NCBI GenBank assembly: GCA_905182145.1
Contig: CAJJAN010000016.1
Coordinates: 1-39,054, forward strand
DNA from: an uncultured Pelagibacteraceae bacterium
GTDB lineage: Bacteria > Pseudomonadota > Alphaproteobacteria > Pelagibacterales > AG-422-B15
Direction of reading: 5' to 3'
DNA length: 39,054 bases
In this document: in pieces, positions 1-39,054 of the stretch
Layout of the letters: each line of letters begins with the position of its first letter
How positions within the stretch are numbered: position 1 is the first letter of the stretch
Notes under the pieces: generated by a model
Seen by the model: the letters and a program-made list of their open reading frames with translations, nothing else
Told to the model about the DNA's origin: nothing
Database searches by the model: none
Program-made: the position numbers and the translations under genes

Positions 1-458
1 AATCTATTTGTTTCTAGATATAATTCACCTTGATACTCTAAAATTCCAGCATGTTTTGGATTTATCTCAATACCGGTCTTATAATATCTTTCAGCATCAT
101 CATATTTTTTTAATTTCCTACTTGTAAAGCCTGCATAATTCCAACCATTTGCATCTTCTGGATTTGCATATACAAACGCTTCTGCTTTTGATAAGGCCAT
201 ATCATAGTCTTTATTATTAATAAATTTTACAATTTCGGACAATTGACTTTTATATAGCTTCCATTCAGCGTTATCTTTATCTCCACCACCACTTGAGCCA
301 CCGCCACTTGAGCCACCGCCACTTGAGCCACCGCCACTTGAGCCACCGCCACTTGAGCCACCGCCACTTGAGCCACCGCCACTTGAGCCACCGCCACCTG
401 CTGCTGCTGCAATACTTATTGAGAAAATAAATAAAAATAGAACTCTAATTAAAAACAT
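1..458 (-). CDS. Secreted TPR-repeat protein with Gly/Ser-rich linker (partial, 3' end off window)
   Basis: This gene is absent from the ORF track because it runs off the left edge; the track line 227..412 is a shadow frame of it. Reading the minus strand from the ATG at 458 gives a hydrophobic signal-peptide-like start (MFLIRVLFLFIFSISIS, then AAAA). A linker of seven GGGSS-type pentapeptides follows, then a tetratricopeptide region with recognisable TPR spacing (NGWNYAGFTSRKLKKYDDAERYYKTG, broken here as two short motifs: NGWNYAGFTSRKL and YDDAERYYKTGIEINP). A good Shine-Dalgarno, GAGGTG, lies 6 bases before the ATG. The protein is probably exported and mediates protein-protein contacts; the partner is unknown. 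The 147 bp upstream (459-605) hold only AT-rich promoter-like sequence. The family call (TPR) is firm, the function is not. Confidence 0.8.
   Translation of the reverse strand, partial: MFLIRVLFLFIFSISIAAAAGGGGSSGGGSSGGGSSGGGSSGGGSSGGGSSGGGSSGGGDKDNAEWKLYKSQLSEIVKFINNKDYDMALSKAEAFVYANPEDANGWNYAGFTSRKLKKYDDAERYYKTGIEINPKHAGILEYQGELYLETNR
291..395 (-). repeat. 15-bp tandem repeat encoding GGGSS linker
   Basis: Seven perfect head-to-tail copies of acttgagccaccgcc (plus strand) lie in frame inside the partial TPR gene and encode a Gly-Gly-Gly-Ser-Ser linker between the signal peptide and the TPR domain. The unit is a multiple of three, so copy-number change would alter linker length without a frameshift. 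The tract is far richer in G+C than its surroundings. Confidence 0.95.
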
Positions 459-605
459 TGAACGCACCTCATTAATATAAGTAGTTTTATAACATAAATT
501 TGTCGTATTGATTATAAACCTAATCTTATAGCTAGTTTTTTTAGAGAGTGTTTCAAGAAATTTTACTACTTGGGACTTTTTTAGATGATTAAATATCTGA
601 TTTAT

Positions 606-1271
606 TTACTTATTTACTTTTGCTACAAGATAAAGTCCAAGCGCTACTGCTGGTCCAATACCAAAAGCAAAAAGTAGCGTTCCTATTCCAACGGTACCAC
701 CAAGTAACCATCCAACGCCAACAACTGAGATTTCAATACAAACTCTTACCCAGGCAATTGGATATTGTGTAACTCGTTGTAAGCCAGTCATTAATCCGTC
801 TCTAGGACCTGGTCCTAAATTTGCCGTTAAGTAAATGCCACTTCCTAGTCCAACTAGTAACACACCAAATGATCCAACTAACAGATTAATAAAATAATTG
901 CTGGTTGAAAAATCAAATAGGTACATTGAAAGCTCTATAGTGCCTGCAATAACTAAAATATTTAAAATTGTTCCTACTCCTGGCTGCTGCTTTAATGGCA
1001 ACCAAAATAGTAAGACTGCAACACTACTAGCAAACATAGCAAAACCTATTGACCAATTAAAATTGATAGCTAATCCCTCCGCTAAGACCACCCATGGACT
1101 AAGTCCAATTGCTGAGTGAATTAAAAGAGATTCACCAAACCCAAATAATGTTAATCCTAATATTAAGAAGAATAATGTTTTGACCTTTGGTTTAAAATTT
1201 AGAGGACGATCTGAACTCCAAGAAACTGTGGGTACATTTTTTATTCTTAAAAATTCAGGGAGAAAACTCAT
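606..1271 (-). CDS. YczE/YyaS/YitT-type integral membrane protein
   Basis: A 221-residue polytopic membrane protein with about five hydrophobic segments. The family signature is visible as IGLSPWVVLAEGL near residue 55, GVGTILNILVIA near residue 97 and LGPGPRDGLMTGL near residue 150; these match the YczE-like family of bacterial membrane proteins of unknown transport role. It starts 7 bp after the stop of the dehydrogenase gene and is the last member of a minus-strand EamA-dehydrogenase-YczE run, so it is probably co-transcribed. The substrate cannot be inferred. Family membership is likely from the RDGLM motif; a role in transport is only inference. Confidence 0.75.
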   Translation of the reverse strand: MSFLPEFLRIKNVPTVSWSSDRPLNFKPKVKTLFFLILGLTLFGFGESLLIHSAIGLSPWVVLAEGLAINFNWSIGFAMFASSVAVLLFWLPLKQQPGVGTILNILVIAGTIELSMYLFDFSTSNYFINLLVGSFGVLLVGLGSGIYLTANLGPGPRDGLMTGLQRVTQYPIAWVRVCIEISVVGVGWLLGGTVGIGTLLFAFGIGPAVALGLYLVAKVNK

Positions 1272-1278
1272 TTAAATA

Positions 1279-2238
1279 TTATTTAATATTATTAGGTATG
1301 ACTTCATAACCTTTACGTCTTGGTGTGTCATCAACTAATTCTTCCGGATACCCAGGAGCTCGAAGATCTTCTTCACAAGCATCTTCTAATCTTTTAACTA
1401 TCATTGAAGACCAAGCACGGTCGCCATATTTCTCTCTACCTTCTTTAAATATTTTTGTTATTAAAGGTGAAACTTCTGTTGGCACATTCATGTCTTGTGC
1501 TAGCTTTTCAAATAAACCAACATCTTTACAAACTAAATCCATAGTAAAATTAATATTATAGCTTCCATTCATTATCACTTGGCTTTCTGTTTCATGTACA
1601 AAACTATTACCAGAACTTATTTTAATACCCTCATAAACTGTAGGTAAATCTAACCCAGCTTTTTTACAGACCATTAATGCTTCACCTACAGCCACTAAAT
1701 GTGTAGATGCTAAGTAATTCGTTGCTACTTTTAAAACAGACGCACTGCCAATTGGTCCAATGTGTAAAATTTGATATCCTATTGCACTTAGTGCAGGCAT
1801 AGCTAAGTCAAATGCCTCTCTAGTTCCACCAACTAAGATTGCAATATTTCCTGTTGCAGCTCTGTGACAACCTCCAGATACAGGGGCTTCAATAGCAAAT
1901 GCTTTTTTATCAATTACTAAATTTGCAAGTCTTTGCATTTCTTTGTCATCAGTTGTACTCATTTCAATCCAGAGTTTTCCTGGATCCATGCCTTCAATTA
2001 ATCCATCCGGTCCTTCTAGAACATTTGCAACAACAGTTGGGCTTGGAAGACATGTTATTGAAATATCTGAATTTTTTGACAATTCTTTTGGAGTTTCCAT
2101 CCATTTGGCACCTTTTTCAATTAATGACTTTCCTGCATTCTTATCAAGATCATTAATCAATAATTCAAAGCCACTTTCTATAATACTATTTGCAAGTTTA
2201 AAGCCGACGTTACCTAAGCCAATAAAACCTATTTTCAT
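1279..2238 (-). CDS. NAD(P)-dependent oxidoreductase, 3-hydroxyisobutyrate dehydrogenase family
   Basis: A 319-residue beta-hydroxyacid dehydrogenase. The N-terminal Rossmann loop is GFIGLGNVG (residues 4-12). The substrate-binding signature is APVSGGCHRAATG (about 118-130), and the catalytic lysine sits in LKVATNYL (K170, with N174 four residues on), exactly as in 3-hydroxyisobutyrate, tartronate-semialdehyde and glyoxylate/succinic-semialdehyde reductases. The specific substrate cannot be read from the sequence. A strong ribosome binding site (GGAAGG) precedes the ATG. It lies 29 bp behind an EamA exporter gene and directly upstream of the YczE-like gene, so it may belong to a small-molecule uptake and conversion operon. 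It is somewhat longer than the usual ~295 residues because of a C-terminal extension. Confidence 0.85.
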   Translation of the reverse strand: MKIGFIGLGNVGFKLANSIIESGFELLINDLDKNAGKSLIEKGAKWMETPKELSKNSDISITCLPSPTVVANVLEGPDGLIEGMDPGKLWIEMSTTDDKEMQRLANLVIDKKAFAIEAPVSGGCHRAATGNIAILVGGTREAFDLAMPALSAIGYQILHIGPIGSASVLKVATNYLASTHLVAVGEALMVCKKAGLDLPTVYEGIKISSGNSFVHETESQVIMNGSYNINFTMDLVCKDVGLFEKLAQDMNVPTEVSPLITKIFKEGREKYGDRAWSSMIVKRLEDACEEDLRAPGYPEELVDDTPRRKGYEVIPNNIK

Positions 2239-2267
2239 ATTTTTTTCCTTCCCAGATTTATTAAAGT

Positions 2268-3185
2268 TTAAGCTGCTGATCGCTTTCTAGTTCCAACAGC
2301 ATGATAGGCAATTGAGAAAATAATCGCTCCTCCTCCAAACATTGTGATTGTAGATGGAACTTCATTTATGCCAAATATTGGAATCCAACACCACAACACA
2401 CCTCCTACTACCTCTAAAAGAGAAAGAAGCATAAATTCTGCTGCTGGTAAATATCGTGCACCGATACTGAGACAAATTAAACCTGTAGCAACAAATGTTC
2501 CATGAAGCATACTAAGCAAAATATTTCTAAGGGGCATGGAATATTCATCACCTGAAAGAATAATCATAATAACTGAAAAAATTGAACAAACTATCCCAGC
2601 AATTATTATCGTTGTAAATTTAGGTGTATCTGGTCGCCATCTCAAACTTACTGCAAAAATAGAAAACCCAATTGAACATAATAATCCAAATAACCAACCA
2701 AGCAAAGTTCCTGCATACCAGTCATTGTATGCCATTAAGAACATTCCAAATAATGAAATAAAACATGCCACAATAGTTGCAGATCTAACATATTCTCTCA
2801 AAAAAATGTAAGCAAACAATCCTGCAAAAAGTGGCTGAGTACCGATCATAAATAAAGTTGTTGCAGCAGACGTAAAAGTCATTCCAAAAATAAAAAAAAT
2901 AAATGCAAAGGCTAATCCAACTCCACCTATAATTCCTGATAGCCCTACTCTTCTAAAATTATGATGAAATTGTATTCCTTCTTTATATAATAAGAAAAAA
3001 ATTAAAATTGTTGCGACAGTAATTCCTCTATAGAATAAATAATGCCACTGGTAAATTTGAGCATCTACCATATATCTAATAGTAGGCGCACCAAAACTCC
3101 ATATCAAACCTGCTAAAAGTGCTAAGCAGAATCCTAAATAATATTTTTTAGCAAATTCTATTTCTGAGTTTGATTGTTCATTCAT
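2268..3185 (-). CDS. EamA/DMT-superfamily transporter
   Basis: A 305-residue membrane protein with about ten predicted helices arranged as two EamA repeats. The first begins near LALLAGLIWSFGAPTIRYMV (residues 18-37), and the second near LLGWLFGLLCSIGFSIFAV around residue 160. The end of each repeat carries the usual pattern of a helix followed by a Glu/Arg loop (FLREYVRS). Members export amino acids, nucleosides or other metabolites, and the substrate is not predictable. It is the first gene of the minus-strand run with the dehydrogenase and YczE-like genes, and is divergent from the serine hydrolase across 52 bp. Confidence 0.85.
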   Translation of the reverse strand: MNEQSNSEIEFAKKYYLGFCLALLAGLIWSFGAPTIRYMVDAQIYQWHYLFYRGITVATILIFFLLYKEGIQFHHNFRRVGLSGIIGGVGLAFAFIFFIFGMTFTSAATTLFMIGTQPLFAGLFAYIFLREYVRSATIVACFISLFGMFLMAYNDWYAGTLLGWLFGLLCSIGFSIFAVSLRWRPDTPKFTTIIIAGIVCSIFSVIMIILSGDEYSMPLRNILLSMLHGTFVATGLICLSIGARYLPAAEFMLLSLLEVVGGVLWCWIPIFGINEVPSTITMFGGGAIIFSIAYHAVGTRKRSAA

Positions 3186-3237
3186 GAGAAAAAATCATAT
3201 ATAATTATATGAAGGATTACACTATAAATGAACTCAT

Positions 3238-4377
3238 ATGGAAATTACATCTGAGTATGGCATTTACGATCAACGCTTTGAAAAAGTGTTTAATAAATTT
3301 AAAGAAAATCTTACCTCTTCCATCGATATAGGCGCTTCATTCGCTGTCTACTCTAATGGTAAGCCATTGGTGGATTTGGCTGGAGGTTATAAAAATAAAG
3401 AAAAAACTGAAATTTGGACCCCTGCAACTACTGTTTGTATTCATTCAACTGGCAAGGGTGTTGTGGCGATGTGTCTTGCAATATTAATTGAACGGGGGAA
3501 ATTAAATTTAGATGAAAAAGTATCTAAATATTGGCCTGAATTTGGATCTAATGGCAAAGAAAATATTTTAGTTCGCACCCTACTGTCACACCAAGCAGGC
3601 TTATATGCTTGGAAAGAAAAAATGACTGAAGAAGATTTTTTCAATTGGGATTATTCTACTGAACTTTTGGCAGCTCAAGCTTCACTACACAAGCCTGGTA
3701 CTGAAATTTGCTATCATGCAAAATCTATTGGATTTTTAGTGGGTGAACTTATCAAAAGAGTAACAGGATCTTCTGTTGGTAGTTTTTTAAAAGAAGAGTT
3801 AATTGAACCATTACAATTATTGTGCACCATTGGAACACCTAAAGAGCAACATGGTAATATTGCAGAGTTAATTAGCTCTGCCAACTTAAACGCTGCATTC
3901 AATGATCGTGATAAAATTGACAATTATACTATAGGTGCATTTCTTAATCCTGGTAACAGAACTAGAACTGCAAATACAGAAGAGTTTAGATCTGCTGAAA
4001 TTCCTGCTCTAAACTGCCATTCTAATTCAAGTTCTCTTGCACAACTATATGATAACTTTATTAATTGCGATACTCATGCAAAAAGCTTTATTAAGAAGGA
4101 TACTGTCTCTTCTCTAATTCAAAAAGAAATTTCTGGAATAGATAAAGTTATGAAAAGTCCGATGCAGTGGAGTCCTATAGGCTTTATGATTGGCGGTGGA
4201 AAATCTTTTGGTAAATCCAGTAAAGCTTTTGGACATACTGGTTGGGGAGGTTCACTTGCATTTGCTGATCCTGATAATAAAATTGGTATAGCTTACTCTA
4301 TGAATTTATTAGCTGGTTCTATGCTAGGAGATAGTCGTGCAATTGACTTGATTGCAGCTACATATGAATCAATTTAG
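3238..4377 (+). CDS. Serine hydrolase of the class C beta-lactamase/esterase family
   Basis: A 379-residue protein of the beta-lactamase/transpeptidase-like (EstB-type) family. The nucleophile motif S-x-x-K appears as S70-T-G-K73 in CIHSTGKGVVA. A tyrosine (Y159, in ICYHAKSIGFL) stands where the YxN/YxS motif is expected, and the third motif is HTGWGG near residue 335. No signal peptide is evident, so a cytoplasmic esterase or lactonase is more likely than a true beta-lactamase. The ATG lacks a Shine-Dalgarno; a TATAAA hexamer lies 9 bases upstream, which would give a nearly leaderless transcript. Its TAG overlaps the stop codon of the convergent DUF4864 gene (shared bases ttag, 4374-4377). 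Confidence 0.85.
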   Translation: MEITSEYGIYDQRFEKVFNKFKENLTSSIDIGASFAVYSNGKPLVDLAGGYKNKEKTEIWTPATTVCIHSTGKGVVAMCLAILIERGKLNLDEKVSKYWPEFGSNGKENILVRTLLSHQAGLYAWKEKMTEEDFFNWDYSTELLAAQASLHKPGTEICYHAKSIGFLVGELIKRVTGSSVGSFLKEELIEPLQLLCTIGTPKEQHGNIAELISSANLNAAFNDRDKIDNYTIGAFLNPGNRTRTANTEEFRSAEIPALNCHSNSSSLAQLYDNFINCDTHAKSFIKKDTVSSLIQKEISGIDKVMKSPMQWSPIGFMIGGGKSFGKSSKAFGHTGWGGSLAFADPDNKIGIAYSMNLLAGSMLGDSRAIDLIAATYESI

Positions 4378-4808
4378 ATATTTTCTGCCTCAGCAGTAGT
4401 TAGAATGCAGCTATCTATTTTCCATTCTTTATTTGGTTGTTTTTGCATTGCATAATTTGCGGTAATAAAATTTCCATCAGGACCAACTAAGTAAACAAGC
4501 AATATAGGTATGCCTCGATGCATTTCTACCGTTCCAATATTTATATTTTTTGGCCTATACACACTTGGATAGCTCTTCTTGACCATAGCCATGAAATTAT
4601 CAGAGTCTCCAAATATAGATTTAATTTTTGGAGAAGCGTAAGAAAAAGCTTTTGTTGCATTATCTTCTGAAAAAGCTTGAAGTTGGCTTGAGACTACTGT
4701 CTTGATGCTGACTATATCGGCATCAGACAGTAATTCAGTCTCTGCTAAACTATTGAAGCTTATAAATAAAACAGCAAATAAGGTTATGAATAACTTTATT
4801 GATTTCAT
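4374..4808 (-). CDS. DUF4864 family exported protein
   Basis: The track ORF begins at 4856, but I choose the internal ATG at 4808. It opens a clear signal peptide ([21 protein letters not shown], cleaved near A-E), and it overlaps the thiolase stop by one base (TAATG), a typical coupling arrangement. The mature part, about 120 residues, matches the DUF4864 fold: FSYASPKIKSIFG, then YPSVYRPKNI, then a C-terminal WKIDSC motif. The family resembles NTF2-like domains and has no known activity. The gene follows the thiolase in an operon and its stop overlaps that of the convergent serine hydrolase. Confidence 0.75.
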   Translation of the reverse strand: MKSIKLFITLFAVLFISFNSLAETELLSDADIVSIKTVVSSQLQAFSEDNATKAFSYASPKIKSIFGDSDNFMAMVKKSYPSVYRPKNINIGTVEMHRGIPILLVYLVGPDGNFITANYAMQKQPNKEWKIDSCILTTAEAENI

Positions 4809-5989
4809 TATAAAATTTCGAAAAGTCCAGCTGCTCCCATACCACCACCAACACACATAGTCACAACACCATATTTAGCACCACGTCTTTTGCCTTCAAT
4901 TAATAGGTGACCTGTCATTCTTGAGCCAGTCATTCCATAAGGATGACCAATCGAAATTGATCCACCATTTACATTAAGTTTCTCATTATCGATGCCAAGT
5001 TGATCGCGCGAATAAATAACTTGCGATGCAAATGCTTCATTTAATTCCCATAAATCAATATCATCAACAGTAAGGCCGTGTTGTTTTAGTAGTTTTGGAA
5101 CAGCAATCACTGGACCAATACCCATTTCATCAGGCTCACAACCACCAATAGCTAATCCTCTAAAGATACCCATTGGTTCAATGTTTCTTTTTTCTGCTTC
5201 TTTAAGATCCATTAAAACACACGAAGATGCACCATCAGATAATTGACTAGCGTTACCGGCAGTAATAAATTTATCTGGACCATTAATTGGATTTAAAGCA
5301 GCTAAATTTTCTAGAGTAGTTGAAGGACGATTGCATTCATCTCTATCAACAGTCACTTCTTGTTCAGTAACCTCTTTAGTTTCTTTATTCATTACGTCCA
5401 TTTTAGTTTTCAAAGGAACAATTTCATCATTAAACTTGCCTGCTTCTTGGGCAGCTGCTGTTCTTTGCTGACTTTGAAGAGAATATTCATCCTGTGACTC
5501 TCTTGATACGCTATATCTTTCTGCAACTATATCAGCAGTATTAATCATTGGCATCCATAGTGCCGGACAAACTTTTTGTAATTCAGGTTCAACAAGATGT
5601 TTGTAATTCATATTTGCTTGTGTCATTGAAATTGATTCAACGCCACCACCTATTGTTACCTTAACACCATCTACAATAATTCTATGTGCAGCTACAGCTA
5701 TAGACTGAAGGCCTGAAGAGCAAAATCTATTAATCGTAGTTCCAGGAACAGTGACTGGGCACCCTCCCGCTATTGCAACATTTCTTCCAATGTTATGACC
5801 AGTAGCCGCTTCAGGTTGTCCACAACCAAAAATAATATCTTCAACTTCTCCAGCTTCTATGCCTGCCTTAGCAATAGCATGTTTCACTGTATGACCACCC
5901 ATAGTAATTCCATGTGTCTTATTAAATCCTCCTCGCATAGCTTTTGCTAGACCAGTTCTTGCTGTAGAAATAATTGCTGCTTCTCTCAT
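4808..5989 (-). CDS. Thiolase (acetyl-CoA C-acyltransferase)
   Basis: A 393-residue thiolase with the complete catalytic set: nucleophile Cys90 in NRFCSSGLQ, His349 in [11 protein letters not shown] and the acid/base Cys379 in [10 protein letters not shown], plus NEAFASQ. It condenses or cleaves acyl-CoA and acetyl-CoA, serving fatty-acid beta-oxidation or acetoacetyl-CoA formation. Which direction or chain length cannot be read. The [10 protein letters not shown] loop differs slightly from the common GHPLGATGAR. The surrounding genes (thioesterase, crotonase, MaoC hydratase, acyl-CoA dehydrogenases) favour a degradative role. AAAGGAAA lies upstream of the ATG as a loose ribosome binding site. 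The 206-bp gap to the divergent thioesterase holds AT-rich promoter sequence and no convincing gene. Confidence 0.92.
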
Positions 5990-6195
5990 GATTATGAATT
6001 TCCTTTATTTGTTAAGTAGAAAGTCGTTAAGATATAGTCTTTCTCAATAATTAAAAGCGTATTTTTTTAAATTATATCAATGATTTATACTTAAAATTAT
6101 TAATATTATGTAGTACTTATATTACATATAAATGTTGACCACTCAGAGACTAAATTATAGAAGAACACTTCAAATACATATATGAGAATACTTTT

Positions 6196-6630
6196 ATGGC
6201 TATGCTAAAAACACAAGATAATCCAACATGGGTTCCCGAAGGTTACAAAAAATTAGGCTGGCATGCTGGCTTTGATATTCTTATTGGACCTATGTACTAC
6301 AAAAAAGATGAGAATAATAAATTCAAATTTATTGCTAAAATTTTAGATAAACACTTAAATTCTCAAGGTATTGCTCACGGTGGCTTCTCTATGGCCCTAG
6401 CGGATATATTTTTTGGATCAGTAGCTTTTTCAGCTTGTGGAAAAAAATCAACCAGTACTATATCTTTAAATTCAAATTTTGTTTCACCTGGATTATTAGA
6501 TGAAGTTGTAGAGTGTGAAGCTTCTGTGACTAAAATAACCAGGTCATTAATATTTATTGAAGGCTCATTAACCTCAGGTGATAAAACAATCTTATCTGCT
6601 TCTGGAATTTGGAAAATACTAGGTCAGTAA
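6196..6630 (+). CDS. PaaI-family hotdog thioesterase
   Basis: A 144-residue single hotdog-fold protein. The family motif appears as SQGIAHGGFSMALAD (H61-G-G, D70), followed by the beta strands TISLNSNFVSPG and the C-terminal AEGIW-like ASGIWKIL. Members hydrolyse aryl- or medium-chain acyl-CoA thioesters in the cytoplasm and often relieve CoA trapping during beta-oxidation. It is divergent from the thiolase. A possible promoter (TTGACC at 6135-6140, TATAGA at 6156-6161, 15-bp spacer) lies in the gap but is sub-optimal. Substrate specificity is unknown. Confidence 0.82.
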   Translation: MAMLKTQDNPTWVPEGYKKLGWHAGFDILIGPMYYKKDENNKFKFIAKILDKHLNSQGIAHGGFSMALADIFFGSVAFSACGKKSTSTISLNSNFVSPGLLDEVVECEASVTKITRSLIFIEGSLTSGDKTILSASGIWKILGQ

Positions 6631-6661
6631 TTAAATTATTAAACTTCAACTGTTTTGTTTT

Positions 6662-7165
6662 TTATGCTTCTTTTAAAAAACCTGTAACATCTAAGAAATT
6701 TACACTCGTATGATTAGATTCAATAAAGTTACATAATTCTTTAGGTTTCATCTGAACAGTTGCTGTGTTTGATAATGGATGAAAATTTACATATTCATAA
6801 TCTAAAAAATTTTGATCTAGAAAGAATGTAATTTTTTTTTCTGTATCATTAATCAGGCCAAAAGGTGAAACTGATCCTGGTTCAATATTCATCAATTCTT
6901 TTAAATAATTAGGCTGGGCAAAAGACAATTTTTTAGAGTTTAATGGCTCTGTAATTTTTTTTAAATCAATCTGCACGTCCTCTAAGAGACTTAAAAGAAA
7001 AAAATTCTTTTTTTGATCTCGCAGAAATAAGTTTTTTGAATGTGCACCTTCAATTTTTCCCCTCAGGTTTTTTGAGTCTTCAACTGTATAGAGTGGTTCA
7101 TGATCAAAAATTTTAAATTCAATCTTATTTGCTTTAAGCAATTCATATAAGTCATCTTTATCCAT
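6662..7165 (-). CDS. Prolyl-tRNA deacylase, YbaK/ProXp-ala type
   Basis: A 167-residue free-standing editing domain of the YbaK/aaRS-INS superfamily. The recognisable stretches are FKIFDHEPLYTVEDS at the start, HSKNLFLRDQKK with the conserved lysine near residue 44, GSVSPFGLIND near 97-107, and FHPLSNTATVQM near 128-139. These fit ProXp-ala/PrdX, which removes alanine mischarged onto tRNA-Pro. It sits 3 bp after the nucleotidyltransferase gene on the same strand, with which it is probably co-transcribed by compaction rather than shared function. A YbaK Cys-tRNA deacylase is the alternative, but the SPFGL pattern favours the PrdX branch. Confidence 0.85.
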   Translation of the reverse strand: MDKDDLYELLKANKIEFKIFDHEPLYTVEDSKNLRGKIEGAHSKNLFLRDQKKNFFLLSLLEDVQIDLKKITEPLNSKKLSFAQPNYLKELMNIEPGSVSPFGLINDTEKKITFFLDQNFLDYEYVNFHPLSNTATVQMKPKELCNFIESNHTSVNFLDVTGFLKEA

Positions 7166-7168
7166 AGC

Positions 7169-8032
7169 TTATAATTTTTTTAAAGCTGCTTGATATTGTG
7201 GATTTGGTATTTTTTCTAACAACTTATTGAACTGACTTTTTGTGATCCATTTATTTTTTAATGCTATGGCCTCAATACCTGCAACCAATGTATTGCTAGC
7301 TTGGTGTTTTTGTATAAAATTTGAAGCTAATAACATCTCATTAGCATCACCTGTGTCAAACCACTTTATATGATTGGGCAGTGGCAAGACCTTCAAATTT
7401 TCTGCTTCTAAATATTTTTTTATGATATCAATAATCTCAAACTCGCCTCTGGCTGATTTTTTGATAGCTTTAAAATAATCCATCGAATACTTATTGAAAA
7501 AATATAATCCTGGAATAATAAAGTTACTCTTTGGCTTCTTTGGCTTTTCTTCTAAAGATAGAATATTCATATTTTTATCAAATTGAATAACACCTGATTT
7601 TTGTGGATTAGCTACTTTTACCGCTAAAACGGTTGCTTTCACTCCGCTAGAAGCAGTCTTTTTTAAAAGTTTATCTAAACCATTGCCTACAAAAATGTTA
7701 TCAGCCAAGGCAAGTATATAAGGTTTTTTGTGAACAAACTTTTCTCCAATTCTTATTGCATCCGGAATTCCAACAGCTTTTTTTTGAACGGCATATTTAA
7801 ATTTCATGCCTAAATTTTTTCCATTTTTAAAAAGTTGTTTAAAAATTTTTTGATCTTCTTGTCTTGATATAAATAAAACTTCTCTGACACCTGCATTCAT
7901 TAGGGTTGCAAGTGCGTAGTAAAGCATTGGTTTATCATAAACTGGTAATAAAGGCTTGCTCACTACTGATGTGGCTGGACTTAAGCGAGTACCTTTGCCC
8001 GCCGCTAAAATAATCCCTTTTGTGAACTGCAT
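7169..8032 (-). CDS. Sugar-1-phosphate nucleotidyltransferase, RmlA-like
   Basis: A 287-residue nucleotidyltransferase. The N-terminal phosphate-binding signature is AAGKGTRLSPATSVVSKPLLP (residues 10-30, quoted in part: AAGKGTRL and SKPLLPVYDKPM). YYALATLMNAGVRE follows as in RmlA. The metal-binding aspartates are present in LALADNIFVGNG and IKWFDTGD. The C-terminal helical region (GIEAIALKNKWI) is like that of glucose-1-phosphate thymidylyltransferases, so dTDP-glucose synthesis is the best guess. The usual GDN is changed to ADN, and no rmlB, rmlC or rmlD gene is near, so the sugar and nucleotide remain uncertain; a GalU-like UTP enzyme is less likely from the length. Confidence 0.75.
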   Translation of the reverse strand: MQFTKGIILAAGKGTRLSPATSVVSKPLLPVYDKPMLYYALATLMNAGVREVLFISRQEDQKIFKQLFKNGKNLGMKFKYAVQKKAVGIPDAIRIGEKFVHKKPYILALADNIFVGNGLDKLLKKTASSGVKATVLAVKVANPQKSGVIQFDKNMNILSLEEKPKKPKSNFIIPGLYFFNKYSMDYFKAIKKSARGEFEIIDIIKKYLEAENLKVLPLPNHIKWFDTGDANEMLLASNFIQKHQASNTLVAGIEAIALKNKWITKSQFNKLLEKIPNPQYQAALKKL

Positions 8033-8055
8033 AAAATACTTTTAAAAAATTATTA

Positions 8056-8898
8056 TTATTTTTTCTTTAAGTAGATTCGATCTTTTAAATCTTTATATAT
8101 AGGTTTCTTTTTTTCCATTTTTGCCATCATAGAGGCGGTGACGTCTTCGGGATGTAACATTCCAGCATTCCATAGTGATACAAAATTTAAGCCATCTTGA
8201 ATTGAATGGTCGCGAGAATAGTTAATTGCCTCTTTAGTACCCCACATTGCTAACGGTGATTTTGAAGCTAAATTTTCAGCTATTTCAAAAGCTTTTTTTA
8301 CAGCATTTTCATGATCAGATTCTATGTGATTAATAAGACCAACTTCGTGAGCTCTATCTACCGAAACTTTATCGCCAGTCATTGTCCACTCTCTTGCAAT
8401 ACCCGCTGGAATTATTGTTGGCAGTCTTTGGAGTGTTCCAATATCAGCTACAATTCCTATATTAATTTCTTCAACAATAAAGAAGGCATCTGCACTGGCT
8501 ACTCTGATATCAGCAGCACAAATTAAATCTATTCCACCACCAACACATCCACCTTGAATAGCTGTTATTACGGGAAAACGTGCTTCTTCAATACAGCTTG
8601 CCCATTTTTGCATTTCTAAAACCTGCTCTCTAAAATGTCCCCTTACTCTTCCAGTCTCTTCATTGGGTCCAGCGCCAATACCAATTTCAGTCATCATTCC
8701 TAGATCTAAACCAGCACAAAATGTTGGTCCAGTAGATGAAATTATAAGCGCCCTAATATCTCCTCTATCATTAAGTTTATTAACTTCTTCTGGAAACGCA
8801 GTCCAAAACTCAAGTGTTACTGAGTTTCTCTTTTCTGGGCGATTAAAAATAATGTGAGCAATGCTGTCTTTTATTGTTACTTCGAATGGTTTTGACAT
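8056..8898 (-). CDS. Crotonase-fold delta(3,5)-delta(2,4)-dienoyl-CoA isomerase-like enzyme
   Basis: A 280-residue enoyl-CoA hydratase/isomerase superfamily protein. The oxyanion-hole region is FCAGLDLGMM (about 60-69) and GGCVGGGIDL (116-125). From memory of mammalian ECH1, its three catalytic acids fall in GGVDL, KEVD and AADVGTLQ; here the matching residues are D124, E144 and D152, with the same 20 and 8 residue spacing. The C-terminal INYSRDHSIQDGL also resembles ECH1. Such isomerases let beta-oxidation deal with odd-position double bonds. A plain enoyl-CoA hydratase is the fallback call. It lies 23 bp upstream of the RmlA-like gene on the same strand, and is divergent from the MaoC gene. 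Confidence 0.82.
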   Translation of the reverse strand: MSKPFEVTIKDSIAHIIFNRPEKRNSVTLEFWTAFPEEVNKLNDRGDIRALIISSTGPTFCAGLDLGMMTEIGIGAGPNEETGRVRGHFREQVLEMQKWASCIEEARFPVITAIQGGCVGGGIDLICAADIRVASADAFFIVEEINIGIVADIGTLQRLPTIIPAGIAREWTMTGDKVSVDRAHEVGLINHIESDHENAVKKAFEIAENLASKSPLAMWGTKEAINYSRDHSIQDGLNFVSLWNAGMLHPEDVTASMMAKMEKKKPIYKDLKDRIYLKKK

Positions 8899-8974
8899 AT
8901 AATTATAATTGATTAAAAATGTTTATTAGGTAATGAAGATAAAATAAATATTAAACTAAATATACTATAAAAAA

Positions 8975-9823
8975 ATGGCTATAAATTACGAAGAAATCAT
9001 GTCTCTGGAAGAAAAAAATCTTGAGTTATCATATTCACAAAGAGATTCTATTATTTATAGTCTTGGTATTGGGCTTGGTAAAGATCCAATGGATACTACT
9101 GAATTGAAATATGTATATGAAAATGGATTGATAGCCTTTCCTAGTATGGCGACTAACTTTCAATACAAATCCCCTTTACTGCTTAAAGCTAAATTAAATA
9201 TGTTAATGGTTGTCCATGGTGAGCAAGGCATAACTCTGCATCAACCTATGCCTTCAAATGCTGATGTTTTCTTAGATACAAGAGTCATAAATTGCTTTGA
9301 CCGAGGTGAGTCAAAGGGAGCAATCATAGAGACTGAAACAAAAGTAAGATTAAAGAAAGATGACTCTCCTTTGTGTACATTAATAAGTAAAACTTTTGCA
9401 AGAGGTGATGGAGGTTTTGGTGGGGAAGATGTTCCAGCTTCTACTCCAATTGAATTAGATAGTAATCCTGACATTATTCATGAAGTTACTACAACTGAAG
9501 ATCAGGCATTAATATTTAGGCTGTCTGGAGATTCTAATCCACTGCACTCTGATCCAAATTTTGCAAAAATGGCTGGCTATCCAAAACCAATTTTACATGG
9601 ACTATGTAGCTATGGGGTTGCCTGTCGATCTATTGTTGAAGCTTTGTGTGAAAAAGATAGTAAAAAACTTAAGAAATTTAATGTAAGATTTTCTTCTCCT
9701 GTTTTTCCAGGTGAAACAATTGTAACTGAAATGTGGAAAAAAGATGATGAGATACATTTTCAATCAAAAGTTAAAGAACGAGATAAAGTAGTCCTTAAAA
9801 ATGGGGTTTGTGAAATATTATGA
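8975..9823 (+). CDS. MaoC-family (R)-specific enoyl-CoA hydratase 2
   Basis: A 282-residue double-hotdog protein like the hydratase-2 domain of eukaryotic multifunctional enzyme type 2. The C-terminal half holds the catalytic signature FRLSGDSNPLHSDPNFA (D186, N188, H191), followed by GYPKPILHGLCSYG. It hydrates trans-2-enoyl-CoA to (R)-3-hydroxyacyl-CoA. The start has no Shine-Dalgarno; TATACT lies 8 bases upstream of the ATG, suggesting a leaderless transcript. The stop overlaps the start of the acyl-CoA dehydrogenase (ATGA, 9820-9823), so the two are translationally coupled and probably act in sequence on one acyl-CoA. Confidence 0.88.
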   Translation: MAINYEEIMSLEEKNLELSYSQRDSIIYSLGIGLGKDPMDTTELKYVYENGLIAFPSMATNFQYKSPLLLKAKLNMLMVVHGEQGITLHQPMPSNADVFLDTRVINCFDRGESKGAIIETETKVRLKKDDSPLCTLISKTFARGDGGFGGEDVPASTPIELDSNPDIIHEVTTTEDQALIFRLSGDSNPLHSDPNFAKMAGYPKPILHGLCSYGVACRSIVEALCEKDSKKLKKFNVRFSSPVFPGETIVTEMWKKDDEIHFQSKVKERDKVVLKNGVCEIL

Positions 9824-11001
9824 TACCTCCAGCAGGAATTGCTCCGGGTAAAGAAGATTTATTTTATAATGACTCGCATAATGCTTGGCGAAAAGAATTA
9901 AAGAAATTTGTTGCAAAAGAAATCGCTCCCTTTGTTGAGGAATGGGAAGAGGCAGGAGAATTCCCTAGAGAATTATACAAAAAAGCTGGAGACTTTGGCA
10001 TGTTGGGAATGGGATATCCGGAACAATATGGTGGGACCTCTGATGGAATCGACATTTTTCACGGCATTATAACCGCCGAAGAGCTTGCGCAAGGAAGTGG
10101 TGGAATTTCTGCTAGTTTATTATCACTTAATATTTCTCTACCTCTAATTCTTGCACTTGGAACTGAAGAACAAAAAGAAAAATATATAACACCCGTTATT
10201 GCTGGAGATAAAATAGCATGTCTGGGAGTAACAGAGCCATCAGGAGGTTCGGATGTTGCTGGTATTAAAACTAAAGCAGTAAGAGATGGTGGGGATTACA
10301 TTTTAAATGGATCAAAAATGTTTATTACTTCAGGAATGCGTGCAGATTATTATGTAATTGCATGTCGAACCGGCGGCCCAGGTACCTCTGGTATATCTGC
10401 TATCGTTGTAGATAAAGGCACACCGGGTTTTACACAAACACCACTTAAAAAAATGGGTTGGTTAGCATCTGATACAGCTGTTTTATATTTTGATGATTGC
10501 CGGGTGCCTGCAGAAAATTTAATTGGTGGAGAGAATAGTGGCTGGGCTGGAATAATGTCTAACTTTAGTCAAGAACGGCTCGGACTTACGGCTGGAATGA
10601 ATGCTTATTCTCAAATCTGTATTGATGAATCTGTGGTATGGGCAAGAGATAGAATGACTTTTGGAAAACCTTTAATTGAAAATCAAGTCATTAGACACAA
10701 ACTTTCTGAAATGTCTAGAATGGTGAATGCGACTAAAGCTTATATGGAGCTATTAACATGGAAAGTTATGAATGGTGAGAAACCTGTCGCTGATCTTTCT
10801 TTGTTAAAAGTCCAAGCAAGCAAAACAATGGAGTATTGTGCAAGAGAAGCAATGCAGATTCTCGGAGGTGCCGGATACTTAAGAGCTAACAGTGGTCCAG
10901 GTAAAGTTGAGCGTATCTATCGTGAAGTAAGAGTTAATGCAATTGGTGGTGGCTCTGAAGAAATTATGTTGGACTTAGCAGCAAGACAATTAAAATTTTA
11001 A
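9820..11001 (+). CDS. Acyl-CoA dehydrogenase
   Basis: A 393-residue FAD-dependent acyl-CoA dehydrogenase that introduces the 2,3 double bond. The family stretches are LGVTEPSGGSDVAG (about 131-144), NGSKMFITSG (about 164-173), FGKPLIENQVIRHKLSEM and the C-terminal QILGGAGYLR. The region that carries the catalytic glutamate in many family members (YEGT) reads AIGGGSEEIM here, so the base must be another residue, as is known for isovaleryl-CoA dehydrogenase and other subfamilies. It is translationally coupled to the MaoC hydratase gene. It ends one base before the convergent, larger dehydrogenase gene. The substrate is unknown. Confidence 0.92.
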   Translation: MIPPAGIAPGKEDLFYNDSHNAWRKELKKFVAKEIAPFVEEWEEAGEFPRELYKKAGDFGMLGMGYPEQYGGTSDGIDIFHGIITAEELAQGSGGISASLLSLNISLPLILALGTEEQKEKYITPVIAGDKIACLGVTEPSGGSDVAGIKTKAVRDGGDYILNGSKMFITSGMRADYYVIACRTGGPGTSGISAIVVDKGTPGFTQTPLKKMGWLASDTAVLYFDDCRVPAENLIGGENSGWAGIMSNFSQERLGLTAGMNAYSQICIDESVVWARDRMTFGKPLIENQVIRHKLSEMSRMVNATKAYMELLTWKVMNGEKPVADLSLLKVQASKTMEYCAREAMQILGGAGYLRANSGPGKVERIYREVRVNAIGGGSEEIMLDLAARQLKF

Positions 11002-11002
11002 T

Positions 11003-12772
11003 CTAAAATTCTTCAATTTCCATTTCCATTAAAGTTGATTTTCCAGATTGAACTTTTTTCGAGTACATTTGAATCTCAGGAATAAATTTATCAATAAAAT
11101 ATGTTCCTGTTTTAATCTTAGTCTTATGTTGAGGTTCATTTTTTCCATCTGAAAATTTTGCCATCCTTGCCCACATGTAGGTTAAAGATGTTAAAGCTAC
11201 TAAATTTAAGTAATCAGAAGCTGAGGAAAGAGCATTTTCAGGATCTTGCATACCATTTTGCATTAGCCACATAGTTGAAGCCATCACTTCTTTAACTGCA
11301 ACCTCTAAGGCTTTTATGAACGTTGACAGTTTTTCGTTATCTTTATTTTCATTAATAAATTCTTGAACTTCTTTTTGAAAATTTTGTAGCAGTCTGCCTT
11401 TATGCATAGTTAATTTTCTACCAACTAAGTCTAATGCTTGAATACCATTTGTTCCTTCGTAAATAAGAGCAATTCTTACATCGCGCATATATTGTTCTAG
11501 CGGATACTCTTTAGTAAAACCACTACCACCCAAAACTTGCAATGAATCCGAGCAATTTAAAAATCCTTTTTCACTACAATACGATTTAATAATGGGTGTC
11601 ATTATTGCTGCAAAATCTTCAGCTGTTTCTCTGACTGATTCATCTGGATGATGTTCCGCTAAATCAATCTTCATAGAAGTATAAATACAAAGAGCTCTCA
11701 TTGCTTCTGTGGTTGACTTTACATTCATTAGCATCCTTCTCACATCTGGATGTACTATTATATTGTCAGCTTTAGCATCTGAGTCCTGTTTATCTTTAAC
11801 AACTGAACGCATTTGTCTTCTATTTTTTGCATAATCCAATGCATTTTGATAAGCAATTTCTGACATGGCAACGCCTTGGAGCCCTACTTTTAATCTTGCA
11901 TCATTCATCATAAGGAACATAGCTTCCATACCTTTATTTGGCTCGCCGATCATCCAACCCTTAGCATCGTCCATATTCATGACGCAGGTTGGTGAAGAGA
12001 CAATGCCTAGTTTATGTTCTAGGCCGCCACAAAATATTGGATTTCTAGAATTGTCATCAAGCCTTTTTGGGACAAGAAACAAACTTATACCCTTGATACC
12101 CGCAGGCGCATCTGGCAATCGCGCAAGAACAAGATGAATAATATTTTCTGTAAGATCATGTTCACCAAATGATATCCAAATTTTTTGTCCATTTAATTTG
12201 TAGTAATCTTCTTCTGGGATAGCTGTTGTTCTGATGAGTCCTAAGTCAGTACCACACTGTGGTTCAGTTAGACACATGGTTCCCATCCACTCACCTGAAA
12301 TCATTTTTGGAAGGTATTTATCTTTTAATTCTTTATTAGCTTTTTTTAGAATAGCTTTAATTGCTCCCTGGCTTAAGCCCGGCCCCATATAAAAAGCCAT
12401 ATTTGAGGCAATGCCAATTTCACCGCTTAGTATCCCCATAGCAAATGGAGCTCCACCGCCACCATATTCTGTTGGATTGCATGCACCTATATAACCTGAG
12501 TCAATAACACTTTGGTACAATGACTTAAAATATTCTGGAGTTTTAACTTCTGGGCCCTCATTACCATCTTTCACATAAACAAGCCCTTCACGATCAGCCT
12601 TCTTATTGCTATCAACCATTTCTTGTTCGTTAAATTTAGCAACTTGCTCAACTACACTCATTACAGTTTCAGCATCATAGTCTTTGAACTGATCAATTGA
12701 CTCTGCAAAAGAGTTATACCCCAACATATCTAAATTATATTTGAAGTCTGCTATAGGACTTTTATAAACCAT
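11003..12772 (-). CDS. Long acyl-CoA dehydrogenase with extra C-terminal domain, DmdC-like
   Basis: I take the ATG at 12772 (MVYKSPIADFKYNLDML) rather than the track start at 12811; the 13 extra residues resemble nothing in the family. The resulting 589 residues match the large acyl-CoA dehydrogenase group that includes 3-methylmercaptopropionyl-CoA dehydrogenase (DmdC) of DMSP demethylation. The motifs seen are CNPTEYGGGGAPFAMG, MCLTEPQCGTDLG, LNGQKIWISFGEHD, and the catalytic glutamate in IYEGTNGIQALDLVGRKL, followed by a C-terminal helical domain of about 130 residues. Other members act on long-chain acyl-CoA, so DmdC is only a candidate. The gene is divergent, across 76 bp, from a TauE/SafE-type exporter that would suit a sulfur role. 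Confidence 0.85.
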   Translation of the reverse strand: MVYKSPIADFKYNLDMLGYNSFAESIDQFKDYDAETVMSVVEQVAKFNEQEMVDSNKKADREGLVYVKDGNEGPEVKTPEYFKSLYQSVIDSGYIGACNPTEYGGGGAPFAMGILSGEIGIASNMAFYMGPGLSQGAIKAILKKANKELKDKYLPKMISGEWMGTMCLTEPQCGTDLGLIRTTAIPEEDYYKLNGQKIWISFGEHDLTENIIHLVLARLPDAPAGIKGISLFLVPKRLDDNSRNPIFCGGLEHKLGIVSSPTCVMNMDDAKGWMIGEPNKGMEAMFLMMNDARLKVGLQGVAMSEIAYQNALDYAKNRRQMRSVVKDKQDSDAKADNIIVHPDVRRMLMNVKSTTEAMRALCIYTSMKIDLAEHHPDESVRETAEDFAAIMTPIIKSYCSEKGFLNCSDSLQVLGGSGFTKEYPLEQYMRDVRIALIYEGTNGIQALDLVGRKLTMHKGRLLQNFQKEVQEFINENKDNEKLSTFIKALEVAVKEVMASTMWLMQNGMQDPENALSSASDYLNLVALTSLTYMWARMAKFSDGKNEPQHKTKIKTGTYFIDKFIPEIQMYSKKVQSGKSTLMEMEIEEF

Positions 12773-12848
12773 GAATTCTTTCTTATTTTGATAGTAAATT
12801 AATATCAACATATATAATATATTTAAAGTTAAAAAGAATGGATAAATT

Positions 12849-13772
12849 ATGAATATTTATCTGCCCATTGCAGAGCTCTCCGTTAATATTTTTATAATAT
12901 TATCACTTGGTGGAGCTGTAGGTTTTCTCTCAGGATTACTGGGTCTAGGCGGTGGTTTTTTAATGACCCCATTACTGATGTTTATAGGTATTCCTCCAAA
13001 TGTTGCTGTTGCCACTTCTGCTAATCAAATTGTAGCTGCGTCTGTCTCAGGTGCGTTATCGCATTGGCGGCAAGGTTTAGTTGATGTTAAAATGGGTATG
13101 TATTTATTATTAGGTGGATTATTTGGTTCTTTTACTGGAATTTGGATTTTTAAATTACTAAGTAGCGCAGGACAAATTGAAACTTTTTTAGCGATAGTTT
13201 ATTTTATTCTTTTGTTTTCCATTGGAACTTTAATGTTAATTGAAAGCTCACAAGTAATTAGAGATCGTATAAGAAAGAAAACAGTTAAAAGGAAACTACA
13301 TTACCATAATTGGGCACACAGACTTCCATTCAAAGTGAGGTTTTATTCTTCTAATTTATATATTAGCGTTATACCACCAATTATAATTGGCTACTTCATA
13401 GGAATTTTATCAGCCACAATGGGTATAGGAGGATCTTTTATTTTGATTCCTTCAATGATTTACTTTCTCGGCATGCCAACTTCTAAGGTTATTGGAACAT
13501 CATTATTTCAAATTATATTTATAACAGCTTTTGTAACCTTGCTACACGCAACCTCTACTTTTGCAGTAGATGCCGTTCTAGCGTTCACTTTAATTCTTTC
13601 TTCGGTCATTGGTGCTCAATTAGGAGTAATATTTACTAATAAATTTAGAGGCGAAGAACTTAGGGCACTATTGGCAATAATAGTATTGGCAGTCGCATTT
13701 AAAATTGGAACAGATCTCTTAATTCAGCCGGCAGATATATTTTCAATATCTACAATTAAAGAACTATATTAA
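12849..13772 (+). CDS. TauE/SafE-family sulfite (anion) exporter
   Basis: A 307-residue polytopic membrane protein with about eight helices in two halves. Each half has the family's glycine-rich signature: GLLGLGGGFLMTPLLM (about 30-46) followed by the first ATSANQIVAASVSG, and later GILSATMGIGGSFILIPSM with IGTSLFQI. Members export sulfite, sulfoacetate or related anions. It heads a plus-strand run, TauE-TIGR02186-CcdA-SDR, and its stop is immediately followed by the next ATG. A short UTR with GGA about 8 bases before the ATG is present, and TATAAT lies near 12813. Confidence 0.87.
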   Translation: MNIYLPIAELSVNIFIILSLGGAVGFLSGLLGLGGGFLMTPLLMFIGIPPNVAVATSANQIVAASVSGALSHWRQGLVDVKMGMYLLLGGLFGSFTGIWIFKLLSSAGQIETFLAIVYFILLFSIGTLMLIESSQVIRDRIRKKTVKRKLHYHNWAHRLPFKVRFYSSNLYISVIPPIIIGYFIGILSATMGIGGSFILIPSMIYFLGMPTSKVIGTSLFQIIFITAFVTLLHATSTFAVDAVLAFTLILSSVIGAQLGVIFTNKFRGEELRALLAIIVLAVAFKIGTDLLIQPADIFSISTIKELY

Positions 13773-14540
13773 ATGAAAAATATTCTAATTATTTTAATTT
13801 CTTTATTCTTATACCAAGGAAATGCTAGCGCTTTAGTCATAGGTTCTGATCTTAATGAAATCACTATTGGAGCAAATTTTTCTGGACAAGACCTACTCGT
13901 TTTTGGAGCATTTTATTCTGACCCATCACTTCCAAGGGATGCAAAAGGCGATGTTATTATTGAAGTTAAGGGACCACCACAAACTGTTAAAGTAAGAAAG
14001 AAGAAGTCTTTTTATGGTTTTTGGTTAAATAATACGGAAGTTACTTTTAAGGAAGTTCCAGGTTTTTACTATTTAACAAGTACAACTGAAATTAACGATG
14101 AAATTCTTAACAAAAATAATATTACCTTATTAACTCAGCAAGATACTAATGATATTGAGTGGGGTAACATAAGATTGACAAAAGATCGACGTGATTTCTT
14201 AAATGCAATGAAAAGAAATAAGAATAATCTTGATTTATTCTCTGTAAATAATGAATCTAGTCAAATTGATATTCTTGATGGTAATCTATTTAAAACTAAT
14301 ATACCCATTCCTAACACTGTACCTATTGGTGATTATACTGTATCAGTATACTTATTAATTAATTCAGAACTTAAAAAGGATTACAGTTATGGCTTTAAGG
14401 TTAAAAGAATTGGTATTGAATCAATGATCCATAATTTGGCTATAAACTATCCTTTGATATATGGCCTTCTAGCTGTCTTGGTGGCTGGCTTAATGGGATG
14501 GATTAGTGCTGAAATGTTTCGTAGATTGAGAAAAGCATAG
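13773..14540 (+). CDS. TIGR02186 family membrane-anchored protein
   Basis: A 255-residue protein with an N-terminal signal peptide (MKNILIILISLFLYQGNASA), an extracytoplasmic beta-rich body, and a single C-terminal membrane helix near residues 228-246 (YGLLAVLVAGLMGWI). The order matches the alphaproteobacterial TIGR02186 family, whose genes commonly sit beside TauE-type permeases; characteristic pieces are FSGQDLLVFG and VIIEVKGPP. The function is not known; pairing with the exporter suggests an accessory subunit of it. The gene begins directly after the TauE stop codon with no gap and ends 3 bp before CcdA, so the three are one transcription unit. Confidence 0.85.
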   Translation: MKNILIILISLFLYQGNASALVIGSDLNEITIGANFSGQDLLVFGAFYSDPSLPRDAKGDVIIEVKGPPQTVKVRKKKSFYGFWLNNTEVTFKEVPGFYYLTSTTEINDEILNKNNITLLTQQDTNDIEWGNIRLTKDRRDFLNAMKRNKNNLDLFSVNNESSQIDILDGNLFKTNIPIPNTVPIGDYTVSVYLLINSELKKDYSYGFKVKRIGIESMIHNLAINYPLIYGLLAVLVAGLMGWISAEMFRRLRKA

Positions 14541-14543
14541 ATT

Positions 14544-15272
14544 ATGGAAGAAATATCATTCGCATTTGTATTTTTAGCAGGCTTATTAAGCTTTCTGTCT
14601 CCATGTGTTTTACCTATTGTACCTGGCTATTTATGTTTCTTAGCTGGTACTTCACTTGATAAAATAATGGATGAAGAAACTAAAAAAAATATCAGCGTCT
14701 TCAAATTTGCTGTGGCTTTTGTATTAGGCTTCTCAACTGTCTTCACTCTACTTGGTGCTACTGCTAGTTCAATTAGTAATATTTTATACGAGTATTTAGA
14801 TTATTTTAGAATTGCAGCTGGAATTATTATAATTCTTTTTGGAATTCATTTTACACATTTAATTCAATTCAATTTTTTGAATAAAGATACTAGATTTCAA
14901 ATCGATAACTTTAAACCTGGATTAATTGGGTCATATATAGTTGGTATCTCTTTTGCATTTGGATGGACGCCTTGTATTGGACCTATTTTAGGAAGTGTTT
15001 TATCGGTAGCGGCTAGTTCTGACAGTGTATACTTTGGAATATGGTTATTACTAACTTACTCAGCTGGACTAGGAATACCATTTCTGCTAGCTGCAGCTGG
15101 CATAGGATATTTCTTAAAATTTCTTGTTAGAATAAGAAGCTACATTCGTCCAATAGAGATTTTTACAGGACTCTTGCTAATTTTATTTGGAGTCCTTATT
15201 CTAACTAATCGAATGCAAGAAATTGCATTCTTTTTTATCGAATATTTTCCAATTTTAAATTCACTAGGTTAA
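14544..15272 (+). CDS. ccdA: CcdA-type cytochrome c biogenesis/thiol transport protein
   Basis: A 242-residue membrane protein of the DsbD transmembrane-domain family with about six helices. The paired redox cysteines are visible in LSFLSPCVLPIVPGY (C about 22) and FGWTPCIGPILGS (C about 143). CcdA carries reducing equivalents across the inner membrane to periplasmic thioredoxin-like proteins, for example for cytochrome c maturation. Its place behind TauE and TIGR02186 suggests a redox partner for an extracytoplasmic sulfur process, though the thiol partner gene is not in the window. The start ATG is 3 bp after the previous stop. Confidence 0.9.
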   Translation: MEEISFAFVFLAGLLSFLSPCVLPIVPGYLCFLAGTSLDKIMDEETKKNISVFKFAVAFVLGFSTVFTLLGATASSISNILYEYLDYFRIAAGIIIILFGIHFTHLIQFNFLNKDTRFQIDNFKPGLIGSYIVGISFAFGWTPCIGPILGSVLSVAASSDSVYFGIWLLLTYSAGLGIPFLLAAAGIGYFLKFLVRIRSYIRPIEIFTGLLLILFGVLILTNRMQEIAFFFIEYFPILNSLG

Positions 15273-15282
15273 GGAGATAGAT

Positions 15283-16158
15283 ATGTTTCAACAAGATTTA
15301 TTAAAAGGTAAAAGAATTCTAGTTACTGGTGGTGGCTCTGGATTAGGTAAGGCCATGGCAACTCGGTATTTAGAACTTGGTGCTGAAATATATATTTGTG
15401 GTAGAAGAAAATCAGTTCTAGATGAGTCTGCAAATGAAATGATGGAACTTCACGGAGGTTCTGTAAAAGGAATATCATGTGACATTAAAGTTCCTGAGGC
15501 CATTGAAGATATGGTTGATGAAATATGGGCAGATGGTCCTTTAACAGGTTTGGTAAATAATGCTGCTGGAAATTTTATTTCTAGAACAGAAGATCTTTCA
15601 CCTAAAGCTTTTAATGCAATTTCAAATATTGTGTTTAATGGAACTTTTTATACAACTAATGCTATTGGCAAGAGATGGTTAGAAAGTAAGTTAAAGGGAA
15701 GTGTAATTTCTATTATAACTACTTGGGTTCATAGTAGTGGTCCTTTTACAGTGCCTTCAGCAATGTCAAAGTCTGGCTTAGCAACAATGACCAAATCATT
15801 GGCTGCAGAATGGGGTAACAGAGGAATTAGGCTAAATGCAATTGCTCCAGGTCCATTCCCCACTAAAGGTGCTTGGGACAGACTTGCACCGGGTGGCAAA
15901 GGTACTAATCTAATGGATGCTATACCTATGAAAAGAACTGGGGAGTTAATTGAATTAGCTAACTTAGCTACTTTTCTTATGGCCGATGGTTGTGAATATT
16001 TAACTGGAGAGATTGTTACAATTGACGGCGCTCAATGGCTAAATCACGCTGGTAGCTTTTATGATATGCTTAAAGATGTGACAGACGATGAGTGGGACAA
16101 ACTCAGAAGTATGATTAAATCTTCTAATGAAGCTGATAAGGCTAAAAGATCAGTTTAA
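15283..16158 (+). CDS. SDR-family reductase, 2,4-dienoyl-CoA reductase-like
   Basis: A 291-residue short-chain dehydrogenase. The cofactor loop is TGGGSGLG (15-22) and the structural motif is NNAAGNF (92-98). The usual YxxxK is replaced by SxxxK (S159 and K163, in PSAMSKSGL), which is characteristic of mitochondrial-type 2,4-dienoyl-CoA reductase (DECR), as are ITTWVHSSGP and the KSLAAEWG stretch. It probably reduces 2,4-dienoyl-CoA with NADPH during unsaturated acyl-CoA breakdown, complementing the dienoyl-CoA isomerase-like gene upstream. A strong Shine-Dalgarno (AAGGAG) precedes the ATG. The stop overlaps that of the convergent SDR gene (ttaa, 16155-16158). Confidence 0.87.
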   Translation: MFQQDLLKGKRILVTGGGSGLGKAMATRYLELGAEIYICGRRKSVLDESANEMMELHGGSVKGISCDIKVPEAIEDMVDEIWADGPLTGLVNNAAGNFISRTEDLSPKAFNAISNIVFNGTFYTTNAIGKRWLESKLKGSVISIITTWVHSSGPFTVPSAMSKSGLATMTKSLAAEWGNRGIRLNAIAPGPFPTKGAWDRLAPGGKGTNLMDAIPMKRTGELIELANLATFLMADGCEYLTGEIVTIDGAQWLNHAGSFYDMLKDVTDDEWDKLRSMIKSSNEADKAKRSV

Positions 16159-16958
16159 GAAAAATAATCAGCATACATTTTACGTGACATCCTTCTAATT
16201 ATTGCTGGACAATATCGCATTACAAATACTGCCATATTTCCAGTAAAACCTACAACATTGTGTATCCCTCTTCGTTGATAGATTTTAAATACTCTTTTGG
16301 CTACTTTATCTGTTGTATGAATGACTGATCTTGATTTGATAACATCGCGTTGAAGAGCCCCAGCCATTAGTGGTGTTGACTGCTCTGCATTTAATATAGG
16401 TGTTTCGGTAAACCAGGGATTTAGCTCACTAACTTTTATTCCATATTTTGCAAATTCTATATTTAAACCTTCTGTTAAACCTCTAACAGCAAACTTAGTT
16501 GCAGAGTAAACGGATGCTCCAGGTACAGGTAGAAAGCTTCCAACAGAACCTGTGTTTATAATCATGCTTTGATCAGTCTCTTTCAACAATGGTAGAACTT
16601 TATAGACTCCATTAATAACCCCATTAAGGTTTATATTTACTACATTGTGTGCTTCCTGAATTGGGATATCTTCTATTCTTCCAGTAAATGCAGCAATCCC
16701 AGCATTATTAAAAAAAAGATTGCATGTTCCATTCGTATATTCACTATAAGCATCCACAGCATCTGTCCACTGCTCTAGATTGGTAACATCCAATTTTTTA
16801 TACATACAAGAATTGTGTCCAATCTCATTAGCAACTTCTTTTAAACCTTCTTCATTGATATCAAATAAACCAACATTCCATCCTTTTTTTGCAAAATATA
16901 GCGCTGTAGCCTTTCCAATACCTGATGCTGCTCCAGTGATAAAAATATTTTTATTCAT
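16155..16958 (-). CDS. Classical short-chain dehydrogenase/reductase
   Basis: A 267-residue SDR with TGAASGIG (8-15), NNAGIAAF (about 84-91), catalytic S138 in NTGSVGS and Y151-SAT-K155 in SVYSATKFAV. An Asp after the second strand (LFDINEEG) predicts NAD rather than NADP. The substrate is not identifiable; relatives act on alcohols, 3-hydroxyacyl or steroid substrates. The N-terminal ATG overlaps the pyrD stop (ATGA, 16955-16958), so it is coupled to pyrD and lies downstream of it, probably through genome compaction. It carries a C-terminal basic/hydrophobic extension (YCPAIIRRMSRKMYADYF) not needed for the fold. Confidence 0.85.
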   Translation of the reverse strand: MNKNIFITGAASGIGKATALYFAKKGWNVGLFDINEEGLKEVANEIGHNSCMYKKLDVTNLEQWTDAVDAYSEYTNGTCNLFFNNAGIAAFTGRIEDIPIQEAHNVVNINLNGVINGVYKVLPLLKETDQSMIINTGSVGSFLPVPGASVYSATKFAVRGLTEGLNIEFAKYGIKVSELNPWFTETPILNAEQSTPLMAGALQRDVIKSRSVIHTTDKVAKRVFKIYQRRGIHNVVGFTGNMAVFVMRYCPAIIRRMSRKMYADYFS

Positions 16959-17995
16959 ACGCCGGAGCCTATAGCTTCTGAAATAGAATTAAAACCATCT
17001 TTTTTAACTAATTGCACTAGCTCTTTATTTATCCGATTAATTAGACTTGGTCCTTGAAAAGCAAAAGCTGAATACAGCTGAACTAATGATGCACCTAATT
17101 TTATTTTTTGATAGGCATCGTGACCACTAGATACACCCCCTACTCCAATTAAAATTATTGAGCCTTGAGTTTCACGATAAATTAATTCTAAAATTTTATT
17201 TGCTTGATTAAAAAGTGGTTTTCCAGAGAGTCCACCTGTTTCATTTTGCATTTCATTTGTTAAATTTCTATCACGTTGGATAGTGGTATTTGAGATGACT
17301 AAGCCAGCAATAGAATACTTATTAACTAAATCAATAATATCTTTATAACTTTCTATATTTTCATCAGGGTTAATCTTTATAAAAATTGGCTTTTGTTTAT
17401 CTTTATCTTTAATTGAGGAAACTATTGATTTTATCAATTCTTCAAGCTCGTTTTTGTTTTGTAATTTCCTTAAATTTTCAGTATTGGGTGATGATATATT
17501 TATTGTTATATAATCTGCATACTCATACACATGATTTATTAAATTAATATAGTCATCAACAAAGTTTTTACTGTCTTTATTTGGCCCAATATTAATTCCC
17601 AGAGGGGAATAAAAATTATTTCGATTTACAAGATTGGATAAAAAATTATTTACACCTTTGTTATTAAAACCTAGCCGATTAATTATTGCTTCATCTTCTA
17701 TGTATCTAAATACTCTTGGTTTAGGATTTCCAAATTGAGGTTTTGGAGTTACGGTTCCACATTCTACAAAGCCAAAGCCAATTTTTGCCAAACTGTTGAA
17801 AACTTCAGCATTTTTATCAAATCCCGCTGCCATTCCAATAGGATTTGCAAATTTTAAGCCTGCAATATCAAGTTCAAGAGACTTATCTTTATACGCTTTT
17901 ATTAAAATAGGCGCATGCTTTAGTAGTTTAATTGAAATATTGTGAGCAGTTTCTGGATTAAATTGTCTTAATAAATTGATTAATATTTTGTCCAT
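16955..17995 (-). CDS. pyrD: Dihydroorotate dehydrogenase (quinone), class 2
   Basis: A 346-residue PyrD of the membrane-associated class 2, which oxidises dihydroorotate with quinone in pyrimidine synthesis. The N-terminal helical part (FNPETAHNISIKLLK) is the class 2 membrane-binding extension. Further signatures are NPIGMAAGFDKNAE (about 51-64), VECGTVTPKPQFGNPKPR, NRLGFNNKG and the catalytic serine in INISSPNTENLR, followed by the FMN-binding VGGVSSG region. The gene lies between lysS and the SDR on the minus strand. No regulatory motif was found in the 10-bp spacer to lysS, so transcription is probably shared. Confidence 0.94.
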   Translation of the reverse strand: MDKILINLLRQFNPETAHNISIKLLKHAPILIKAYKDKSLELDIAGLKFANPIGMAAGFDKNAEVFNSLAKIGFGFVECGTVTPKPQFGNPKPRVFRYIEDEAIINRLGFNNKGVNNFLSNLVNRNNFYSPLGINIGPNKDSKNFVDDYINLINHVYEYADYITINISSPNTENLRKLQNKNELEELIKSIVSSIKDKDKQKPIFIKINPDENIESYKDIIDLVNKYSIAGLVISNTTIQRDRNLTNEMQNETGGLSGKPLFNQANKILELIYRETQGSIILIGVGGVSSGHDAYQKIKLGASLVQLYSAFAFQGPSLINRINKELVQLVKKDGFNSISEAIGSGV

Positions 17996-18005
17996 ATCAA
18001 ATAGG

Positions 18006-19562
18006 CTAATTAAGTCGACTTTCTATTAATCTAATAGTTTTTTCAATTCCATATATTGCAACAAATGTTCCAAACCTAGGTCCATCATCTTTGCCAAATA
18101 ATACCTGATAGATTAACTTAAACCAGTCTCTTAAATTTTCAAATTTAAAATCTTTTCCAATTTGATATATTTCTGTTTGTATCGTTTCCGCATCAGTCTC
18201 ATCTTTCATGGCTTGCAATCTAATGATTAATTCATTGAATATCTTAATTTCATTTTCATCTGGTGATTTGAGATTTGATTTATTTTTAGAAACATCATTA
18301 TCAAAATTTGTAACACGTTCAATTAAAGTCTTTAAAAAATCTAAGTTCTTATTTTCAATTTTACCTACATACCTCTCAACAAAATCTAAAATTACTGAGG
18401 GATCATTCTCAGTGCTGGCAGATACTAAGTTTAATAAAATGTTATAACTCACTGGCACGTTTTGCATAGACGGGCTACCATTAAAAATATGCCAAATTGG
18501 ACTATCCAATTTCTCTTTATCATTTAATTGTTCAAATTTATTAATTGAAGATATAAATTCATCTGTTGCCTTTGGAATTACATCTAAAAAAAGTTTTTTT
18601 GCTCTTCTAGGATTTTGATACATAAAATAACTCAATGTCTCAGGTGGCGCGTACTTTAACCATTGATCTATAGTTAAACCGTTGCCCTTAGATTTAGAAA
18701 TTTTTTCTCCATTTTGATCAAGAAACAATTCATAAAAATAGTTTTCAGGAGGATTTCCACCTAATGCTCGACAAATTTTAGCTGAAAGTTGAAATGTAGG
18801 AATTAGGTCTTTTCCATACATTTCATAATCTACTCCTAAAGCAATCCATCTCATTGCCCAGTCAACTTTCCATTGCAATTTACAGTTGCCGCCTGTTACC
18901 AGAACCTCATAAAGTTTATCATTATATTTATAGACTATAGAGTTAGACTCAATTTTAGTTTCTAATATTTCAACCTCTAAAACTTTATTAGTATCTGGAC
19001 ATATTGGTAAAAAAGGACTGTAAGTTTTCTGCCTATCCTCACCCAAAGTCGGTAATACAATATTTTTAATTTTATCATGATTTTTTAAAACATTAATCAG
19101 CTGCTCATCAAAAAATCCTGACTTGTATAATTTAGTGGCACTTTTAAATTCATAGGTAAATTCAAATTTATCCAAGAAATCTCTTAACATGGCATTGTTA
19201 TGTTCGCCAAAACTTGAATGTGTACCAAATGGATCTGGAATTGATGTGAGGGGTTTATTCAAATTTTCTTCTAATGGTTTTGTGTTGGGAATATTATCTG
19301 GAACTTTTCTTAATCCATCCAAATCATCTGAAAAAGTTAAAAGATTAATTTCTAAATCAGTTAAATTTTTTAGAGCATTATAGATCATTGTGGTTCTAGC
19401 AACCTCTCCAAAAGTTCCTATATGCGGCAATCCACTGGGACCATAACCTGTTTGTAAATTTATTTTTTTACTACCAGATTTATTTACTCTATCTAATATT
19501 TTTTTTGCCTCAATAATTGGCCAAGCCTTAGATTCTGAAGCTATTTCTTTAAAATTGTCCAT
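18006..19562 (-). CDS. lysS: Lysyl-tRNA synthetase, class I
   Basis: A 518-residue class I aminoacyl-tRNA synthetase that charges tRNA-Lys. The HIGH-type motif is GPSGLPHIGTFGE (about 42-54), and the KMSKS-type motif is EKISKSKGNGLT (about 286-297). The archaeal-type lysK/lysS form is also typical of many alphaproteobacteria, and no class II lysyl-tRNA synthetase is in this window. The C-terminal part holds the helical anticodon-binding region. The gene is divergent from apaG across 147 bp. No Shine-Dalgarno precedes the ATG, and TAATAT lies 8 bases upstream, so the transcript may be nearly leaderless. Confidence 0.95.
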   Translation of the reverse strand: MDNFKEIASESKAWPIIEAKKILDRVNKSGSKKINLQTGYGPSGLPHIGTFGEVARTTMIYNALKNLTDLEINLLTFSDDLDGLRKVPDNIPNTKPLEENLNKPLTSIPDPFGTHSSFGEHNNAMLRDFLDKFEFTYEFKSATKLYKSGFFDEQLINVLKNHDKIKNIVLPTLGEDRQKTYSPFLPICPDTNKVLEVEILETKIESNSIVYKYNDKLYEVLVTGGNCKLQWKVDWAMRWIALGVDYEMYGKDLIPTFQLSAKICRALGGNPPENYFYELFLDQNGEKISKSKGNGLTIDQWLKYAPPETLSYFMYQNPRRAKKLFLDVIPKATDEFISSINKFEQLNDKEKLDSPIWHIFNGSPSMQNVPVSYNILLNLVSASTENDPSVILDFVERYVGKIENKNLDFLKTLIERVTNFDNDVSKNKSNLKSPDENEIKIFNELIIRLQAMKDETDAETIQTEIYQIGKDFKFENLRDWFKLIYQVLFGKDDGPRFGTFVAIYGIEKTIRLIESRLN

Positions 19563-19625
19563 TTGATGAAATATTAATTTGTTCTAAACACAGGTTTTAA
19601 TTATAAATACATAGTACCATAAAAA

Positions 19626-19655
19626 TTACATAAATGACAAATAAGCCTTATGTAA
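19626..19655. promoter_or_regulatory. Inverted repeat in lysS/apaG divergent promoter region
   Basis: A perfect 8-bp inverted repeat (TTACATAA at 19626-19633, TTATGTAA at 19648-19655) with a 14-base spacer lies centrally in the 147-bp gap. The half-site centres are 22 bp apart, about two helical turns. It could be an operator for a dimeric regulator or merely an AT-rich coincidence. No binding protein is recognisable from the motif. Confidence 0.35.
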
Positions 19656-19674
19656 ATTTAACTAATTTTATTGT

Positions 19675-19703
19675 TTGATTAATCATCTTCCTGTTAATAT
19701 ATA
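19675..19703 (+). promoter_or_regulatory. Candidate apaG promoter
   Basis: TTGATT (19675-19680) and TATATA (19698-19703) are separated by exactly 17 bp. The expected start of transcription is at or just before the apaG ATG (19710), which lacks a ribosome binding site, so the mRNA may be leaderless. In AT-rich DNA the match could be fortuitous. Confidence 0.4.
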
Positions 19704-19709
19704 TAAACT

Positions 19710-20102
19710 ATGTATAAGCAAGTAAGTCGTTCAATAGAAATTTCAGTAATTCCAGAATACTTAGATGATCAATCTATTCCTGAAGAATATTATCATGTTT
19801 GGGCTTATCATGTCACAATTGAAAACTTAGGTGTCAAGCCTGTTACTCTTAAGAGTAGATATTGGGAAATTATTGATTCAAATGGAAGAAGACAAGAAGT
19901 AGAGGGCAAAGGTGTAATCGGTAAGCAACCTACTATAAAACCTGGAGGTAAATTTACATATACCAGCGGAACACCTTTAAACTCGACTAGTGGCATAATG
20001 AAGGGTAACTACAAGATGCAGCTCGATGATGGTGAAGAGTTTTTAGCTAAAATTCCATCATTTTCATTAGATTTACCCCTAGATAGCAAAAAACCTAATT
20101 AA
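19710..20102 (+). CDS. apaG: ApaG protein
   Basis: A 130-residue protein of the ApaG/DUF525 family, a small fibronectin-type III-like beta sandwich. The recognisable stretches are [12 protein letters not shown] (about 30-41), [13 protein letters not shown] and the loop [17 protein letters not shown], followed by YTSGTPL near residue 90. In Enterobacteria it is linked with cobalt/magnesium phenotypes and phosphoprotein phosphatase genes; its molecular role is unclear. It is followed 50 bp downstream by folE on the same strand. No Shine-Dalgarno is seen. Confidence 0.92.
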
Positions 20103-20152
20103 TTGTATATTTATCTTATAAAAACTTTCCTTTTGATGTAGAAACCCCTCTT

Positions 20153-20794
20153 ATGAAAAACACGAAAAAAACTGTAGCTAAAAAAGCTGTAAAAAAAACA
20201 TTAGTTAAGAAGCCCAGCAATGCTGAGGCTGAAAAAGCCGTTAGAACACTAATTAGTTTTGTTGGAGAAGATCCAAATAGAGAAGGTTTATTAGACACTC
20301 CTAAAAGAGTAGTAAAAGCATATCAAGATTGGTATGGGGGTTACAACCAAGATCCTAAAGAAGTTTTAAACAAAACATTTTCTGAAATAGAAGGTTACGA
20401 TGAAATTATCATGCTCAAAGATATACGAGTAGAATCACATTGCGAACATCATATGGCACCCTTTATTGGAAGTGCACATGTTGCTTATTTGCCTAACAAA
20501 AGAGTTGTAGGGATAAGTAAATTAGCAAGAATCACAAGAATATTTTCTAAAAGGATGCAAGTTCAAGAAAAACTTACTGCAGAAATTGCTAATTGTTTAC
20601 AACAAGTTCTTAAGCCTCGTGGTGTTGCTGTTGTTATTGAGGCACAACATGAATGTATGACCACAAGAGGAATAAATGAACCTGGAATATCCATGGTAAC
20701 TAGCCAACTACTTGGTAAATTTAGAACAGATGCTTCGACTAGAAAAGAATTTTACAGTATGATCCAACAAGGTTCGATCCTAAAAAAGGTTTAG
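20153..20794 (+). CDS. folE: GTP cyclohydrolase I
   Basis: A 213-residue GTP cyclohydrolase IA, which makes 7,8-dihydroneopterin triphosphate for folate or pterin synthesis. The conserved core has the zinc ligands and active site in [14 protein letters not shown] (about 90-103), [15 protein letters not shown] and [13 protein letters not shown] (second Cys/His group). The first 22 residues form a lysine/alanine-rich tail ([14 protein letters not shown]), unlike the catalytic domain; it is probably disordered and could bind nucleic acid or be processed. The gene stands between apaG and trkH, and its stop codon lies within a hairpin (20787-20804). Confidence 0.94.
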
Positions 20795-20804
20795 AAATAA
20801 ACCT
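20787..20804 (-). terminator. Hairpin at folE stop; terminator-like on the minus strand
   Basis: AGGTTTA, a GAAA tetraloop and TAAACCT form a perfect 7-bp stem that includes the folE stop codon. Plus-strand DNA before it is an A tract, so on the minus strand the stem is followed by six T residues, as in a weak intrinsic terminator. On the plus strand it lacks a T tract and would be only an intercistronic stem-loop before trkH. It would be positioned to stop antisense read-through from the convergent argD-argF operon. Confidence 0.4.
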
Positions 20805-20814
20805 GCGCTGAAAA

Positions 20815-22269
20815 ATGTTTAATTTTAAATTAATACTAAATGTATTAGGTATTTTATTAATTGCTTTAAGCGCATTAATGTTAATACCAGCCTTAGTTGA
20901 TCTAATTTACTCAAGCCAAACATGGGTTTCTTTTTTTATCTCTTCATTGTTTTGTTTAGGTTTTGGTATATCAATTTTTTTATCCACTCGTGGTGATGGT
21001 GAGGAAAGTAAATTAACTACAAAGGATGCATTCCTTTTAACAACGGCGTCTTGGTCAGTTATAGCTTTATTCGGCGCTATCCCATTTTACATTTCTGATC
21101 TTGAATTTTCACTTACTGACTCAATATTTGAGTCAATGTCTGGTGTGACAACCACTGGTTCAACTATTATTACTGACCTAGAAGCAATGACTAGGGGTCT
21201 TTTAATATGGAGATCACTATTGCAATGGCTTGGTGGCATAGGAATTATTGTTATGGCAATTAGTATTCTGCCTGTTTTACAGGTAGGTGGCATGCAAGTT
21301 TTTAGAACTGAATCTTCTGATACAAGTGATAAAATTTTACCACGAACAGCTCAAGTAGCCTCAGCTGTATTAACAATTTATATATCACTTACATCTTTAT
21401 GTGCATTTGGTTACTGGTTATTTGGAATGGGAATTTTTGATGCTGTTAACCATAGTATGACAACTATTGCTACTGGTGGGTTTTCAACTAAATCAGGATC
21501 AATCGGTGCATTTAATAGTGCCGGAATAGATTATGTATCCTCTATATTTATGATATTAGCTAGCTTGCCAATACTAATTTATTTACAAATTTATAAAGGT
21601 AAAATATCTAATTTTTTTAAAGATCAACAGATCATAACTTTTTTAATAATTATTTTATTAAGCTGTAGCTTGGTAATATTTTATTTATGGTTTTATGATA
21701 TTAAAAATATATCTGATGCAATCAGACATGGCTTATTCAACGTTATCTCAATAATAACTGGAACTGGATACAGTACAGATAATTATAATCTTTGGGGCGC
21801 TTTTCCTATCTACCTTTTATTCTTTGGAATGTTTGTAGGTGGCTGTGCAGGCTCTACAACTTGTGGAATAAAGGTTTTTAGATTTCAGATTTTATTTGAG
21901 ACAGCTAGAAATCAGATTAAAAAGATTTTACATCCTCATGGTGTTTTTATTTCACATTATAATAATAAAAAATTATCAGACGATGTTGTAACTTCTGTAA
22001 TGAGCTTCTTTTTTATTTTTATTCTTATTTTTATTATTATTACATTATTGCTTTCTACAACTCAACTTGACTTTATTACCTCGTTATCTGCTGCAGCCAC
22101 TTCTCTTGCTAATGTTGGTCCAGGTCTAGGCTCAACCATTGGACCCGAAGGAAATTTTTTTGGTATTCCTTTTGGTGCTAAATGGGTGTTAATTTTTGCA
22201 ATGCTAATTGGTAGACTAGAATTATTTACAGTTCTTGTTCTTTTAATGCCTCAATTTTGGAAGAAATAG
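20815..22269 (+). CDS. trkH: Trk-type potassium uptake membrane protein
   Basis: A 484-residue TrkH/KtrB-family potassium channel-like subunit with about ten or more helices and four P-loop repeats. The filter regions are recognisable as SGVTTTGST, ATGGFSTK, ITGTGYSTD and SLANVGPGLG, and GGCAGSTTCGIK precedes the last. It brings in K+ in partnership with a cytoplasmic TrkA subunit that is not in this window. It begins 20 bp after folE and ends 3 bp before the convergent argF stop, without a terminator between. Confidence 0.93.
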   Translation: MFNFKLILNVLGILLIALSALMLIPALVDLIYSSQTWVSFFISSLFCLGFGISIFLSTRGDGEESKLTTKDAFLLTTASWSVIALFGAIPFYISDLEFSLTDSIFESMSGVTTTGSTIITDLEAMTRGLLIWRSLLQWLGGIGIIVMAISILPVLQVGGMQVFRTESSDTSDKILPRTAQVASAVLTIYISLTSLCAFGYWLFGMGIFDAVNHSMTTIATGGFSTKSGSIGAFNSAGIDYVSSIFMILASLPILIYLQIYKGKISNFFKDQQIITFLIIILLSCSLVIFYLWFYDIKNISDAIRHGLFNVISIITGTGYSTDNYNLWGAFPIYLLFFGMFVGGCAGSTTCGIKVFRFQILFETARNQIKKILHPHGVFISHYNNKKLSDDVVTSVMSFFFIFILIFIIITLLLSTTQLDFITSLSAAATSLANVGPGLGSTIGPEGNFFGIPFGAKWVLIFAMLIGRLELFTVLVLLMPQFWKK

Positions 22270-22272
22270 AAG

Positions 22273-23175
22273 TTACAAAAATTTAAGTAACAATTCTTTT
22301 TGAACATGTAATCGATTTTGAGCTTCTTGCCATACATATGATTGAGGACCATCTATAACTTCGCCTGATACTTCTTGGGAACGATTAGCAGGTAGGCAGT
22401 GTAAAAATATACAATCTGAATTTACCTTAGACATTAGATCTTGATTGACAGTATATTTTGAAAGCATCTCAATTTTTGTACTATCTTCAATATCCCCCAT
22501 TGAAAACCACGTATCAGTGTATATCACATCTGTTGGATCCATTTGATTTAGGTTCAACTCTCTTAAATTAATTTTATCTAAAGAAATCTCTTTATTCATA
22601 TCTTTAAGTTTTTGAAAATAAACATCTTGATAATATTTTGGACAATAAATATTTAAATTGAAGCCTAAGTTTTTATTTGCAGCATCGATTAAAGAATGTG
22701 CAACATTACTAATTGGACCAAACCATGAAATATTAATATTTTCTAATGTTCCCTTGATTTCTTTAATTGTCATTAATGTTGCTAACGTTTGGCACGGATG
22801 AGAAAGATCTGATAATCCATTTATCACCGGGACACTTGAATGTTTTGCAAGATTTTCTAATGTTGAATGGTTATTTGATCTCATCATAATAATATCTGCA
22901 TACTGTGATAAAGTTTTTGCAGTGTCTGCTAATGTTTCTCTTTTGCCTAAATGCAAATGATCTTTATCTAACATAATGGATAAACCGCCTAATTGCTTTA
23001 TGGCAAGTTCAAAGGAAATTCTTGTACGAGTTGAACTTTTTTCAAAAATCATTGCCAAAGTTTTATCTTTAGCTTGAATAGAATGTTTCTTATTTTTTTT
23101 ACTATCTATTGCTGCATTAATTATTTTTAAAATCTCATCTTTTGAAAGATCGTTTATATTTAGTAAGTTTTTCAT
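22273..23175 (-). CDS. argF: Ornithine carbamoyltransferase
   Basis: A 300-residue carbamoyltransferase that makes citrulline from ornithine and carbamoyl phosphate in arginine synthesis. The carbamoyl phosphate site is EKSSTRTRISFE (about 48-59), HPCQTLATL is the second site, and the ornithine loop is FLHCLPANRSQEVSG near residue 260. The gene lies 2 bp behind argD, forming an argDF operon. Its partner gene argB is about 7 kb away on the other strand. No operator was identified in the operon's promoter region. Confidence 0.95.
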   Translation of the reverse strand: MKNLLNINDLSKDEILKIINAAIDSKKNKKHSIQAKDKTLAMIFEKSSTRTRISFELAIKQLGGLSIMLDKDHLHLGKRETLADTAKTLSQYADIIMMRSNNHSTLENLAKHSSVPVINGLSDLSHPCQTLATLMTIKEIKGTLENINISWFGPISNVAHSLIDAANKNLGFNLNIYCPKYYQDVYFQKLKDMNKEISLDKINLRELNLNQMDPTDVIYTDTWFSMGDIEDSTKIEMLSKYTVNQDLMSKVNSDCIFLHCLPANRSQEVSGEVIDGPQSYVWQEAQNRLHVQKELLLKFL

Positions 23176-23177
23176 AT

Positions 23178-24344
23178 TTAATAACCTGAATTACATGCCT
23201 TGGTGATTTTTTCAAGAGCTTCGTCACATTCTTTAATTGATAGAGTTAAAGGAGGAAGTAATCGAACTACATTATCTCCCGCTTTGATAGTTAACATCTT
23301 TTGTTTTCTAAGCTCTTCTACAAATTTAAGATTGTCTTTCATACACTTTAATCCTAAGATTAATCCTTTCCCCCTAATTTCACTAATAGAGTCTGGAAAT
23401 TTATTTGAAATTTCCTTTAAGCCTGCAAGAAAATAACTAGATACTTTTTTTAAATTTTCTAAGAATATTTCTTTTTGCATTATATCTAACACAGCATTAC
23501 CTACGGCAACTGCAAGTGGATTACCACCATATGTTGAGCCATGAGTACCATGGTGCATAACATCCCCTACTTTTTTTGAAGTCATTGTTGCGCCCAATGG
23601 AAAACCATTAGCAATCGCTTTGGCTGTTGTCATTATATCTGGTTCAATATCCGCCCATTGATGAGCAAACATTTTTCCAGATCTTAAGAAACCACATTGA
23701 ACTTCATCAAATATTAATAATATATTATTTTCATCACATAATTTTCTTAAACCTATTAAACACTCAACTGGCAAGACTGAGACACCACCCTCACCTTGAA
23801 TCGGTTCAATGAGAATCGCAGCTGTGTCTTTAGACACGGCAGCTTCTAAAGCCTCATGATCATTATATTGTAACTGCTTAAAACCAGGTACTGAGGTATT
23901 AAATCCATCTAATTTTTCAAGACCTCCAGCTGCTAAAGCTCCGATTGTTCGACCATGAAAGGATCCTGAAAATGTTATAATTTCATTTTTTGTTAAAGAG
24001 CCTTCTGTCACATAAAAGTATCTTCTGGCAATTTTTATAGCTGCTTCAATTGCTTCAGCGCCTGAGTTACAAAAGAATACATAATCCGCAAAACAAGTTT
24101 CACACAATCTTTTGGCTAATCTTTCTTGTTCAGGTATTTGGTAAACATTTGATACATGCCAGAGTTTATTTGCCTGATCCATTAATTTTTCATTTAAATA
24201 TTTATTTGCATAACCAAGTGAATTAACAGCAATACCAGACCCAAAATCTAAATACTTGTCTCCGTTAGCCTCGAACAGATAGCTACCTTCACCATAATCA
24301 AAAGTTAAATTTGATCTTGGGTATGTTGGTAAAACATTTGACAT
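23178..24344 (-). CDS. argD: Acetylornithine aminotransferase
   Basis: A 388-residue class III PLP-dependent aminotransferase acting on N-acetylornithine in arginine synthesis, and possibly also on succinyldiaminopimelate in lysine synthesis. The motifs are CNSGAEAIEAAIKIAR (about 93-108), SFHGRTIGALAAGG, LIFDEVQCGFLRSG and the PLP lysine in TTAKAIANGFPLGA. The downstream argF is 2 bp away. The call of argD over other class III transaminases rests on that linkage and on the length. Confidence 0.93.
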   Translation of the reverse strand: MSNVLPTYPRSNLTFDYGEGSYLFEANGDKYLDFGSGIAVNSLGYANKYLNEKLMDQANKLWHVSNVYQIPEQERLAKRLCETCFADYVFFCNSGAEAIEAAIKIARRYFYVTEGSLTKNEIITFSGSFHGRTIGALAAGGLEKLDGFNTSVPGFKQLQYNDHEALEAAVSKDTAAILIEPIQGEGGVSVLPVECLIGLRKLCDENNILLIFDEVQCGFLRSGKMFAHQWADIEPDIMTTAKAIANGFPLGATMTSKKVGDVMHHGTHGSTYGGNPLAVAVGNAVLDIMQKEIFLENLKKVSSYFLAGLKEISNKFPDSISEIRGKGLILGLKCMKDNLKFVEELRKQKMLTIKAGDNVVRLLPPLTLSIKECDEALEKITKACNSGY

Positions 24345-24445
24345 AAATCTAAGTATTTATTTAAAAAAAATTAAAATATTTTTGTAAAAAAAATATGTTT
24401 AGTTTAAATAAAATAAAAGTCATTAATAAATTAAATTCAGTATGC

Positions 24446-24539
24446 TAGTTATAGCTTTGAATTATATAGCAAAATTAATACCCATAAATTCACCAAAAAG
24501 ATATCAACATCTAGTTATTAGTTATTGAATTATAACTAA
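24446..24539. promoter_or_regulatory. Clustered TAGTTAT motifs upstream of gcrA/argD
   Basis: In the 262-bp gap between argD and gcrA, TAGTTAT occurs three times directly (24446-24452, 24512-24518, 24519-24525) and once inverted (ATAACTA, 24532-24538). The last two also form an 8-bp perfect inverted repeat, TTAGTTAT/ATAACTAA, with a TGAATT loop. The rest of the gap is AT-rich, with no gene seen. The cluster could be an operator for gcrA or argD, but no known regulator consensus is matched. Confidence 0.4.
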
Positions 24540-24606
24540 ATATAGTGGTAAAATTCTTCATTATTTAAGAAAACAACCAATTTCTAACAAATAAAGGTCA
24601 ATAATT

Positions 24607-25062
24607 ATGTCTTGGACTCACGAACGAATTGAACATCTAAAAAAATTATGGGAGGCTGGCCACACAGCTAGTAATATTGCCACAGAACTAGGCGGCATAA
24701 CTCGAAATGCTGTAATAGGTAAGGCTCATAGGCTTGGCTTATCCGGTAGAATGAAATCTAAAAGTAAAGTTTCATCTGTTTCCATAGTAAGAAGAAAAAA
24801 AATGCCAGCTAACAGAAATAGCAAAATTATTGAGCTTACCACTTCTGTTTCTGAGCCTATGAATCCAATATCGTTTGCTGGAATTAAAGATGGCTTATGT
24901 CGATGGCCTCTAGGTGAGCCAGAAGATTTAGATTTTAAATTTTGTGGAAGAAGTTCTAATGATGGAGTGGTTTATTGTGATGAGCATCATTCATTAGCTT
25001 ATCAACCATTAAGTCAAACTCGTCAAAAACGAACAAATAGAAAAAGATTTAAAGTTGGTTAA
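24607..25062 (+). CDS. gcrA: GcrA cell cycle regulator
   Basis: A 151-residue GcrA, the alphaproteobacterial sigma-70 cofactor that acts at promoters carrying methylated GANTC sites. The N-terminal helix-turn-helix is ERIEHLKKLWEAGHTASNIA with GGITRNAVIGKAHRLGLSGR (about 5-48). The C-terminal conserved region is GLCRWPLGEPEDLDFKFCGR with CDEHHSLAYQP, containing three Cys and His residues of the family pattern. A basic linker separates the two. The start has AAAGG about 10 bases upstream. It is divergent from argD and its stop is one base from that of the candidate small ORF. Confidence 0.95.
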   Translation: MSWTHERIEHLKKLWEAGHTASNIATELGGITRNAVIGKAHRLGLSGRMKSKSKVSSVSIVRRKKMPANRNSKIIELTTSVSEPMNPISFAGIKDGLCRWPLGEPEDLDFKFCGRSSNDGVVYCDEHHSLAYQPLSQTRQKRTNRKRFKVG

Positions 25063-25063
25063 T

Positions 25064-25150
25064 TTAAAATAAGCCTATTACAAAACTTAAGCTTAATGCA
25101 AAGATTATTAAAAGCAGGATAACTAATATTACTCCATTTTGTAGACTCAT
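25064..25150 (-). CDS. Candidate 28-residue single-helix membrane peptide
   Basis: This ORF is too short for the track. Reading the minus strand from the ATG at 25150 to the TAA at 25064 gives MSLQNG followed by about 22 almost uninterrupted hydrophobic residues (VILVILLLIIFALSL). It would form one membrane helix. It starts 12 bases after the M48 protease stop on the same strand and stops one base from the gcrA stop, a spacing shared by the other convergent pairs in this window. The only ribosome-binding-like sequence is a weak GAAAG about 10 bases upstream. No family is recognised. Confidence 0.4.
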   Translation of the reverse strand: MSLQNGVILVILLLIIFALSLSFVIGLF

Positions 25151-25162
25151 AAGAAATACTTT

Positions 25163-26236
25163 CTAGTTGGGAAGAATTTTTTCACCATTATTAATTTTAC
25201 CATAAACTTCTTTAATAGTTTTTTCAATTCTTACGTATCTTTCACTAGTTGAAGGATGAGATCCACCTTTGGAGTATATTGAGCCTGGAACTTCTACAGC
25301 AAATCTTCTCCAAAAATTTGCAGCATCATCAATCTTGTAACCAGACATAGCAATCGCATATACACTTAAGTAATCAGCTTCATTTTCATAATCAATAGAA
25401 TATGACATCGCACCCATATTGGCGCCCATGTTCATAAAGTCAGTTTGCACGCCTTGCGTTCTAGCTATCATATCTAAAAGCAACCCTATTCCAGCTCCAG
25501 CTTGCATATTTGTTTTTTTATCATCTACATGACGATTTGCGTTATGCCCAAGTTCGTGTGCAAATACCAATGCTATTCCTAGCTCATCTTGAGCAAGCCA
25601 TTTAGCCATACGCAAAGAAAGAGCTATATAATTTCCATCTGCAAAAGCATTAAAAGTATTATTATCTAAATCTACATAGTAGCCAAATCTACAACGCTTC
25701 TTTGACTGCACATTAATAACTAAATCTTGTCCATTTCTATTAATCAAAAGCTTGTGTTTTTTATCATTGCTTTCTCTAATTGTTTTATAAAATTCAGCGT
25801 TAGCATCAATACCATATGGAGCTGCAAAACTATTAATCTCTATAATTTTATCTCCAGCTTTTAAGCCTGCATTTCGGGCTGGCGTATTGATACCAGTAGC
25901 AACTACTGTAATTTCATCAGATAAAAGTAGTGCTTTAGTTAATTCCGATCTAATTGCCTCTGGCCCATCGTAACGAGTTGCAATATCAACTCCTATACCA
26001 AAAATTTGATCTTCTTCCTTACAAAGATCGACTGCGTTAAATAATATGTTTAATCCAGTTTCAGAAACATCTATGTAAGTTTTAAGCCAACTATCAGCAA
26101 ATAATTGATTTTGTATTTTTTGTTCTTCTATAGAAAGTTGCTGATTGTATTCAGGTAAAGTTCCTTGTGGTTGAGCACAACTAACCACCAAAAGAATTAG
26201 TATAAATGGGATCGTTCTAATTAGTAATTTAGCCAT
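25163..26236 (-). CDS. M48-family metalloprotease lipoprotein with PDZ domain
   Basis: A 357-residue zinc metalloprotease. A lipobox near the N-terminus (LVVSCAQ, Cys20) predicts a lipoprotein anchored in a periplasm-facing membrane. Residues of about 100-175 form a PDZ domain (GINTPARNAGLKAGDKI). The active site is AHELGHNANRH, HELGH at 227-231, and the third ligand is a Glu in ENEADYLS near 285. M48 proteases of this kind cut misfolded or envelope proteins. The start overlaps the end of the EamA gene by 8 bp (26229-26236). Confidence 0.9.
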   Translation of the reverse strand: MAKLLIRTIPFILILLVVSCAQPQGTLPEYNQQLSIEEQKIQNQLFADSWLKTYIDVSETGLNILFNAVDLCKEEDQIFGIGVDIATRYDGPEAIRSELTKALLLSDEITVVATGINTPARNAGLKAGDKIIEINSFAAPYGIDANAEFYKTIRESNDKKHKLLINRNGQDLVINVQSKKRCRFGYYVDLDNNTFNAFADGNYIALSLRMAKWLAQDELGIALVFAHELGHNANRHVDDKKTNMQAGAGIGLLLDMIARTQGVQTDFMNMGANMGAMSYSIDYENEADYLSVYAIAMSGYKIDDAANFWRRFAVEVPGSIYSKGGSHPSTSERYVRIEKTIKEVYGKINNGEKILPN

Positions 26237-27089
26237 CAGACTTTTTTACCATATAGATGGAGTGAATAAAAATAATAAATACTATAAATATAGCTCCTAT
26301 AATAGTATTTTGGGTTGGTATTTCATCAATAAACCACCAAACCCAAATTGGCCCTAATGCTGTTTCCAGTAGAAAAAACAATCCTACTTCTGAGGCTGAA
26401 ATAAATCTTGGGGCAAATGTTATTAAAATAAACGAGAATCCAACCGTAAAGATCATCAGGAATATATATGATAAATCTACTCCACCAATTACAAAGCTAG
26501 TCAAAAGCATTGATGAAATTACAGCTGTTATTAATTTACCCATCACATAAGAAGGTATAAAATTTTTATCTGCAGCAGATCTTATGACCACAAGGCTACT
26601 AGCGACAGAAACTGCTGTTAATATTCCAAAAATATCTCCTAAGATTCTTCCCGAACCAATTGAGTCATAGAATATAAATATGACTGCCAGTAAACATAAA
26701 AATATGGCAGCGTTTGTAAAAAAATCTAATCGCTCACGAAGAAAAATAAATGAAATAATTGCAGCTATTAATGGAACTAAACTCACCATTACTAATGCAT
26801 TGGCTACATTAGTGTTCTGTAGCGCTAGAATAAAAAAAATATTACTACCAACAATAAAAATAGAATTTAATAAACCGAGTTTGCCCGCATTAAAAAAAAA
26901 CTTGAAGAAGTTTTTTCTAGCATAAGCAATTAAACATAATAATAAAAAAATACCTGGTATTAAACTTCGATAAAATAATAAACTCCAAGTATCTATTGTA
27001 ATTAGCCTAATCAATAAACTGTCTGGAGTTAAAAGCATAACGCCAGCAAAAGCTAATAGGATACCTTTTTGATGATTAGTTAGTGTCAT
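26229..27089 (-). CDS. EamA/DMT-superfamily transporter
   Basis: A 286-residue membrane protein with about ten helices in two EamA repeats. The first repeat starts at GILLAFAGVMLLTPDSLLIR (residues 9-28) and ends at ISFIFLRERLDF, the second with a conserved LFFLLETALGPIWVWW motif near residue 240. The substrate is unknown. It is not the same protein as the EamA at 2268-3185. It lies downstream of tRNA-Arg and overlaps the M48 gene by 8 bases, suggesting co-transcription. Confidence 0.87.
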   Translation of the reverse strand: MTLTNHQKGILLAFAGVMLLTPDSLLIRLITIDTWSLLFYRSLIPGIFLLLCLIAYARKNFFKFFFNAGKLGLLNSIFIVGSNIFFILALQNTNVANALVMVSLVPLIAAIISFIFLRERLDFFTNAAIFLCLLAVIFIFYDSIGSGRILGDIFGILTAVSVASSLVVIRSAADKNFIPSYVMGKLITAVISSMLLTSFVIGGVDLSYIFLMIFTVGFSFILITFAPRFISASEVGLFFLLETALGPIWVWWFIDEIPTQNTIIGAIFIVFIIFIHSIYMVKKSDG

Positions 27090-27115
27090 ATAGTTTTAAA
27101 TTATTTTTATATTAG

Positions 27116-27192
27116 TGGTGCGCCGGAAGAGATTCGAACTCCTGACCCCCAGATTCGTAGTCTGGTGCTCTATCCAGCTGAGCCACCGGCGC
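27116..27192 (-). tRNA. tRNA-Arg (anticodon ACG), CCA encoded
   Basis: The minus strand folds into a clear cloverleaf. The acceptor stem is GCGCCGG/CCGGCGC, the D arm has GCTCAGCTGGATAGAGC, and the anticodon arm is CCAGA-CTACGAA-TCTGG with anticodon ACG. The T arm contains GTTCGAATC. Discriminator A is followed by a genomically encoded CCA (27116-27118), 77 bases in total. The ACG anticodon is normally edited to ICG by TadA to read CGU/CGC/CGA. It stands between the TVP38 gene and the EamA gene, all on the minus strand. Confidence 0.97.
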
Positions 27193-27223
27193 ACATAGAA
27201 TGGCTTAACTTACTTGATTGGAC

Positions 27224-27919
27224 TTAACTTAGAAATCTTTTTTTAATTATTTTATATATAACGGGTACTAAAACTATTGCGGCTACAACAAATATTGGCA
27301 TTAGATAGCTTGAGTCCAATAACATAGAGCTATTAAATTCTTTTGCTTCAACAATATCATTAATACCACTGCCTATGCTGACCAGAATGTAGGCCCAAGG
27401 TATAACTCCGAATATTGTCGCTATAAAATAGTCTCTAAGCTTCATATCAAAAATTGCAGGAAGTAAATTTTGAATTCCAAACGGGATCCCCCCAATAATT
27501 CTTATAAACAACAAGTAACTAATAGCATTGGAATTAAAGCCTTCTTTGATTTTATCAAAACGATGACCTAATCGTTTAGTAAAAAAGCTCTTAAAAAAAT
27601 ATCTAGCGTATGTGAATACAATCATGGCACCAATAGTTTCGCCTATTATGGCAATAGCTAAACCATTATAAAAGCCAAAATAAAACCCAGCCAAAATGAC
27701 GACAGGAGATGCAAATCCCATCACGGCAATGTTTATGGTTAACACTAAGGTGGTAATTAAAATGGCAAAAACTGGCTTCTCAGCTATAAATTCCCTAAAA
27801 AAACCGTTCTGAGTGACTATGAATTCCATTGAGATGGGGTTATTATTTCCTATGAAATAAATCGCAAAAACAGCGATAATACTGAATATTACCCAATAAA
27901 TTGATTTTTTCTTAAACAT
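27224..27919 (-). CDS. TVP38/TMEM64 (VTT-domain) membrane protein
   Basis: I choose the ATG at 27919 (MFKKKSIYWVIFSI), not the track start at 28024, because the longer version would overlap rpmH and its promoter on the other strand. The resulting 231 residues have about five membrane helices and the VTT-domain pattern: GFASPVVILAGFYFGFYNGLAIAIIG (quoted as GFYFGFYNGLAIAI), ARYFFKSFF, and RIIGGIPFGIQNLLPAIFDM. DedA/TVP38 proteins are linked to lipid scrambling or flippase activity and membrane homeostasis. The gene is divergent from rpmH and upstream of tRNA-Arg. Confidence 0.87.
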   Translation of the reverse strand: MFKKKSIYWVIFSIIAVFAIYFIGNNNPISMEFIVTQNGFFREFIAEKPVFAILITTLVLTINIAVMGFASPVVILAGFYFGFYNGLAIAIIGETIGAMIVFTYARYFFKSFFTKRLGHRFDKIKEGFNSNAISYLLFIRIIGGIPFGIQNLLPAIFDMKLRDYFIATIFGVIPWAYILVSIGSGINDIVEAKEFNSSMLLDSSYLMPIFVVAAIVLVPVIYKIIKKRFLS

Positions 27920-27943
27920 AATTTTTGTGACTTTTAATACTAT

Positions 27944-27972
27944 TTGACTATCTATAGTTTGCAATTTATAAC
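27944..27972 (+). promoter_or_regulatory. Probable sigma-70 promoter of the rpmH operon
   Basis: TTGACT (27944-27949) and TATAAC (27967-27972) are separated by an ideal 17 bp and lie 30 bp before the rpmH ATG (28003), predicting a leader of about 24 bases. It is the cleanest -35/-10 pair I found in the window, and it fits a highly expressed ribosomal protein gene. Confidence 0.65.
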
Positions 27973-28002
27973 GCATTCCACAAGTAAAAATTATTAAATA
28001 AA

Positions 28003-28137
28003 ATGAAAAGAACATTTCAACCATCTAATATAGTAAAAAAACACAGGCATGGGTTCAGAGCAAGATCTGGCACAAAAAGTGGTAGAATTATCCTTGCACG
28101 CCGCCGCGCTAAAGGCAGAAAAGAACTTTCTGCTTAA
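28003..28137 (+). CDS. rpmH: 50S ribosomal protein L34
   Basis: This 44-residue gene is too short for the ORF track. It reads [18 protein letters not shown], then [10 protein letters not shown] and an [12 protein letters not shown] tail, the standard L34 sequence. It is a basic ribosomal protein of the large subunit. It heads the rpmH-rnpA-yidD-yidC cluster typical of bacteria, with rnpA 16 bp downstream, and is preceded by a strong promoter. Confidence 0.98.
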
Positions 28138-28153
28138 TACTATATGAAGCTTG

Positions 28154-28486
28154 ATGGCTACTCTTCAAACACTCAAAACATCAAAAGACTTTCAAGCTGC
28201 TAAAAATGGTAAATTTTTAAGAAGTAGTTCGTTTCTTTTACAAGCATTAAAGGTAACTGATGAAAATATAATAAAAGTTGGCTATACCGTTACAAAACAA
28301 AATGGTAACGCCGTTATAAGAAATAGAATAAAAAGAAGATTAAGACAAATTGTTGCAGATGTGATTCACGACCATGGTAAAAATAGTTGGAATTATGTTT
28401 TAATAGGAAAGAAAAATATTATTACTGAAGACTTTGAAGTACTTAAAAAAGAATTTAAAACCGCACTAACAAAAATACACAAATGA
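28154..28486 (+). CDS. rnpA: Ribonuclease P protein component
   Basis: A basic protein of 110 residues that assists the RNase P RNA in maturing tRNA 5' ends. The conserved RNR core is present as NAVIRNRIKRRLRQ (about 55-68), together with VGYTVTKQNGNA before it. The track starts one codon earlier at a TTG; the ATG at 28154 is the likelier start. Its 3' end overlaps yidD by 4 bases (ATGA at 28483-28486), so the two are coupled. Confidence 0.95.
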   Translation: MATLQTLKTSKDFQAAKNGKFLRSSSFLLQALKVTDENIIKVGYTVTKQNGNAVIRNRIKRRLRQIVADVIHDHGKNSWNYVLIGKKNIITEDFEVLKKEFKTALTKIHK

Positions 28487-28719
28487 ACATATTTAAAAAT
28501 TTATTAGTTTTGATAATTATCGGCTACCAAAGATTAGTGTCACCCTATTTTCCATCTTCATGTCGATTTGATCCTACTTGTTCACATTATGCCAAAGAAG
28601 CAATTCAAACTCATGGTGTATTCAAGGGTACCTACATAAGTGTCAAACGTATTGCAAAATGTCATCCCATTAAATTATTAGGTGGATCTGAAGGCTATGA
28701 TCCAGTACCAAAGAAATAA
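28483..28719 (+). CDS. yidD: YidD membrane protein insertion efficiency factor
   Basis: A 78-residue member of the YidD (DUF37) family with the conserved cysteines in SSCRFDPTCSHYAKEA and a third in AKCHP. The pattern RLVSPYFP leads in and GYDPVP closes the protein. It is membrane-associated and promotes YidC-dependent insertion. The start overlaps rnpA and the stop is 5 bp before yidC. Confidence 0.96.
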   Translation: MNIFKNLLVLIIIGYQRLVSPYFPSSCRFDPTCSHYAKEAIQTHGVFKGTYISVKRIAKCHPIKLLGGSEGYDPVPKK

Positions 28720-28724
28720 TAATT

Positions 28725-30434
28725 ATGGATACTAAAAATATTATATTAGCCACAGCCCTCTCAGTTGGAATCTTGTTGTTATGGAGTGTTTACTTTGATC
28801 CACCAATGATTCCAGAAGAAACTGCAACCATCCAACAATCAGAAGTTGCCAACTCCGAGTCAAATCTTGGTCTTGGAACTTTAGATGAGTCATTAAAAAT
28901 TATTGAAGAACCAGAAATGTTATCTGTGGAAGATAGTATTTCAGACTCGCCAAGAATAGAGATTAATACGCCTGGAATTTCAGGATCAATTAGACTTAAT
29001 GGTCTAATAATTGATGATATAACTCTAAAAGCATACCAAGAAACTCTAGATAAAGACTCAGCTAATATTAGATTTTTAAGCCCACTCAAAACCGGCAATG
29101 GCCACGAGGTTTCATTTGGTTGGATACAAGCTAAGAATAGTGACTTTGATATTCCAAACAGAAATACTCCGTGGAAGCTCACAGGTTATAACAATGTATT
29201 AACCCTTGAAAGCCCGCTTACATTTGAATGGAAAAATGATACTGGACAAACATTTCAATCAACAATCGCACTAAGTGATGAATATTTATTTGAGATCACC
29301 CAGAACATTATAAATAATGGCACGAATAGTATTATTGTTAATAACGCAGCAAAAATTACTCGTGAAAGTACGCCTGACTTATCGGGCATGTTTATTCTAC
29401 ATGAGGGTCTAGTTGGTGTTCTTGATGAAAAATTAGAACAAATTGATTATGATGATTTGGCTGATGATAAAGTTTATAACTTTGATAGTAATAATGGTTG
29501 GTTAGGTTTTACAGATAAATACTGGTTAACAGCCTTAATTCCAGAACAAGGTGAATCTTTTAAAGGAATATTTAGTTACGATAATAATTATACTGCTTAC
29601 TTTCGTAGTCAAGATTCAACAATCGTAAATGCTGGCAGTTCATATGAAACATCGAGTAATATTTTTATTGGCGCTAAAGAAGCTGAAGTAATCGATGCTT
29701 ATCAAGAAGAGTATGGGTTTTATAACTTTGATCTCTCAATAGACTGGGGTTGGTTTTATTTTTTAACTAAACCTTTATTTTATATTATCTACTACTTGTT
29801 TGATCTAACGGGTAATTTTGGGGTTGCGATTATTATTTTAACAGCAATGACGCGAATATTATTTTTCCCACTAGCCAACTGGTCATTTGTTTCAATGGCT
29901 AAAATGAAAAAATTACAGCCTGAAATGACAAGGCTGAAAGAGTTGCATAAAGATGATCGTCAACAACAACAGCAAGCGTTGATGACATTATATAAAAAAG
30001 AAAAAGTAAATCCTGTTTCGGGCTGTTTACCAATTCTAATTCAAATACCATTCTTCTTTGCTATTTATAAGATGTTATTCGTTTCACTAGAGATGCGTCA
30101 TGCACCATTTTTTGGATGGATTCAGGACTTATCAGCTAAAGATCCAACATCACTATTCAATCTCTTTGGTCTGATCCCTTGGGATCCACCATCATTTCTT
30201 GTAATAGGAGTTTGGCCAATCTTAATGGGTCTAACTATGTACATCCAACAAAAGCTTAATCCAGCACCACCAGATCCAATTCAAGCGAAGATCTTTATGT
30301 TCTTCCCATTCTTCATTACTGTCTTGTTATCACAGTTTGCAGCAGGACTTGTAATCTATTGGACAACTAACAACTTGTTATCAATTATTCAGCAGTGGGT
30401 TATTGTCCGCCGCACTAACATAAAAACTAATTAA
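28725..30434 (+). CDS. yidC: Membrane protein insertase YidC
   Basis: A 569-residue Oxa1/YidC insertase that places and folds inner-membrane proteins, alone or with SecYEG. It has an N-terminal signal-anchor helix (ILATALSVGILLLWSVYF), a periplasmic beta-sandwich domain of about residues 60-340, then a five-helix insertase core beginning near ITKPLFYIIYY. The core shows the cytoplasmic loop KMKKLQPEMTRLKELH and the conserved GCLPILIQIPFFFAIY. The last helix ends near QQWVIVRR. The next gene, argB, starts 5 bp later with no engB between. Confidence 0.96.
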   Translation: MDTKNIILATALSVGILLLWSVYFDPPMIPEETATIQQSEVANSESNLGLGTLDESLKIIEEPEMLSVEDSISDSPRIEINTPGISGSIRLNGLIIDDITLKAYQETLDKDSANIRFLSPLKTGNGHEVSFGWIQAKNSDFDIPNRNTPWKLTGYNNVLTLESPLTFEWKNDTGQTFQSTIALSDEYLFEITQNIINNGTNSIIVNNAAKITRESTPDLSGMFILHEGLVGVLDEKLEQIDYDDLADDKVYNFDSNNGWLGFTDKYWLTALIPEQGESFKGIFSYDNNYTAYFRSQDSTIVNAGSSYETSSNIFIGAKEAEVIDAYQEEYGFYNFDLSIDWGWFYFLTKPLFYIIYYLFDLTGNFGVAIIILTAMTRILFFPLANWSFVSMAKMKKLQPEMTRLKELHKDDRQQQQQALMTLYKKEKVNPVSGCLPILIQIPFFFAIYKMLFVSLEMRHAPFFGWIQDLSAKDPTSLFNLFGLIPWDPPSFLVIGVWPILMGLTMYIQQKLNPAPPDPIQAKIFMFFPFFITVLLSQFAAGLVIYWTTNNLLSIIQQWVIVRRTNIKTN

Positions 30435-30439
30435 TCATC

Positions 30440-31330
30440 ATGGGTAGTAACGTAGATATTGCTCAACAAAGAGCAAAAGTTTTGAATTATCTTTGGCCTC
30501 AAGGAAAAGCATTTCATAAACAAGCTTTAGACTTTGCCAATTTTTATCAGAGTAAAATTATTGTTATAAAATATGGTGGCTTTGCACTTAGTAACCAAAA
30601 AATTGTAAAATCATTTGCAAGAAACATTTCATTATTCAATCAGTTAGGATTAAAAATTGTCATCGTTCATGGTGGTGGTCCCCAAATTGAAAAAGAGATG
30701 TTAAAGCAAAAAATTAAAGATCAAGAGTATCAAGGCTTGCGTGTTACTACGAAGCGTATCTTAAGTATTGTTAAAAGAATTGTTGGTCGAGAACTTAATC
30801 CAATGATTGTAAGTAATATTAACCAATGTGGTGGTTCTGCAAAATCAATTAATGGTATTACTAAAAAGATTATTGGTGCCAAAAAAATGTTGAATGGAAA
30901 AATTGGTTTTGTTGGTACACCTACTAGTCTAGATAAAAATTATATTTTAGATTTATTAAAACAAGGTATCGTTCCAGTAATCTCACCATTAGGTTTTGAT
31001 AATGCTGGCAATACTTATAATATTAATGCCGATACAGCAGCAGGCTATGTTGCAGAAAAATTGAAAGCTGAAAGACTTATCCTGTTAACAGATGTGGTCG
31101 GTGTTTTAGATAATAAAAAGAGATTAATAGCTGAGCTAGATGAAAAAAAAGCCTCAAAATTTATAAAAAATGGTACAATAAAAGGTGGAATGCTGCCAAA
31201 AATAAAAACATGCTTCAACATTATTAAAAAAGGCGTTAAGGGTGTTGTTATTATTGATGGCCGTAATCCAAACGCAACAGTATTAGAGCTATTTACTAAA
31301 AAAGGTGCTGGAACATTAATTTCAAAATAA
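30440..31330 (+). CDS. argB: Acetylglutamate kinase
   Basis: A 296-residue amino acid kinase that phosphorylates N-acetylglutamate in arginine synthesis. The nucleotide-binding and substrate loops are [10 protein letters not shown] (about 36-45), [13 protein letters not shown] and [26 protein letters not shown] (quoted in part: [13 protein letters not shown]). The C-terminal site is [16 protein letters not shown]. The first 30 residues, with a helix before the kinase fold, follow the alphaproteobacterial arginine-sensitive type, so feedback inhibition by arginine is possible. It is 5 bp after yidC and 14 bp before dapD. Confidence 0.94.
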
Positions 31331-31344
31331 TAAGGACTATTAAA

Positions 31345-32166
31345 ATGGATACTACTGAGACTAAAAACTTTATAGAAACTGCTTGGGATAATATTGCTAA
31401 TCTAGATGCAACAGATGCTGAGTTAATTAAACATGTTAATAGCACTATCGGCCTAGTAGATAATGGCTCAATCCGCGTTGCAGAAAAGCAAGGTGATGCA
31501 TGGATTGTAAATCAATGGATTAAAAAAGCAGTTCTATTATCATTTCGTTTAAATTCAAATAAGTTGATTCAAGGTCCATATACCACTTGGTACGATAAGG
31601 TTGAAGGCAAAACAACTAATTGGAGTGAAGATGATTGGAAGACAGCTGGTTATCGTCATGTGCCTAATGGTGTCGTGCGTAAAGGTTCATACATTGGAAA
31701 AAATGTTGTCCTGATGCCATCATTTGTAAATATTGGCGCTTATGTTGATGATGGAACCATGGTGGATACGTGGACTACTGTTGGTTCATGTGCACAAATA
31801 GGAAAGAATTGCCACCTCTCAGGTGGAGTTGGAATTGGTGGCGTCTTAGAACCATTGCAAGCTAACCCAGTTATTATTGAAGACAATTGTTTTGTCGGCG
31901 CTAGATCAGAAGTTGCTGAAGGTGTTATCGTGCGTGAAGGATCTGTAATATCAATGGGTGTATATCTTGGTGCCTCTACTAAAATTATAAATCGTGAAAC
32001 AGGTGAAATAACTTATGGTGAAGTACCTGCCTACTCAGTAATTGTTCCTGGTAACCTACCGAATAAAGATCCATCAAAACCAGGGTTATATTGTGCTGTA
32101 ATTGTTAAAACAGTTGATGCCCAAACACGATCTAAAACTTCTATTAATGATCTATTAAGGGAATAG
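31345..32166 (+). CDS. dapD: Tetrahydrodipicolinate N-succinyltransferase
   Basis: A 273-residue left-handed beta-helix acyltransferase that succinylates tetrahydrodipicolinate in lysine and peptidoglycan precursor synthesis. The hexapeptide repeats run from about [20 protein letters not shown] to [16 protein letters not shown]. Conserved DapD segments are [28 protein letters not shown] and the C-terminal PGNLPNKD. A Shine-Dalgarno AAGGAC lies before the ATG. dapE follows 6 bp later, giving the two consecutive succinylase-pathway enzymes. Confidence 0.97.
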
Positions 32167-32172
32167 AAAAAA

Positions 32173-33333
32173 ATGTCTGCATCAAACATTGATCCAGTAA
32201 AACTTACTCAATCACTAATCTCATGCCCTAGTGTTACACCTACTGATGCCGGTGTATTACAAACACTGCAAGACCAGTTAGAAGAAATTGGCTTCAGGTG
32301 TACTCGAATGCCTTTTGAAGAAACCGGTACTGAAGCGGTTGATAATTTATTTGCTAGCTATGGTGAAGGCGCACCTCATTTATGTTTTGGTGGTCATACT
32401 GACGTTGTTCCTGTTGGTAATAGCGCTTCTTGGACCAATGATCCATTTGATGCTGTAATTAAAGATGGTAATTTATATGGTCGTGGCACCGCAGATATGA
32501 AGTCTGCTATTGCCGCATTTACTGCGGCTGCAAGTAATTTTATTAAAACTGGAGACTTCAAGGGTACTATAAGTTTGTTAATTACTAATGATGAAGAAGG
32601 CCCAGCAATAAATGGTACTCAAAAAGTTTTAGAGGCTATTACTAAAAATGGTGAAAAGATTGACTCGTGCATTGTTGGTGAACCTACATGCCCTGCTCAA
32701 CTAGGTGAAATGATCAAAATTGGTCGCCGTGGTAGTCTTACAACTAATATTTCAATCATTGGAATTCAAGGTCATGTAGCTTATCCGCAATGGACTTTAA
32801 ATCCCATTGATGCACTAACAAAAGTATTAAGTAAAATCGTAGACCTAAAATTAGATGAAGGTACTGAAGATTTTCCACCAACAAATATTGAGATTGTAAA
32901 AATTGATGCTGATAATACGGCTGATAATGTGGTGCCTCATTCGGCCACAGCTCAAATAAATATTCGTTATAACATTTTGCAAACAGAAGATGGTCTAATG
33001 AAGTTGCTTCAAGAGATAACTGACCAAGAACTATTAAATACTGAATATAAATCTACTATTGAGTTTAGAAACTCAGCTCAACCATTTTTGACTAAAGAAA
33101 GTGACTTTACCAAAAAGATTAAAGAAGCGGTTGATTTGGTCACTGGTTTAAATTCAGAATTTAGTACAACTGGTGGTACGAGTGATGCAAGATTTTTTAA
33201 AGATTATTGTGAAGTTGCAGAATTTGGTTTAGTTGGCTCTACAGCACATCAAGTTGATGAACATGTAGCAGTTAAAGATATTGAGAACTTGGCAAAAATT
33301 TATGAAGAAATTATTAAAAAGTATTTTAATTAA
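32173..33333 (+). CDS. dapE: Succinyl-diaminopimelate desuccinylase
   Basis: A 386-residue M20 metallopeptidase-family enzyme that removes succinate from N-succinyl-LL-diaminopimelate. The metal ligands and catalytic residues are in FGGHTDVVPVG (about 73-83), GRGTADMKSAIAAF, TNDEEGPAINGT, GEPTCPAQLG and the dimerisation-domain GRRGSLTTN; GGTSDARF is near residue 338. It follows dapD in the same operon. Its stop overlaps the DUF3299 stop by four bases (33330-33333). Confidence 0.95.
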   Translation: MSASNIDPVKLTQSLISCPSVTPTDAGVLQTLQDQLEEIGFRCTRMPFEETGTEAVDNLFASYGEGAPHLCFGGHTDVVPVGNSASWTNDPFDAVIKDGNLYGRGTADMKSAIAAFTAAASNFIKTGDFKGTISLLITNDEEGPAINGTQKVLEAITKNGEKIDSCIVGEPTCPAQLGEMIKIGRRGSLTTNISIIGIQGHVAYPQWTLNPIDALTKVLSKIVDLKLDEGTEDFPPTNIEIVKIDADNTADNVVPHSATAQINIRYNILQTEDGLMKLLQEITDQELLNTEYKSTIEFRNSAQPFLTKESDFTKKIKEAVDLVTGLNSEFSTTGGTSDARFFKDYCEVAEFGLVGSTAHQVDEHVAVKDIENLAKIYEEIIKKYFN

Positions 33334-33785
33334 TAATCATAAAATTCAATTTTATCTGCACTAATTTCATAGCCAGTTTCCGCCCATTCATTTGTTTGAA
33401 TTTTAACAATTATTTCTCCGGTAACCCATACAGGCTCCCATAAAGTCATTGTATCCCAAGGCTTGTCTGTTGTGACATAAACTAGCTGGTTAGGTGGCGG
33501 TGGTGGCACATGAATGCATGCACCAACATACGGCACCAACATAAATTCAGTTACGCCAGTGCCTGAATAATCTAATGGAACTATGTACCCAGGTATTTTA
33601 ACTATTTTGCCATCTAACTTTTTATTAAATTTAACTTCACCTGATGTGAAAATAGCAGTCCAGGGTATGAGGTCATGCCATCCTATTTCATTTTTATCTA
33701 TAGAATAAGAATTTGAATTAATTAAGATTAGTAGTGAAAAACTAAATGTTAATTTTTTTATTAAATTAAAAAATCTATGTATCAT
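33330..33785 (-). CDS. DUF3299 family exported protein
   Basis: A 151-residue protein with a hydrophobic N-terminal signal (LTFSFSLLILINSNSYS). The DUF3299 signature is clear: IPGYIVPLDYSG, then TEFMLVPYVGACIHVPPPPPNQ, quoted as VPYVGACIHVPPPPPNQ, with Cys and His side by side. The family has no established biochemical role; it is often found by ABC-type metal or lipid systems. It is the last gene of the zrg-like operon, starting by a 4-bp ATGA overlap with the permease. In Vibrio the Zn-regulated zrgABCDE locus is a remembered parallel; I cannot say which letter this protein would be. Confidence 0.85.
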   Translation of the reverse strand: MIHRFFNLIKKLTFSFSLLILINSNSYSIDKNEIGWHDLIPWTAIFTSGEVKFNKKLDGKIVKIPGYIVPLDYSGTGVTEFMLVPYVGACIHVPPPPPNQLVYVTTDKPWDTMTLWEPVWVTGEIIVKIQTNEWAETGYEISADKIEFYDY

Positions 33786-35032
33786 ATTTTTATCGTCATA
33801 CCATCATTTATTGAAAACCAATATGCTCTTATTGCTGGTATTAAGCTCACTAGCATTGCAGATAATATAAATAATATAAAAATATAAATATCCTTTAAAG
33901 ACAACATCTCAATTGTTACTAATATCCCATAAGTACTATCAATCCATGGTTGCAGTATATATAGCAAGATAAATAGTAGAAAAGTACTCACCATAACGCT
34001 TAAACTAGAAATAATAAATGCTTCGAGCATAAGTAATCCTATTACTATTTTAGGTGATGCACCCATTGCTCTCCAAATCGCCATTTCACGTCTTCTTTCA
34101 CTTAAACTAGAAAAAATAATTGCAGCCATTCCAATTAAAGTTGTAAATATAACTACCATAGATATTCCTAATAATAAGTTTTCAACAATACTTACAATTC
34201 TCCATAATTCTTGTAAAGCAACCCCAGGTAAGATTGAACTTAATGCCTCTTCAGAGTATTCATTAATCCATCGTTGAAGTTGAAAAATCTGTAATTTTGA
34301 ATTTACCCCTATCAACACAGCAGTTATATTTGAAGGTGCTAAATCCATTCTTCGAATTTGTTCTACAGGGGTCTCTTGTCCAGGGATTTTTGCACCACTT
34401 GACCAATCTATATGAATAGCTTCGATTGCTTCTAAGCTAACAATGATTGTATTATCTACTGGCGTTCCTGTTTTAGCAAGTATACCCGACACTTTAAAAG
34501 GCTGATCATCATGTTCTGTAAAGGACCTTAAGCCATGAGATACAATTATAGGAGTATTAATATTGTATCCTAATTTTTCTGCGACACCGGAACCTATAAC
34601 AACATCATATAGATCTGAAAAATATTTACCATTTTCGATTTTTAAAGATTGATCTCCTCTGTATTTATATCTTTTAAAAAAATCTTCATTTGTACCCATA
34701 ACTCTAAATTCTTTATGACTATCACCAAGAGAAATTGGCACTGACCAATCAACCTCATCTCTTTTGATAATATCTTCATAGCTTTCCCAAGTTATATTGT
34801 TCGTTGCATTTCCAATTCTAAATACAGAATATAGAAGAAGTTGTACTGATCCAGTTCTTGAACCTACAATTAAATCAGTTTGTGATATTGTATTTGTAAA
34901 ACTTGTATAAGCAGAAGCTCTTAATTTTTCAACACTTAGATAAAGCATTAAAGATAATGAAATTGCAAAAACAGTCATGCTTACGGTTAGAAGTCTTGCA
35001 TAAAGTGAACTGATTGTTAATTTTAATAACAC
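33782..35032 (-). CDS. FtsX/MacB-type ABC transporter permease (Zrg-like)
   Basis: A 416-residue permease. An N-terminal helix follows SLYARLLTVSMTVFAISL, a large extracytoplasmic domain spans about residues 40-270, and three helices close the protein, with the cytoplasmic motif SSLSERRREMAIWRAMGASP between the second and third (coupling region). This is the FtsX/LolCE/MacB topology. It begins with a GTG codon at 35032, 2 bp after the ATPase stop, and has a GAGAGG site just upstream. It is linked to the DUF2796 gene, so zinc-related transport or export across the envelope is inferred; direct transport is not shown. Confidence 0.87.
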   Translation of the reverse strand: MLLKLTISSLYARLLTVSMTVFAISLSLMLYLSVEKLRASAYTSFTNTISQTDLIVGSRTGSVQLLLYSVFRIGNATNNITWESYEDIIKRDEVDWSVPISLGDSHKEFRVMGTNEDFFKRYKYRGDQSLKIENGKYFSDLYDVVIGSGVAEKLGYNINTPIIVSHGLRSFTEHDDQPFKVSGILAKTGTPVDNTIIVSLEAIEAIHIDWSSGAKIPGQETPVEQIRRMDLAPSNITAVLIGVNSKLQIFQLQRWINEYSEEALSSILPGVALQELWRIVSIVENLLLGISMVVIFTTLIGMAAIIFSSLSERRREMAIWRAMGASPKIVIGLLMLEAFIISSLSVMVSTFLLFILLYILQPWIDSTYGILVTIEMLSLKDIYIFILFILSAMLVSLIPAIRAYWFSINDGMTIKI

Positions 35033-35034
35033 GC

Positions 35035-35721
35035 CTAATCCTCTCTAACTAAAATATCATTAATATCAATAATACGATCAAAGTAATTGGATAGAGATCT
35101 ATCATGGGAAACCATTAACAAGGTTGATTTATTCTCTTCGATTTGCTTAAACATTAGATCCAAGAAATTTTTTTGAGTATCCGTATCTAATGCTGATGTC
35201 GGTTCGTCGGCAATAATCAGTGAAGGGTTACCTATTAAAGCTCTTGCTACAGCAACTCTCTGTTGTTGTCCGACACTTAGTTTACTTGCCTGTACATCTT
35301 TAATAGAGTCAGGTAGTCGTAGTGACTTACAGATACTAATTGCCACATCTCTTTGGTTTAATACTCTACTGGCTCTTATCTTAGAAAAATACAAAGGAAG
35401 GATAATATTATCTATAACACTAGCGTACGGCAGCAAATTAAATTGTTGAAAGATTATGCCTATATTATCAGATCGATATTGGTCTCTTTTATTTGCAGTT
35501 AAATTATTAGTTTTTTGTTCATTTAAATAAATATCTCCTGATATAGGACTTAGAAAACCACATATAAGTGAGAGTAAAGTAGTTTTACCAGAGCCACTTT
35601 CTCCCAGTAACAGTACCTTTTCACCCTTACCAATATTTAATTTTGGTATATGAAGCTTAAAATCAGATTTTTTAGACCAATAGAATCTTACGGAATCTAG
35701 GCAAATAGTTTCTTCATTCAA
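35035..35721 (-). CDS. ABC transporter ATP-binding protein (LolD/MacB type, Zrg-like)
   Basis: I start this gene at the TTG at 35721 (codon 18 of the track ORF) instead of 35772. It then begins 1 bp after the zrgA-like stop rather than overlapping it by 50 bp, and it has a strong site (GAAGGAAAG) in front. The 228 residues carry Walker A in LLGESGSGKTTLLS, Walker B in LIIADEPTSALD and the H-loop in VSHDRS. The signature motif is LSVGQQQR, the variant with valine instead of the second glycine. It powers the FtsX-type permease encoded directly downstream. Confidence 0.88.
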   Translation of the reverse strand: MNEETICLDSVRFYWSKKSDFKLHIPKLNIGKGEKVLLLGESGSGKTTLLSLICGFLSPISGDIYLNEQKTNNLTANKRDQYRSDNIGIIFQQFNLLPYASVIDNIILPLYFSKIRASRVLNQRDVAISICKSLRLPDSIKDVQASKLSVGQQQRVAVARALIGNPSLIIADEPTSALDTDTQKNFLDLMFKQIEENKSTLLMVSHDRSLSNYFDRIIDINDILVRED

Positions 35722-35722
35722 A

Positions 35723-36364
35723 TTAAATCTTTCCTTCAATATTAATGACAGGTTTATCTGCTTCAACCTCAAAACTAGTTGAACCCAGCTCCGAGATAAA
35801 TTGTACTTCTAACTCACCAGAATTTGGGAATGTCATAAAGTAAGAAAATTCTACATTATTAATTAATTTAATACTACCACATTCAAATGAGTACTTTGCA
35901 TAGAACTCGTTATGGATCTCTACTTGATTTTTGTCGTGTTCGTCATGTTCGTCTTTATGTTCGTCATGTTCGTCATGTTCGTCGTGTTCGTCGTGTTCGT
36001 CGTGTTCGTCGTGTTCGTCGTGTTCGTCGTGTTCGTCGTGTTCGTCTTCATTATTAATTTTTACTTCAAGAGATGCAAGATTACATTGACCATCGGCTGG
36101 TATACTAAAAATATTTTTATAGTCTTCAAATTTATTAAGTGCTTTATTTACTAGCTCTATATCTTCATCACTTTTTGCTTCATATTCAAAGCCAACAATA
36201 TCAGCACCTGGTAACATAAATTCAAAATCAATGATGTTTTTATCAATGGCTATATTAAGCTCTCCAACACCATGTTCGTGCTTATCAACTTGTCTTGTTT
36301 CCTCCGCTAAGGCAACTGTTACCAAAGCTGATAATAATAGTGAAAAATAAATATTTTTAGTCAT
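35723..36364 (-). CDS. zrgA: DUF2796/ZrgA-like periplasmic zinc-binding protein
   Basis: I use the ATG at 36364, with a good AGGAG site 5 bases upstream; the track's 36367 is a TTG. The 213 residues start with a signal peptide (cleavage likely after VTVALA). The mature N-terminus matches DUF2796: KHEHGVGELNIAID and FEFMLPGADIVGFEYEA. A strongly charged tract, DEH repeated about ten times, then K, then two more, occupies about residues 105-145. A second DUF2796 part follows (KYSFECGSIKLINNVEF). It probably captures Zn2+ in the periplasm for the adjacent ABC system. A Zur-like box lies 63 bases upstream. Confidence 0.88.
   Translation of the reverse strand: MTKNIYFSLLLSALVTVALAEETRQVDKHEHGVGELNIAIDKNIIDFEFMLPGADIVGFEYEAKSDEDIELVNKALNKFEDYKNIFSIPADGQCNLASLEVKINNEDEHDEHDEHDEHDEHDEHDEHDEHDEHDEHKDEHDEHDKNQVEIHNEFYAKYSFECGSIKLINNVEFSYFMTFPNSGELEVQFISELGSTSFEVEADKPVINIEGKI
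35936..36046 (-). repeat. 9-bp tandem repeat encoding Asp-Glu-His
   Basis: Twelve 9-bp units (plus strand gtgttcgtc, with some atgttcgtc variants) make two blocks of two and ten, separated by one ttt triplet. On the coding strand the unit is GAC-GAA-CAC. The unit is in frame, so slippage changes the number of His residues without a frameshift. The GAC and CAC codons are unusual for such an AT-rich genome, pointing to local amplification. Confidence 0.95.
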
Positions 36365-36427
36365 CAAGTCTCCTGTGAATTTTAAGTATTATTTTTAGGG
36401 GAAAATTTCAAAAGTGTCTATAGAATT

Positions 36428-36442
36428 TGTTACTTTATAACA
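36428..36442. promoter_or_regulatory. Zur-like operator upstream of zrgA-like gene
   Basis: TGTTACTTTATAACA matches the palindrome found between znuC and znuA (TGTTATAATATAACA) at 12 of 15 positions and keeps both TGTTA and TATAACA arms. It is 63 bases before the zrgA-like ATG. On the minus strand TTGATT (36464-36459) and TATAAA (36439-36434) form a possible promoter with a 19-bp spacer, so the box would cover its -10 element and block transcription when zinc is plentiful. Confidence 0.65.
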
Positions 36443-36516
36443 TTTGGAATAAATTTAAAATCAACAGCGCTATTATTCAAATTTACTAATCCATAAATAT
36501 TGAATTAACTAAAAAT

Positions 36517-36918
36517 TTAGTTTTTTTTACAAGAGTTACAGGTGCCAAAAAATTCTAAATTATACCCATCAAATTTAGCTCCACCTGAGTCTTTAAATTC
36601 AGATAAATAATTAAAAAGTTTTGTATCATTTATTTCTGAAGCACTATCACATTTATAGCAAATTGAAAATATGGTGGCATGTCGTGTTTCACAGTTTAAA
36701 ATCTTACATGCAACGAAAGAATTTTGACTTTCAACTTTATGAACTTTGCCTTTCTCAATCAACTTATCTAAAGCTCTATAAACTTGTGGTGGAGCATTTA
36801 TTCCTTTTTTTTGAACGCTTGAGAGTATTGAATAAGCTTTAACTGGCTTTTTATTTCTTTGAATAAAATCTAATACTATTTGTTGATTTTTTGATAATGA
36901 TTTATTTTTGCTATCCAT
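36517..36918 (-). CDS. zur: Fur-family zinc uptake regulator Zur
   Basis: A 133-residue Fur-family protein. The winged helix ends in INAPPQVYRALDKLIEKG (about 40-57, recognition helix). The structural zinc site is C87-x-x-C90 in FSICYKCDSA with C127-x-x-C130 in FGTCNSCKKN; further regulatory ligands are probably C71, C76 and H80. It represses zinc uptake genes when Zn2+ is bound. It is placed 30 bp after znuB and in the znuCB-zur order, which supports Zur over Fur, Mur or PerR. The Zur-type palindrome at 38516-38530 suggests that it regulates its own operon. Confidence 0.92.
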   Translation of the reverse strand: MDSKNKSLSKNQQIVLDFIQRNKKPVKAYSILSSVQKKGINAPPQVYRALDKLIEKGKVHKVESQNSFVACKILNCETRHATIFSICYKCDSASEINDTKLFNYLSEFKDSGGAKFDGYNLEFFGTCNSCKKN

Positions 36919-36948
36919 AATCTTTTGTTTTTATAGTCTTAGCTAATA

Positions 36949-37740
36949 TTAGTATTTTTTTTGAGTATTTGTTAATGATAAAATAAATAATATCAATGCA
37001 ACAGTAATGATTGTTGGGCCAGATGCAGTATTAATTTCAAACGAAGTATATAGGCCAATAAATACCGACAATAATCCACCTATAATTGAAAAAATTACCA
37101 TTTGTTTTGGATTATTTGATAGATTTCGAGCTGTTGCAGTTGGAATAATTAACATACCCGTGATTAATAATAATCCCACCATTTTGATTGATATTGCAAT
37201 AAGAGCTGCCAATAAAATTGTAAATATTACATTAATTCTATCTGGGTTCATTCCTTCTGCTTCAGCAAGTTCATAATTAACTGTAGCTGCGAATAATGGT
37301 TTCCAAATTAACCATAGAACAAAAAGTATGGTGGCTCCTCCAATCCAAATAATTAGTAAGTCATTAACACTCACTGAAAGGATATCTCCAAACAGAACTC
37401 CCATAATATCAAACCTAATAAATGATAAAAAGCCTAATACAACCAATCCAATAGCAAGAGATGAATGGGATAAAAGTCCCAATAATGAATCACTAGCTAA
37501 ATTGGTGGTATTTTGCAGCTTTAATAAAAGCAATGCTACTAAAGATGAAACAACAAATACTGATAACGAAATATTAATATCAAATGTTACTGATAATATA
37601 ACTCCCAATAAAGCAGAGTGTGCAAGTGTATCTCCGAAAAATGACAGCCTTCTCCAAACAACAAAACAGCCGAGAGGTCCTGTAACTAAAGCAATTCCTA
37701 TACCTGCAATCAAAGCTCTAAATAAAAAATCTTCAAACAT
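36949..37740 (-). CDS. znuB: Zinc ABC transporter permease ZnuB
   Basis: A 263-residue ABC-3 family permease with about eight helices, moving Zn2+ across the inner membrane. The family stretches are RALIAGIGIALVTGPLGCFVVW (as GIALVTGPLGCFVVW) near the start, SFFGDTLAHSALLGV (about 33-47) and GLLLITGMLIIPTATARNL near residue 190. It starts 2 bp after znuC and is followed by zur. A manganese permease of the same family is the alternative, but the zur linkage favours zinc. Confidence 0.93.
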   Translation of the reverse strand: MFEDFLFRALIAGIGIALVTGPLGCFVVWRRLSFFGDTLAHSALLGVILSVTFDINISLSVFVVSSLVALLLLKLQNTTNLASDSLLGLLSHSSLAIGLVVLGFLSFIRFDIMGVLFGDILSVSVNDLLIIWIGGATILFVLWLIWKPLFAATVNYELAEAEGMNPDRINVIFTILLAALIAISIKMVGLLLITGMLIIPTATARNLSNNPKQMVIFSIIGGLLSVFIGLYTSFEINTASGPTIITVALILFILSLTNTQKKY

Positions 37741-37742
37741 AA

Positions 37743-38492
37743 TTATTTTTTTGCTTCTACTATATTTCCATCAGAGGAATGAGTATGATTGTGATCATGC
37801 TCATAAATTGATAATAGTTGTGAGGAGTGTTCTCCAAATAATTCTTTGTAATTTTTATCTTGTGCTACATCAACTGGATTTCCTGAACAGCAAACATGGC
37901 CGTTAAGACAAACTACATGATCTGTTGCTGACATAACTACATGCAAATCATGCGAAATTAAAAGAATGCCACACTTCAGAGTTTCTGAAATTTTTTTTAT
38001 TAATGCATATAATGCTACTTCTCCAGAATAATCGACACCCTGAACTGGCTCATCAAGAACTAAAAGTTCAGGTCTTTTAGCTATAGCTCTAGCTAAAAGA
38101 ACTCTTTGGAACTCCCCACCTGATAGGTCTCTTAGATTATTATTTTTTAAATGTTCAACCCCAGTCAAATTTAAAGCATAAGATATCTCATCCGACTTAA
38201 GATCTTGTGTTAAAACCATAAAATCACTAACTCGAACTGGCAATGTCCAATCGATAATTACTTTTTGTGGCACATAGGAAATTTTTTTAGTAAATTTTTC
38301 TACCGTACCTTCTATGTGTTTATAGAGTCCAAGTGCAATTTTAGCTGTTGTTGTTTTGCCTGATCCATTTGGACCAATTAAAGTTACTATCTTACCTTTA
38401 TGAATTTCTAGATTAACTCCTCTAACAAGCCATTTGTTATCTTTTAGAATACCCGCATTGGATAACTTTACTAAAATATTATTATCTTTCAT
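37743..38492 (-). CDS. znuC: Zinc ABC transporter ATP-binding protein ZnuC
   Basis: I start at the ATG at 38492 (MKDNNILVKLSNAG); the track start at 38531 would lie on the edge of the Zur palindrome and adds an implausible hydrophobic leader. The 249 residues have Walker A in GPNGSGKTTTAKIA, the signature LSGGEFQRVLLARA, Walker B in LLVLDEPVQGVD and the H-loop in ISHDLHV. The C-terminus is rich in His (EHDHNHTHSS), a feature of some ZnuC proteins. It energises ZnuB. It is divergent from znuA, with the operator in the 54-bp gap. Confidence 0.93.
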   Translation of the reverse strand: MKDNNILVKLSNAGILKDNKWLVRGVNLEIHKGKIVTLIGPNGSGKTTTAKIALGLYKHIEGTVEKFTKKISYVPQKVIIDWTLPVRVSDFMVLTQDLKSDEISYALNLTGVEHLKNNNLRDLSGGEFQRVLLARAIAKRPELLVLDEPVQGVDYSGEVALYALIKKISETLKCGILLISHDLHVVMSATDHVVCLNGHVCCSGNPVDVAQDKNYKELFGEHSSQLLSIYEHDHNHTHSSDGNIVEAKK

Positions 38493-38515
38493 GAAAAGTG
38501 CTTGCAAAAAAATTA

Positions 38516-38530
38516 TGTTATAATATAACA
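38516..38530. promoter_or_regulatory. Zur box between divergent znuC and znuA
   Basis: TGTTATAATATAACA is a palindrome with 7-bp arms around a single central base. It matches the proteobacterial Zur consensus core as I remember it (TGTTATAWTATAACA). It lies 16 bp before the znuA ATG and 23 bp before the chosen znuC ATG and contains TATAAT, so it could block both promoters at once. Confidence 0.9.
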
Positions 38531-38546
38531 CTACTACTTTAAATCT

Positions 38547-39054
38547 ATGAAAGCAATAAAATCTATGAAATTACTACAAAAATTTGGACTATTTTTATCA
38601 ACTTTTTATCTATTATCAATTGTATCACATGCAAATGCTGAAACTAAGGTTGTAGCCTCAATTAAACCACTTCACTCATTAATAAGCTATGTAATGGATG
38701 GAGTTGGAACTCCAGATATAATAATTGATGGTAGTTCTTCCCCTCATACCTTTCAGTTAAAACCATCACATGCTTCGATGTTACAAGAAGCTGACATAGT
38801 TTTTTGGATAGGAGAAGATTTAGAGGCATTTTTAGAATCACCACTTGATTCAATTGCCAAAAATGCAAAGAGAGTCACTTTAATGGACTCGAACGAGATA
38901 AATTTATTAAAATTTAGAGAAAAAAATATATTCGATGAGCATGATGATGAGCATGATGAGCATGATGATGATGAGCATGATGATGATGAGCATGGTGATG
39001 ATGAGCATGGTGATGAGCATGGTGATGATGAGCATGTTGATGAGCATGGTGATG
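38547..39054 (+). CDS. znuA: Zinc ABC transporter substrate-binding protein ZnuA (partial, 3' end off window)
   Basis: This gene is missing from the track because it runs off the right edge. From the ATG at 38547 (MKAIKSMKLLQKFGL) it has a signal peptide ending near SHANAE, then KVVASIKPLHSLISYVMDG with the first ligand His, and SSSPHTFQLKPSHASMLQEAD with the second. A charged loop with DEH-type repeats begins near 38934 and reaches the window end. ZnuA collects Zn2+ in the periplasm and passes it to ZnuB. No Shine-Dalgarno is present at the start. Confidence 0.93.
   Translation, partial: MKAIKSMKLLQKFGLFLSTFYLLSIVSHANAETKVVASIKPLHSLISYVMDGVGTPDIIIDGSSSPHTFQLKPSHASMLQEADIVFWIGEDLEAFLESPLDSIAKNAKRVTLMDSNEINLLKFREKNIFDEHDDEHDEHDDDEHDDDEHGDDEHGDEHGDDEHVDEHGD
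38934..39054 (+). repeat. Imperfect GATGAGCAT repeat encoding the ZnuA His-rich loop
   Basis: Repeated gatgagcat units, interspersed with extra gat and ggt codons, encode (D)DEH and GDEH motifs and run past the window end. The codons are GAT, GAG and CAT, unlike the GAC, GAA and CAC used in the zrgA repeat, so the two tracts arose separately. All insertions are in frame. Confidence 0.9.

Follow-up and report, generated by a model that had tools for sequence, protein, structure and literature searches.

Whether the two zinc-linked transporters encoded side by side at one end of a Pelagibacterales contig obey the same regulator is the question raised by this locus. The window, i.e., the whole stretch of DNA analysed here, comprises 39,054 nucleotides from an uncultured Pelagibacteraceae bacterium and carries, directly behind the znuCB and zur genes, a second operon headed by zrgA and preceded by a sequence that resembles the Zur box of the znu genes. 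In a trace-metal survey of SAR11, znuABC plus a linked Fur-family gene is the sole form of high-affinity zinc uptake described, and it is treated as the one exception to minimised metal uptake (PMC4771312). A search of the available literature found no paper connecting Zrg with SAR11.

Organization of the locus

On the minus strand, the genes follow each other in the order znuC, znuB, zur, the zrg box, zrgA, an ABC ATPase gene, a MacB/FtsX permease gene and a DUF3299 gene, while znuA is transcribed the opposite way from the znu box, divergently from znuCB-zur. The znu box (TGTTATAATATAACA, 38516-38530, assigned to neither strand and recognized by comparison with relatives) is common to the two divergent units. 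These are znuA, encoding the zinc-binding protein (38547-39053, plus strand; domain match, the gene being truncated by the contig end), and, on the minus strand, znuC for the ATPase (37743-38492) and znuB for the permease (36949-37740), both assigned from family matches, together with zur, which encodes a Fur-family zinc repressor of 133 residues (36517-36918, Pfam FUR).

The zrgA gene (35726-36364, minus strand) encodes a periplasmic zinc-binding protein with an HDE-rich loop (DUF2796). Its product matches Pfam ZrgA (PF10986, 2.1e-46) and scores 187.4 bits with NCBIfam NF047873, above the cut-off of 185. In the same operon and on the same strand, zrgA is accompanied by a LolD/MacB-like ABC ATPase (35035-35733; family matches, start codon uncertain), a permease with MacB_PCD and FtsX domains (33782-35032; domain match) and a zrgE-like periplasmic DUF3299 protein (33330-33785; domain match), an order that is kept in relatives. 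The zrgD gene is absent, with no additional gene in 36364-33330. Long His-Asp-Glu repeat stretches occur in both ZrgA (35920-36045) and ZnuA (38938-39054), and in ZrgA the length of the stretch differs among species. At the far end of the operon, zrgE and dapE are convergent, and their stop codons overlap by 4 bases (33330-33333).

The box upstream of zrgA

A preceding sequence-only reading had pointed to a second Zur-like box 63 bases upstream of the zrgA-like gene and identical to the znu box at 12 of 15 positions. Position, identity and distance were all confirmed: the box, TGTTACTTTATAACA, lies at 36428-36442, the zrgA start codon ATG (36364, minus strand) lies 63 bases away, and the box agrees with the znu box at 12/15 positions of the plus strand and at 13/15 of the other strand. 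It contains the GTTA-N5-TAAC motif (GTTACTTTATAAC, 36429-36441), given as the core of proteobacterial Zur sites (PMC4176598).

Within the window, such a match is not unusual. Allowing up to three mismatches to the 15-mer, five matches occur in this AT-rich DNA against 4.6 expected from shuffles, and shuffles of window size are expected to contain on average 0.78 sites that agree with TGTTATANTATAACA at 13/15 positions, N being counted as matching. When just the 152 bases between zur and zrgA are shuffled, an equally good match arises in only 0.7% of cases, and in the 783-kb draft genome TGTTAYNNTATAACA is found in two places only, the znu site and the zrg site. Taken alone, the GTTA-N5-TAAC core has 20 occurrences in the draft genome, whereas its reversed control has more, and the additional core sites were rejected as extra Zur targets. 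The closest-looking one (C3:22878) is located inside a coding sequence, which we read as a hemF-like ORF.

Taken from a single genome, the match is only suggestive; it is the comparison across genomes that makes it solid. Of 97 related genomes, 45 have a ZrgA match, and almost all of these belong to the window's own family of Pelagibacterales (the SAR11 order). Comparison of orthologous upstream regions for a conserved palindrome, proposed as a check in the sequence-only reading, gives the box in 28 of the 29 family zrgA loci with readable upstream sequence, always in identical orientation and 73-80 bases before the start codon. With duplicates removed, 21 of 22 distinct upstream sequences contain it (score 13 or more), where 0.11 would be expected. 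Among other Alphaproteobacteria, the box is present within 150 bp of nine of 16 ZrgA genes (0.05 expected). In the sister genome G001, the nearest relative, the palindrome is perfect (TGTTATAGTATAACA). G008 retains the box even though the gene opposite its zrgA is a divergent zur paralogue rather than zur itself. The arrangement znuA<-box->znuC-znuB-zur-box-zrgA-B-C-E is conserved in relatives, and the znu box precedes znuA/znuC in all examined family loci that contain the znuA-znuC gap. The box upstream of zrgA is thus real, correctly placed and conserved.

The earlier description of the box as degenerate is not borne out. Apart from GTTA-N5-TAAC, the site retains all eight purine/pyrimidine positions of the contact pattern RxxxYRxxRYxxYRxxxY of E. 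coli Zur (PMC4219657), which delimits an 18-bp operator, GTTATAAAGTAACAAATT (36441-36424, minus strand); relatives fit the pattern at 7-8 of 8 positions. The G that breaks the palindrome occupies a contact position requiring only a purine, and the coding-strand form of the box, TGTTATAAAGTAACA (36428-36442, minus strand, conserved in orthologues), is found again in other species. As the contacts are kept and this form recurs, the weaker or conditional binding considered possible on account of degeneracy need not be assumed. In nearly all family members the centre of the zrg box reads A followed by A or G, whereas that of the znu box reads T followed by A; the asymmetry itself is therefore conserved.

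Putative promoter elements and genomes without the second box

Downstream of the box, a hexamer TAGACA or TGGACA (TAGATA in one clade) is conserved at a fixed distance of 21-22 nt from the box start. In the window it forms part of a pair, TAGACA-17-TAAAAA (36392-36420), composed of a putative -35 hexamer TAGACA (36415-36420, minus strand) and, after a 17-nt spacer, a putative -10 hexamer TAAAAA (36392-36397, minus strand) assigned from sequence and comparison. Most relatives have TAAAAT or TAAGAT as the -10, and one clade, read by eye, has TAGATA-17-TAATAT. The pair is also retained in G008 despite its different upstream gene, and is probably the zrgA promoter.

The sequence-only reading had set the box over a possible -10. 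It does contain TGTTATAAA, a fair extended -10-like sequence; however, the hexamer pair conserved between species is situated downstream, so that the downstream promoter is preferred. The zrg box thus probably does not cover a -10 and instead abuts the -35, the 18-bp operator ending 3 bp before the conserved -35-like hexamer. According to a review of Zur proteins, their boxes often overlap the -35 (PMC6103462). At the znu box, the right half corresponds to a -10-like TATAAC for znuA; relatives carry TTGnnA 16-17 nt further upstream.

Three genomes (G004, G007 and G012; loci L047, L043 and L050) lack both the second box and the promoter-like hexamers. Their zrgA begins only about 26-45 nt after zur, and the short gap devoid of the operator-promoter segment suggests that zrg has been fused into the znuCB-zur operon. 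The simplest reading is that in these genomes zrgA is co-transcribed with znuCB-zur under the znu operator, and either way, with or without the second box, zrg would stay tied to zinc control. The same genomes favor the idea that zinc control in the window, too, depends mainly on znuC-znuB-zur transcripts that read through into zrgA, with the second box a minor site or a relic, as does the finding that zur and zrgA share a strand and that a search for a terminator between them revealed none. However, loci with longer gaps keep the box together with TAGACA-17-TAAAAT at fixed spacing, despite diverged surroundings and a different gene context. A relic would decay, so the preservation of the box and promoter pair argues against a relic site, and read-through as the main route of control appears unlikely.

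The adjacent regulator

Of the five NCBIfam families matched by the adjacent regulator, the best is Zur (PRK11639, 70.1 bits). The score is well below the equivalog cut-off of 167, which counts against the Zur-based interpretation; the model is one that we take to be built on enterobacterial Zur. The best PDB matches are 7dh7, a Fur-family regulator, and 4mtd, E. coli Zur. Alignment to both reveals conservation of the Fur fold, of the zinc ligands (presumably H77, C88, H96, C103, C106 and E111 in E. coli Zur numbering) and of the equivalents of E. coli Tyr45 and Arg65. The last two are the base-reading residues of E. coli Zur (PMC4219657). Asp49 and Arg52, which in E. coli Zur form the salt bridge between dimers, are not conserved in the family Zur, where mostly Ser/Asn and Gln/Lys/Asn are found, so that binding may differ from that of the E. 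coli protein.

The box might serve another Fur-family regulator, either Fur or the Zur paralogue present in other Pelagibacterales; in G003, G008, G053 and G057 the gene for such a protein, with about 35% identity, stands beside overlapping copies of the box. In the window locus, however, Zur is the sole adjacent regulator, encoded in the locus that also holds the znu box. Moreover, an inner TATA and Tyr45 distinguish Zur from Fur (PMC4219657), which leaves a different regulator as a distinctly unlikely candidate. Because the box is conserved and the adjacent regulator matches Zur with its key residues, it is very likely that the zrg operon is co-controlled with znuABC. The earlier suggestion to this effect for the DUF2796 operon is likewise supported by the gene order and by published Zur repression of orthologous operons.

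Proposed mode of control

It is highly probable, in our assessment, that the site is a Zur operator repressing zrg and that zrg and ZnuABC are induced jointly when zinc is scarce. Zinc-loaded Zur, the product of the adjoining upstream gene (36918-36517), itself presumably expressed from the znuCB-zur transcript, would bind the 18-bp operator, cover or crowd the -35 region of the zrgA promoter and thereby shut off zrgA and the ATPase, permease and DUF3299 genes. At low zinc, Zur would leave the zrg site and the znuA/znuC site together, and ZnuABC and the Zrg system would be induced at the same time. From the site and its surroundings we infer Zur binding, the promoter position and the repressing sign of control.

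Zur could bind the site and nonetheless activate zrg at plentiful zinc, as it does for efflux genes of Caulobacter and Streptomyces. Such behavior would fit a MacB-type exporter, as the Pseudomonas homologue is described to be (PMC11481552). Zur activates czr of C. crescentus and zitB of S. coelicolor from a box that likewise lies upstream of the -35 (PMC6103462, PMC4176598), and the position of the zrg box relative to its inferred -35 speaks against repression. However, only 3 bp lie between the end of the operator and the -35, so bound Zur should overlap this hexamer, and the zrg homologues reported to date (V. parahaemolyticus, V. cholerae and P. aeruginosa) are repressed by zinc/Zur; activation is accordingly held to be highly improbable. 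A chance palindrome of no function, plausible on the window alone, where the lone 13/15 copy could arise by chance in an AT-rich genome and matches with up to three mismatches are as common as in shuffles, is contradicted by conservation far above expectation inside and outside the family.

A further and rather doubtful proposal concerns the two boxes together. In this SAR11-order family, the eight genes might constitute a zinc-starvation locus with two unlike operators, a symmetric znu box over a -10 and a conserved asymmetric zrg box abutting a -35. Because of its asymmetry, the zrg box might respond at another zinc threshold, its reader being a Zur devoid of the dimer-dimer salt bridge known from E. 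coli.

Comparison with known systems

The zrgABCDE operons of V. cholerae and V. parahaemolyticus are repressed by Zur (PMC9817125; listed in PMC6103462). Like them, the window operon combines ZrgA, an ABC ATPase, a MacB-like permease and a DUF3299 protein, and forms a second zinc system alongside ZnuABC; Zur control is published for Vibrio and predicted from sequence here. It differs in being without zrgD, a gene that V. fischeri and Photobacterium profundum lack as well (PMC9817125), and in its place directly behind znuCB-zur, in a single locus of an alphaproteobacterium of the SAR11 order.

The Zur-regulated genes PA4063-PA4066 of P. aeruginosa have been proposed to encode a MacB-type exporter linked to cobalt-pyochelin (PMC11481552). 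They share with the window operon a ZrgA homologue, a split MacB-type ATPase/permease and a fourth periplasmic protein, and Zur regulation, again published there and predicted here. The difference lies in the reported export tied to cobalt-pyochelin, and we know of no SAR11 genome that makes pyochelin. The literature is divided on the role of Zrg between zinc import (Vibrio, PMC9817125) and MacB-type export (Pseudomonas, PMC11481552).

Compared with the znuA/znuC box of this locus and of SAR11 znu loci (PMC4771312), the zrg box has the box sequence and the regulator gene in common; the znu box, however, is a near-perfect palindrome over a -10, whereas the zrg box has an asymmetric centre and probably abuts the -35. 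The Zur regulon of Caulobacter crescentus, also an alphaproteobacterium, has GTTA-N5-TAAC operators and CobW/COG0523 targets. Uptake there proceeds via TonB receptors and znuGHI, and zrg is not mentioned in the available part of the source (PMC4176598).

The zrg operon of the window is therefore best regarded, with good support, as a further case of the known Zur-zrg control of V. cholerae, V. parahaemolyticus and P. aeruginosa, and not as a new kind of system (PMC9817125, PMC11481552, PMC6103462). The comparative evidence is strong that Zrg, a poorly understood second zinc-linked transporter, belongs to the zinc regulon of streamlined ocean bacteria, and the relatives supply many natural operator variants for the study of how Zur sites are read.

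Further boxes and paralogues in relatives

G006 and G042 have a further copy of the box just past zrgE, where it precedes a CobW/COG0523 GTPase gene that is divergent from a DUF1636 gene. The intergenic copy between these two genes is a perfect Zur-like box (G042, L129:1230-2705; G006, L124:3187-4662) and likely represents a third Zur target in relatives. Zur frequently targets COG0523 genes (PMC6103462), and the box in front of them lends independent support to the Zur-regulon assignment. No COG0523 gene was found in the window's own draft genome, which is 65% complete.

In other Pelagibacterales, the Zur paralogue stands beside two overlapping box copies (L126:6043-6824, L125:5975-6762, L128:5604-5993 and L049:6157-6915). 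Its neighbor in G053, G003 and G008 is a small membrane protein whose tail, KSxHHIVVGDHED, is conserved and which may act as a zinc-related transporter or accessory protein.
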